From Capitulum mitella (Eukaryota; Arthropoda; Thecostraca; Pollicipedomorpha; Pollicipedidae): 64,000 nt of DNA. The notes under the pieces are model-generated. The model was not told where the DNA came from. It worked only from the letters and a program-made list of their open reading frames with translations, and searched no databases. The stretch lies in assembly GCA_030062745.1 (NCBI GenBank), contig CP099848.1, positions 16,541,081 to 16,605,080 of the forward strand, written 5' to 3'. Positions 1 to 64,000 of this stretch are shown here, in pieces. The position numbers and the translations under genes are program-made. How positions within the stretch are numbered: the stretch's first letter is position 1; each line of letters opens with the position of its first letter.

Positions 1-2782
1 CTCCAAATATCCAAGAAGGTTTTGTGTGCTATGAAGAGAGGCCCATGGTCTCAACGAACATTAGGACCCCTTGCTAGCTTGTGGGGGAGTTCAATGCTTG
101 TCTAGGAAGGGCCCCTGTGGGCCCATAAAGGGCTCCTGTCAGTCTCTGAAAGGACGCCCTTTCGGTCTGGAAGACGACCCCTGTCCCTGCCTCCAGAGGT
201 CGACACGGGCCCTTTACAGGCGGAAAGTGTGTCCCCTACGGATAGGTAGCGACCCCCCCCCCCTGGCCAACAGGGGCCCCTAAACGATCATTCAGGGGTC
301 CCTGCTTTCCTGTAAAGATGCCCTTGCCGACCTGCAAGAGGCACCCGCCAGGTCGGCAGGAACGTCTTTACAGGCGAGCATGGACCCCCGTGACACTTCA
401 ACGGGGCCCGTTTACAAACCGATAGTAATTTTAACCACATGGAGCCCCAATGATTACGAAGGCCAGGTGCGAATCCAAAGGGGAGCAACTGGGGCGATCG
501 ACCCCTCCCCCTGAAACATGAGAAGGGGCCCCTGTGAGACTTAAAAGAAGCCCCGAAGTATAAGCTTCACGGGGTCTCTATAAGAACCTGACGGGCTCCT
601 GATACAGTCAGGGAGGCCTCCTGGAAGGTTATACGACCTCTGAGACGCATCGAGGGCCCCTGAAGCTCCCCAAGGGCCCTGAGACCACAACAGGGCCCCA
701 ACACGGCAGTGCCCCTGAGACGGCCAGATGGCTCATAGGGCCCCTGAGATGGCCAAGATGAGGGCTGAGTCCCTCGGGGGCCCCTGTGAATGAAAAGCTG
801 AAGGTTCTTGGTATAGTCAGGGGGCCTCCGGGAGGGTTAACGAGTTAACGAGGGTTAAGGGAGGGTTAATTCAGGAGGTTAACCCCAGTGAGAGAGGGTT
901 ACCCTGACACGGTAAGATGCCCCCTAAGATGGAAAGAAGGGCCCTTGAAAGGCCACAACACGGCAAAGGGTCCATGACACCGCTAAAGTTGCCAGCGAGG
1001 CACCTGAGACGGAAAGAACTTAAGAATGTGCCTACCACGGCATAAGGAGATCCTGGCCAGCAAGACGGGCCCCCTAAAAGAGGATTCGTCGGTGACCTCA
1101 ACCTCGAGAGGAGCCACAAACGAGCTACACTGGCGTTTTGGAAACCTTGTGGAGTTCTTCATGCTGTCATGGGCCCCCAGGAAAGTCAGGTGGTTTCTGA
1201 GACGGCAAGATGGGCCCGTGCACCGCAGATAACCCCTGGGACCGCCAAAAAGGTTGCAGGGGTCCCTGCGAGGCAAAGACGATCAGAGGGCCTTTGAGAC
1301 GGTATTTGGGTTTTATAGGGGGGAGGGGGCGCTGGACGGCCCGAGGGCCCTCGAGTGTAATAGGCGGGCTCCTGGCACGGGCAAGGTCTCCCTAAGACTG
1401 CCAGTGAGGCCCCTGAAGCGCCTACAAAAGTCCCTTGCTACGGGTACAGGGGTCCTAAAAGACTGCCAAATATAACTCATGTAACAGCAGAAGACCCCTG
1501 ATACAATCATGGGAGCCAACGGAGACGCTCAGAGGGCCTATGACACTCCACAGGGGCCCTGAAATTGCCAAAAGGTCTTTTGTAACTGCCAGGGGGCCCC
1601 TGAGATGTCAAAAATGTTTCCCAGAGACAATAAGCTGAGTACTCAGGATCACATGGGGTCTGTGGTAAGACAGGACATCCGCCTAGTCTGACTGCGTCTC
1701 GACGATCCTTCGCCCGCCAGGCTCACACACACATCCCGACGTCTCCACGCTTTATTTCCGACTGCCCCCGACGCCACCGCACATGTCGGCCTGAAATCCG
1801 ATCTGCGCCCGGGGTCGGCTCCTCAGCCCTGACGTTACAATAACGCTGTGATGGCGGGAACGGCTCTGCCTGAATTCATGGTCGGCACGCGTTGCGACGG
1901 CAGGCCGTCCCCGCTCACCAACAAAGACCACAGGGTCCAACGAGACTGCTAGAGAGGGACCTTTAAGACTGCTAAGTCTCTAGCAATGGGGGCCCCTGAG
2001 GCGACCAGAGTGGCCCCTAAAACTACCAGACCTTGAGACGTCCAGACTGCTCCTGAAACGGCCGCAGGACCTAGAGGACTACCGGAGGCGCCTCTGTCAC
2101 GGCAGAGAGAGATTTAAAGAGGGCCTTTTCAGTGCCTGAGGGGCTCCCTCGACGGCAAAAACGTCCCAGGGACGACAGGAAGGCAACCCGAGATGGTTCA
2201 AGCGTCACTGAAACTGCCAGATGGGTCCCTGAGACTGTCCGGGGTGCCCCTGAAACTGCCAAAGAAGCGCCTGAGACGTCCCGCGGGACACGTGAAAAAG
2301 GAACCCGAGACCACTAGAGGGTCCTGGCACGGCAGACGGCCCGAGACCACCACAAGTGCCCCGGTAACTGCAACAGGGAACCTAAACTAAGCCGACAAAA
2401 AATCCCCACAAGCTGGGGGGGGGGGGCAGACGGGCTCCTGGACCAGATGCAGACACATTTCAAATGGAGGAAGGGACGGAACTGCCTAAAATCTCGCCGT
2501 TTTTGTCCTACTACGGCCACTTTGCTCGGGAACAAAACGCAGAATTTTCTCAAATAAGGTGACGCGTTTGAATTTTCGCTTATTTTATACGATAAAAGCG
2601 AAATAACTCCATTTTTTATATCTAACGGCCAAAAAATGGGGGTGCCGCATTGACCATTCGCCTCCACTCCCCCTCGCCTTGGCGAAATGCTGGATTCGCC
2701 CTTGGCGAGGGCACCCATTGGTTACGAGGGCCCCCTTGATCCCATTTGGCCCCCCCTGGGCGGAATTCTGGCTACGCCCCTG
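1..2782 (+). mobile_element. Long hAT-ended repeat element, copy A (5' end outside window)
   Basis: The interior, to about 2400, is a degenerate tandem array of roughly 20-33 bp GC-rich units built around GGCCCCTGAGAC and GGCCAGA. It is followed by an AT-rich subterminal stretch. The right end reads CTGGCTACGCCCCTG and stops at 2782, which matches the termini of the short MITEs in this window and the hAT pattern (CAGGGGCG...). The next 8 bases (GCCCTCAC) would be one target duplication arm, but the other arm is outside the window. An inverted homologue lies at 31808-33310. Short open frames here, for example 983-1276 on -, are compositional and no conserved protein was recognised. Confidence 0.7.
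1690..1945. other. Non-repetitive insert inside repeat copy A
   Basis: About 250 bases that do not follow the unit pattern and have no counterpart at the matching point of the inverted copy (near 32640-32700). CpG-rich, no recognised coding or tRNA-like signature. It may be a nested insertion or captured genomic sequence. Confidence 0.4.
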
Positions 2783-4430
2783 GCCCTCACCGGCCACCGA
2801 TGTGCATCAGTGTCACCATGGTTAACAGGTGTGTGTTAGAGTGTGTGTGTGTGTGTGTTCCAAGGCTCAACTTTCCATGGAGCACCCACAATGGAGTTTT
2901 GTTAACATTCCGCGGAGGTACAAAATTCACGTCTCTCGTACTCCTATCTCCGCACGACGATGCCGTTTCCGGCACGCATCAACCCGATCAGTAGAGAAAA
3001 CTAAGCAAATCGAGCAGCAAGGTTACCAACAGGTCTTTCAACGCCCGCCATACTGTGAAAGCATTTCTCTCGACACAACAAGCACTGTTCAAAGAATATC
3101 AGCGGCCCTCGTGATCTGACAGCATTCGGTCGACGCCGATTGGAAGAACGCGAGAATTGCGACTCTGCGGATGAAGCTCTGACCACGCAACGAATCCTGC
3201 CGGCGCGGCACACGGACGAAGACTGGTCGTCTGCAACCCCTGATGACGATACTCGCCGCTGGGTCTAACAGCACCCGGCGCGAGACACTGACACCTACAG
3301 GCCGACACGACCGGCACTCATCCCATTCAATATCCAGAAAACCGTGAACAGACGTGTAGGGAACCAGTTTCGCCGCCTTTCCATGGCGGGGAGAAGGGAA
3401 GGCGTCGCGGTCGGGCCGGCGTTACATAATCGCTGCCTTGCCCGTTCGCTGCGTTCATCGCTGACAGATTTGCGGCACGCTCCGACCGCCGTCCGGCTGG
3501 CCGTGTCGGCGGCCGTCCGTGGTCGGACGCCGTCCCCGGCACAGTCCCCTCCAGCCCTGAGCCGGCATTATGTAGCGTTCGTCCGCCGAGAGCGCCCGGC
3601 CGTCTACATCGGGCTGGCGGCAACATCTTCACTAGTCCGCCCCGTCGACTGTTAAGACAAGTCAGCGGCAACGTCTCGCACCGACGAACCGTGCCCAACA
3701 GGCGAACTGCATACGGTTTCTGTGAAAACAACTGTTCAGCGTTATGGTGAGCCAAAACGAAGCCACCCATCAACACTGAGACACTACGCATAAGAGGTTG
3801 GTCGCCCATTTATGTAACACGTGACACACAAACAAGCGACGAATGCGAACTATGACCAGTTCATCGAGTCCAGAATGACGAACAGATAGCTTATGAAATG
3901 TTTCAGGGCTTGAGTATACTTGACTAACGCGACCTGGACTTTGACCTATGTTGCTTCGTGTGTTCGACAGATTTTATCGTTCACGAGCTCACGAACACGC
4001 AAAAGGCGAGCGAGTTCAAGGCACCTTCAGGCGCAGCTGCGACAAATTTTAACCCTCGCCGCCGGGTCGCTATGAACAGCTGCGTTAACAACACGCCTAC
4101 ATCTCCTCAGTTTCTTGTGTCATATGTTACGTGACACACTGAGTGGCTCAGAACGTTGCACGATAGCCCGGAGAAATGCCGAGAAAGGTAGAACCAACCG
4201 TCACAGAATTTTCATCGACCAAGACGCCACTGAAAAAAACGGCATAATGCAACAAGTTGGCCATTCCATCGCATGCTTGGTTTGCGTTCCATTCAACGCG
4301 AGGTTGCAACAGAATCGCATTATCGGGCATCCTCACCTGCCCAACACATATCCCGTCAGCCTTTGTTGGAGATCCACACCTAGCACCAGACGGCCCGTTC
4401 AGCCGCGGTCACTAACAAGGTCCCCGCGCC
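2783..4430. other. Intergenic, no gene seen; (GT)n and a GC-rich patch
   Basis: A short GT microsatellite lies near 2839-2859. A CpG-rich patch covers about 3330-3660 with open frames on both strands (for example 3327-3809 on -), but none resembles a known protein and no splice-framed exon could be defended. 3660-4430 is unremarkable. Confidence 0.4.
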
Positions 4431-4797
4431 GCCTTCTACAATGACTGCCGGTGGCGCGCCGGCGGCCGCAGTTTTTGGCCAGCTCGGCCCCGGGCAACGC
4501 CGTCAAGGTGAACGGCTGGGCCGCGGCGCGGCCGGGCCGCGGCCCTCCCGTCAGCAGCCATGGGCAGACCTAGATGAGACCGTCTCGGCGCCGACGGTCC
4601 GAGGGTACGTGCCCCGGTCTCCGAGTGGGCCGGAGCGTCACTCGAGATAATGGCTGCAGACGCAGAAGCGGGTTCTCCAAGCGCACGCCAGGAACAGACG
4701 GTCCCGCCCGGCCACGTTACCCTGACAGCGTCCTGGCCTCGAGCCACAGAGCGAGCTCAGCCAATGAATGTCGGACAGTGAACCAGAGCCAGACGAC

Positions 4798-4807
4798 GTC
4801 ACGTGAC
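4798..4807. promoter_or_regulatory. Palindromic E-box (CLEAR / USF type)
   Basis: GTCACGTGAC is the full 10-bp consensus for bHLH-ZIP factors of the MITF/TFEB and USF classes. It sits 37 bp downstream of a CCAAT box and about 245 bp upstream of the ZIP ATG. Binding is inferred from the motif only. Confidence 0.4.
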
Positions 4808-4940
4808 CACACGTCCGACAGTTCCGGCCCGGAGCCTACGCCGCTCCGCCCTACGTGCCTGAGTGCGCCCCTGCCTGGCCGGCCGGCCGGCAGGCGCTGC
4901 ACCCGACACAAACGCCAGTCACGGTGCACACGGCACAGAG

Positions 4941-4952
4941 TGCGCACGGCCC
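4941..4952 (+). promoter_or_regulatory. Metal response element, full consensus
   Basis: TGCGCACGGCCC matches the MTF-1 consensus TGCRCNCGGCCC at all 12 positions. A near match, TGCACACGGCAC, lies 16 bp upstream at 4925-4936, and a 7-bp core match, TGCGCCC, at 4864-4870. The sites fall 100-190 bp before the start codon of a zinc transporter, where MTF-1 control would make sense. GC-rich sequence raises the chance rate of core matches but less so of the 12/12 match. Confidence 0.45.
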
Positions 4953-5051
4953 CGGCGGCCGTCCATCAGCAGAGCCCGGCGCGGTCGGCCGACACGCGGC
5001 GCGCCACCCGACGAGCCGGACACCAGCGCCTCCGGCCGGTGCGGCGTCGCC

Positions 5052-6077
5052 ATGAGCGTGGCAGGCGCCAAGCTCGGTGGCTTCGCGCTGCTGCTGCTGA
5101 CCTCGCTGGCGCTGGGCCTGCTGCCGTTCAAGCTGACTCCGCTGCTGCGCCGGCACGCCGACACGCAGCGCGGCCGCGTGGCGCTGGCGCTCTCCTGCCT
5201 GCAGTGCTTCGGCGGCGGCATCCTGCTGGCCACCGTGTTCGCGCACATGCTGCCCGAGATCCGCGAGGGCCTGGCGGCGGCGGCCGGGCCAGGCGTCACC
5301 TTCCCGCTGGCCGAGGTGCTCCTCTGCGCCGGCATGTTCGGCATCTACCTGGTGGAGGAGCTAGGCATGCTGTGCGCGCGCAGCCGGCCGTCGGCTGCCG
5401 GCGACACGACGCCTATGCTGGGCAAGCCGGCGCCGGCTGAGGCCGAGAACGGCGTGCCGCCGGCGCCGGCCCGGCCCAGCTACGGCGCCACGGCCGAGGG
5501 CGGCGGCCACGGGCACGCACACTTGGCGCCGCCGGCCACACTCGGCGCCTTCCGCGTGCTGATCGTGGCCGCCGCGCTGTCTGTGCACTCGGTGTTCGAG
5601 GGCATGGCCATCGGCCTGGAGAGCACGGAGACGAGCGCCTGGCTGCTGACCGCCGCCATCGCCACGCACAAGTCGGTGATCGCCTTCTGCCTGGGCGAGC
5701 AGCTGGCCGCCTCCACGCAGCCGCTGCGCACGGCGCTGGCCACGCTGGCCCTGTTCGTGGCCGCCTCGCCTGCCGGCATCCTGATCGGCATGCTGGTCTC
5801 CTCGGCCGGCGGCGACCTGGCCTCACAGGCGCTCATGACGGACGTGCTGCAGGCGCTGGCCGCCGGTACCATCCTCTACGTCGTGCTCTTCGAGATCATC
5901 GGCGGCGAGCGCGCCAAGCCGGGCAGCGGGCTGGCCAAGCTGGCCGCCATCCTGGTCGGCTTCGGCTTCATGCTGCTGGTGACGAACGTGATCCACGAAC
6001 CGGAGCCGGCCAGCGGCAAGGCGGCCGGCTTGACCGACGGGCTGAGTCCGGCGCCGGCCAACGTGAGCGACGGGTGA
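5052..6077 (+). CDS. ZIP-family zinc transporter (SLC39A1/2/3-like), single exon
   Basis: Predicted 341-residue ZIP importer that moves Zn2+ (and perhaps other divalent ions) into the cytosol, usually at the plasma membrane. Eight hydrophobic segments are visible at about residues 8-26, 43-65, 85-107, 164-189, 197-218, 227-250, 259-283 and 294-314. The ZIP subfamily II signature HSVFEGMAIGLE (179-190) lies in segment 4, with the partner HKS (206-208) in segment 5. The loop between segments 3 and 4 carries a His cluster, HGHAH (153-157), typical of metal-binding ZIP loops. The ATG at 5052 is chosen for its good context (GTCGCCATGA), its match to the paralogue's start, and the absence of any upstream in-frame ATG. 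There is no intron. The paralogue at 20776-21937 is nearly identical from segment 4 to segment 5. Which of SLC39A1, A2 or A3 is closest cannot be decided by eye. Confidence 0.93.
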   Translation: MSVAGAKLGGFALLLLTSLALGLLPFKLTPLLRRHADTQRGRVALALSCLQCFGGGILLATVFAHMLPEIREGLAAAAGPGVTFPLAEVLLCAGMFGIYLVEELGMLCARSRPSAAGDTTPMLGKPAPAEAENGVPPAPARPSYGATAEGGGHGHAHLAPPATLGAFRVLIVAAALSVHSVFEGMAIGLESTETSAWLLTAAIATHKSVIAFCLGEQLAASTQPLRTALATLALFVAASPAGILIGMLVSSAGGDLASQALMTDVLQALAAGTILYVVLFEIIGGERAKPGSGLAKLAAILVGFGFMLLVTNVIHEPEPASGKAAGLTDGLSPAPANVSDG

Positions 6078-6436
6078 GCAGCGAACGGCCGACGGGGACG
6101 CCTCGCCCGGCGAACGGCCGTCTCAAGACTTTTCCGGCCCACCGCGCCGATCCATCGGACGGCACTGTTTTACGCGCAGACTGTCGGATGCGGTGACAGC
6201 ATCGTGCAATTTTTAGCCCAGAACGTGTCATTTCCATCCAGCGAAAGAATGCTCCGACTGCCTTGACGACTCAGGTCAGCCAATGATCTTTCGCTAGCTT
6301 TCTTTGAGCTTAGGGAGGAGGCCAGGGTCTTTTAGACATACCTGATACATATATCGACCCCTGTTTGTAATGTTTGTCAATACAGCAGAACCATCCATGA
6401 GGCATGGTTTGCCATGGCGACAGGCACTTTTGATTG
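6078..6436 (+). other. 3' flank of the ZIP gene
   Basis: CpG-rich for the first 100 bp, then unremarkable sequence up to the TTAA element. No clear AATAAA was seen before the transposon, so the polyadenylation site is unknown. Confidence 0.35.
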
Positions 6437-7971
6437 TTAACCCGCGCACGACCGTCGGTCGGTTTCGAACATGCGAGACTAGGGGGGGGGGGCATTTGGC
6501 CGCCCCCCTCTAACTCACGAACGGTTGGTTGCACGATGAAAAATAAGCACACCGTTGGAAGGCTTGTGACGAGTACTACAGACGAGTACTTGTAGACGAG
6601 TAGAGCTCGAAACTGGTCTCATTTTTAGTTTTAAATAATATGTAAACAACTTACGCCCTATGTGTTTTCTCATAGCCGACTGCATGAGACCGAGAAATGA
6701 CCTGGATCTCAAGGGCTGTGACTAATAACGCATAGGTAAAGGCACTAGCGCACAAGTAAATGTCCGCGGATGCCGATACACGTCTAATTTCACAGATTTG
6801 TTCAATATATACGCCGAAACGCCGAGTAAAGAACACGGCAATTCTGGCGCCGGCTGTAGGCGTGCGCCGCTGCCGTATGCAGTAACAAATTGACGGGAAC
6901 TAACTTTAGCGTTCCTTTATTTTCGCGAAAAAAGACGATCTATGTAAATTTTATTGATCTTAGCGATTCTTGTGTTGGTTTCTCATGCTTAAATTTTGGA
7001 AAAAATGATTAGTTACCAATCTACACAACTGGCGGAGCTATATTCGCGAGAGCCTGTTTATTTCCAAAATATGCTATTTTTCAAACTTTTTGAGGTTCCT
7101 GGTATTACTTCCGTCTGTGCAAGCTAGTTCTGCCATTTTCTACCCATTCTGAGTAATTCATCGCCGATTTTGACGGTGGTACATTTTGGCTCACTACAGT
7201 TATCCGTGACCTGACCTCAGGTCAATGGCTGGAAGTCATTGATAAGCGATTCTTGTGTTGGTTTCTCATGCTTAAATTTTGGAAAAATTGATTAGTTACC
7301 AATCTACACAACTGGCGGAGCTATATTCGCGAGAGCCTGTTTATTTCCAAAATATGCTATTTTTCAAACTTTTTGAGGTTCCTGGTATTACTTCCGTCTG
7401 TGCAAGCTAGTTCTGCCATTTTCTACCCATTCTGAGTAATTCATCGCCGATTTTGACGGTGGTACATTTTGGCTCACTACAGTTATCCGTGACCTGACCT
7501 CAGGTCAATGGCTGGAAGTCATTGATACTTTGCGCAATGATGGTAACTAGATGTCTGCTTCACTCCACACTAAAAATGTTATGAAATATTCCGTCAATTT
7601 CCGAAAAAACGACGACATGTCCTAAAAATGGTCTTGACCGTAGGTCAATGACCCGGAAAATTCCGAAAAATCTGAGATGCCAGATTTGTTGCATCTATCA
7701 CGATCACTAATCCCTCACAGTATCATTGAGATATCTTGTTTTCCGAAAAAGTTACAGGGCGCTAAACTTTTAACCACATAGGTCTGTTTGACCTGACCTA
7801 GGTCAGGCACCTGACCTGACCTGAGGTCAAAATTTTGACACAGATGTAAAAATGATGAAGCAAAAGGTACGCAGAGTTTCGTGACTCTGTGTTTGTTCGT
7901 TCTCTCGCAAACCCAGAAAAACCTCAGGGGGGGGGCAGTCAACTGCTGCCCCCCTGTCGGGGACGGGTTAA
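6437..7971 (+). mobile_element. TTAA-flanked element, family 1, copy 1
   Basis: Bounded by TTAA at 6437-6440 and 7968-7971, starting TTAACCCGCG and ending GGGACGGGTTAA. TTAA sites with CCC...GGG termini are the piggyBac pattern. Each end has a subterminal GC hairpin (about 6482-6512 and 7927-7957). No transposase frame, so non-autonomous. It is longer than its three relatives (1535 versus about 1220 bp) because of a 283-bp internal tandem duplication. Everted AGGTCA pairs occur at 7212-7224, 7495-7507, 7794-7805 and 7817-7829. Confidence 0.85.
6962..7527. repeat. 283-bp near-perfect tandem duplication
   Basis: Unit 1 is 6962-7244 and unit 2 is 7245-7527. By eye they differ at a single base, in the A-run after TTTTGG. 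The other three family copies carry one unit each, so the duplication is specific to this copy and recent, or an assembly duplication. Confidence 0.9.
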
Positions 7972-8249
7972 GCAGTATGATTATTGCTCAATAGCTGGCT
8001 GATTTTCAGAGCCACTATTCCGTCCTGTCCTATGTGTAGGATCAAGTCCGATTCTTTCCATGTTGCATCTTTTACATTCCTCTCTATATCCCAGTCCAAT
8101 ATGCCGTACAGGTACGCGGACTCTGTTCTATATACGTTTGTAACCCAGCCAACTCCGTGCTGCACGAAAAACGTCCGGGTATAAAATTCTGTCTTGATGA
8201 TGTCTGAAAATGCGACAGGGCGGCCCTCAACGAATGTCTTGTTTGTCAT
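7968..8249 (-). CDS. Unassigned 93-codon open frame abutting the TTAA element
   Basis: An ATG-started frame whose stop codon lies in the TTAA junction of the adjacent element. The frame stays open about 16 codons upstream of the ATG. The composition is protein-like, mixed polar and aromatic, including GVGWVTNVYR and ESDLILHIGQDG, with no low complexity. I do not recognise the family. It could be the last exon of an unannotated gene truncated by the insertion, or chance. It does not resemble the missing C-terminal lectin exon of the GalNAc-transferase. Confidence 0.25.
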   Translation of the reverse strand: MTNKTFVEGRPVAFSDIIKTEFYTRTFFVQHGVGWVTNVYRTESAYLYGILDWDIERNVKDATWKESDLILHIGQDGIVALKISQLLSNNHTA

Positions 8250-9400
8250 GCGGCTGAATGCATGCCTGGGAACAGTAGTGGTTCTTGCGTTATTTCACGA
8301 CGCTCTCGACAGCCAGGGTCATTTCGCGTCGCACGCTGCGAACAGCATGGGAAAGCAATTTTTAGAGGAAATAAAAAATGAGAGAAAGGGGCACATCGAT
8401 GTCAAAGATACTGAAATTCAACCACGACTCCTTTAATAACTGTTTTTTTTTCTTGACGGTCAAGCACAAAACTTCCTTGCAATTACAATACATTTCAAAC
8501 CAACACACAGCAACCTTCCAACATTGAGACACATGTAGATACTATGGTAAAAGGGGAAAATGGGACATCGTGGACATGAAGTACGCCACAAAATGGAACG
8601 GACAGGATAAAACTACCGTCTGATATTTGTTTTGTTATTACATACTTTAAAACATCACGTATCGGCTGAATACCACCTTTGCGCTACGGAAGCCAATTTA
8701 GTTGGGAGGACACAGTGACTTGAAGGCCATTTAGCGATTATCGAGAACTGCTATTGGTTTGTTAGGCTCATATGACGACGACAACACAACTCTATGTCAA
8801 ATTATTACCAACTTAGTTTTCGAAAAATGACTGCATGGTTTTCCGGTGCAAAAAGACGAGTCATGTACCTGGTAAACAACAAATATCATGCAACAGATGA
8901 TATCCAGCAGATATGTCCCCGATTCAATGTTCGGCCCATAATGTACTGAACCATTCACGGACTGTAATTAGGGGAGCAATGCGAACGGTCAAATTTAAGA
9001 GACTTGCAACTCTTACAGCTTCATATTTCTTTGATTCCACATAACCGGACAATGCACGAATAGCGGGATAAAATGACTTATACCTAGTTAGTCTAATACC
9101 AATACTGAGGTAGTCGACCCCATGCTTTGGACCTACCAAGAATCCAATACAATAATGAATTAGACCATGAGCCTAGGAGATATGAACCGAATGCCCATTA
9201 CATGACATGTCAGCCATTTTGCACTGTTATTCATTGCCCATTGATAACTTACGCATGGGTGCTCACAAACAACATACAGCAGACAATGTCATTTTTTTGC
9301 ATTTTAAGGCGGCCTGAACCGGGAAGTGACAGGAAACTGCTTTAGTCTGCGTCCGAAACACAACCCCTTGCTATAATGCCACGTGAAGCTGCACTCAACT
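8250..9400. other. Intergenic, nothing recognised
   Basis: AT-leaning sequence with no supported coding region, RNA gene or repeat. Confidence 0.4.
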
Positions 9401-9960
9401 GCTGCGCTCACAAACGGTCATCTCCGCGAAACCGAGTCGTGGTTCCGTCAGCCACAAGACGGCCGCGCCTGACACCACAAGTGGTGCACCCCCAGTCGTC
9501 AGAGGAACAAAAACCGCAGCACACGCTGACACGACTACACCCTGTTCCTACATCCGACCACCGGAAGACGGAGAAAATAACGCCGAAGGAGTGTTTCAAC
9601 AGCGGAGCACGCTCCACGCTGGGAGCGGAGCACGTCCTACAGGTCCAGCGACTGCCGTCTGTGCGTCATAACGCGCCGAATCAACTGCCTCGGCGACGGC
9701 TGCTGCGGTACAGCCGGCGCCCGGCACCCGAAAACGCACTGCTGCGTGTCTGCGTGACGCAGCTGCGCTCTCGCACACACACGCGCTGCGTCCCTGCCGC
9801 TCGCGCCGGTCCACCCGCAGCGGCCGCACGTCGGCCAAGACAGGCAGACCTCGGAGAGGGACCGGCAGTGGGGGGCCGAGCCGGACACCGCGGACCGACC
9901 CCGCCGCCGGCTGCCGCTCGCCACACGTGAGCTCACCACACGTGTGACGTCACACATCAC
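9400..9960. promoter_or_regulatory. CpG-rich island with E-box/CRE cluster
   Basis: GC- and CpG-dense block open in several frames on both strands (for example 9376-9930 +), which reflects composition, not a recognised protein. Its right edge has ACACGTGT (9938-9945) overlapping a perfect CRE, TGACGTCA (9945-9952). This resembles a CpG-island promoter. No transcript it would serve could be identified. Confidence 0.3.
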
Positions 9961-11642
9961 CAGACCACTGAGCAAAGCTGCATCTCACGGGACAGCCGGC
10001 ATCTTTGGCGAGGCAGCCTCGTATGTTTGTGATAAGCCGCAAGGGTCTGGTGCGTTTGCGCAGCCATGTCAAATGTGAAATGTCTGCCAATGTTTTTGTG
10101 CGTCGTGATAAACGCAACAAAAAACACGCAGCGCCTTTCTGATAAGACCACCACTCAGCAACACTTCCCAATCAAATACGTCCCAATTCAAGACGGACAA
10201 ATTCCCAATGTATCGGTGCGCTGACTGACATGGCTAGATTTTACGCTACGTGGTTTAAAGCAAACTCAGCAATATGCCAAACATTCACGTCTCACATGTG
10301 AACGGTAAAATGATGTACTAAGCTCAGCTGTTGTAAAACTCAGCTGTTTTTGTTCCTTCCCCCAACAAAACGATTGCTACTGACAACCTTCTCATGTCCT
10401 CATGGCTCAAATGTTCAGTTTGAACGGTATCGTGTTGCATTTAACTCTTACCAGCATTATAAAACATATACATGTGCGAAAAATATTCCTCTGGGATCAA
10501 AACGGGTTGCCAAGACGGCAGAAAAACGTGCGTGCACCCATCCAAGCACTTGCCGCCAGCGTGTCAGCTGATCAATAAACGCATGATATTCTCCAACAGA
10601 TATCACTGACAACAAAGGCAGCAATAGACGGCGTTCACAAACTGAGAGCGTGCTTCTGAAAAGGATTCTTTACTTCTACTGAACAAAACAAAAGCTACCT
10701 ATGCGTCACTCAAGCCGAAATACAAATATCTCCCAGTACAAGGGTTTTAGAAAAAGTGGCGATCTATAGACAACGCATCGCTCACTTCTGCCACGTAGCA
10801 CATTTAGCTCAATCATGAATATAAGTATCAATGAGCTCTTGACAATCATCGGCCTTGAGATTTTCCTCCGTTTCACAATCTCTTAGGTGGACCACCAGCA
10901 ACAAAAACGACTCCATGGCCGCGGCGTTTCGACCTTCGAACCTATCATGGAGTCATATCTCACCCAAAGCGAGCACAGCCGGCCTGTCAACACTGGCGAA
11001 CATGAAACACCGCCGTCCACACCAAGCGCAGAGACAGCCACGTCAAGGACGCAGCGTTAACGTTAATCCAACTTAGACCCCGTCGGACTTTGTCGACTTG
11101 GAAGCCACTCAGCGGACGCTACAATCCAAGGAAGGCCCCCGACACTGCAAGGCGACCGCTGTTCCAGCGCTCGGCATCAGCACGCTATTGTTATGCACCA
11201 GCCGTCGCTGCACAAGAGGGGCCAGCCACTTCACCCTGATACGACCGTATGAGCGGGAGAGACGTGTGGGGCCCGACAAGGCCACTGTCAGTCCAGAGCA
11301 GGCTGAGACGGATAACAACAATAAACAGGGGCTCCTAGCATGGCCTTCTGCCTTCGCCGCGGTCTCTTAACACATTCTTCCCCCCGGATTACCATGTGTA
11401 TGTAACTGCTGACACAAGGCTTGCCAACGCACTTAGGTCGATAGTTACCCGGTTCATTTTTTCACCTTTCGTTACATCGGAATTAAAGCATCATTTCAAT
11501 AAGCCCTCTTCATTGTCCAGGAAACATGCCCGACCTGACGTGCTACAAGGGTGAACATATTTCCTCCCGGGCCAGTATAGCCCTTCTGAATCCCACCCCG
11601 CTGGTACCAGTCGACTCCTTTCCCGTCCCACACGTCACCTAC
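9961..11642. other. Downstream of the last recognised GalNAc-transferase exon; no exon found
   Basis: The missing third lectin repeat was searched for on - here and down to 6100 without success. No Cys-Leu-Asp / Gln-x-Trp pattern was seen in any minus frame. A short divergent last exon may have been missed. Confidence 0.35.
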
Positions 11643-11792
11643 CTGCGGATCATACGCCCAGCGATGCGCCTCCGGCGTCTGCACCTTGCAGGCGAGCATG
11701 GGCGCGTAGCTGGCCTCCTCTGCCGTGCCCGCCGACACGGCGGCGCACAGATCTTCCCGACGCACCTCCTGACGCCGGCTGTACGTAATGTA
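11643..11792 (-). CDS. GalNAc-transferase exon h (lectin beta repeat)
   Basis: Fifty codons in phase 0, between a TTTCAG acceptor and a CAG/GTAGGT donor. It begins YITYSRRQEVRRED, matching the start of the second ricin-type (beta) repeat of GT27 lectin domains, and ends near HRWAYDPQ where the family has QxW. The usual Cys-Leu-Asp of the beta repeat reads CAA here, so the sugar-contacting Asp is missing. The beta site is probably not a functional GalNAc pocket. A further exon with the gamma repeat and stop codon is expected below 11642 but was not found. Confidence 0.85.
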
Positions 11793-12199
11793 CTGAAACA
11801 GAGCGCGACAGCACGGTCAGGCACGGCGGCGCACCGCAGGGCGCTGGCCCGCAGAGGTCAGCGCACCAGGCAGGGAAGACGGCAGCGAGACATTCATCGC
11901 TCGCTGGCGGATTTAACCGCATCGCGAAGTCTCCGCATCAGATGGGCGATATCTTACCAAGATAGCACGCACCCGGCGACGTACTTTCGCCGGCGAGAGA
12001 ACCACCGACCGACCCACGTCACAAGCAAGCCAGCCGCCATCCCTTCGCTCCCTCCACCGGTCCCTGCGAACAGCCACCACCACAGATACCGAAAACGCGC
12101 CATCCATAGCGCGACATCCCGCGCGAAACGACAGACACCGACGAGCTGGATACTCCAGAAGGCGGCCCGGTGGTGCCACCTAGCGGCGCGGCCGCGCAC
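11793..12199 (-). other. Intron between GalNAc-transferase exons g and h
   Basis: 407-bp intron, donor GTGCGC and acceptor TTTCAG. Nothing else seen. Confidence 0.75.
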
Positions 12200-12439
12200 C
12201 TGTCCTGAGACGGGCGGCTCTGTGCACGTGTTGAGGCCCAGGTACACGTCCGGCTGGATGACCAGCGTGTCGAGACAGAGGTCGGGCCGGCCGCGCGAGC
12301 GCAGCTGGCCGCTGGCCGTGACGTCCTCGTCCAGGCGAAGCTTGTTCGGGTAGACTGTGTCCAGGTACCAGCGGAACGGCCGACAGCCGAGCCGCCGCCG
12401 CAGCTCGCGGCGGGCCGACACGTCACCGGCCGGCGGCAG
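12200..12439 (-). CDS. GalNAc-transferase exon g (end of catalytic domain, lectin alpha repeat)
   Basis: Eighty codons, phase 0, acceptor GCCGCAG and donor CAG/GTGCGC. It reads [17 protein letters not shown], then [13 protein letters not shown], the conserved linker region joining the GT27 catalytic domain to the lectin domain (family pattern C-K-x-F-x-W-Y-L-x-x-V-Y-P). The alpha repeat follows with an intact CLDTL and a later paired Cys (NTC). The acceptor junction is present in three tandem copies 62 bp apart; only this proximal one keeps the frame after exon f. Confidence 0.92.
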
Positions 12440-12600
12440 CTGCGGCACAGGCCGGAACAGATCAGCAAAGGTCAGCACAGGCCGGCACCGGCCGGCGGCA
12501 GCTGCAGCGCAGGCCGGAACAGATCAGCAAAGGTCAGCACAGGCCGGCACCGGCCGGCGGCAGCTGCGGCACAGGTCAGCATAAGCCGGCATGGGCCAGC
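12427..12600. repeat. 62-bp tandem repeat spanning the exon g acceptor
   Basis: The junction GGCGGCAG/CTGC with its flank recurs with boundaries at 12439/12440, 12501/12502 and 12563/12564. Units 1 and 2 are almost identical. Unit 3 decays into shorter GGTCAGCACAG-like repeats up to about 12645. The first unit includes the first bases of the coding exon, so the array grew out of the splice junction. Confidence 0.88.
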
Positions 12601-12645
12601 ATAAGTCAACACACATCAGCACAGGTCAGCACAGTGCAACGTACT

Positions 12646-13046
12646 GAACGGCACGGATTAGCACAAAGGTGGCACGGGGTATCACTGGATGGCACAGGAT
12701 GAAATGCAGATCTATACAGGTCAACAAAGCATGCTGCAAGCCCACTCAAAGCATAAGTCACAGCGATGAATGACGTAGGTCGGCAAAGGACGGCAGACGG
12801 TCTTGGCAGACAACTGTGCAGGAGTTAAAAACGTCACAACAGGCTCGTGCAGCAACCTAAGTTAGAACACATTGTTCAACACATGGGGTTTGACTCCAAC
12901 ACGAAAGACAACATGAAAACCATATGTGCTAAAATGACAAGGCAAAAAATGCAGTTTTACTGCACTATTTCTCTGCACCAACAACACACTCCGCGGTTAA
13001 AACAGACAGGTTAAGACAGTGCACGTCCAGTGCTGGCGGTACTCAC
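12646..13046 (-). other. Rest of the intron between exons f and g
   Basis: No gene or recognisable element. The donor at its upstream end is GAG/GTGAGT. Confidence 0.6.
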
Positions 13047-13232
13047 CTCGGTGTGGCGATAGTGGAGGTAAAAGTACCGGCTGTACTCGTCCATCCAGAC
13101 GGCAGCGATTCGCGCCATGTTGGCCGCCAACGGGTTCTTGCTCCAAGGGAACGAGTACGGGTGGAAGTCGCGGAAGATGTGGCCCACCCGCGAACAGGGC
13201 AGCGTCTCGACCACACCGCCGCACTGCCAGGT
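13047..13232 (-). CDS. GalNAc-transferase exon f (catalytic domain, third metal ligand)
   Basis: Sixty-two codons, phase 0, acceptor TTTCGCAG and donor GAG/GTGAGT. It opens [20 protein letters not shown], the strongly conserved GT27 block that holds the His completing the Mn2+ site (VGH). It continues through [18 protein letters not shown], matching the family's R-x-A-x-V-W-M-D-E-Y. The first bases of the exon, with the acceptor, are repeated twice more in the intron with a period of about 43 bp. Confidence 0.95.
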
Positions 13233-13325
13233 CTGCGAAACACAGGCGGTAAAACACACACTGCCGGACCGCCAGACACACGAAGCACATGCAGTCAACA
13301 CACCGCCGCACCGCCAGATCTGCTA
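13215..13325. repeat. About 43-bp tandem repeat (x3) spanning the exon f acceptor
   Basis: The exon start CTGGCAGTGCGGCGGTGT (minus) recurs as CTGGCGGTCCGGCAGTGT and CTGGCGGTGCGGCGGTGT, with unit ends at 13230, 13275 and 13317. The most distal unit also keeps a CAG acceptor (GCAG/ATCTGG, boundary 13319/13320). Confidence 0.8.
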
Positions 13326-13800
13326 ACGACAGGCGGTAAACACACTGTCGTGATGCATGATCTGCGGACCATACGCAGTTAAAACCTAGCAAAACTTCGG
13401 GCACAGTTACACTGATTTGGTCCAAACAACACCGAACTTTATGCCTATTCCATACACGATAAGAACAAAACGGCATATCGCCTGTTTTTAACACCGAACA
13501 AGTGCAGCATGATACTATCCCCAGTTCATTTCATTTAAGGAACAGTTTGCGCATTTCAATACATGCATTTCCACACTTTCTGAACGACTCAAAAATGGAA
13601 AATGGAGCAGAATACAGGAGGTTTACACCATTTTGAGTAGTCTCATTCATACCCAATGTTCCACCTGGGCCGCCTTTTTATAAGGGGCTTGGTTGGTCTA
13701 AAAATGTCACTGATAATTGTTTAATAATAATTTAATAAATGTTTTCAGTCCTAACTTTTCCCAGAAAAATATGTCTAGGGTTTAAAGAGAACGCAGTGCA
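13326..13800. other. Intronic sequence upstream of exon f, nothing recognised
   Basis: AT-leaning intron sequence between the exon f repeat and the TTAA element. Confidence 0.4.
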
Positions 13801-15028
13801 TTAACCCGTCGCCGACTGGGGGGAGGGGGCGGTTGACCGCCCCCCTGAGGTTTTTCTGGGATTGCGAGAGAACGAATGAACACAGCGCCACAAAACTTCG
13901 TGTACCTTTTGCTTGATCATTTTTGCATCTTGTAACACAATTTTGATCTCGGGTCAAGTCAGGTGTCTGACCTAGGTCAGGTCAAACGGACCTAAGCCCA
14001 AAAAAGTTTGGCGCCCTGTAACTTTTTCGCAAAACAAGATACCACAATAAAACTTTCAGGGATTAGTCACCTTAATAGATGCAACAAAGCTGCTATCTGT
14101 TTTTTTCCTCGGAATTTTCTGGGTAACTGAGCTAAGGTCAAGTCCATTTTTAAGACATGTCGTCGTTTTTTCGGAAACTGGCGGGATTTTTCATAACATT
14201 TTTAGTGTGGGGTGAAGCAGACATCTAGTTACCATCATTGGACAAAGTATCAATGACTTCAAGCCATTGACCTGAGGTCAGGTCACGAATAACTGCTGCA
14301 AGCCAAAATTTACCACCGTCAAAATCGGCGATGAATTACTCAGAATGGGTAGAAGATGGCAGAACTGGCTTGCACAGACTCAATTAATACCAAGAACCTC
14401 AAAAAAGTTTAAAAAATTGCATGTTTTGGAAATAAGCAGGCTCTCGAGAATAAAGCTCCGCCAATTGTACAGAATTGGCAACTAATATATTTTTTTTTCA
14501 AAATTTAAGCACGAAAAGCCATCACAAAAACCATTAAAATCAATAAAATTTGCATGGATGGGCTTATGTCGCGAAAATAAAGGAACGCTAAAATTAGTTC
14601 CCGTTAATTTCCTACTGCGTACGGCTGCGGCGCCCGCCGACAACCGGCGTGAAAACTGCCGTGTCTTTAGCTCAATGTTTCCGGCGTGTATATTGAACAA
14701 ATCTGACAAATTAGACCTGTATCGGCATCTGATGGCCTTTACCTGTGCGTTAGTGCCTTTACCTAAGCGTTGTTAGTCATAGTCCTTGAGATTCAGGCCG
14801 TTTCTCGATCTCATGCAGCCGGCTTTGAGAAAACATATATAGGACGTAAATTGCTTACATATTATCTAAAACTAAAAATACGACCAGTTTCCAGCTCTAC
14901 TCGTCACACGCTTTCCAACGATGTGCTTATTTTTATCGTGCAACCAACCGTTCGTGAGTTAGAGGGGGGTCAACCACCCCCCCCAGTCGGGCGTGATCGT
15001 CGCCGACCGACGGTCGTGCGCGGGTTAA
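13801..15028 (-). mobile_element. TTAA-flanked element, family 1, copy 2 (inverted)
   Basis: TTAA at 13801-13804 and 15025-15028, with the end sequences of copy 1 in opposite orientation. The hairpin GGGCGGTTGACCGCCC lies next to the 13801 end. It carries TGACCTAGGTCA (13968-13979) and TGACCTGAGGTCA (14268-14280). 1228 bp, non-coding, inserted in the large intron between exons e and f. Confidence 0.87.
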
Positions 15029-17240
15029 AAACTTCACTTTATAATCACCCGCCGACGTGACCAAGTAATGGCTTACGAGGGCCAATGCGCGCAAGCTTTT
15101 GTTTGGCCAGCGTCAGTTGGTGGCGGCACACAACATCTGCAAATAGAACATGACCGAATAGGACACAAGGAAAATGGTGGGAAACCCGTTAAAACTTCTG
15201 CGTCTAGGTTTGGGCCACAAATGCCTTACACATTAGCTTCAAGGCTATAGTGCCAAGGACACGGGTCAACAAGCAAATCCTGCATACGGGGCTTATCGCA
15301 TCCGTCGTGTTTGCCTTCACATGAGGTATTTTTGCGTTCCCAGTTAGGAAAAGTGCCGCTTCATTGCGCGGCAGATTACACAATATCATGGGCCGCATGA
15401 AACAGGTATCCGATACTACATGTACCTACCATCTATGAAAATGCTCTAAACGTATCTGATTGCAAGAGAATCACGGCCGCCTTTTTTCTACAAAGCATAC
15501 TACAGGTACACTACTCCGCTACAAGATGACGCCTTCCATAAGTACATTACCTAGACGCTAGATGGCAGTGTGCAGCTACGGTATTTATTCTTTACGAAAA
15601 TTGCTCCTTAATGACACAAACCCATCACAGCGTCTTATGTGCCGTTGTTAAAATAATGGCTGCAAAGTATAAAAACTGAAATTAGCGGATTCCTTTTACT
15701 TCTTGGATAAATCGGCATGCACAGACCTAATCAAAACACAAAACTGCACACTACGACATACGCATTTTGTGACATGGCCTTTCAAAGTGACTAAAGCACC
15801 ATCATCTAGTAGAGGTTAAGTTTAACCTTCGACAGGGCGATGACGACAAGAGGTGAACATGATCACATGATTAACCTCACGGAACATTTGTAAGATTCTC
15901 GAATGTTTCCTACATCTGAGCCCCTAGATGATCCATACAATACATAACTTTCAGCCAACATGGAAAATAAGTCATCGTCCTACACCACTACCTAAAATAC
16001 CAAGTACCAAAACCGACACAGCCAACCAACGTTAGACACAAACGCATGGACCTTGACCAGAACACTTACTCTGACAGGAATAACTCCGCAATTTCACAGC
16101 AATGCATGATAAAAACTTCCACCAAACCCTGAACCACGCAAGACAGTCACGTCGAGAGGTTGTTCAAAATCCGATGGTAACAGCGGCATGGTCAACAAGG
16201 GGCCATAGCCCAAGCTGCCGCTTTGGTCAACAAGGGGCCATAGCCCAAGCTGCCCCTTTTCCTACAAAATTTTGCATACCTCCATTCGGGAGATTTCCGT
16301 GTAAGACAAGATACACTGCTTGCATTTATACTTGATCTTCGGTTAGCATTCCTCAATCACTCTGAGGGCCCCTAACCGCTATGATAAGCCTGGCTGGCGC
16401 CTGGTGAGACCGCGAGCAACAGAGAGATCTGTTGTTAACGCGCTACGTCACCAATTGTCAATCTGTTGTCATCTGTTGTAGAGAAAACATGCCTGTGCTC
16501 TGGGCCGTAGACAGCCGTTAACCGGGCATGTTTCACCCCTACTGAATGCCAGACATCAGCGACTATTATCCAGTTGTTCTCGTTGCCTAATTTCCACAGC
16601 AAGCTAAAGAACTGTCTTCCACACGATCAGGCACCTGTTGCATCTAGGCCGGGTTTTCGTGAACATGTCTGGTTTGTGTAAAAAAATATTGCCGATTTCA
16701 GCATCCATCTTTCTGAAACGCGTGCATAAACCTCATAAAATGTTGTTAATTAAAAACGCTAGGTTATGAAGCCATTCTCCGATATGATGCAAAACGGGAC
16801 ATCGCAGGTCAGTGAACGAAAGCGTGTACTGGTCTGCGCCAAGTCGTGATGCCACACAACGGTTGAAAATGGGACATGAATGAATACAAACAGGGGAAGA
16901 TAGGGTTGGAAGAAATGAAAAAAAAACAATAAGGATAGGGAAACTGAAAAAGGACACACGGGAAAAAAACCCAGGGAGACATTCTCGAACCTCTTAGTTT
17001 CGCAGATTACGTTTTTTCGTAGTCTTTTTTTCCGTAGTTACGTAGACGGCCGACGCCTATCATGCATTGCCTTGTAAGATTGCAGGCCACAACTTGGTGT
17101 CTGGGTTCAAACCACGCATGAAGGTGGACTGTTCCCTTTGATACCTCCTCTTGCTTGCTGCAACGAAGCCTGCATAAACCTGCGCAGAGAGTCAAATCCC
17201 CTCCAACGGTTCTCATGGGACAGCCTGCCGCTCAGCTCAC
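15029..17240. other. Intron between exons e and f, no gene; one 35-bp duplication
   Basis: A 35-bp unit starting GGTCAACAAGGGGCCATAGC occurs twice in tandem at about 16190-16259. Otherwise no gene, RNA or element was recognised. Confidence 0.5.
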
Positions 17241-17358
17241 CCTGAAGGACAGCTCCAGGTTCTCGCCGCCGTAGACGTCCATGCCCGTGTCGTAGCCGCC
17301 CAGGTGCCAGAAGTACTCCCGGTTCATGGCGTACAGGCCGCCCGACATCACAGGAGAT
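17241..17358 (-). CDS. GalNAc-transferase exon e (GGEN block)
   Basis: 118-bp exon, acceptor TTACACAG and donor AGG/GTGAGC. Its first base completes an Arg codon from exon d. It encodes [16 protein letters not shown] and then a block ending [11 protein letters not shown]. This is the acceptor-side GT27 segment; most members read W-G-G-E-N, and Tyr replaces the Trp here, as in some subgroups. Phase enters at 2 and leaves at 0, consistent with both neighbours. Confidence 0.95.
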
Positions 17359-17713
17359 CTGTGTAACGGCCACACGGGGGGGGGCATCAGTATGGGACTG
17401 GCAGCGGGGACGTCAGTACAGGAGGAACGTAACTGCAGGGTCCACAGCAGGCAACGTCAATACAAGGCCCACAGTAACGAACTGTCATTATCAGCGCCAA
17501 CAGCAACATGGCGGGTGAGCATTATGGAATGAGACAAAATATGCAGCTTCATACCATCGATGTTTAATAACACATCCGAATGAAACTTCTCACACAGCCT
17601 GGTCAGTTCTCATTCTAGTCGGTTTTCTGGTGAACAAACGCTGTCACTCCCCACATGTCAATAGCGCTTAGGTGCGCAGACACGTGCCGCAAAGTTTCCG
17701 CGGTACCTCGGGG

Positions 17714-17986
17714 CAGGGACGTGGCCAAGGGGGGGGACCATGGGTGCCATGCCCCCTCCCCTCGAGCAAAACAGGCTACACGACTTGTGGCGATTTTGCA
17801 GGAATACGGAATAGTCATGGTATACATATTGCAAAAGCAAACATTATATGTTTTCCTGTGCGCGAAATATGAGGTAAATTACGTAAAATTGTTGCTTTTT
17901 TCCTATAAATTTCGTCATATGGCAGTGGCATATGACAAAATTGGACATTCGGCCTTCCCCTGAAGAAAATCCTGGCTACGTGCTTG
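17714..17986 (-). mobile_element. hAT-like MITE 1 (273 bp) with perfect 8-bp target duplication
   Basis: Flanked by CCTCGGGG at 17706-17713 and 17987-17994. Ends read CAGGGACGTGGCCAAGG and CTGGCTACGTGCTTG, near-inverted repeats. Non-coding, AT-rich centre. It interrupts a transposase remnant lying on - at about 17640-18478. An inverted relative of equal length lies at 19270-19543. Confidence 0.92.
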
Positions 17987-17994
17987 CCTCGGGG

Positions 17995-18478
17995 TTCAGC
18001 CGTGAGACAACCTGCCGGATCCGGCGATTCAAGCCGTCGTCCGAGGTTGCGTACCAGCCTCCCTGTAAATCCGCTGCTTGACTCCTGGCCGGCTTCTTGA
18101 CTCGGGGTGACCTGTGGTACTTTCTTACGCGTCCTGCCATCCGCCTTAGCGTTCTGGAGGATAAAGCTGACGTATGGTCGGGATATCCTGAACTTGCGGG
18201 CCAGCAGGCGTTGAGACACGCCCTCTGACACCCAGTTCTCCCGAGGCGGCGCGAATAAACTGACATCGGGCAGTCCAGCCCATTCTCGCCTGCCGACCCT
18301 TTCCCGGCATGGCGCATGTGTCCTCTTGCTTGCAAAGACGCGAGCACACGATACACAGTGGATATTGGTAGCCCAAATGGCTTGCAGGTTCCCCATACAA
18401 ACGTTTTGTGCATCCCGGATTTTCCTGCAGGACCTTCGCGACAATGTCGCGGGCATCTTGTTTAAAATTCCAAGTCAT
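17995..18478 (-). pseudogene. Transposase N-terminus remnant (tandem helix-turn-helix, Tc1/mariner-like)
   Basis: Two HTH-like pieces sit in different frames. One reads FGLPISTVYRVLASLQARG, then HMRHAGKG; the other reads VSQRLLARKFRISRPYVSF, then ILQNAKADGRTRKK. The order and basic spacers resemble the paired HTH domain of Tc1/mariner-superfamily transposases, which bind the element's ends. The frames do not join, so this is a decayed copy. After the MITE insertion point the minus frame continues (PRGTAETLRHVSAHL, about 17640-17705). No DDE catalytic core was recognised downstream. Confidence 0.5.
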
Positions 18479-19261
18479 GAACGCGAATAAAATCTGACAT
18501 TCTTCACTTTATTGGCAAAACTCACAACAAACGCAGGTAGTAACTACACACAAAATTTCACAGCGTTATTCCAAATAGTTCCAGAGTTCTTGTTTGATAA
18601 ATTCCGTCGCTTTTCATATAATCCATCCGTCATTACAAAACCCGATGAAAAAGGATTTAAAATCCAAAGTCAAACTTAGATAATTTGATTTCACACGTAT
18701 TTGAAACCCCAAAATCGTAAACCAATATCCAACTCAAAGTCTTCCTTCCCGACGACTTTTTCCCCATGTTGAACAAACATAACAACCAGAAGAATTGAAC
18801 CCGGAGAATACAAATATCTCTGTGTATTCGTCTTCGAACAATGGCGTTTAGCTATTTGCCAAGGCAATCCGAACTCCCAGTCCTGCTCTGTGCATCCGAT
18901 CTGTCCACTAGTGTATACAGAGCTCGTTTACCACCTATACCGTATCGTACAATTGCCCTCCAACGCGAGGCATAAAAAACACAAAGAGCCATTAGTGAGG
19001 CTGGCTTATTTCCAAGTGGCCCTCCCATCCGCAACTGATCAATCCCATACCGGAACCTGAGCCACTTGAGGAACATGGGCCTCGGTCAACAACGTACCAA
19101 CAACAGGACGTGGCCGTCGCTACACTCCTACTGGCGTCCATCAGCGTAGGATCATAACTATGGTGACGTATACTTAACGAGCGAAGTGACAACAGTCCTT
19201 GAGAGTGAAGGGAAATATGATACTTATGAAATACAATAATATCGTACGAAACCAATTAAAC
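18479..19261. other. Intron sequence, nothing recognised
   Basis: AT-leaning sequence between the transposase remnant and the second MITE, inside the intron between exons d and e. Confidence 0.4.
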
Positions 19262-19269
19262 AATACAAT

Positions 19270-19543
19270 CAGGCACGTAGCCAGGATTTCCCTCGGGGAA
19301 GGTCAAATGTCAGATTTTGTAATATACCACTGGGATATGACGAAATTTATAGGAAAAAGCAAGAATTTTACGTAACTGATCTCATTTTTAACCCACAGGA
19401 ATACATGTAATGTTTGTTTTTGCAACATATATATGATAACCACTCCGTATTCATGTGAAACCGCTATTTATCCAGTGGAGACCGCTTGGCTTAGGGGGGG
19501 GAGGGGTGGCATGCCCCGATGGCTCCCCCTGGCTACGTCCCTG
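19270..19543 (+). mobile_element. hAT-like MITE 2 (274 bp), inverted relative of MITE 1
   Basis: Starts CAGGCACGTAGCCAGGATT and ends CTGGCTACGTCCCTG. Flanking 8-mers AATACAAT (19262-19269) and AATGCAAC (19544-19551) agree at 6 of 8 positions, an older target duplication than that of MITE 1. The body aligns with MITE 1 in opposite orientation. Confidence 0.87.
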
Positions 19544-20775
19544 AATGCAACAGAATGTTTACAAAAGGCGAAACAGAGATTTTACAAGTCTGAAAGGGTG
19601 CTGAAATCAGTCCTGGCCACAACATAACCCACTCCAGCATCCTTTTTAAGGATTTGCAATTCAGACGTCAAGAAAAACATCAGTAGAAAAGTCACTACCA
19701 GGGGGGGGGGGAGGGGCGGAGAGAGGTGACGGTGACACAGGGGCGCCAGAAGGCATATTCGCACACCAGGCGAGGTCAATGGAGAACGCTCAGCCCTCTC
19801 GTCCCCGCTCGGGTTACTCGATATCACGGCTGGTTGGGCTCTGTCGTGTACCCAGGAGGGAGACCCAAATGGTCCCAGTTACGTGTGTGAAGAATACCGA
19901 TACATTATGTTTAAGGAGACGAGGTGGACACGAACTCTAGCACACCGTGATGGTCCCTTTCCATCCCGGTCCGAGGTTTTCCGGCGACGAAGCGCTTAAA
20001 AAAACAGCACACTTATTTCCCCAACTGAATAACGCAAACTCCTTCACAGACTAGCCGACCCCGAACCGCCGCGAAAACAAATTGGCTTCGTCGCTTACTG
20101 GAACTGGTTACGAAACACAACTAAACCAACCCTTGCACGCGACACCTGCAGCACCACGCGAGGTGGCAGCATGGTGACCTTTAATAACGGCACCCCAACT
20201 GCACCGCGTCCGCGCAGCGGGAGTATAACGCCACGTAGTGACACCCAGGGCCACTGCAGGCCTTTGCTGCAACAGGACTCCAAGCGACCTTTTCACGTTA
20301 AGCATTTTGTTGTATAAACTGCAATGTGCATCATGTAAGGGGCGGCAATTGTAGAAAACTGCCTCGAAACAGCCATAAGCTTGTAAGCTGCGCCCGCAAT
20401 CATCAGAGCACAAATGTTTAACGACTCAACGTGGTGTCGTTATGCTATGCTACGTTTCCTTGCCCAAATCATAAATGATGAAGCAAGCATCGCATGCAAG
20501 CAAATCCGAAGTCTGCCCTCCACAGACCACGGCGCAAGCAAAGCTCCTCAGATTTTCAGCCTACGGTTGATTCGCGTGCATCGAAGTCGCAGCCCCACCT
20601 GGTACCAAAGGTCAAAACCGGTACGACATCAAAACCGGCACCGAAATCCCAGTATTCGTCGAGGAACGGTCGAGCAACACTTACGACTGTATTACTCAGC
20701 CAGGCGCAAAAACGCTTTCATATCACACAGGCCAGTCGCGCTCCCTCGCAGCCGATGAGGCTTCGCCACATATGT
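19544..20775. other. Intron sequence, no gene recognised
   Basis: Contains a G-run near 19700. A short open frame on - (20108-20413) has no recognisable family. Confidence 0.4.
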
Positions 20776-21937
20776 TTACGACATCGCCAGCCGATCGTTA
20801 GTGCGGCCGCGCCGGTCCCGGTATCGCCCCAATCTTCGTACGACGGCCGCAATGCCCGAGCACGCAAGCCCCGGCGCATCGACCGCCGCCACGAAACCCG
20901 TCAACCCCCCACCGGTGGGCTCGGCCGCGGCCACCGGCACCGGCGCCGGCGCCGGCTCCGGCTCCGGCTCCTGCACGATGCACGTGACCAGCAGCATGAA
21001 GCCGAAGCCGACCAGGATGGCGGCCAGCTTGGCCAGCCCGCTGCCCGGCTTGGCGCGCTCGCCGCCGATGATCTCGAAGCAGACGACGTAGAGGATGGTA
21101 CCGGCGGCCAGCGCCTGCAACACGGCGGCCAGCATAGCATGGCCCCCGCCGCCGCCGGCCGTCAGCAGCGCGCCCATCAGCAGGCCCAGCGGCGAGGCCA
21201 GCACGAACAGGGCCAGCGTGGCCAGCGCGCGCCGCGTGCTCGCCACCGAGGTGGCCAGCTGCTCGCCCAGACAGAAGGCGATCACCGACTTGTGCGTGGC
21301 GATGGCGGCGGTCAGCAGCCAGGCGCTCGCCTCCGTGTTCTCCAGGCCGATGGCCATGCCCTCGAACACCGAGTGCACAGACAGCGCGGCGGCCACGATC
21401 AGCACGCGGAAGGCGCCGAGAGTGGGCGGCTCGGCCAGGTCCGGCGGCTGCCCGCGCTCGCCGCGGCGGGCGCCCGGCACGGCGCCGTACTCCGGCTCCT
21501 CGCCGTCCTCCTCCCGGCCGAGCAGGGCGCTGCCCTGACGGGCGTCGTACAGCACGCGCTCGTCGTGGCCCGGCTCGGCCAACGGGCCGTAATCGGAAGG
21601 CGGCGGCCGGCGGCTCGCGCACAGCACGCCCACCTCCTCCAGCAGGTAGACAGCGAACAGACCGCAACAGAGCAGCACCTCTGGTAGCGGAAAGTCCGAC
21701 TTGCCCAGCGCCTTTTGCACCTTCTCGCGCACCTCGGGCAGCATGTGCGCGAACACCGGTGGCCAGCAGAACGCCGCCGCCGAGACACTGCAGGCAGGAC
21801 AGCGCCAGGGCGGCGCGATCCTTGTGCGTCGAGCGCCGCTTCAGGCAGGCGGCCAGCCTGAACGGCAGCAGGCCCATCAGCAGCGAGGTGATCAGCAGCA
21901 CCAGGAAGCCGCCCACCTGGGCCGAGAGCAGGCTCAT
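20776..21937 (-). CDS. ZIP-family zinc transporter paralogue, nested in an intron; one-base frameshift
   Basis: Paralogue of the ZIP gene at 5052. The start ATG (21935-21937) has an ideal context (GCCGCCATGA), and the stop is TAA at 20776-20778. The length is 3n+1: an extra G at 21756-21757, inside a conserved segment 2 block (LLAT then FAHMLPE), splits it into two frames. Allowing for that base, the protein is about 386 residues with eight hydrophobic segments, HSVFEGMAIGLE in segment 4 and HKSVIAFCLGEQL in segment 5. The loop between segments 3 and 4 lacks the His cluster of its paralogue and is acidic instead (GREEDGEEPEY). The tail is Pro/Ala/Glu-rich. It is single-exon and on the same strand as the host GalNAc-transferase gene. 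The frameshift could be an assembly error, a polymorphism or early decay; the rest of the frame is intact. Confidence 0.9.
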
Positions 21938-22560
21938 GGCGGCAGTGAGCGAGGTGGAGCCACGCGGCCGGATGACTGGCGGACGCTGGAACTCGGATCG
22001 CCAGGCAGCAGGCGAAACACAGGCCAATTCCAGCACCGGCTGAGCCCTACCGCGCGCAGGAAATGGCCGCGTGAACGCCCGCAGAGCCGACGGTCTCCGA
22101 GCCAGCGCAGTGGACAGAGAGACGCCGCTCACCGTGCATACTGCGGGGCCGGCGGCCGGGGCCGCCGTCAGGCCGCCGTCAACCGGCGGCCGCCGCTGTC
22201 GCCGCCGCTCTCGCCGCCCGGCCCCGCAAACCCGCAAATGTCAGCCGGCCGCGTCACGCCGGTCAGGGCCGGCAGCAGCCGGGCGGTCCCCCAGCGGCAG
22301 GGGTCCGACGGTCCGGCGCTCCAGCGGTCCGCTCAGAGGCGACAGACGGCCAGCGAGACCGCCGCCCGGTCCCCGACCGGCCGTCCCGTCAGCTCGGGCG
22401 CCGAGGCGACGGGGCCCTTTGTCGGCGCCGGCCGCAGCTGCGCCCGGCGCGCGGCGAGTCGCCGTCCCTACGGCTCGCGGGGTCCGGCCCGGGCCGCTCA
22501 GAGTGACAAGGTGATCCGCGAGACGGCCGGCGCCGGCCGTACCACTTGTGGCGCCTGAGG
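21938..22560 (-). promoter_or_regulatory. CpG-rich upstream region of the nested ZIP paralogue
   Basis: Very GC- and CpG-rich, resembling the region upstream of the first ZIP gene. A metal-response core TGCGCGCGG lies at 22050-22058 on -, about 115 bp before the ATG. Open frames here are compositional. An independent promoter within the host intron is inferred. Confidence 0.45.
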
Positions 22561-24488
22561 CGCACAAAGCATGAACAAGGCTCGAGGAGGATGATAATCT
22601 TTTTGCTTGTAAGAAATATCCCAGGGTTGAACGGGTGCAGTCGTTCTAATTCATCGTCGAAGATCGATTGCGGATTGAGGGTGCTGCCACCGGACAGAAG
22701 TGCTGCGGCTGGCAAAGGAGCGGCAATTTCATGTCACGGATCTCTTTACAGACGTACACAGACGAACCTTTTTGCAAAAGTGAATAGGCTATGTCGCTTT
22801 ATGTGATCGCTGAAGACCTTCCATCGCGGAAAAGCACCGAACAAAGAAGTCGTCAATAACGAGCACCACCTTGACATGCATGATTACGGTGAAAGCACCA
22901 CAGGGCTGGTCCCTCAGCAAATGAGTCCAGCGGATGCCCAAAGAGCGTACTAATCGACACGAAGGCGACACAGCATACATTCCACAAATGACTGGTAAGG
23001 AACGAGGTAAACATGGCTCGCATTCCTTAATGACGAATGGCCAATCAACAGAAAACAAGAAAGCTGGTCGTTCAGCAGATAACTCTAGTAAATGTCCAAA
23101 ACGCACCAATCGACACAAAGACTACACAGCATACATTCTACAAGTGACTAGTAAGAAACGAGGTACACATGGCCACCCGAAATGGTACTGCTCGCATTCC
23201 TTAATAACGAATAGCCAATCAACAACAAACAACTTGCAGGACACAGGCATAAGCGGAAGTGACGCAAGAATCATAGTCTGTCGCTAGCATTGTGATTTAT
23301 GGGCAAGCATCCTTTCCATTTCCTATGTATTCACAAATACCGTTTGCATTCGGCGTATGATGGAAATAAATCAGAGGGGACGTTGCCAAAAGTACGCGGT
23401 CATCAACTGTTGTGACCCAGAGCTGCACCATTTTTTTTCTCATGGGAGGCACTCATAATAAGGATTGATCACCACAACACGACGTTTAATATCACACAGC
23501 TTGTGTGAACGACACTTTTTGCCGTATGATAATGGAAATATCCACTGCCGCGATATTTTTTCTTCGGGATTTCATGTTTCGTAAAGATAAAAACTAAGAC
23601 ACGTTTGTGTATTTTTAACTAGAATGCAGAAAGTTAATTCCACGATATCGCCATAGCAGTCGGCTTAGTACATAGTAGCCACCGAGACAAACCCAGCCAG
23701 TCAGTAAATTCTATGGCCTTCTGGGCAGGGTTGGAAATTTCGTTTTTGTTTATGGTGTTGGAGTATAATTCTTGTTTTGCAAAGAGTAACACTGATTCAG
23801 GTTAGCGTTCATTGTGTTAGTCAGTGTGAATCAGTACCTGCTCCTTACTGAATGGAGACAGTCATTTGCTTCCAGAGTTAGAAATTTTTGAACACGGTTA
23901 TAATGTACCTTTTTGATGGAGGCCAGAGTACCAGATTTTTTGGATAATAAAATGTTCTGGGGCACAGATTTTCTGATGGACCTCAACACCAGAAAACAGA
24001 TCTTTTCCAGCATTGTTTCTGGATCACTGAAGACCCTATAGCCCACGTCACAATTGACTTTTCCATGAAAAAAAAAACAGCGCACACTCGGGAACATGAC
24101 CTGAGCCTACGAAGCCTGTGCCTTACTCAAAACCGGAGGCAACTGAGAATGCGAATCTGTCTGGGTTAGGGTATCTATGTAAGAACGCCCTGATTCCATG
24201 ATCACGTGACGGCAGGAACCTTCCCAGGTGCCTACATTGAACAAGACCTCGTCCACGTCTCCCAGAGTATGATGGCGGTGAGGCTTTTCCCAAACGTGCA
24301 CAGATTCCGGCCACAGCCAGGCCCACGCCCGGCGACTTGGAGCGCGGACAGCCGGCTCGTTCCCCACACCATGGCCGCCCGGCGTGACCACGGCTTACAC
24401 CCCGGGCGTGGGCACTCGAGCCCGCAGCCCACCGTGCCTCCGTCCCAGCACCGGCCGCGGCGCGGCGGCCGTCCTGCGCACCACCAAC
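22561..24488. other. Intron sequence upstream of the nested ZIP gene, no gene recognised
   Basis: Remaining part of the 7.1-kb intron after exon d. A diverged duplication of about 180 bp, sharing TTCCTTAATGACGAATGGCC-like segments, is visible between 22930 and 23240. Otherwise nothing was recognised. Confidence 0.4.
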
Positions 24489-24689
24489 CTGACTGGCGCC
24501 GCCTGGCTGGCCGGCTTCCGGCCATCGGCGTCGCCGGCTGCGATCCACTCGAAGTGTCCGGACCAGGCGAACCCGCCGGCCACTCGCTCCGCTCGCTGGT
24601 AGGCCAGGTCCGAGTCGCGGATGTTGTCGATGGCCGGGCAGACCAGAACGCGCGGCTCCTCCTTAATGCGCTGCAGCAGCGGCTCAGCC
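24489..24689 (-). CDS. GalNAc-transferase exon d (catalytic domain)
   Basis: 201-bp exon, acceptor GCCGTCAG and donor CAG/GTTGGT. It reads W(A)EPLLQRIKEEPRVLVCP, AIDNI, then GGFAWSGHFEW, the GT27 segment after the metal-binding motif. The phase enters at 2 and leaves at 2, fitting both neighbours. The acceptor follows a run of 16 C (minus), an unusually uniform polypyrimidine tract. The WAEPxLQRIKE/DNI wording resembles the human GALNT8/9/17/18 subgroup, but other exons do not settle the subgroup. Confidence 0.93.
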
Positions 24690-24934
24690 CTGACGGCGGG
24701 GGGGGGGGGGGGGCGTGAGGGCGGCGGCGTCTCTGCGTCCGTGTCGGACGATCGCCGGTCGCAGCGGAACAGGCAGCTCGAGCAAACGATCGGGTACTGG
24801 AAGTCGGCACAAGGTGACAGGTTAACACCAGACATCAACGTCTCGGAACGACCTTGACAGAGGCAAATCACCCCCACCCCCGCGTGCAAGCAAACACCAC
24901 AGGTCAATCGCTGGAGGGGACGGCGCGCACTCAC

Positions 24935-25110
24935 CACAGCTCGCACGGCTCCACGTGAGAGTCTAGGAAGATGAGCACCTCGCCGGTGGCGCGGCTGGCG
25001 CCCCAGTGGCGGCCCTTGATCAGACCATGCCGCTCCGGCAGCCGCAGCAGGCGCACCTTGTCCGGCAGCCGGGCGGCCAGGTAAGCGCTCCAGCTGGGCA
25101 CCCAGCTCAT
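24935..25110 (-). CDS. GalNAc-transferase exon c (DxH motif) with one-base frameshift
   Basis: Acceptor CCAG/ATGAG and donor TG/GTGAGT. The exon gives DELGAQLER, then in the +1 frame [17 protein letters not shown], and [22 protein letters not shown] is the DxH metal-binding motif. An extra A:T at 25083-25084 separates the two frames. With it removed the exon is 175 bp and all junction phases agree from the first to the last recognised exon. No alternative acceptor with the correct phase was found nearby. The cause may be a sequencing indel, a polymorphism or a disabling mutation. Confidence 0.9.
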
Positions 25111-25632
25111 CTGGTGGAGACGGCGTGGTACGGTCGGAGGCGGCGCGTTACCTGCACCGGCTGGCGGCCCGGCGCGGCACGATGCGGAGGTCAGAGCCTG
25201 AAACGCTCCTCGGATGTCTCCCTCAGCGCTGGGCGGGGCGCCGGCATGGAATAAGCAGGGCGGACCCGAACAAGGAGGCGGCTGCTGGACCCCGCCACAG
25301 CGTTTCCACTCTGCAGGGCTGCAATGCAGCTGTGCCCCCCCTCCCTGTACAACAGCTTTCCGCTATTGCAGTGACCAGCAGCCGGCGCCTCCTTGTTCCG
25401 CTGGCGCCAGCCCGACCTCATTTCTTTACACGCCACTCATCGCCGAATACCGTAACTACACCCAGGGGGCATAAAAGCATCGCCCCACCGTCCCGTACCA
25501 GCCGCGGCAACTGCCTTCGATCCTGCCTCTACCACGACCCCTCACCCACGGGCAGCGGACGTTCCACGCTGCGCCCGGCCCTTCGAATGGGGACACCCGG
25601 CCCTCACCCTGTCCCTGCGCTCTCAGTGGGAA

Positions 25633-25664
25633 CACCTTTGGTGTTTCCGGCCTCACCTTTGGTG
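25633..25664 (-). repeat. 21-bp duplication of the exon b donor
   Basis: CACCTTTGGTG (plus) occurs at 25633-25643 and 25654-25664, so the donor ACCAAAG/GTG is present twice, 21 bp apart. Use of the second would add seven in-frame codons (GEAGNTK). Confidence 0.8.
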
Positions 25665-25823
25665 CTGGCGTCGTCCACCAGCAGGATCTCGTGCAGCAGG
25701 CGGGCCGGCGTGCGCGCCAGCACCGAGTGCACGGTGCGCAGCAGCGCCGACCACACCTCGTTGTGGAAGTTGATGATCACGCTGGCGTTGGGTAGCTGGG
25801 CGTCGTACCGCAGCTCTCGGCAC
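25657..25823 (-). CDS. GalNAc-transferase exon b (catalytic core, LVDDAS)
   Basis: 167-bp exon, acceptor GCGGCAG and donor AAAG/GTGAGG. It reads [35 protein letters not shown], then [10 protein letters not shown]. This is the nucleotide-sugar-binding start of the GT-A fold in family GT27 (polypeptide N-acetylgalactosaminyltransferase, the first step of mucin-type O-glycosylation in the Golgi). The first base completes a Thr codon from exon a, giving the familiar LPDVRP...CR junction. Confidence 0.95.
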
Positions 25824-26540
25824 CTGCCGCCATGGCGACCGACCGGGTCAGCGGACACTGGATGCGTGATAAAACGGATTTCAAATCAATACACTCTAAG
25901 ACGCACCCAATGACAATACCATATAGAAAGTGTCAATTCATTTATTAGGACATTCCGAGATGAGGCATCCCTCGGGGAGAGTAAAAGGCTATTTCACAAG
26001 CAATGGGAGGTGGAACTCCAGATATCACGCCTATAATCAGCGTAACCAGAACAAGGCCTTCGCCTTGGCACTACAGAATTACGAACAACGATGCAGTAGA
26101 TCAAACACGTGTACAAGCCAGCCATCAAAATAATTCATAACCACAATGTTACGCTGCTAGGTACGAGCTGACGTGCGGCATTTCAGACAACAGACACATG
26201 CCGCCCCGTGATGACTGTACTCGAGGTGGATCACAGGACCCAGAGTAGGTCACAGCAAGCCCACGCGGGTCACAGCAGACTGCACTGGGACGCTGCTGGT
26301 TCAGGCTGCACTGGGACGGATACGCTCCGTCCGCACAGGCGTTCACCAGCTCACTGTGCATTGGAAACACCGGTTCAGCCTGCACCGGCTTCGCTGTTCC
26401 TTTATGCCCCAGCACACTGGCCCAGTATACATCATACACGGCAGGAGCGGCTGAGCCCGGCCTGCTGACGAAGGCGCGCACCGCAGTCGAATGGCAGACT
26501 ACACATTCGCAAGGAGGATTCGACATTCCTACTGCAAACT
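25824..26540. other. Intron between exons a and b (part), no gene recognised
   Basis: Unremarkable sequence leading into the 20-bp repeat array. A loose CTGGGACGC/CACTGGGACGG direct repeat is seen near 26283-26320. Confidence 0.4.
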
Positions 26541-26544
26541 ATAG

Positions 26545-27080
26545 TCCCGTTTGGTGAACTACACACTCGTATGGTCAGCTACAACCCATAGGGTGGTTCA
26601 GATACTCGCGCGGCGGACTAAGTCGCTGGGCGGTGGAGCAGTCATTCGTATGGCAGACTACACGGTTTCATGATGAACTGGTCACTTACGTGGATGACAG
26701 ACAATTGCGCAGGGAAACAGAAACTCACGTGGTCGATTGGACGCTCATATCAGAGATTGGACAGACAAGGTGGTGGGCTGAACACTCAGATGGTGGGCCC
26801 GGCACGTCGCGAGCCGGACATACACGTGGCGGACTAGACAGAAACGTGGGGGAAAAGACGCTCACATGGCACGCTAAACACTCAATTGACGGGCACGGCA
26901 CTCGCAGCTGATCAGACACTCACGTACCGGGCCGAGCACTCCGGTGGCGGGTTGGGCACTCACGTGGAGGACTAGAAACTCACGTAGGGGGCCGGACGCT
27001 CACGTGGCAAGCTAGACACTCATGTGGCGGGCCGGACACTCGCGTGGCAGATCGGGCACTCACGTGGCGGGCCGGACGTC
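26545..27080. repeat. 20-bp minisatellite made of copies of the exon a 5' splice site
   Basis: Unit on plus: CACTCACGTGGCGGGCCGGA. On the transcribed strand this is the exon end CCGGCCCGCCAC followed by the donor GTGAGTG. Units are regular and well matched from about 26900 to 27080 and increasingly diverged towards 26545, about 25 units in all. The exon boundary itself (27064/27063) is the edge unit. Several units keep GTGAGT or GTGAG. Confidence 0.9.
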
Positions 27081-27347
27081 GGGCAGCCGGCGCACGTACG
27101 GCACCTTGTCGCTGGCCACCACGTTGAAGCCATGCTGCCGGTGGAGGAGTTCGGCGCGGTGCTGCTCGGCGGCCGACAGCGCCACCGGCTGGCCGCCATC
27201 GCCGGCCGACGGCTCGATCAACGCCAGCTGAGGGAACTCAGCGTCCGCCGCCGGCCGCCGCGCCAGCAGCAGGGCCGCGACGGCCGCCGCCGCCGCCGCC
27301 GCCAGCAGAGCCGGCCTGCCGCCAGCCGCCCGCCACTGGCCGACTCC
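27064..27347 (-). CDS. GalNAc-transferase exon a (signal anchor and stem)
   Basis: First recognised exon of a polypeptide N-acetylgalactosaminyltransferase, a Golgi type II membrane enzyme that transfers GalNAc from UDP-GalNAc to Ser/Thr. Acceptor CTGACAG at 27348-27354 and donor GCCAC/GTGAGT. It encodes an Ala/Leu-rich hydrophobic stretch (RPALL, seven Ala, then VAALLL; about exon residues 11-29) that serves as signal anchor. A short stem follows, then HRQHGFNVVASDKVPYVRRL and PDVRPA, the entry to the catalytic domain. No in-frame ATG lies in this exon and a TGA lies just before it, so the start codon must be on an upstream exon that was not identified. The order of exons a-h is 27347 down to 11643. 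Confidence 0.9.
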
Positions 27348-27600
27348 CTGTCAGCGACGGCGTACGCTGGAGGGTCGGCGGCAGCTCGCAATACTGCCGT
27401 GCCGGACACGGCTGGGACGGGAGTCAAGACATGGCGGTGCGCGTCTGGTGCTCTACGCATCGGATCTACGTGGGGGCGGCAAAATACAAGCAATATGTCA
27501 GCAGCGAAAACACAAGGAAAATACCTTTAACAGAAACTACAACATCGGACATCGCACACTGTATCGGCAGATGTTCTGACATTTTGTTTAATCAATGGTA
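27348..27600. other. Upstream of exon a, nothing recognised
   Basis: Normal CpG density up to the abrupt CpG-poor block. No start-codon exon was found here. Confidence 0.4.
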
Positions 27601-30120
27601 AGCCCCTGCATAAGTGTGCTTAGTATGCCCACTCACCTAAAAAATGTGAAGCAAAATGAGCAGTTTACAAGCAGCATTTCTAACCAACCACATTCAGTTT
27701 TTACATGTTGCTGTTGTTTACCAAGCAGCAGCACTTGAAAACATGGGAATCTTACTTTTAAGCCTTGCACCATGTCTTGGCTTTCCTGCCATGTCTTCTG
27801 CAGACAATTCCACAGTCGAAGTCCTGTTGATGAAAATGACAATGAAGCTCATTCAAAAGACAAAAAAGGGCTTAGCAAGTGGCCCTGGCACCAGTGCAAG
27901 GGCTGCGAGGGGAGGTTCGTGAGACAGGCAGAACTGAACCAGAAGGCCCTCTCTGCTAAATAACTGCATATACCAGTGTGGGTGGGTGGAGGAGCTACAA
28001 AGACTGGATGGCTGGTTAATAACTGGGGCTTAGGGATGCAACTTCTGTGATACAGTGCCCACACAACAAAGAGTAGACCGTTTTTTTTTTATTTTAGCTC
28101 ACACAAGAGAGTAAGCCGATCTCCTGAACAAAACTTTCAGTGTGCAGGTTTTGTTTTCTGCAGCTATACCCTCTCAAAGCACAGGTCTGAGAGGAAGCAA
28201 TGAGGGTGAAGTTGGAGAGGTTACATTTATAGGAGTCCCCAGACCCAGACAGCTTTCAAAGCAGGAATTTAAATGAACTGGCACTGGACCTAAGCAGTTA
28301 ACTTGCCACTGTCCTTTAAAGTTGCCTGAGCACAGGACCCTGACTGCAAACTGGTGAGAATCGAATGTAGTTTGCTTCTTCAGGAATGGGCACAGAGCAA
28401 ACCCAGGCAAACAATGACCTGTTCATCTGACATCAATCAGCTGCAAGAGCCTCCAGTCATTCACTGAGAAACTCCAGTGTCCCACCTCTTCAAGAATGAG
28501 ATACTCTCTGACACAAAGCTTGCATTTTAGGCAGTCCTGTGCTACCCAAATTCTCCAGTGTCATCCAAATGTCATAAAGTGGCATGGTTGCCAGATGAGG
28601 AAATCAAGACACACAGCCTTTTCAGTAGCTGGCTGGAAAAACACAGCTCATAATGCAAATCAGCATGCACATCATGATATACCAGAACATTACCATAATT
28701 CAGCAAATGCCCGTGGATGACCATGACTAGGATATCCCTTAGGGCACCACATATTGGGATCTTTCTGGTCCTGTCAAACCTTCCTATCTTCAACCTGCTG
28801 CATTAGACCACTTACAGCAATATTACATCTGGCATCATATTATATATTTGTTTTTTTGCACTGAAATTATAGGTTCTGGTGCAAGTCATGCTATGAACAT
28901 GCAATGATAAGCACTTTTTCATGAAACATAAACTTCATATATGTTCATATGACAAGTTTACCAGGCATTACCATGACATGAAAAGAAATGTAACAGTACC
29001 TGTAACACAGGAAGGCTTCCATATGGAATGCTGGGAAAAATAGACAAAAACAACATGGATGGCAATGAATCCCACTACCCTATAAAAAAGAGACTGGTGC
29101 TGTCACTGGCATTAATGTCTAGACTCTGGACTAATTTTGTGCCTAAAACTAGAATTATGAACTGGAATGATGAATACAACATGCTGTTTTTATGAATATA
29201 TTGTTTAACTATGCCCATCTGATGGAACAAATTCAAGTCTAGGCTTTCTGGTGAATGGCATAACTGATGGCTAAGCCACTGATGCACTTTATTGGGTATC
29301 TTGTAAGGTAGGGCAAATTCAAGAAGGTACAGTTCAAAGACTTAGGGACAGGCCATGCAGGCTAGATGTAAAACCAGGCAAGGATTTTTCATGCCATATG
29401 AAACAATTACTCGTATCAATCCCACCCTCTGCCTCCAAACCACCTTAGTTTCTGAGTAAATTGTCTGCTGGTTGGAAGAACTGTATTTCCATCTTGCTTT
29501 TTGAACATTATTTACATTATACCTTTTAACCAAGCATTGCATATTACATCTTACAAACATTCCATTGCTATCTCCATATAATGCATACAACAAAAATGGG
29601 CACTGAATCTAGTAAAAGTGTAGTACCTTTCAGGACTGCATTCAATAACATTCACATTATCACCACAATTTCTCAAATGTGTGACAAATCCGCACATTGT
29701 TGAAAGATCATCATGAGAATGAAACAAATGGCCCATAAATGGAATGGTGAAAGCCATTTCACCTGGTTGAATCCAAAAACAATAAACCCCACTTCTGTGG
29801 CATTTCATGACAAAAAATAATGAATTTTGTTCCCTCGTAATACATTTTAATAAACAATGCATTGCAAAAACTGTAAAAATGTTTTCATGAATACAGGAGA
29901 AAGCATCATCAATTTCACACAGGCCACTCATGCTTATTTATGCCTGAATTTTATAACATCACAACCATGAATATGACTGAAATGTCTTGTCCTGAGGATG
30001 ATGATGCCTACATAAATTTCATGTTACTTTAGGATGATGGGTGCCGAGGAAACAGATTTCCTGCAAAATGCAGGCTGTATTATATAAACAAGCACAGGCA
30101 AATAGGACAGAAAAATCTGC
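27600..30120. other. CpG-depleted block of foreign-looking composition
   Basis: About 11 CpG in 2.5 kb by eye, against very dense CpG immediately to the left (27060-27480). TG and CA are frequent, so methylation-driven CpG loss is likely. Two possible minus-strand donors occur (TTTAG/GTGAGT at 27637/27636 and AAA/GTAAGA near 27790), but no exon could be assigned. Possible sources: an old methylated transposon, part of a methylated gene body, a horizontally acquired segment or a chimeric assembly join. Confidence 0.7.
29551..29931 (-). CDS. Unassigned 126-codon Cys/His-rich open frame
   Basis: ATG-started frame in the CpG-poor block, with many Cys, His and Phe residues (for example FSCIHENIFTVFAMHCLLKC and MGHLFHSHDDLSTMCGFVTH). 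The residue mix is protein-like and not explained by repetition, but I cannot name a family. It could be a piece of a transposon-encoded protein. A second minus frame at 29342-29593 overlaps its end. Confidence 0.25.
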   Translation of the reverse strand: MSGLCEIDDAFSCIHENIFTVFAMHCLLKCITREQNSLFFVMKCHRSGVYCFWIQPGEMAFTIPFMGHLFHSHDDLSTMCGFVTHLRNCGDNVNVIECSPERYYTFTRFSAHFCCMHYMEIAMECL

Positions 30121-30425
30121 CTCGTACCTACTTTTATAAAATCATGGCAGATCGGACGCCACCTCGCGTCACGACATGGCAGACGAGCGGCGAACGATGA
30201 TCTTGTTCTTGTTCTTGTAGGGTTAGGGCGCACGGCCGCTCGGGCTCAAGCGTCCGCGCGAACGATGATCGCTGCGATTTTGGGTTCAAGAAGTGGCCGC
30301 AAAGGCGCTGAACATGTATAAAATGAAAAGCGTCCAAATCTTGAACTTCCCTTCACGGCAAAGGTTTCCCGTTAAGGTCCATTATCCTCGGAACGGAGGT
30401 TTGACAGCGACAGTGAAGGCTGACT
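30121..30425. other. Short intergenic stretch, nothing recognised
   Basis: CpG density returns to normal at about 30140. No gene seen. Confidence 0.35.
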
Positions 30426-30427
30426 GG

Positions 30428-30548
30428 CATCGGCGTAGGAACGGGAGGGGGAGGAATACCTCCCACTTTTGGGGGCGTTTAGCACTAGCTCTATGGGAGA
30501 AAACGTCTTTGCCCCCATTTTTTCTCAATGCTCCTACGCTCCTGCGGA
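30428..30548 (-). mobile_element. Small MITE with GGCGTAGGA / TCCTACG ends
   Basis: About 120 bp beginning CGGCGTAGGAACGGGAGG and ending CTCCTACGCTCCTGCGG. It aligns in reverse with 43250-43352 (shared CCCATAG.GCTA.TG.TAAA and AAAAGTGGG). Non-coding. Confidence 0.6.
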
Positions 30549-31807
30549 CTGGTGTCGATCGTGAATTGTAAAACTCATTGGTTACAGGCATACTATCATA
30601 GGTGTGCGAACGCAACCCCTGGTTCCTGCTTGAGGGAGGATGTCATGCGCTCACATACGCACTAGTTTGTATTTATACTGGCAACAAAAAAGGCTGTTTG
30701 AATGGTTTTCTGTTTACCGTGGTCGTAGGTCAGAGAGTCAAGATCTGGTCTCCCGTCCTGGCAAGGAAGGTTCGAGTAGTCTCGGCGCCCGAAATTTGGT
30801 CTGCAGGTCATCTGGCAACTAGCCATTTTAGTGGCACACTGACTATGTCGTAACAACTAACAGACCATCTGGATGAAAATTATCGAAACCAAATTAAAAG
30901 ATGATATCCTGTCTAGATTTCATGGAAGTCTCTATCTTGGTACAGTAAAAGAAAGAAGCTGTTTTGAGTCGTGAGCCGAATCGGAATCGGTAAACCTGGA
31001 GCCGGGGGCTTCAGTTTCTGTAAATGATTAGGTGGGCCGAGCCGTGTTCCCGACAACCTAACCTCTCCCAAATGTGGGTTTCTCAATGGATTTAGCGCAC
31101 TTTATTTTGATCAACGGAAATTTTTCAGTTTTTCTCACTATTTTTCAAATAAAAGATTGGGTATATTCCAAGTATATAGGTATATGTACAGATATATAAA
31201 AGATAGAAAGATAGACAGATACATCACTATATGCCTTATTCTATGCTCTCTGCCTATCTTTTATCTACTGCTGCCGTCTCTTTCATTATTTCTGCCCGTT
31301 TCCCTTTAAAACTGGCAGAACGTATTGGAGGGGCCCAAAACCAACAATAGAGGGGCGTAATCAACATGGGATGGGCCAGGGCCCCCTCGAAAGAATACGA
31401 ATGGACACCCCTGCCTGGAGCTAAAATCGAGTTGGTCCAAATTTGCGAAATTTCGCTTGGACTCCATTTCGCAATCAGGAATGGTGAGCCTTCCGCTGTA
31501 ATCGAGTCAGCTCATGTAAATTCGGGTGAAACAAAGTACACCTTATTAGACTTAAAAATGGACGGAGAAAAGCGACAGAAATTGTCCACCACATGAAAAG
31601 TTCGCGCATTATCAGGATTCCATTGACCACCTCTGATCCCTGGTTCCGCAGCCACTCCCTAACTGCCCAGGTTTTGCTTCTAATCCCCGGTGCTGAAACC
31701 TGACATCGGTACGCCGTTGCTCCACCCTCAATATCACACGCCACTGCACTGAGGTGGTCTGACTTAAATGTCAACAGTTTGGCATTGCTCGCCATTACAC
31801 GTACTTT
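30549..31807. other. Intergenic, (TA)-rich simple repeats near 31160-31230, no gene
   Basis: GATA/TATA-type simple sequence at about 31160-31260. Short frames such as 31366-31596 (+) have no recognised family. Confidence 0.4.
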
Positions 31808-33310
31808 CAGGGGCGTAGCCAGGATTCCGCCAAGGGGAGCCAAAGCGGATCAAGGGGGCCCTCGTAACCAATGGGGGCCCTCGCCAAGGGTGGATCCAGC
31901 ATTTCGCCAAGGCTGCGGCGGGAGGGGGAGGGATGGAGGCGAATGGTCGGTGCAGGGCCCCATTTTTGCCCTTCAGATGTGAAAAATGATGTATTATGCT
32001 TTTTACCATATAAAATAACCAAAAAAATCAAACGCGTGACCTCATTTGAGAAAATTCGGCGATTTGTTCCAGAACAAAGCGGCCAAAATATGACAAAAAC
32101 GGCGCGATTTTAGACGGTTTTGTCCCCCCATTTGAAATGTCCTGTCTGTATCTGGTCCAGGGGTCCGTCTGTCTCCTCCCCCCCCATTCTGTAGCTTCTG
32201 GGGATTTTTTTGTCAGCTTAGTTTAAGTTCCCTCTTGCAGTTACAAGGACACTTTTGGTGGTCTCGGGCCGCCTGTCGTGCCAGGACCCTCTAGTGGTCT
32301 CAGGTTCCTTTTAAAGTTTCACGTGTCCCGCGGGACGTCTCAGGCGCTCCTTTGGCAGTTTCAGGAGCACATCGGACAGTCTCAGGGACCCATCTGGCAG
32401 TTTCAGGGACGATTAAGCCATTTCGGGTTCCCTCCTGTTGTCCCTGGGACGTTTTTGCCTTCTAAGAAGCCCCTGAGGCACTGAAAAAACTCACTCTATA
32501 AGTCTCTCTTTGCCGTCATAGTGGCGCCTTTGGCAATCCTCCAGGTCCCATGGCCGTTTCAGGAGTAGTCTGGACGTCTCAAGGTCCAGTAGTTTTAGGG
32601 GCCACTCTAGTCTTCTCAGAGGACCCTATTGCTAGAGACTTCTAGTTAGCAGTCCCAAATGTGCCTCTCTAGAGGTCTCAGTGGACCCCCTGTGGTCCTG
32701 GATACCCCTCTTATAGTCTCTGGGAAAATTTTGGCTATCTCAGGGACCCTCTGGCAGTTACAAGAGACCATTTGGCAATTTATGGGCCTCTGTGTAGTGT
32801 CATAGGCCCTCTGAATGTCTCTGGTGGTCCCCATGGCTGTATCAAGGGTTCTTACTCTGTTACATGAGGTATATCTGGCAGTCTTTTAGCGCCCCTCTAG
32901 TTGTAACAAGTGGCTTTTGTTGGCGCTTCAGGGGCCTCTCTGGCAGTCTCAGGGGGACCTTGCCCGTGCCAGGAGCCCGCTTATTATACTCGGGGACCCT
33001 CTGGCCGTTCAGTGCCTCATAATACCCAAATATCGTCTCAGAGGCCTTTTATCGTCTTTGCCTCGCAGGGGCCCTGCGACCTTTTTAGCGGTCCCAGGGG
33101 TCATCTGCGGTGCACGGGCCCATCTTGTCGTCTCAAAAACCACCTGACATTTCCGGGGGGCCCTGACGGCATCAAGAGCCCCTCAAGGTTTCAAAAAGAC
33201 CAGTGTAGCCCATTTGTGGCTCCTCTCGAGATTGAGGTCACCGACGAATCGCCGTTCAGGGGGCCAGTCTGGCTGGCCAGGTTCTCCTTATGCCGAAAGG
33301 GACCCCGCTG
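31808..33310 (-). mobile_element. Long hAT-ended repeat element, copy B (inverted relative to copy A)
   Basis: Starts CAGGGGCGTAGCCAGGATT at 31808, followed by sequence colinear with the reverse complement of about 1030-2782: AT-rich subterminal part, then the degenerate GGCAGTTTCAGGGACC-type array. Homology ends near 33310. The preceding 8 bases (CGTACTTT) were not found again at the far end, so this copy is probably truncated. The frame at 32910-33311 (+) is homologous to that at 983-1276 (-) only because the DNA is. Confidence 0.75.
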
Positions 33311-33439
33311 AACGCTCATTCAGACTACGGTCTTCTCTTCATAACACACAAAGCCTTTTTGTATATTCGGAATACGCTTCTTTTAGTTTTTGGTTTATTT
33401 TTTTAGTTTCGTAATCCTTTAATGCTTAAAATATTCTTA

Positions 33440-33607
33440 TCTTCCTTCAATTGTCTGTTTTGAACAGTGTAAGACGCCCTGCGGGTGCCTCACGCTATCC
33501 AAAGAACTGGGGCCTTCTGCTCCAAGGAGGCCCGCTCGGCCGCCAGGGGGTCTCGCTTGGCCTCCAGGGGGGCCATGGCCCCTTTGGCCCCCTCGGCTAC
33601 GGCGCTG
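33440..33607 (-). mobile_element. hAT-like terminus
   Basis: On - the sequence starting at 33607 reads CAGCGCCGTAGCCGAGGGGG, very close to the other hAT-like ends, with a CCAGGGGG-type imperfect tandem behind it. The other terminus was not found. Confidence 0.4.
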
Positions 33608-34770
33608 CATAGACGAGAAAAGCACCGTGGTATATTCATAGGTTTCAGACTTGTAGGCCTCGGCTTTAGCTGAATGTCATGCCATACTAGTGCCGGAAAA
33701 TTTAATTCATGACCTCGGAAAATACAGAAGTTTGTTCGAACGTGTCGCGGCTCGCCCAGACAGAAGGCACCTGCACATGACGCCTTCTTTCGCCGTGCAA
33801 TGCAGGTGACAGCTAACCAGTACCACTTGAGGTTCGCCGGATCTCCGAGAAATGTACTATCGTTGCCCAAACGCAAAGTTTTGGGCCAAGCAAACATGTT
33901 TTACAGCTTACCGGATACTTCCAAAAATGATATGAAAATTACGGAATTCCAGCATCACAAGCAGGGCAGGGTTGCATTCGACCCCGTTCCACTTGTACCA
34001 CAGAGGTGCAATCAGTTGGTATCAAGCGCGATAAATGCGACTGAAAGAAATACACGGGGGGAATCGCCGTAATGGCCTTCTTCCCTCAAAGGAACCATTA
34101 TAGCCACGTTCAGAACCTAACTTGGCCGCTTATCAAGTTTACTGCCTCAAAACATGACTAGGTAACAAAGTTGATTTTTAGACAGCAGTAAACAGAAATG
34201 CAACCTTGCCGCAAAGCGCAGTTTAAAAACAAATGGTAACCTTGTAAGCGATGCTCGTCAATCTATGAACGCGGCCCACCTGTAACGCATGCAGTGTAAG
34301 GTGTCCCACTTTTTGCGGAGGTTTTCAAAGACGGCTCGCTATTGTTGCATCCCGTTCCTCACTACGGTGGATCTATCTGGACCAATTTTCTTGGTGTTGC
34401 ACGTATTGCCGCACTGCAGTCTCCGCCGTAGCGCGGCGTCCGAAAGCCTCAGAGCGCAACCGCCGTGAGTGGGACAAACCGCGAGAGCGCGCGCTTATTG
34501 GCTTGTAGTCGAACTCCAGCCGCGCCGGGATCTTTCATGAGCCTTCCCGGTTATTCTCTAAGAAGAATTATTGAAGGACAGCGTCGGGAGCGCGGGAGAG
34601 ATCTTGGCCCGGACCGAGGAACGTGGTCGACATCGTGTTCCTGTATCCACATTAGCCTTTTTCAAGTCCTAAAGGTATTTGACTATGTAAGTTTCGAGCG
34701 CGAATTAAACCCAAGGCCACAGTAGGCTGGTACGAGGAGCCCACGTGGCATCTTCAAGCACTGTGGTCAC
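33608..34770. other. Intergenic, nothing recognised
   Basis: No supported gene. Open frames such as 33490-33897 (-) lack recognisable domains. Confidence 0.35.
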
Positions 34771-34772
34771 CA

Positions 34773-36200
34773 ATGTCTGACCGACTGCAACTAAGGCTAC
34801 TACAACGGCTACTACGAGGGAAGCATCTGCTCGAAGTAAGAATTTTAAATCAAAGACCACAGGAACGCTTCACCGCAGAAAAAAGAGGGGATGGTACTAC
34901 CTTCTCATTCTTTTCGTGCACGAAACTCCCAAAGACCAGGAATGTTACCAAAGGTACCTTTGGTACAGGGGCAGAGTAAGTTTATGTGAAGGAAAACGAT
35001 AGCCCACAACATAGGCACAGAGTTGGCGAATCTGCTCCGAGGACCGAACCTGCGGCTCTCCAGTTGCATCACACAGTCCTTTAGGGGCAGAGTTCTCAGA
35101 GTGCTTCAGACATACGCAGAGTACCAGAACATGAAAGCAACGGCAAAGACAGCGGAGAACACGCAGGAATTTCAAAGCTTTCTTTCTCAGTTTTGTGACC
35201 TGAGCCTAGATGATTTACTGGAAAGGCTCAGACGGCGCAGCCGCATTCAGACAGAGCCGAAGGAAGAGTGGAAGTGGTACATGCAGATGCGCTCAGAACA
35301 TCAACCAGGACTCCTGGCTAGAAAAGACAAGGTCATGGAGCGAAGGCTCAAAGCGCGAGGAAAAAAAGAAAGTGGGCGCCAAAACGGAAGAAAAAAAGCA
35401 GTCGCGGCCAAGCAACTCTGGAATCGGTTGCAAACTCAGAAAATGACAGAAGACAAGAAAAATAAAGGGTACAAACGAGCATTGCTCCCCTTAAAAAACT
35501 GTCAGCAGAGTTGTCAGACACGCTCGACAGACCGCAGCTTAGTAACAGGCAGCGGCCCATGGCTGCAACTCACATGCTTACCGTAGCAGGTAACGATATT
35601 TCCAACACGACTAAATCAAAGAACGCGCTACACCGGCAAGTGAAGAGAGTGCAGATAGAAACGGCAAATGCTGTCAAGTGAGACTTTACTCTTCCTTCTC
35701 ATCCGGTAGTGTACTTTGGTATGAAGGTAGTCATGCCCTAGGGAAAAGATTCCGCAGAAAGAAGGTCGGTTCAGATCAGTGGCGGTGACCAACTTCCCCG
35801 ACCAAATCTTGGGATTCCCAGGTTTCACAGCAGCAAAGGAGCCGGTGTAACTGCCACTGCAGTAGAACAGCTCGAAGTGTACTGGGTTGACCTGGCTAAA
35901 GTGACCGGCATCGTTTACGACAAGACTGCGCCAAATATCAGCTGGAACTCGGGCGCTACCTGGAGCCCGGAAAAGGACATTGGTCACGCCGTGCTTCGGT
36001 TGGAGTGTAGGAAGCACATCCACAAATACTTCATGCAAGCACTTCACGTGTCACGTGAATCGTCTGCGGAGAAACGAAAGGCCCAACAAGAGCCCTGAAC
36101 AAAGAACTCAAAAAGAAGTGGTCGACTCTCGATGCAAGCAGTCACTTTACCGGATTCGACTTGTCCTCCTTTAACGGGTTTCGACTTCAGAAGGTTGACA
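34773..36200 (+). pseudogene. DDE-transposase-like remnant (DTTxSNTG ... CRHH family)
   Basis: Several plus-strand frames line up as one decayed protein. 34773-34979 is followed by a long frame at 35023-35586 (LSLDDLLERLRRRSRIQTE, then a Lys/Arg-rich stretch). A piece at about 35790-36060 then reads VTGIVYDKTAPNISW and IGHAVLRLECRKHIHKYF. The last part follows the pattern D-T-T-x-x-N-x-x-x-x-G-A ... L-x-C-R-H-H of a transposase-like family common in invertebrate genomes, with Lys for the first Thr and Lys for the first His here. I do not recall a firm family name. Stops and frame changes indicate a pseudogene. Confidence 0.4.
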
Positions 36201-36373
36201 GCGTGTTGGGCGTGAAAGCACCGCAGGTCAGCTATCTTTCCTAAAGATTTCTACGGAGAGTTTTGCTCTTTGATTGTCACGTAACTCACTGGCAACTGCC
36301 CGAGAAGCACCAAATGCGTCGACCTGGTGCAGTGAGCGACGCGCACTCTTCATGGCAGACGCGACTGACATCC

Positions 36374-38069
36374 TTAGCCCGAGCCCAACTGGCACCCTGA
36401 AGTGGGCACCCGGAGCTGGGGGGAGGGCGCTTCAACGCCTCCTCACTATCTCGCGAACGAAACGCTAGAGCAAAATAGGCTTATATTATCGGAAAGCCCG
36501 CCATAACTTTGTTCTAAAACACCAAAAATCATTGAAATCTTTTTAAAAATAACGCAACTTTTTAGTCTATATGTGAAAAACTACTTTTTAAGAACTACGC
36601 CCCTAATTACAGCACAGCAATTCTGATCATGAAAGCAAGTAGAATGTAGATTACGGTGATACATAGTTTACAATATGCATATAACTAAATATTGCATGAA
36701 GTGACCTGATATAATGCCATTTTTCATTTCGCCATATTTGTAGGGTTTTTGAACATTGCTGGCAAGCAGTTGTCCATGTATGTTTCCACGACGGCAGACA
36801 TGATTTGCGCGAACAGTTATAGATACCGACATAGCCTGTGACGTGATTTAACATTCAGCTGTTTTCTTTGCTTATTTCGTTTTCTGTCGAGGACCAACAA
36901 GAATGCAAACAAAAGTGCAAGGACTACCTTTGGATGAAACTCCTCAGGTTGCACAACCGTCATCAATAGGGTGCTATTTATGGTGGATCATATGACCTGA
37001 CCTGACTTAGGACCATGGCTTGATTTGAAGCACGTTTGGGTTTCACCATTTTATACCTAGATATGCCATTGACTCATGAAATAAACCAGAGATATAAAGC
37101 TGGACATCTAGGCATAGATCCGGCTTCTACCACGGTAATCTCGCGTGATCTCAGATGATTAAGGTCACTTCCCAGCTTGAAAGCGTCTTGTTTCAATTTT
37201 TGACCGCAAAATCGAGTTTAGTGCCTATTTTTACCTCAGAGATTATCAAAACGGGGTTTTCGACTCCTTTTTGCTATCTTATGTGACGTGACCTGACCTC
37301 ATGACCATCTGTGTGGGTCAACACTATTTGTCGTGTTAAGTGACTTCCTTGGCTCAGGTATGCATTTCAGGCACCAACAAGCCGGAGAAACGACTCAAAG
37401 TCATTAGAAATAGGGAAATACGGCGGAAATTGAGCTGACCGCAGGTCATTGAACTTGATGTCGACAGCAAAGTCGAGATAGCATAATTCTTTTCAATGTC
37501 CTCGATCACTATCCCTGAAAATTTTACGTCGATCGATAGCACGGCGTGTTTTGTAGAATACTTAAAAATGGGAGGCTGACATCTTTTACGTGACCAAAGT
37601 TAATGACCTGACACGACCAGAAGTACAAAATTCTACAGGGCATGCGCAAATGATGTCAGAAAAAGTACTGGAAGTTTCAGCCCCCTGCGTCCGATGTTTT
37701 TTTTTGCTGTCACCAAAGTCATTGGAGAAGGGGGACTTCAAAACATTCCCTCTTCGACGAGGGCTAACATGGGTTTGCTAAAATTACAGGTGCAACTCTC
37801 AAAAGACGAAGCAGAGAAGACAAAAATCGCCTTTATCATCGCTCTGCTCCATGTGCCGTGCTTCCTCAGAAATGGCCCCGGATGCCTCTCAAAAACGTTG
37901 CCTGGCTCCGCCTACGAGCAAAACGGAATTTCAAAGTTTTGTCACAGTACGTAGAAAGAATAGCTAGGAAAAGTCACCAAGTTTCGTGAAGCTGAGACAA
38001 GAAATCTGGTATCGGGAAGCCAAAAACCCGAGGGGGGCGGATTTAGTTCCCATGCGGGAATAGGGTTAA
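36374..38069 (+). mobile_element. TTAA-type element with mixed ends
   Basis: The left end TTAGCCCGAGCCCAACTGGC (36374) resembles the family 1 end at 43355 (TTAACTCGCGCCCAACTGGC). The right end GCGGGAATAGGGTTAA (to 38069) and the preceding 200 bp match family 2. The interior has several GACCTGACCT motifs. No transposase. The left boundary is less certain than the right. Confidence 0.55.
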
Positions 38070-41000
38070 GGTTCAGAAATGTGGCACACTCTGGGTCGTA
38101 TCATCGGCAGTCTATTACCATTTGAACCAGCCGAATCGGCCTGTCGGATGTAAGCCAATTGAGTGGGATGTCCGACGCCCCATCCCAGAAAGTGGAAGAC
38201 GGTGACGTACCCCAGGAACTGCTGGATTAACAGAAGGTCTGTCCCAGCTTGTGTTGAAGCGCGAATCGCGTTATCATGTGAATTCTTTGTAATAAAGATT
38301 CAACGAGCCCAATGGCATAGGACAATAGTGCTATGCTGCATAGAACAAGGGTGGCTACGTGCACCGTAGCCACCCCTCCTTGCAGATTTCCTTATTTTGT
38401 TATGCTTTGGAGACATCACCGCCTCTGCTCCCAATGGCCCAACGTCTATGTTCCTTACCCTATGCGACGACTGGCTGGCGCTGCTGAATCAATAGCGGAC
38501 GGCCATGACTCCTCGCCTGATGAACGGGGGCGAACGTCAAGCGCGGCCGTGAAGGAAGCCGGGGCGAAATTCTGACCACTGTCAGCATGGTTTCTTGTCA
38601 CGGTTTCCGGAAGGTCAGGGCGGCGGCCTCCGCCGGTGGCGATAAATGAAACCTGCCGACGGCGCCCGGCGCACGCGTTACCCTGAAATAACGTGCAAAA
38701 CGACAGTTCATTCGCGTTAGGACGGCCGGTGCTGAGGCCGCTCGATTGCGAACGTCATGGGGACAGGTCAACACCGCCTCTGCTATGTCGGCTATGCTGA
38801 GCCGGCTCAGGGGACCAGGCCTTCAGCGCCTTTAGCGCATTTCATCCTTCAGCGCCATCGTTCCTTCGATGAGGAATGAGTCTGTACCCAAATCATTTGT
38901 TCAAATAGTGTTTAGAATTGAAACCTGTGCTGGGTGGACTATTTCGCATCGACACTGGAATTCACCTCTGACCGTGCAATTCATTACAGAGTGACAAGTT
39001 TTATGGCTCAAGTTAAACGTGCCGTCAAACGTACAACACTGGCCGCGTGGCATCTTTCATGGGAACTGTTCAGCCATCGAAATGCCAGCTGTCAGCTGGC
39101 CTGGATAAGTATGAAATGTTGAATCAATCACGTTGAGTAAATATAACCTATTTCTTCTCCTTTTCAAACTCTTGCAGTTGCAGCCATCTAAAAACAACAC
39201 ACACTGGCTGTGGCATATTTTTCTGAAAACCTTATCTTCATGCCTATTTAACCGATAAAAACAGCCATGTTTTTAAAAGAGTTAGTCTGCAACACGATTT
39301 TGTTACGTCGTGACCAAGGTTGGGTCAATAGAGGGCAAAAGAGGTTAACGATTTCACGGGAGGCACTGATTTTTTTCCCTGGGCCTCTTCAATCTATTAT
39401 AACCAAACTCTGCGGAGACTTATCATGAATGATGAAGTGACACATCTTAGAACATGGTTGATGGAGATTACTTCGATCCAGGTCACTGGTGGGTTGGTAG
39501 TCGGCAAGATAAATAATGCATCCCAAAGTGAAGGTGACCTTGTTCAAGTCAGTTGGGGTCATCTAGCGTCAAGGTAGATCAACAGACCACATCCTCAGGC
39601 GAAGCTGTGACGAAGTCATTTGGTTAGATCCGGAGAAAGAATAGCACATCTTCGCTAATTAACCTGGCATGAGCTGGTTTGACCTGACCTAGGTACGAGT
39701 CAGTATTTTCAGTACGAATATTTTGAGGCATGTGCACTCATCATTCCGTCAGTCTCCAACAAATTCTGTATCACCGTATTCCCAAAATATGTAGTGCTAG
39801 TTCTACCACACTGGGTAGATGCCGCCATCCGATGTGACTTTTCCGAAATGGACGGCCTGTTTCAAACGGCCCGCATCGCGAGTCTGACCTTTACAAGAGA
39901 TTCCCTGATATACCATCCAAATTTCGCAAAAAAGTACAAAAGTGATGTCAGGTCACCGAATTATGACGTCATTCTCCATTCTCCTAGGGGTTTGTAAATC
40001 ATTGCAATGCCCTTAGGCAGCGCAGTCAGCAATGTTTTAAAAGTGGGGACACCAGTTCCCGACAAATGACAGCTGAGCGCACTTCACGCTTTTGTTACTT
40101 AAGTAACGGATAAAATACATGATTAATGATTTTAATCTGGCCGTGCAAGGCGGAAGGTTGCCACTAATCAGTTGTGAAGCAACATGAATATCGGTGAAGA
40201 TAACTATCGAACACAAAGAAATATTCAAGGAGAAAACATCAGTCATGGGTGAATATAAAACAACAAGTACCATCCTAATACCAAAATAGCGCTGAACAAA
40301 ATATGGCATGGCAAGATGTCGAACACGAAACGAACAGAAAGACAAGTGAAATATTTGGGCCTCTCATCACCAGTAACCTCGGGTGACTCACAGCTCACGG
40401 GAAGATCCTCTGAGGGCTCCCCGCTCGGAAAAGTACAGGGCCTTGCCATGGCTCATCCTTGGTCGCAAAAGCTCCTTCAGACAGACAACAAAGGCTCTTG
40501 TGTTCACTACGACATGCATTTAATAGGTTGTAAAACAACTTGACAAGAAACCATTAAGCAGATGCACTGCAGATAAAGGCCTGACGCACTCAGAAGCTCA
40601 CAAGTACAAACCAGATTACGAGAAGAGATGCCATCCATGCAGTTCATCAATTCGCAGCAAATCATTCATCCAAATCACGTAATTCGCAAGCACGGTGCTT
40701 CGGGGCAAGCCTAAGCACATGTCAGCTGATACAGGACAATTTGCCGGATAGCACTGCACCTAGGGAGGAGACAGCAGCCGGCGTTCGATGTCTGTAAAGG
40801 CGCCCACAAATTCACTACACGTCGCACCGTTGTCACCATATCTGAAATAAGATCCGGGAAACGCGAAAATTAGACAGTATACCCAGGATAAGGCCTGCCC
40901 AGGAGTATGACCATGAGGACGAGAGCTTCGCTCCTGCTTCTGTCCCGTCTAATTTACATTGCGGTACAGAGTGGCGGCAGGTGGTCTGGAACTGTGACGC

Positions 41001-41589
41001 TGTTCAGGCCCTGCCCCCGCACTGGCTCTGGCACTGGCTACTGAGTTCAGGACACCTGGCCCTTTTGTACTTCGAAAGGGGAAGTGCCCTTCGCCGCAAT
41101 GCTCGTGCGTCGCGCTGCACTTCTTCGAAACTGAGTACTGGTGAACCACGGTGGTCTCGAAACCACAGTTCCTCCAACTGGAACCCATGGGACTCGCCTC
41201 CGTTGGACGATTGGCGTGACGGGATTCTGCTTGCTCGCACCCTAGGCGCGTATTGTATTGCACTGTATTGCACGTGGGGATGCAAACAGTGATAAAATAC
41301 ATGTGGCCATGAAGTCTCCGAGCCAAACACAGGACGGGAACGGTCGTCTCATAGGGTATGGCGAGCAAGGACACGTCGCACCGCTCGCACACTTATTTCC
41401 AACGAACAATGAAGCCATGTCCGAGGGTTCGCCTCTGGACAGCACCCGAGGGCCCAGTGTTAGAGTTGTAAATGACACCATGTTGCCGGCGATGAGCCAA
41501 CCAAGGCGCTGCAGTATGTCGGATACGTGATCATTTTTTTCTAGCGTCCAAAAATATCATTTACAGCAAACTGTATTACCTGTTAAAAC
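38070..41589. other. Intergenic, no gene recognised
   Basis: Contains a perfect hairpin (38349-38375), a GC-rich patch at about 38460-38760, and unremarkable AT-leaning sequence. Frames between 40949 and 41530 on both strands have no recognised family. Confidence 0.4.
38349..38375. repeat. Perfect 11-bp stem hairpin
   Basis: GGGTGGCTACG and CGTAGCCACCC flank the loop TGCAC. The stem resembles the GTGGCTACG termini of the hAT-like elements, so it may be two abutting element ends or an excision scar. Confidence 0.7.
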
Positions 41590-42010
41590 CGAGGCAAGTC
41601 CGCTTTTGAGCCACTGCCATAAACGGCAAGGCAGTGCCGAATGTGGGGGAGTAACAGGACTGGGACGACAATGCGCAGCGCCCGGTTCGGAAAGTGATTC
41701 AACTTCCGTGCAAAGTCCAGCAGTAAGCTCGTACAGCGGCTAACGATTGCCGAGACACGTGGGTGCCAAGAGAGAGAGAACGTTAGAAAATCACGCCGGG
41801 ATTTTTCACAGAGGGCGCAAGAGACAGCAGTGCGTCTCTGAACCTCACCGAACAGGGACATTGCGAAGATTTTGTTGGCTGCCGGTTGGCTGTCAAAGAA
41901 CACCAGCTGAATTTGCTCGCGTCCACTTGTAAGGAATTCGCACGAAGCCAGAAGTCGAGCGAGCAAAGGATGCTTTGCATGAGCAGACCAAGATCCGGAA
42001 GCAGGGACGG
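41590..42010 (-). pseudogene. LINE reverse transcriptase, C-terminal fragment
   Basis: Pieces LDFWLRANSLQVDASKFSW, LSWHPRVSAIVSRCTSLLLD and VPVLLLPHIRHCLAVYGSGS match, in order, the region after the catalytic Asp box in CR1/Jockey-type LINE reverse transcriptases (…W…N.L.VN.SKT…, LSW..HV..I..RC, ….PHI.YC..VYG). There are frame changes. It follows on from the 44860-46900 fragment with a gap that would hold the Asp-Asp box, so both are probably one LINE copy split by later insertions. Confidence 0.75.
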
Positions 42011-43089
42011 CGGATTGCATTTTCGGCTGGAGGGGCAAGCTCTATCGGATCAACGGCCGACCTCATTTAGGTTACCTTCTCCCCCCGTAAAAAATAACTG
42101 AACTTCGTCCTTTTTTGCTATCGCCCAGTTTTTCGTTAAATAAACCAACTGTTTTCCCAGGTTTTGGCGCTGGTGTACACTTGTGTTCTCTAAAATGCAT
42201 GGTTTTTTATTCAGGTCTGTACCCACTCACATTTTGAGGTCTTTGCCCTTGGGCATTCATCTGTATGGGCATTCATCTTCATCTGCTCTTATGCTGTTCG
42301 CATTTACAACACGAATTTAACATTATTATAACGTATGTTTATAAAAGTTTGGAAGACATTTTCCTGGCACAACATTTAACTATAACTCGAAGCTCAGTAA
42401 CATACCTCTTACAGACTATCACAGACAAACGAGAACGCCATCATCATCTCAAGCACTCGCCAAAGCGGCTTTGGCTGTCCCCCACACACACATAATGTAA
42501 TGATGCCAGCACCAAACCTATGACGCAATGGACGAAACCATCTTGCCAAAGTGCCCAAAGGGCTAACAATCAGTACCATGCCCAACACCACTATGCATGG
42601 TATTGTTACGCTCCACCGTCGCCGTGCGCCTCAGGACCTCATCAAGAAGCCAGCCGAAAACACCTTCTGAATCTCGGAAACGAGCCTTCTATTAATTGTC
42701 CTCAATCGACCAGACCAACAGAAATACAGATAACGACGGAGCAACCCGGCTTGCCACAAACAGATCTATGGCTACATGTCTCCACCAGCAAGGAGACAAA
42801 ATGAGAAAGGAGTGTGCGAGGAGACGTCATGAAACGAGAAGGAGTGCTCCTCAGGGAGTAGCCCTGAGCTAGCGCGGACAGGAAGGATGGGAGGACAAGG
42901 AGTGCGCCTCAGAGAGTAGCCCTGAGCCAGAACGCACGGGACCGAGTCGGGAGGCCGACTGCCCATCGTTTGCCGACCCGCTACTGAGGTCAGGTTAGGA
43001 TCTCGTGGTCAGGGGACAGCCGGCCAATGAGGGAGAGGGACAAGCGCGGGAAGCAAAAGCGCACGCGAGCAAAGAAAATACCACATCTG
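42011..43089. other. Sequence between LINE fragments, no gene
   Basis: A diverged ~60-bp tandem pair starts GGAGTGCTCCTCAGGGAGTA at about 42841 and again at 42900. Otherwise unrecognised; probably insertions nested in the LINE. Confidence 0.4.
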
Positions 43090-43155
43090 TAGCCAGGAAT
43101 GGAACCCCTCTCACCTGCATGAGTAGCAAGCACCTTACCAGTCCGCTAACATATC
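43090..43155 (-). ncRNA. tRNA-like sequence (SINE head or tRNA pseudogene)
   Basis: On - the sequence TAGCGGACTGG (43138-43148) fits the RNA polymerase III A box, and GGTTCCATTCC (43096-43106) fits the B box with one mismatch. They are separated by 31 bp as in intron-less tRNA genes. A plausible anticodon arm, CTTGC/GCAGG with loop TACTCAT, lies between. Position 33 is A instead of T and the acceptor stem does not close, so this is not a functional tRNA. Confidence 0.55.
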
Positions 43156-43199
43156 ATACGTTAGTAACGACTCTGTGATAGAACAAAACAGCATACAAA

Positions 43200-43352
43200 A
43201 AAATCTTAACATATACGTCAAGCTGAGGGACGCTAAAAACACATAGGGCTGATATGTAATAAATACAGCGTAATTTTCCCCATAGGGCTAATGTTAAATT
43301 TCCAAAAGTGGGGGCCATGCCCCCCTTCTTTTCCCCTATTCCTACGCCCATG
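43200..43352 (+). mobile_element. Small MITE, relative of the one at 30428-30548
   Basis: Shares the TTTTCCCCATAGGGCTAATG core and the CCTATTCCTACGCCCATGC end with the inverted copy at 30428-30548. Its left edge is uncertain. Confidence 0.5.
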
Positions 43353-43354
43353 CA

Positions 43355-44581
43355 TTAACTCGCGCCCAACTGGCGGTCGGCACCGATCACGCTCGACGGG
43401 GGGGGGGGCGGTTGACCGCCCCCTAACTCACGAACACGGTTGGTCGCACGATAAAAATAAGAACACAGTGGGAAAGCTGGTAGAAGATCTAAGAAAAGTA
43501 GAGCTCAAAACTGGTCTCGTTTTTAGTTTCGGATAATATGTAAGCCATTTACGCCGTATATGTTTTCTCATAACCGACTACATGAGACCGAGAAACGGCC
43601 TGGATCTCAAGGGTTGTGACTAATAACGTCTAGGTAAAGGCGCCAACGCACAGGTGAAGGTCCGCAGATGCCAATACACGTTTAATTTCTCTGATCTGTT
43701 CGATATATACGCCGAAACGTTGATTTAAGGACATGACAGTTTTCGCACCGGTTGTCGGCTGGCGCTGTAGATTAACAGGAACCAATTTTAGCGTCTCTTT
43801 ATTTTCGCGACATAAGCCTATCCATGTAAACTTTATTGATACTAGTGGTTTATTTGATAGTTTCTCATGCTTAAATTTTGGAAGAATGCATTAGTTAGCA
43901 ATTTACTGAATTGCCGGAGCTTTATTCGCGAGAATCTACATCTTTCTAAAATATGCAGTCTTTTTAAACTTTTTAAGCTTCCTGGCATTACTTGCAACTT
44001 GCATTACTTGCGAACCAGTCCTTCCATTTTCCATCCGTACTGAGTAATTCATCGCTGATGTTGACGGTGGTACACTTTGGCTCATAACAGTTATTCTTGA
44101 CCTGGCCTCAGATCAATGCCTGGAAGTCATTGTTAATTTACCCATTAACAGTAACTAGCTGTCCGCGTCACCCCATACTAAAAATGTTATGAAAAATTCC
44201 GACATTTTCCGAAAAAACGACATGTCTTAAAATGGGTTTGACCTAAGATCAATGACCCGGAAAACTCCGAAAAATCTGAAACAGCAGGTTTCTTGAACCT
44301 ATCGTGATCTCTAATCCCTGAAGGTTTTATTGTAATATCATGTGTTCCGAAAAAAATTACAGCGCGTTTAACTTTTTTGGACATAGGCCCTCTTGACCTG
44401 ACTTAGGTCAAACACCTTACTTGACCTGAGGTCAAAACCTTGACACAAGGCTTAAAGATGATCATGCAAAAGGTACACGAAGTTTCGTGGTGATGCGTTC
44501 CTTCGTTCTCTCGCAATCCCGGAAAAACCTCGGGGGGGAGGGCGGTCAAATGCCCACTCCCCCCAGTCGGGGGCGGGCTAA
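43355..44581 (+). mobile_element. TTAA-flanked element, family 1, copy 3
   Basis: Left TTAA at 43355-43358, right CTAA (one-base change) at 44578-44581, with subterminal hairpins at both ends. Same interior as copies 1, 2 and 4 but with one 283-bp-type unit. TGACCTGAGGTCA at 44422-44434. Lies between the two LINE fragments. Confidence 0.83.
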
Positions 44582-44859
44582 TGTCTACAAAAACAGTAAT
44601 ATTTCTCTCTATTGACGTCACGTTTGATGCAAAAGGCTGCCGCTTACGCTTGTGCTGATTACTCCTGAAATCATCGCCAGAATCGTCTCTCTTGTAGTGG
44701 GCGCCAAGTGCCATCAGATTTAATGACTAACATATCTGAAAAAACCTTTGAATTTGTACTAAATTCCGCGGAAACAGCTAACGCCAGTCGTCGATGCTCC
44801 TACAATGTTTTTTTTTAAAGCTAAGGCTGATTTTTTATGATTTTGCTTAGTGCAGTGAC

Positions 44860-46900
44860 CGAAATTTCTGGGGGGGGGGGCAAAAACATAGACTGACGGC
44901 TGGGGGGCGACCGCACCTCCTGTCCCTCTCCCTTTCCAGCCATCGCTGTCCGGAATAGAAAATTTTTGCCGCTGATGAACATTTCTTTCTTGTCCGCGTA
45001 CCTACCGAATGATTTTCTGTGAAAAGGCTAACATCATTCGTAAATATACTGCTCAAAAACGGGCCCTGAGATGAGCCCTGAAACCCATCCATGCTGTTAG
45101 ACAACTTTCCCGAGGTGTGCTTCCTTCCCGAAAAATCAGTGACGCTGACACTCGGGGTGTGACCGCGGAGGTGCCAGAAAACCAAGAAGCATCAGCGTCA
45201 TAATGAGCCAGTTTCAGAAGTAGCTTTGCGTGACTGATAACATCGAAGCATTTGCTGAGGTACAAGATGTACAGCAGAGAAATTTTGCCACCGCCAGTGG
45301 CTAGTGAGATGCGATGAGCGACCGAAATGAGTGCTGTTTCAGTAGAGTGGACAGGCCGAAAAACACGTTCGGGGCTTGAGGAAAAGGTAGTTCACCGATG
45401 TATCTCTCCATACGGTTGAATTTGGACTACTTTCTCGACAATTTAGACGAAAGCTGGTATAACTGATGTCGACCCGAAAGGAGATGAGTCAAACAAAAGG
45501 ACAGACTGGAGAATGGGGTTGGCGATAGAATGTTTCCAGACATCGGGAAACTCAATAAAAGTCAAAAATGAACTAATGATATGGGGAATGCTGCCGCTGA
45601 TTTCATTAAATGAGGCCTTGAAAGTACCAATGCCATGTCCGTCATGCCCTGCAGACGAACTCCGCATGCCAAAAATCACCTTGCGTAGCTGGTCGCAGGA
45701 GACAGGTGACACGGTGAAGGCACTAGTTCTCTCTCGTGGGCAGCGGCATGGCAGTCCAGGGCAATTTAGGACGGCGACGTCGGAGGCCACCGCCGGGCCA
45801 ATTCCGACGAAATAGCTGTTTAGCGTATCCACGGAAGTACCTGGAACAATGCGCGTACCGCATTTTTTGCTGTCGATCACTGTTTGAACAGAGCATCAAA
45901 CAGAGCCAGGCTCGGATAGTTTCCGGCCAATGTCAGTTAAAGCATCGCGGCAAATAACGGTACAGACATACTTGTTTAAATCTTTATGAAGGGTGGAACC
46001 GTAGCCATGGGTGCGAAGGACCTCTCGGCCCCAATCCATCAGGGACAGGGCTTGTTAGGAGTTTGGTGGTGAGGTTGAGTTGCGGATTTTCTTGGAGATG
46101 AGGGGAACACACTGATCGAGCGCTGGAAAGAAGATAGAAAGGAAGGCAGACTCTGTCTGTAACAGATGTCGACGAAGATACACCGGAAGAGTCAACATAG
46201 CGGAGACCACGGTGAAAGAGGGTAGAATCAATACTATACACAGGGAACTGAAAAACGCACGTTGGCGTGTCGCGAGGTCGAGACACGGCAATGTTAAAAC
46301 GAATGAAGCTGTGAGGACTGAAATCGCAGTTCAAAGTACTACGGATAAAAACAGAGGAGTAACCTCCACTCAGTACCGCATCGAGTAGTGAGCCGCTGGT
46401 AAAAGTAGTGTCCTTGACATGTTGAGAAAGATTAAAGTGCGAGGCAAACTCAACAAATTTAGCAGAAGAAAGTGAATCTTTCGGAAGGTTACAATTAAAG
46501 TCACCGAAAAGAAAAACAGATGGGCCAGGGTGGCAAAGAAGTACCGATTCTACCTGGCTCTCCAGCAGGTCGAATTCTGCCTCAAGGACAGAGACAGAAC
46601 GACGAGGGGGCCGGTACACTGCCGCTAACACTATTCGTCTCTTGTCCATGTTCCGTGTACAGACTCCACAGAGTCTCTATACCAGCGTCGTCTTGAGATT
46701 CCGTTTGCAACTTGACAGGTGTGAAAATGGAGGGGGCTACAGTCAGCACTGCCACGCCCCCGAAACCACTGCTGTCCAGCATGTCTGCCCGATGCCAGCG
46801 ATATCCGAGCATCACCAGCAGACGGTCGGGGGTGACGGGCTTCAGCCATGTCTCCCACAGCACCACCATACAGGGCCTCGTTTAACATGCTAACTGGAAG
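44860..46900 (-). pseudogene. LINE retrotransposon, endonuclease and N-terminal reverse transcriptase (CR1/Jockey-like)
   Basis: Reading on -: an apurinic-endonuclease start (VVLWETWLKPV, GFGGVAVLTV), a frame change, then VLAAVYRPPRRS and FLFGDFNCNL, both endonuclease hallmarks. Reverse-transcriptase pieces follow: FRPVHSTETALIS, LYLSKCFDVISHAKLLLKLA and QGPFLSSIFTNDVSLF. Many stops and frameshifts make it a dead copy, 5'-truncated before the first endonuclease motif. The Asp-Asp box is missing and the later part lies at 41590-42010. Confidence 0.85.
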
Positions 46901-49556
46901 AGGGGGGGGGGAGCAGTTTGAATGTTCGAAAGTATAAAATCTATCATCCCAATATACCAAGAGCTCACTGAAATGCAAAATGACCTGAAACACGTCTTAG
47001 TGCATTTTTTAGGTCACATTGGTCCCAAATCAGTCACTGTATTAGAAGTGGAGCCAAATTCGTTGGTATGAATCGTTTGATTACAGGACGTAGTACCATA
47101 TCGTATACAATGGAAAAGTATTGGAAGGATGCCGATGAACATAAAACATCGAACAAGATAAACAACGATAGACGTAGATCTTGAACGCTAAAAGACAGAA
47201 CTCAGATAACGATCGGGGGATTAACGTGGAAACGTGACTGTTTCCTCGAGTAGACATGGACTGAAAACATGGACTGAAAAGGCATCGAATGCCCAATGTT
47301 CAATAGAAACATCGGAGCAACATAAACATGAACCGGTTGCATACCAAATGATAGACCATTGCATGACACAATATCGAGCACGGACGGATAACGCACAGGG
47401 CAAATATTTAAGTCAGAAATGTCGCAGTAAAATTAGTAGTAAAACACGTCGGACAGAGGCACTAACTGCTCTCGAAATTTGCACGGGGGAATTCCAGCAG
47501 GAAGGTCGTGAAAGTTGTCCAAAGCTTACACGTAACCTCCCAAGCGTCTTAGCTATTTATCCATAGAATTTCCTGACATGCATATTCTCGTTGTTTCAAG
47601 GGTTCGCTGGACTAAACCGACCAGGCAGATATCTTGGTTGCGGCACTGGAGTTGGTGATGTGGCTGCAAAACGCCGGTATTTTAGGCCCTATATTATGCA
47701 GGGTTGGAATCCTGGACGTCAAAAAATTACCGTCGTATTTTCCAGTGGCATTTTGACGTCCAGCTATGTTTGCTATTGCCATAGATCTTCCACCTGGCAA
47801 CAAAGCATGACAATGGGCTACAAAACGTTTTTCCCGAACGTCTCGGATGCGAGAATCACAGAACATACCTCCGGCCTCCGGCGACGGCCTGCGCCGATTA
47901 CCGCACCTGCCAGCGACAGTCACGACTTGGTAAGAGGTATTGGGAAAATTTCCAACAGCCGGGACTTTAATTTTGACCGTGATCTTGACAGATGGAAGGC
48001 TCGACCACCTTGACCACCAGAACATAAACCATCAGATTTATGTTCAGGTATAATCTTCATCCTTTGAGATATTTAGGTGTTACACACTGTCCCACTTCAT
48101 ATTTTGTAACACTCCATATTTTGTAACCATATTGGCCATCCTATACCTGTCCATGCACTGCGCCCATCCCTGTTACGATGATGCAGAGTATAACCTCGCG
48201 AGATTTTGCCGTTCATAGTTCTACCGTTTTGATATTAATCGAGGCCCATATTTTTCCAGTGCTGTATCTTGGGTCGGTTATTTGTTTATGCAGTTTTTTG
48301 TTCAACAGCACTTTTCCATTTCGATAACTAGCACTGTTTCATACTTATCCATATTCGATATTTTCTCCTTCGATATTTTTCCCGTCTGATGTTAAAAGCC
48401 CTGTCAAAATTTATCTTTTTCGGTATTATACTTCTGGCATTTTGTTCCCAATATTTTTGCATTCGATATCCCGCCATACGGCAATTCGTGGGTTGACTTT
48501 GTCGTTCCTAGTTCCGAAGACAAACGGAGGTTAGAAACCAGTCATGAGTGGTAAAATACATACATTAATCACATGCGGCTTAAAAGAAAGGTGATCAGTT
48601 TGCACAATGTCTTACCCTACCATTACTGATTTCTCCTGTAATTGTTCCGATGGTGTGTGTGTAAGTGTCTACAGTCTTTTCCTTGCAAGGACCGTTCGTT
48701 CGTTCAGTGTGTTCTCCTAACCATCATTTCATAATTTATTTTCCCTGTAATCATTATAAAGCTGTACATGCAGGTTTTTTGGTCATGACGCAGCGTGTTG
48801 ATGTCTACAGTCATTTTAAGAGATCCCTATCTCTCACGAAACTGCCTCTACCCTTGTAACCATTACCAAATCACTTAGCAGAAGCTAGTGACTTGGAAAG
48901 CTAAGCACACCCACAGGAGCTTAGACTCATTTCGATACCCGCCGACGAATTGAAATCTACCACAGGAAAGGTAATGGCTTCTTGTTGCATACTGAATGAA
49001 AGGGTCGGTGACGATCCTGCCCAGAAATTCTCAGCTCCTGGTCGGCGTGTGGTCGCTACGCACTGCAGAGGTCACAGGATTCACAGAATGGAGAAAAATA
49101 GGACTTTATGAGCCCACATGTACCGTAAGAATGGCACCAGATCATCTAAAATTACGATCTACAAAGATCTAACAATTAAAAAATGAAATCTAAGAAAATA
49201 CAACTGCGAATCATTCAGATATTTCTCATGACCAACACAGCCAATGAAGCACTGCAGCAAAGTAGTGGAACGTGGTATTTGCTAACCGGGACGCATCCTT
49301 CCGAACTTTGCAGAAGTTAACTTGATGGCAATAATGCCGCATGGAAAAGCGTGATAAAACAAAATTCGATAAGATCATGCATAGTTACTAAGGTCGGTTT
49401 GGTGAACGAACTGCAACGTATTATTGTATCATATTGTTGTGCAATATCCCTTACTTCATGTAGCGTGCGGTTATCATATGCATTACATAGCAGCACATTG
49501 TTATCTAGTCCACGTTTGTGCTCCGAGCTGTGCATTAGCGAAGTGCCCCAACGGAC
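46901..49556. other. Intergenic, nothing recognised
   Basis: No supported gene. Frames at 47591-48025 on both strands have no recognised family. 48040-48880 is AT-rich. Confidence 0.4.
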
Positions 49557-50798
49557 TTAACCCTATTCCCGGAGGGCTAGACGGTATGGGGTATTCCGAA
49601 GGTAGACGGAGGGCTAGAAGGTATTCCCGGCAGGGGGGCGGATTCGGCCCCCCTGAGATCTCGAGAACTACTCGTCCGATTTCATCGCAACAAACGGCAA
49701 TCGATTTGCCGTGACGTGAACTACATTTTTATGAAAAGAAGTTTTCAAAATTTTAAAATTTGTGGATACAGGGGGCAAAAATGTCAAAATGGGGGGTACT
49801 TTTGGACTCGTTATAACTCCGTTGTTTATGGACCGATTTTGATGAAACTGACATGAATCGAGAGATTATGGATAGGGCTTTTACCATGGGTCCTCAAATC
49901 TGAAATTTTGAGAAAATTCATGGGCGTTCACAGGGTTTCAAAAATAGGAGGACTAGTTTTCTAACAACTGAATGAACAAAAGAGGCAAACACCCTTTTTT
50001 GGCTTCTGCTAGTCATGTTATACTGAAAGAGTAAAAACAGCATTACAATGTTTGTATAATGCTAGCATAGGCGGTGCCAGGGACATGAAAAAGGGGGAAC
50101 TGTCATGGTCACACGTTTCTCAGATCAACTTGTGACCTTTGCCCTTAAATGACCTCCAGTGACTTTGGGGTCACTTGGAATGATGTCGTGTGCATTTAAT
50201 ATTATCTGTAAACGTTTTCAATCATTCGAATTCACTCTATTTCAAAAATTTCATTTAATGGCTATTGCGATATAGGGTACGTGCACTGACATTGTAGGTT
50301 ATAGCTCCGTGACCCAACCTGATATCAAGCTGAAACTTGGTACACAAGTAGAGGGCACCCTTCTACATCACATGTAGTCCGGGTTTGGCATTTGAAGAAA
50401 CGGCGCCGACATTACTGCAAAAAAAACAAATTTTGACTTTTGACCTTGACCTGACCTTGTGAAGTAATCTCAGATAAACAAAATTACATCTGCACATTGC
50501 CCAACTGTTGAACTATACATCCATGTAAAGTTTTAAGTTCTATCTTAAAAACTCTGGTTTTGGCAGACATTTTCCTTTTACCCTCAACGTGACCGAAAAT
50601 GGCATGAGGTGCCTCCCAAAACGTTGCCTGGCTCCGCCCCTGAGCAAAATGGAATTGTGAAATTTTGTCACAGCACGTAGAAAGAATAGCTAGGAAAAGT
50701 GACCAAGTTTCGTAAAGCTGTGTTAAAAAGCCTGGAATTGGCAAGCAAAAAACCCGAGGGGGGCGGATTCCGCCCCCTCCCGCTGGGAATAGGGTTAA
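49557..50798 (+). mobile_element. TTAA-flanked element, family 2, copy 1
   Basis: TTAACCCTATTCCC at the left end and GGGAATAGGGTTAA at the right, a 14-bp perfect inverted repeat including TTAA. Subterminal GC palindromes lie at about 49637-49655 and 50757-50780. 1242 bp, no transposase. Near the right end it carries TTGACCTTGACCTGACCTTG, a cluster of AGGTCA half-sites on -. Confidence 0.88.
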
Positions 50799-50866
50799 TC
50801 TGGCATTGCCTGGGGTATATCGCCTCCTTCCATTGGAGGAAGGAATGGAGGTAGGAATAGGGTTAA
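50795..50866. repeat. Extra family 2 terminus next to copy 1
   Basis: A 72-bp piece shares its left TTAA with the right end of copy 1 and ends AGGAATAGGGTTAA at 50866. It contains a TCCTTCCATTGGAGGAAGGA palindrome. It is probably the end of an older or rearranged element. Confidence 0.6.
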
Positions 50867-53800
50867 CTCCGCTTCCTTAAAAAAAATGTTTTTCTTAGTA
50901 CGTCTTTGGTGACCTAGTGCAAAGTGATTGCGGTTCACGTTGTACCCGACTCGTCATTATTGTATTATAACCAAACTTTATCTTTCTGGGTTGACAGAAC
51001 CGTTTTTTCCGACAATACATAAATCACGTTTCTTTATCTCCTGCAAGTTTTTTTGTATCCTCTCCTGTGCATTCCCCATATATACTTCATCCGTTTGGTT
51101 CTCAGTCTTCCTAATATTTATAGTTTCACGTCACGCGTAAGCACGGTAAATTAATGATCGTGCCCCACTGTTCTTATTGCTGGATTAAGGGTCCATGTTT
51201 TGTTTTGAGGGGCAGGGAAAGTCCTGTGGGGATGTAGTGTGAACTGAATTGTTTGTCTATGCCTCTGTATCGTCATCATTGTATTGTAACTAAACACTTG
51301 CTTTCTGTCTAAGGAAAATCGTTATTTTTCGATAATCCAAGAATTGCCTTTTCTTTCCTTTCGGTATCTTCTACTGTTCCCTCCTTTGCATAACCTTTCC
51401 TTCCTTTTTTCCTTTGCTTAACGCACACTCCGATCTCGGAAACGGAAAGGGCTAGAGACATGAAATGTGATGGGTAGGGTAGGGACATAAAGTTTTACAT
51501 CGTGTGCAATTTTCATGGCACTAGGTCAATACCTTCAAGGTCAAATGAGATCGATAAGGTCACCGTACGGCTTTTCGAACGAAACGAGAAAGGGCGTGTG
51601 GAGCATTAAAACGTGGAATACGGCAATTTCCATTCATTGGCTTCGACTGGGGATTTTCGGGTCAAGGTCATGGCAGGTCACTGACCAATAGCGCTATTTT
51701 CTATTTTTTGCGGACAAGATTTCGAGCAACACGGGAAATTGGCGTAGCTTGAGTGTAAATAATGGCTCTAAACGTACCTTTTGGCGTATTTTCAGTGAAT
51801 ATAGCCAACATCGGTACATTTGATCATCACTTTTAGCGTTTACTAACCCTTGCAAGGTCAACAGAAGTGAAGCGAGCTCATTTGCCTTGAATGAAGTTTT
51901 TGACCCAAAGTAAGTTTGATTTCAACTGTTTGCGCTAAAGACGTTATGAACCCAACTGCACGATTTGATTGCTGTGAAACGTAAAAACTACACACATATA
52001 TGTATTTGGGTATACTTGGGCGGAATATTTTCTTTGACACCGGTTTTATTGAACACTAGGGAGTGCGACATTACTCTAAGTGATTTCTTTAACGTTTTGG
52101 ATATAGCAATATCCATTTTCAAAATTGCACAACGACACTGCATTTCGATTACACTTAAGCTTGAAAGTAAATCATAATACACGTTCGCTCCTTGGTTGCC
52201 ACACTTTTGCTATACACGTAACATCAACACAGTTCTGTAAGGCCAAAAAACCCCATACCTGCTTTTGCCCACGCGTTCTGTAAAATTATCCGAAGAGCTT
52301 CAGAGATACTCCGGAGTTAATAGCCGTTTTCACGATGGCTAATTTTGCGTTGATACTCTCCGAAAGCTACCAAAATTCCACAGGAAGCAAACGTAGGCTA
52401 TTTTTTAGTTTACTGGTAGTCTTTTATGGATTACTCGACACATGTTACATGTTACAACTTAACATTGCCGAAATTAAGCTTTAGGCCCAATAAAGCACTA
52501 GCATGTGGATTTTGGAGCTATATTTGTCTGTCTGTTGCACGAAACCATATTTGGTATCCTACTAGACGTTTGTAAGCTGGCAACTGCAAGTACACTTGCA
52601 GCTGCCATTACAGCGCCAGAGATTCTGGCGAAGCGACATGAAAACCGAAGGAAAGATCGAGGGTGAATCCAGGCAACCGTGCCGCGAAATTTGATTTGCA
52701 CATCATGATGCAGTGTGCGCAGAATGCTTCGAAATGAGGTGTAAATAATCGTAAAATTCAGTCCAATTTACATCACAGCATGAAAATGTTCAAGACATTC
52801 GACCTGTGGGTACTTTTGACCCCTTGCTTTATACCAGTATGCTAATGCAGAAGACTGAAAGATGAGAACGCATCCAACATCTTCAAGAATAACTTTGACA
52901 TACTTCTGGTTTTTAGACATGATATATGAGATATTTTGGTATATATGAAACAATATGTTTTGCATTTAACCATATACATAACTGTATTGGCAGAAGCAGT
53001 GAAACCTCCGTGGAGATGGGGGAAGGAGGGGACAAACATGCCTTTTATCTCATTTCTTTCCATGCACCACCATAGGGCTTTTGCTTAATCTTGTCCAAAG
53101 TTGGGGGGGGGGGGGCAGCTGCCTTCCCCCTGCCTGGGTTCCAATGCCCCTGGATATTGGTATATGTGAGATAAACATGAATTCTGTGTACTTCTGATCT
53201 GCAACTGATCTATATAACAATACGTCTCCTGGTATATTCGAGGCCGTAAATTAGTCGAATATATACGACTAGAACACAAGCAATTATGACCTACTATATC
53301 AATCTGATATTAACCAGTGTCAGCGGCGGATAAAATCAAGCCACTCGCACAAAATGAAGCATTCCATACCAATACTTACCAGCCATATTTCCCACGATCT
53401 TCTATGAACCTCTTCACGAAACCAGCCTGCGAAAACTGGGGCTGACTCTAGCTCAAAGCACGGAAGCCCAAAGCACATAGCTCTTCACCGATCAGGGTTC
53501 CGGAATCCTCATAAATCTAAGCTCTGATTGGTCGAAATTCGGCGGCGACAAGAATACTAACAGGCTCTAAGGTGAACCCAACGAACGATCAGCGGCTTCA
53601 TAACCGGGGCGCTGATTGGCTGGCACAGGATTTTAGATAGTCCTTGCAGTTGGTCCCGGCCGCATGCTATTGGAAGCAAGCTGCCAGATCAGACTTGGTC
53701 CAACCCGGCGAGTGGGACCAAACATTCGGTACATGCGAACTTCGAATGTAGAATATGGACATCGCAGCAAGCAACGGTCCTCTGGTGTTAAACCTGTCGA

Positions 53801-53924
53801 ATATTTTGATGATTCCGAGAACTTAACACGGATTTATCCCCAGTTTAGCGGACTTTCCATGCGTTTCCAATTAGGTCCCCGAGGAATTTACGGGCGGTAC
53901 TTTCCGACATTAGCCATCGTGAAA
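50867..53924. other. Intergenic, transposon-like debris, no gene
   Basis: 51470-51690 has the AGGTCAA-rich style of the TTAA elements, without identifiable ends. A run of 14 G with a flanking GC palindrome is at about 53103-53130. No coding region recognised. Confidence 0.4.
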
Positions 53925-54130
53925 ACGGCCAATTTGTTTAATGCTGGGCTGAATTGTTTGATGTATAATGTTTCTAGGATATGGAGTCGGTCAGTTGTAC
54001 ATGTGATGATTTCTGTGTTGCCTGTGAGCTGCTGTCTGGTTCTGATGCTGTCGTGAGTGTCTTGCATATGTGTCTTCGATGCTTTGTCTTGCAAATGCAT
54101 GGTGAGACGTCTTGAGAGTATTGTTGTAGT
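53925..54130 (-). pseudogene. Penelope-like element, 3' (GIY-YIG) fragment, inverted
   Basis: On - it reads LSRRLTMHL, then TRQQLTGNTEIIT and RLHILETLYIKQFSPALN, the C-terminal end of Penelope polyproteins (…T.IL….L.I.EALYI….P.LN). It lies directly next to, and in opposite orientation from, the reverse transcriptase fragment beginning near 54170. Confidence 0.75.
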
Positions 54131-54169
54131 CGCAACAACGTAGGCTGAGTTGTTATGAAGTATGCAATC

Positions 54170-54555
54170 TTCATTTGGCCAGGGGCTGTTGATGTCACTA
54201 GACGTGGAAACCTTATTTACGAGCGTTCCTATGCAAGAAACCACCAGCGTCATCGACATCAGCCATCATCCTACGCTTCCATCGCCTCAGATGTCGAAAC
54301 CACTGCTAGAGAAGATGCTGAAGGCATATACCAGTGGAGCATTGTTCACCGGTCCTGATAGGTACCTGTACCGCCAGATCAACGGTACATCCGAGCTCGC
54401 CTCGCGGACTGCTGTTCGCCAACATCTACATCAGTCACCTGGAAAACGCAGTTTTAGAAGACACCTCACTGCGACCAGCGATATACTGCAGATATGTCGA
54501 TGACATATTTGTCGATGTAGCAGATGAACAACACCTCCTGCTACTTCAAACAACT
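54170..54555 (+). pseudogene. Penelope-like reverse transcriptase, 5' part
   Basis: It reads SLDVETLFTSVPMQETTSVI, then LLEKMLKAYTSGALF, then in another frame GLLFANIYISHLENAVLED and YCRYVDDIFVDV. SLDVxxLFTxVP and YVDD are the finger and catalytic motifs of Penelope-type reverse transcriptases. There is one frame change near 54400. The reading frame runs straight into the TTAA insertion at 54556. Confidence 0.85.
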
Positions 54556-55771
54556 TTAACCCTATTCCTGGAGGGCTAGACGGTATGGTCGGTTCCCGGC
54601 ATGGGGCGGATTCGGCACCCCCGAGATCTCGAGAACTACTCGTCCGATTTCATCGCAACAAACGGCAATCGATTTGCCGTGACGTGAACTACATTTTTAT
54701 AAAAAAAAATCAAAATCTTGAAATCTGTGGATACAGGGGGGCAAAAATATCGAAATTAGGGGCACTTTTGAACTTCTTATAACTACGTTGTTTATCGACC
54801 GATTTCAATGAAACTGGCATAAGTCGAGAGATTATGGATAGGGCTTTTATCATGGGTACACAAATCTAAAATTTTGAGAAAATTCATGGGCGTTCACATG
54901 GTTTCAAAAATAGGAAAATTACTTTCCTAACAACCGAATGAACAATAGACGCAAAAACACTTTTTTGGCTTCTGCTAGTCATGTTATGCTAAAAAAGTAC
55001 AAATCGCATTACAATGTTCGTATAATGTTAGCATGGGCGGTGCCAGGAACATGAAAAAGGGGAAACTGTCAAGGTCACGCGTTCTTTCAGATCAACTTGT
55101 GACCTTTGCCCTTAAATGACCTCCAGTGACTTTGGGGTCACTTGGAATGATTTCGTGTGCATTTCATATTATCTGTGAACGTTTTCAATCATTTGAATTC
55201 ACTCTATTTCAAAAAACTCATTTTACGGCTATTGCGATATGGGGTACGCGCACTAACATTTTAGGTCATAGCTCCGTGACCCGACCTGATTTCAAGCTGA
55301 AACTTGGTACACAAGTAGAGGGCACCCTTCTACATCACATGTAGTCCGGGTTTGGCATTTAAAAAAACGGCACCGACATTATTGTAAAAAAAAAAAATTG
55401 ACTTTTGACCTTGACCTGACCTTGTGAAGTGATCTCAGATAAACAAAATTACATCTGCACTGCAAAAATCCGAATGCTTAGCTATACATCCATAATAAAG
55501 TCTTAAGTTCTATCTTAAAAACCCTGTTTTTGGCAGACATTTTCCTTTTACCCTCAACATGGCCAAAAATGGCATGAGGTGCCTCCCAAAAACGTTGCCT
55601 GGCTCCGCCCCTGAGCAAAATGGAATTTTGAAATTTTGTCACAGCACGTAGAAAGAATAGCTAGGAAAATTCACCAAGTTTCGTGAAGCTGTGTTAAAAA
55701 GCCTGGAATTGGCAAGCAAAAAACCCGAGGGGGGGCGGATTCAGCCCTCCCCCTGCCGGGAATAGGGTTAC
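54556..55771 (+). mobile_element. TTAA-flanked element, family 2, copy 2, inserted in Penelope
   Basis: Left TTAACCCTATTCC (54556), right GGGAATAGGGTTAC (to 55771), one base off TTAA. 1216 bp, colinear with 49557-50798. Removing it with one copy of the target joins the two Penelope halves in frame (ACT TTA, then GAC AAC within a few bases). Confidence 0.9.
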
Positions 55772-56240
55772 AAGACAACTCTGTCCTCAGCTTCACTACG
55801 GTAATGAGCATCACAAATAAGATTCCGTTCATGGACATTGACGTTGATGCCTCTAATGAGACCTTCACAACAAACGCCTTCCGAAAACCAACGGACGCGG
55901 GTCGGTGCCTCAACGCAACCAGCGAATGCCCTCAACGATACAAACTACCCGTCGTCAGATCCTAGATCCGAAGAGCAATTAAGACCTGCTCAAACTGGAG
56001 ACTAGTAAATCAAGAACTTCAACAAGTGAAACAGGTCCTGGGGAACAACGGCTACTCCAACAAGATCAGTGACCAAGAAATCAAGACTTCCTCGAAAGAA
56101 ACCTTGACAACATACCGAACGAAGACAAGGAAACGAAGACCCACCAAGTGTTTTACTGGAACCAAATGTCATCAGCCCATAAGACAGACGAAAAAATCAT
56201 CCGTCAAATACTGAAAACTAACATAAAATGTAACAACGTA
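55772..56240 (+). pseudogene. Penelope-like reverse transcriptase, 3' part
   Basis: Continues the fragment before the insertion: SITNKIPFMDIDVDASNETF, AFRKPTDAGRCLNATSECP, then NQELQQVKQVLGNNGYSNKI. This is the thumb region (I-x-F-L-D-V, R-K-P-T-x-x-G-x-x-L-N) of Penelope elements. Several frame changes. No GIY-YIG domain follows on this strand. Confidence 0.85.
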
Positions 56241-57110
56241 GGCGTTAAAAATAGGCGTTAAAAATTTTCAAGGTCTTTCAGTATCACCAGGTGAGAGCGG
56301 GTCAATGTCAGGTCATGGTTTTCAGAAATGGTCATTTGTTTGGGTGAACTTCAGGTTACTAAACGCGGTAATCACCGCGTTTTTCCGGTATTTATTCTTG
56401 ATTCAGTTTCATAAAAAGAGGTATTTTCATTTTTATTATTTTTTGCTCCCTTTTTCGTATATTGCATTCGGAAACGCCGGTTTGCAACGTAGCAGTGTTT
56501 TCAGTTATCATACGTTGTCTTAACACGTGCACTGGAATGAGTTTTTTTTGTGCCCCTCTCCCCACCCGTTTTTCTTGAAAATCTCGAGAACAGATGAGAG
56601 CTGGTCGCTGCTATTTTGTGAAATTTATGTCAATTGGATCACTCGTCAACTGACGTAGAAAAATCGAAAATCAGCCCGAAATTTTTGAAGTTTGAAATAT
56701 CTGAAGTCAAGCAAACAACGAAAATAACGGTTGTCGCTGACATATGGGAACTTTGTGAAAGAATGAACGTTCTACCTAAGATTACCGCTTAAACACAGTC
56801 AGACAACGTCATTCGGGCATAAGTGATGGATGTACCCAGGCCAAAGCCAGGGTCAATAACGGCCAAGGTCACCACAGGCCAAGGTCAACCAGCTTGTGTC
56901 CTGATCCAGATTTGTTTTGCAACATGTCGGTTTGTATGAAATATGCATTCAAAGACCGTAATAAAAACAGGTGTGCGCACACTAATACGCTTACATATAC
57001 CAGGGTCAGTGAAGATCAAGGTCACCAAAGATCAAGGTCAAATATCTTGTGACCTGGTCCAGATTTGCTTAGCGACATGCCGATGACGGGCTGTCTGCAA
57101 GTCCCTCGTG
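56241..57110. other. Intergenic, CAAGGTCA-rich transposon-like sequence
   Basis: 56850-57060 has repeated CCAAGGTCA and ATCAAGGTCA motifs (nuclear-receptor monomer-type half-sites) in loosely tandem form. No element ends or genes. Confidence 0.45.
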
Positions 57111-57720
57111 AGGGATCCTGTGTTTGTTCCATGGGTTCGGTGTTTGTGGTGGTGGGGCCCGGTGCTCATTGCATGGCCTGATGCTCGTGCTAGGGGCCGG
57201 GTGTTCTTGTCAGGGCCCGAGAGCAATGGTGATAGGCCCTGTTGTCCATGTCGGGGCCCAAAACCCTGCCAGGGACCAGATGTGCATGGTGCCAGGGGCT
57301 TGGTATTCGTGTCAGTGTCGTAGCGTCCGTGATGCGTTTGTCGCTTGCGTCATGGGGCCGGTGTCTATTCCAAGGGGAAATGTTCATGCCAGGAACAAGA
57401 CCCTGTGCTAGCTGAACCCCATATTTGTGTCAAGTGCCCAATGGACGTGTCAGGGATCATGGAGCTCGTTGTGCCAGAGGCTCGTTGCTCGTTCCTAGGT
57501 CGACGCGTCCGTGGTGTTAGGGGTCGGGGTCCCGCCTCAGGAGCGCGGTGTTCTTTTCAGGGGTCCGGTGCTTGTGCCAGGAGGGCGTTTGAGGCTCAAG
57601 AACCCCGGTGCTCCTGGCAAGAGTCAGTGTCGGATCCATTTGTCTAACTACCGTGGTGTTTGGGAATCAGTGTCCTCGCACCGATCAGGTGTTCGCAGCA
57701 GGGCCAACTGTCTGTGCAGC
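57110..57720. repeat. Degenerate GC-rich tandem array
   Basis: Imperfect units of about 25-33 bp around GGGGCCCGGTGTTCGTGTCAG. The arrangement is similar to the arrays in the long hAT-ended repeats, but with a different unit. Open frames here are compositional. Confidence 0.65.
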
Positions 57721-57760
57721 GACAGACGCTCCAAAGGGAAGGGGAGAGGTTCCGGTTCCC

Positions 57761-58973
57761 TTAACCCGCCCCGACTGAAGGGACGGTTGACCGCTCCCCC
57801 CATGGTCTTTCCAAGACTGCGATAGAACGAATAAACGCAGCGCCACAAAACTTCGAGTATTTTTTGCTTGATCATTTTTACACCTTTTACCAAATTTTTC
57901 ACCTCAGGTCAAGTAATGTGTCTGACCTAGGTCAAGTGGACCTATGTTGAAAAAAGTTAAGTGCCCTGTAACTTTTTTGCAAACATGATATCACAAAAAC
58001 AAATTTTGAAAGATCAGAGATTTTGCTAAATGCAGCAAATCTGCTATCTCGAATTTTTCGGAAATGTCCGGGTCATTGACCTAAGCTCAAGTCCGTTTTC
58101 AACACATGTCGTCGGTTTTTCGAAAACTGACGGCTTTTTTTGTAACAGTTTGACTGTCGGGATATCAAGGTACCCGTTCGCCGTCAATGGGCAAAGTTTC
58201 AATGACCCCCGACAACTGACCCGAGGTCAGGTCACGAATAACTCCGATGAGTCAAAATGCGCTGCTATCAGAATCGGCGATGGATGACTCATATCGGATG
58301 GAAAATGGCAACTGGCTCGCACAGTAGCGAAAAAAGCCAAAGAGTTAAAAAAGCTTAAAAAAACTGCATATTTTGGAAATGAATAAGCCCTCGCGAATAA
58401 GGCTCCACCAACTGTGTAGACTGATAACTACTGAATTTTCCAACATTAAAGCACGAGAAACCGTCGCAAGAGCCACGGGGATCAAGAAGCAACACTTTAA
58501 AAGACATATTTCGCGAAAATAAAACAGCGCTAAAATAAGTTTACATGAATTTCAACTGCGTTCGTCTGCGGCGTCCACTGCGCAACGTTGCGGAGATCGC
58601 CGTGTCTTTCACTTAACGTTTCCGGGTATTTGTTGAACAAATCAGAGAAATTAGACGTGTATCGGCATCGGCGGGCTTTTACCTGTCCGCTGGTGCCTAT
58701 GTCTAGACTTTATTATTCGAGCCCTTGAGATCCAGGAAGTTTCTCGGTCTCATACAGGCGGCTATGAGAAAACATATACTGGACGTAAATGGCTTATATG
58801 TTATCCAAAACCAAAAATTAGATCAGTTTCGAACTGTATTCGTTACGAGCTTTCCAACGGTGTGTTTATTTTTATCGTGCGACCAATCATTCGGGAGTCA
58901 GAGGGGGGCGGTCAACCGTTCCATCCCCCAGTCGGGTGTGCATGGTTCTGACCTACAGTCGGACGTGGGTTAA
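57761..58973 (-). mobile_element. TTAA-flanked element, family 1, copy 4 (inverted)
   Basis: TTAA at 57761-57764 and 58970-58973, starting TTAACCCGCCCCGACTG. 1213 bp, orientation as copy 2. Carries TGACCTAGGTCA at 57923-57934. Directly abuts the tandem array on its left. Confidence 0.85.
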
Positions 58974-61900
58974 TGTTCCACTGATTACAGTGAGGGGGTG
59001 TTATACGCTCCCTGGCACTTGTCTTAAATGTCTCTCAACCCATTTCTACCATCCACAATGCAAATCACGTCAAACTGTCATCATGCATGCGACTTAGCAT
59101 GGCCTCTAATGTTGACGTGAAACGGTTGTATATCATTTGGAAACCGTGTCCTATATAAATCCAAATAATTCATGCATTATTTTCGCGGATGTTATCAAAA
59201 ATAAAGCATATTAGCGTCACCTTCAAAATAGGCGAAAACATGCATGCAAGGGCTGACTTATGACATCATATCTCCACCACTTGAGCTAGCATGGGAATGG
59301 TTTTGTTGTCAGAATATGTAACATTTATAGGTGGACAGGTTGTGAAAGTTGGGTTAGGCTGGCTCTAACGCCTGATAACTAACTGACGAAAAAATCGAGG
59401 GGTACACTATTTGACGCGCCCCCGGAGGTGCCGGATGGCGATGTTGCGTTGACCTGACAAACGCACGCTGCTTGGGACATTCACCGGAAAACACAGCTCA
59501 TACTGCTCAGATCCATACTGAACAACTTTTCTACATCCTCATAAACACACGCTCCCTCAAAACCGATGGGTTCTGTCGAATCCAGCGGCGCTTTTGTCCC
59601 CCGCCAGGGAAGTGCTGCCCGGCGCCGGCGTACGAAGCCGTACCTCCACCCCTCGCCGTTTCCAGGCGGTTGCCAGCAAACCTGTCGGCTCGCTAGGTAA
59701 CGTAAGGCACACGTCAATGACTACAAACACGGAACTTGGCGAGCTGTACAGGCGCTGCAATCAATGCATGGCACCCCACGGTTCACCTGAGCTTTTCTGG
59801 CCAATTGTTCAAAGGCAGCGACAGTTAAGAAGAGCTTTGCGCAGCGGCCTGTAAGGCTGACCGGCCAATATAGTGCTACGTTTCACGTATGTTCTAAGCG
59901 TATGTTTTATATACTGACAATGAGAGCTCCAAGAAATGAGCACAAGGAGCAATGCAGTTTTGACATCGAGTTAGATCTGCTCGCTGTCCGACTTAGAAGG
60001 CACCTGGAAATATCAAACAATGTGAGTTCAAGTCTTCATCCCAGCTAGTCGGTCGCCAAATCATTGTCAGTTGACGGGAAGCCACGTGCTAAGGTCGGAG
60101 GGAACTCATATTTATGGATTTCATTGTGTAACCAAACAGTAAACAGTATGCTCGAATTCGAAAAACGTCGTTGACAGATTGTCTGAAGGTGGCGTCCCCA
60201 AAACCCTCAGTGCATCAGATCCGAGATGCGTGAATTACTGGCTATCCTCTCGAAGTTCCTGATACTGAAAATAAATTTTCGTGCTGCTAGACAGGTAACA
60301 CTTGCACAAAGTGAGTTTAAGGCGGTGTTCATTTTAGGCGGCGTTTTCACTGATGGCACAGACAAACCGCGTATATCCGTAGGGACAGGAAGGGACAGGC
60401 CCTGCGCTCTGGAGATACCAAGAGACGCATCTTCTCCGTCCACTCAGCGGAACCGCCCTGGTGACTTCGTTATGGAAACTGTGCAGAGACTTAAACGCAG
60501 CGAAATGCTGAGCGAAAAAAGACTCTTGACTGAAGAGGCAAATTCTAAAGAGGGCAGAAGCTAGCTTACAGAATCAGCGCAAATCACAACAGGTAACATT
60601 TTAAACGTAGGCAAAGTCAATACATGTTTGCTAATTCATACGGAGCTACCGGTGAGGTAGCGGTTGAAAATGCCCAACGTTTGGATCATTGCGGGATTAT
60701 CTAATATATAGCATTCCTCTTCCCCCGACAGTCACGCTACTCGTTACGACAGTCACGTGGCCTGGTGGACTCTCCCGCAAACAACTTTGTGTCGAGCTGT
60801 GATGATACGGCACGTGATATCACTTCGAGTTACAAACGAGGAACAAGTCGGTCATGCCCTCTCCCTTTGTTTCAACTGGGTCACGGCATTGCAAGCAAAA
60901 TGTCCCAGCCTGTCAGCGCAGCCCGCATCGGACTTTCCTTGATTTCAATAATCCCTACGTTTCAGTCACTCATCTCATCCTTTTGGAGGTCTGACATCGG
61001 ACCTGAACTGAGCATGGCGTTCTGCTATTGATGAAAGACAATGAATGAAACTATTATACATCTTCGTTGCCTGAAAAAACGTGGCCACAGCACTTGCAAC
61101 GGGCTCGTGCATACCATAGTAAATTTAGGCTGCCTCTATCATAAAAGAACCCGAAATTAATGGGAATGCTGAATACTGGAATGGCTGTGATGAGTTCGAG
61201 ATTTTCATAAGTCCATCAAAGAGACATTCCGGGTTTCTCGTTAAGAAGAGTCACAGAATTCCCGGCATAAATGGTTTAGTCTACTGGGAACCGCCACAGC
61301 TGTTCAAGCTTGTCATCTTTATCTTGCATTCCGTGCTAGTCTGCCCCGGGTTGTCATTTATAACCAAGCGCTTCGGATGTTCTATCATTCTGCGAATTCA
61401 TTGCCAATCCCCCGACGAATAGTTGTCTGTCATTCGGTATCGCAACTGTCGTGAGCGATCGAGATCAGCCTTACGATATGATTAAGAGTTATGCACTTCG
61501 CCTATAAAAAAGCAAAACTTTGCATGGGTATAGGGAAGGTGAAATATGATTTAATTTATGTGAGATCCTTAGGAGTGCGTCTAGTGTGGTCAGTATTTTG
61601 CACGATTTAGGCCGTAAAAATTGTTATTTATTGGTGATTTTGCACACTACTTCCACATTCTTATGAATGTTTCTTCAAGGATGTCATTTCATATTAAAGG
61701 ATGCCTTAAAGCTATGGTAATAAATGCTGCGCATCAGTGGTTTGCTGTACTGTGCCATCTTAGATTTTATTTGAAACCTTCGCGTCCTGAACACCCATTT
61801 GTCTTTCTGCCATCGAAATACCATTGCATTTTTCCACGACAGCTTGATATTGGCTTCAGGGGCCCGTCACCAGTGCTTAAACATGTTCCTGCGACTGAGC

Positions 61901-63100
61901 GGGCAAAATTATGAATTTGCAACATTAACGAAGACCGCACATTTTCGTACTGCATACGCTAGAAAGACACACTATCCAAATATTATCGCCCCCACTATAA
62001 GCAAAGTTAACCTTCCACTGGCGGTCCTCGGGATTCGTTATCGCATTCGCGGGGGGGGGATGATTCATGATAATCCCTTAAAATCTCAGAACTTTAAGTC
62101 TCAAAAAGTAGAAACACCGATAAAAAGCCGTTGGCGATGCTAGAAGAAAGCACCTAGATTTCCAGATCAAGTCAATATTAAGGTCACCAGAAGTTATCTT
62201 AGGCCAAATTGCCCTGTTGACATTTTTTCACAGAACATTTTGATAACCAAAACTTCAACGTGGCTCAAAAAGAGTTTAACAGTAAAAGCAAGGCCTTCTT
62301 TAACTCTGTGGAACGTAAAACGGGTACAGGAGGGCAAGCTTGACATCTTAGGAAACATTTTAGGAAACGCTGGAAATGAAGACAAAAACTATTTTGTTTA
62401 TTGGAACAGCAAAATTCTTACATTTTCTGAACGTACAAGTATGTGTTTTTGCTGGATTCGCCGCACATCTACCTGCCACGAACATGACGTCTGTAACTAT
62501 AATATTAAAGTCAAACAAGGCCAACCTAGGTCAAGATAACAGCGCATGCAAGTCGGACATATCAGGTGTCTCTCGTATCATCTGCCACATACGCCGTTTC
62601 TGCCGTATCATCTGTTATATTGATCAGTCACGGTATAGCATACAGTTCTATAACATCGGATCATGCAATACCCCTTCTACATCCTGAAACTCCTGCCCCA
62701 AAGCATTTTTCATGTGAACTACCCAGATATTGACAGCGAGTACTTCCGCAGTGGAAAAGCCTAATATCTAACGGGAAGTTATTCCCGTGACGTCAAAGGT
62801 TTTCTTTGAACGACCGAACATAAGAGGACTGGGGCCATACAAACTTTTTAGGAGAGAGGCATGGGTATTATTTTGGTCATACAAGGTGTGTTCGTGTTGA
62901 AATCAGGTGTAATATACCTAAAGTTCAAATCAGGTCAGCCTGGGTTACATGTTTGGTGACCCAAGGGACTGAGTCACCCTTGACAAATAACTTAAGTAGC
63001 AAATGGCTCATTAAAATATGCACATATTAGCCTCTGAAGAACCTGCACTGGTGTGGGAAATGCACTTCATTTAGCGTGAATGCGGCCAGACTTGTAAGCG
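58974..63100. other. Intergenic, no gene recognised
   Basis: GC-rich patch near 59580-59700 and short frames at 59594-59854, 60226-60564 and 60765-61031 (+), none with a recognised domain. The remainder is AT-leaning. Confidence 0.35.
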
Positions 63101-63104
63101 ATTA

Positions 63105-63225
63105 GGTATCGAATCAGAATCGATTCCTTATTTGACAGTTGTGAATCAGAATCAGAATCGCCTTTTGGCTCAAGAATCAGAATCGAATCGATTCCAAGAG
63201 TTGTTAGGAATCGATCCGCTAAATC
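63105..63225. repeat. GAATCAGAATCG simple repeat cluster
   Basis: Irregular repeats of GAATCAGAATCG and ATCGATTC over about 120 bp. Confidence 0.7.
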
Positions 63226-64000
63226 AATCACAAAATTTTATTCATCCTAATGCACGCTCTCCTTACCTAATAAATGAGGTCATTTATTGCCAATATTTAT
63301 AAGAATAACCATGAGGTCTCTCAGCACTGAGAACAGACCTAAGTGAGGATAGGAAAAAAAGTAGCGATTCCAGCTATATGTTCATCAGTACTTACCAGGG
63401 TTTCGGTGTCTGCAAACGACTGGAAGGGGGCCGAGCCGAGGGTCCGACAACGTTTGAGCAATCGCTGTGTCATTGCACGACCAATGGTATTAACCACCAA
63501 TATCAAAGCAACTGAGAGAAAAGCGTTTTTGTGTATATATTGTATATATATGTATATATATATGTATATATTGTTTATGTGATAAGTGGATCACAGCGCC
63601 CGAAAACGCTGTCAGTTGTCGCGGCGCCTAGCTGCATTTCGTACGAGGGTGTCCGATGGCGGAGAAATTAACCCCAAAAAGCAATGTTTTATTTTAAGAA
63701 TCCGCTTCAAATTTTGAGACTAATCAGGTACGATGATAATTATTTTTACTCGCTATCATGCAATTTCAATCAGCGGATTGAAAGTAACGAGGGGTTACAG
63801 AACCACCACCAATGCGAATGTGGCTCCGGCGTCCACCAGGGCTAGGCCAATCCCTACGATTCTCCGGGTCGTAGGTCCACCTCATGTCGGTGGACTTAAT
63901 TTGGGTAGCCTGCTGTGGCGCCAGGATGCCGTGGAAACATTTCAAGCCACCTAGCCGAGGTACCGTGTGGTGACGCGACAGGACTGGCAGGCCACCTAGC
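63226..64000. other. Intergenic with a TA/TG microsatellite
   Basis: TATATATG-type microsatellite at about 63530-63575. No gene recognised to the window end. Confidence 0.5.

Follow-up and report, generated by a model that had tools for sequence, protein, structure and literature searches.

Does an exon that is followed by many copies of its own 5' splice site make use of them, or does the intron merely carry them? The question arises in the window analysed here, a stretch of 64,000 nucleotides from Capitulum mitella (contig CP099848.1), where the initial annotation had described a minisatellite, built from the end of a GalNAc-transferase exon and its donor, as a run of decoy donors.

The host gene lies on the minus strand and is a GALNT-type polypeptide GalNAc-transferase with introns. 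Using a query joined by hand from open reading frames of the window, we found with phmmer that GALNT1 (8v9q, 1e-87) and GALNT10 (2d7i, 6e-87) matched among solved structures, and tblastn with segments of these two proteins located exons E1 to E7. The similarity runs across the exons of the catalytic domain and places the gene in the GALNT/pgant family. We took the splice sites from homology and phase, which gave the following features (a slash marks a splice site; E2 to E7 rest on tblastn, splice sites and frame).

27064-27350, minus strand: exon E1, open from 27350, with a tblastn match and a frame that runs on into E2
27058-27063, minus strand: true 5' splice site of E1, CAC/GTGAGT, by homology and phase, U1 pairing -5.3 kcal/mol
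27060-27062, minus strand: in-frame TGA that is read when the E1 donor is skipped (ACG TGA), from the open reading frame
25657-25823, minus strand: exon E2
24935-25110, minus strand: exon E3, with a frame break against its homologues near its start
24489-24689, minus strand: exon E4
17241-17358, minus strand: exon E5
13047-13232, minus strand: exon E6
12200-12439, minus strand: exon E7
11643-11792, minus strand: probable exon E8, from splice-site motifs and an open frame only, with no homology match

Either an error in sequencing or damage to this copy of the gene would account for the frame break in E3. Members of the GALNT/pgant family carry a C-terminal lectin domain. Here E7 aligned to GALNT1 in tblastn across a 14-residue stretch, E7 and E8 had no match in Pfam at 0.01, and the last exon of the transferase was not found in the window. 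A 15-bp repeat, GCTCACCACACGTGA, lies on the plus strand at 9916-9944, where that exon would be expected. The E5-E6 intron contains a 35-bp unit in two copies that are 97% alike (16189-16259).

The window also holds two frames of the ZIP family of zinc transporters, at 4863-6077 (plus strand) and 20776-21840 (minus strand), which matched the Pfam Zip profile at 3e-48 over positions 2-322 and at 1.8e-38 over positions 53-322 of 323, respectively. The latter is nested in the E4-E5 intron, in the same orientation as the transferase, and inspection by eye suggests that its beginning carries on in a different frame. Elsewhere, 6962-7527 holds a 283-bp segment duplicated in tandem at 99% matches, an event that appears recent. 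The stretches 32241-33240 and 201-2360 show periodicity at lags such as 21, 22, 41 and 42 and have long reading frames that look alike; they are possibly copies of one dispersed repeat. A frame at 45984-46676 (minus strand) matched an endonuclease-reverse transcriptase at 3.3e-4, under the curated cut-off, and is probably a decayed retrotransposon.

Exon E1 ends at 27064, where homology and phase place AC/GTGAGTG with its GT at 27063-27062. The match of GALNT10 and GALNT1 segments to E1 in tblastn covers 27203-27072. When E1 is joined to E2 in frame, the resulting peptide matches LPDVR..C of GALNT1 and LPDIR..C of GALNT10, and the boundary at 27064 is supported by this comparison of sequences. 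This donor is the weakest of the eight that we examined, with a predicted U1 pairing of -5.3 kcal/mol compared with -6.8 to -11.3 kcal/mol for the others, as scored by a simple duplex energy against the U1 5' end, which falls short of a full splice-site model.

From this junction the repeat extends into the E1-E2 intron.

27055-27074, minus strand: junction unit, 11 exon bases and 9 intron bases, matching the consensus at 19/20
26483-27054, minus strand: array of about 29 decayed 20-bp units in the E1-E2 intron, from Tandem Repeats Finder (TRF), autocorrelation and alignment

TRF reported a period of 20 with 8.1 copies at 26915-27077 (67% matches, score 137), and its plus-strand consensus, GACACTCACGTGGCGGGCCG, is a rotation of the minus-strand unit CGGCCCGCCACGTGAGTGTC. 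This unit consists of the 11 terminal bases of E1 and 9 bases of the intron, and the junction unit differs from the array consensus CGGCCCGCCACGTGAGTGTC at a single position. The description of the unit as the last 12 or so exon bases plus the GTGAGTG donor was thus right in its composition, and its exon share is 11 bases (27064-27074), or 14 if a shared GTC is counted. The predicted 20-bp periodicity was borne out both by TRF and by autocorrelation at lag 20, which was 0.67 in 26915-27077, 0.46 in 26545-26914 and 0.40 in 26400-26544; none of 500 dinucleotide shuffles matched any of these values. In 26200-26400 the signal was marginal (0.34, p 0.008), and two control stretches gave 0.25 (27500-27870, p 0.68) and 0.29 (25900-26200, p 0.16). 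By formal analysis, therefore, this is a minisatellite with a 20-bp unit arranged head to tail.

The extent of the array depends on the measure. Wraparound local alignment traced the unit to 26563, and 26545-26914 alone matched the consensus with a score of 76, compared with a maximum of 17 in 100 shuffles. In 26400-26544 the match (score 11) did not exceed the shuffle maximum (13 in 100 shuffles), and only the periodicity is visible there, to about 26400. A forced alignment laid out about 29 units (numbered 1-29) beyond the junction unit (unit 0), to about 26483; five poor rows beyond unit 29 were excluded from later counts. Of the copy number first proposed, about 25, the array itself is real, and the count becomes about 29 by forced alignment or 8.1 by TRF. 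On the exon side, gapped local alignment ran to 27124. Without gaps the three upstream exon blocks match the unit at 8, 5 and 8 of 20 positions, and for this reason they were not counted as units. The sequence ACGTGAGT occurs five times in the window, always on the minus strand, at the junction and in four array units, and the consensus with up to three mismatches is found at four places in the window, all within the array, junction included. We also considered a 40-bp higher-order repeat, as lags 40 and 60 (0.715 and 0.699) are slightly above lag 20 (0.671) near the exon. This was dropped, with unit-by-unit identity at 0.62-0.69 for separations of 1 to 6 (units 0-10) and no clear pair order.

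The farther a copy lies from the exon, the less it resembles the junction. Along units 1-29 the identity to the junction unit falls (rho -0.77; 0 of 5,000 permutations as low), and its mean is 0.79 in units 0-9, the junction itself included, 0.64 in units 10-19 and 0.49 in units 20-29. The differences are mostly transitions (154 transitions to 58 transversions). CpG usually decays to CA, TG or TA, and in many copies the CpGs at columns 0-1 and 10-11 of the unit have become one of these; the tally covers these two of the unit's three CpGs (the other sits at columns 5-6). In the 30 rows, junction included, columns 0-1 are CG in 7, TA in 10, CA in 5 and TG in 4. Because CG is now TA, CA or TG in 19/30 of these rows, the exon is favoured as the source of the repeat. 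This direction of decay and the exon part of the unit, which encodes the conserved R of LPDVR, favour the proposal that the array was seeded at the junction.

The consensus of units 20-29, TAGTCCACCATACGAGTGTC, departs from the junction at 8/20 columns, indicating that the distal units share changes. They have probably multiplied among themselves, and, as judged from these common changes, the growth of the array would not be simply a repeated copying of the junction. The donor GT is not preferentially kept: across 29 units with gaps omitted, its columns are preserved in 30/55 cells compared with 217/313 in 11 comparison columns (p 0.04), a lower retention that is partly a CpG effect, with one GT column sitting in a CpG. 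The rest of the donor, GAGT, is kept in 89/114 cells (78%, compared with 69% elsewhere; p 0.09), which is only perhaps a weak hint of constraint. A structured-RNA reading was ruled out, as every one of 100 shuffles folded more stably than the array (z +2.58). In addition, no known RNA family was found at gathering thresholds, and no tRNA or tmRNA was found.

The decoys were then scored in the same way as the true donor. GT is retained in 9/29 units past the junction and missing from 20/29, and in units 1 and 2, the nearest to E1, it is replaced by GC and AT. The sites at or below -4.5 kcal/mol in the array number seven in register and one out of register.

26860-27003, minus strand: proximal in-register decoys with GT kept, at or below -4.5 kcal/mol by U1 duplex, first GT bases at 27003, 26983, 26963, 26923 and 26865
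26927, minus strand: out-of-register decoy, at or below -4.5 kcal/mol by U1 duplex
26684-26728, minus strand: distal decoys CAC/GTGAGT (26728) and CAC/GTAAGT (26689), by alignment and U1 duplex

Units 4, 5, 7 and 17 pair with U1 at -5.3 kcal/mol, equal to the true donor, and unit 19, which lies 374 nt away, at -5.2 kcal/mol. The idea that the decoys weaken with distance from the exon therefore holds for their similarity to the junction, which falls as described, and fails for their strength, as the two nearest lack GT and several farther ones match the true site. We also rejected the view that the decoy field is exceptionally dense. The count of eight donor-like sites within 663 bp at the -4.5 kcal/mol threshold is reached in 104 of 633 overlapping blocks of the same strand; with the threshold at -5.2 kcal/mol, 179 of 633 have as many sites as the array. 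Finally, whichever decoy is used, the exon would read through ACG TGA and meet a stop at 27062-27060, even where the extension is an in-frame multiple of 20. Because this TGA lies in frame at the exon boundary, the frame of the decoy is irrelevant to the outcome. An exon extension that depends on frame is thereby ruled out, and the expectation of extensions by multiples of about 20 nt, mostly out of frame, gives way to truncation at once from every decoy.

The donor of E1 is not the only junction of this gene that is covered by an array. Three of the 15 junctions examined have a spanning array, at the E1 donor, the E6 acceptor and the E7 acceptor, and 12 have none.

13212-13345, minus strand: second junction array, 42-bp unit in 3.1 copies by TRF, covering the E6 acceptor and 21 exon bases
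12424-12760, minus strand: third junction array, 62-bp unit in 2.5 copies by TRF (12424-12575), plus a 10-bp period

At E6, the acceptor copy at 13319 keeps its CAG, and its use would add 29 codons in frame. The 62-bp unit at E7 contains the acceptor and the first 16 exon bases, with a lag-62 identity of 0.96 in 12424-12575; use of either of its two acceptor copies (12501 and 12563) would lead to a stop after LPPAGAGLC. The 10-bp period stands at 0.56 in 12424-12575, 0.67 in 12576-12640 and 0.59 in 12576-12700, and it fades upstream, beyond the 62-bp copies, to 0.41 in 12640-12760, 0.33 in 12700-12850 and 0.24 in 12800-12950. The 30-mers at the exon edges agree with this picture, with a 25/30 match at +87 for E6 and a 28/30 match at +62 for E7. 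In self-similarity to their surroundings, the edges at the E1 donor, E6 acceptor and E7 acceptor rank among the 2.7%, 1.5% and 1.1% of window positions that score highest, respectively, whereas for each of the other 12 edges at least 18% of window positions are equally similar to their own surroundings. Three of the 20 TRF arrays in the window cover a splice junction (p 0.005 by random placement in the whole window), as do three of the seven within the gene span (p 0.020), in a test that was designed after the arrays had been seen and that concerns a single gene.

We think it probable that a duplication spanning the E1 junction grew into the intron and now decays neutrally, with no selected function that we could detect. 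A stretch across the donor, with 11-14 exon and 9 intron bases, would have undergone tandem duplication, with replication slippage or unequal exchange as the probable mechanism, and the spliceosome would have stayed with the copy attached to the exon. The spare copies would then count as intron and be free to multiply; growth towards the exon would break the protein, so that the intron would be the only direction open to the array. Distant copies would be older, or past exchange with the junction end, and would lose their CpGs and change chiefly through transitions. A likely side effect is low-level mis-splicing to those few decoys that survive, each of which would truncate the protein at once. 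The same relation of array to junction at the E6 and E7 acceptors lends support to such neutral growth, as do the periodicity and identity gradient, the excess of transitions, the poor retention of GT and the low stability of the RNA. Against it stand the changes shared by the distal units, the slightly better keeping of GAGT and the 12 edges that have no array.

If the decoys had a function, they might draw U1 away from a weak true donor and, by steering a share of transcripts into unproductive splicing with immediate stops, tune transferase levels. The energies suit this view: none of the other seven donors examined is as weak as the true one, which four decoys match and a fifth approaches to within 0.1 kcal/mol. 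So do the immediate stop given by every decoy and the slightly better keeping of GAGT. The loss of GT from both nearest decoys and from 20/29 units speaks against it, together with the poorer keeping of the GT columns, partly a CpG effect though this is, and the equal density of donor-like sites in 104/633 blocks. The pattern of kept bases gives no clear support to unproductive splicing, which is possible, if unlikely. The order of events could also be reversed, with a minisatellite beside the exon from the beginning and one of its units taken over as exon end and donor. The last codons of E1 (PAT) are absent from GALNT1 and GALNT10, and the distal units have a consensus of their own, both of which fit an array that came first. 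Such an origin is nevertheless quite improbable, as the unit holds the conserved R of LPDVR (and the V, through the shared GTC) as well as a canonical donor, CpG decay runs outward from the junction, and near matches to the consensus in the window all belong to this array.

Two further readings have still less in their favour. As DNA, the array might serve as an intronic enhancer with CACGTG motifs, which we take to be E-boxes, spaced 20 bp apart; the unit does contain CACGTG, and 5 of the 27 copies in the window fall within 26545-27080, although the motif arises automatically from the CAC/GTG junction and those five are all that are left. We regard this as very improbable. An assembly or sequencing artefact is the least credible of the four: the E3 frame break and the apparent shift of frame, by eye, in one of the two ZIP frames point to possible small errors, but an artefact should have left near-identical copies, and the observed copies descend in order from 0.79 to 0.49 in mean identity to the junction unit.

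Neutral growth of a junction-spanning duplication thus remains our preferred account of the E1 array. A broader proposal, which we offer tentatively and hold to be rather doubtful, is that introns here gain length at their ends as their own splice junctions, both donors and acceptors, are duplicated over and over; splicing would stay with the copy next to the exon, and the shed copies would form an ordered, fading record of past junctions. Clear fading with distance from the exon is seen in two of the three arrays (E1 donor and E7 acceptor). Three junction-spanning arrays in one gene, at a donor and two acceptors, suggest that junctions can seed arrays and lengthen introns. Ordered decay might permit relative dating of the copies, and the gene would lend itself naturally to asking how the spliceosome picks one site from several equal neighbours. 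Among the literature matches listed, whose coverage leaves out most subscription journals, we found no case of arrays at several junctions of one gene.

The closest known case, as likened by description, is the minisatellite of human IFI6 (6-16, G1P3), whose better-preserved unit measures about 12 bp and is found where exon 2 ends. As in an array of the IFI6 type, the repeat here touches the exon end, and the junction unit (27055-27074) holds the donor GTGAGTGCC and 11 exon bases; donors are preserved through the IFI6 array, whereas GT survives in 9/29 units here. The IFI6 repeat has been described as having multiple splice donor sites (Turri, Cuin and Porter 1995, NAR 23:1854, as cited in PMC4526556, PMC3618361 and PMC2572611), and according to PMC4526556 two downstream repeat units act as donor sites and give rise to three mRNA species. 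In both cases units of a tandem repeat contain splice donors, which in C. mitella are potential ones. The C. mitella array differs in that every decoy is predicted to give an immediate stop and that 20/29 units are without GT. In human segmentally duplicated genes, variable internal tandem repeats at exon-intron boundaries change splicing, with units that average 30 bp in 4 copies and 160 bp in total (PMC2812944). These are likewise minisatellites at exon-intron boundaries, and they form novel introns or stay in the exons of young paralogues, whereas our array lies inside a pre-existing intron. Tandem duplication has also been described as a route to new introns in the potato RdRp case (PMC4974935); 24-bp AGGT segments, repeated in two genes of fission yeast, are cited there as well. 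The potato case shares with ours the gain of extra splice sites from tandemly duplicated DNA at an exon edge; in potato a new intron was made, whereas here the copies lengthen an existing intron from its edge.
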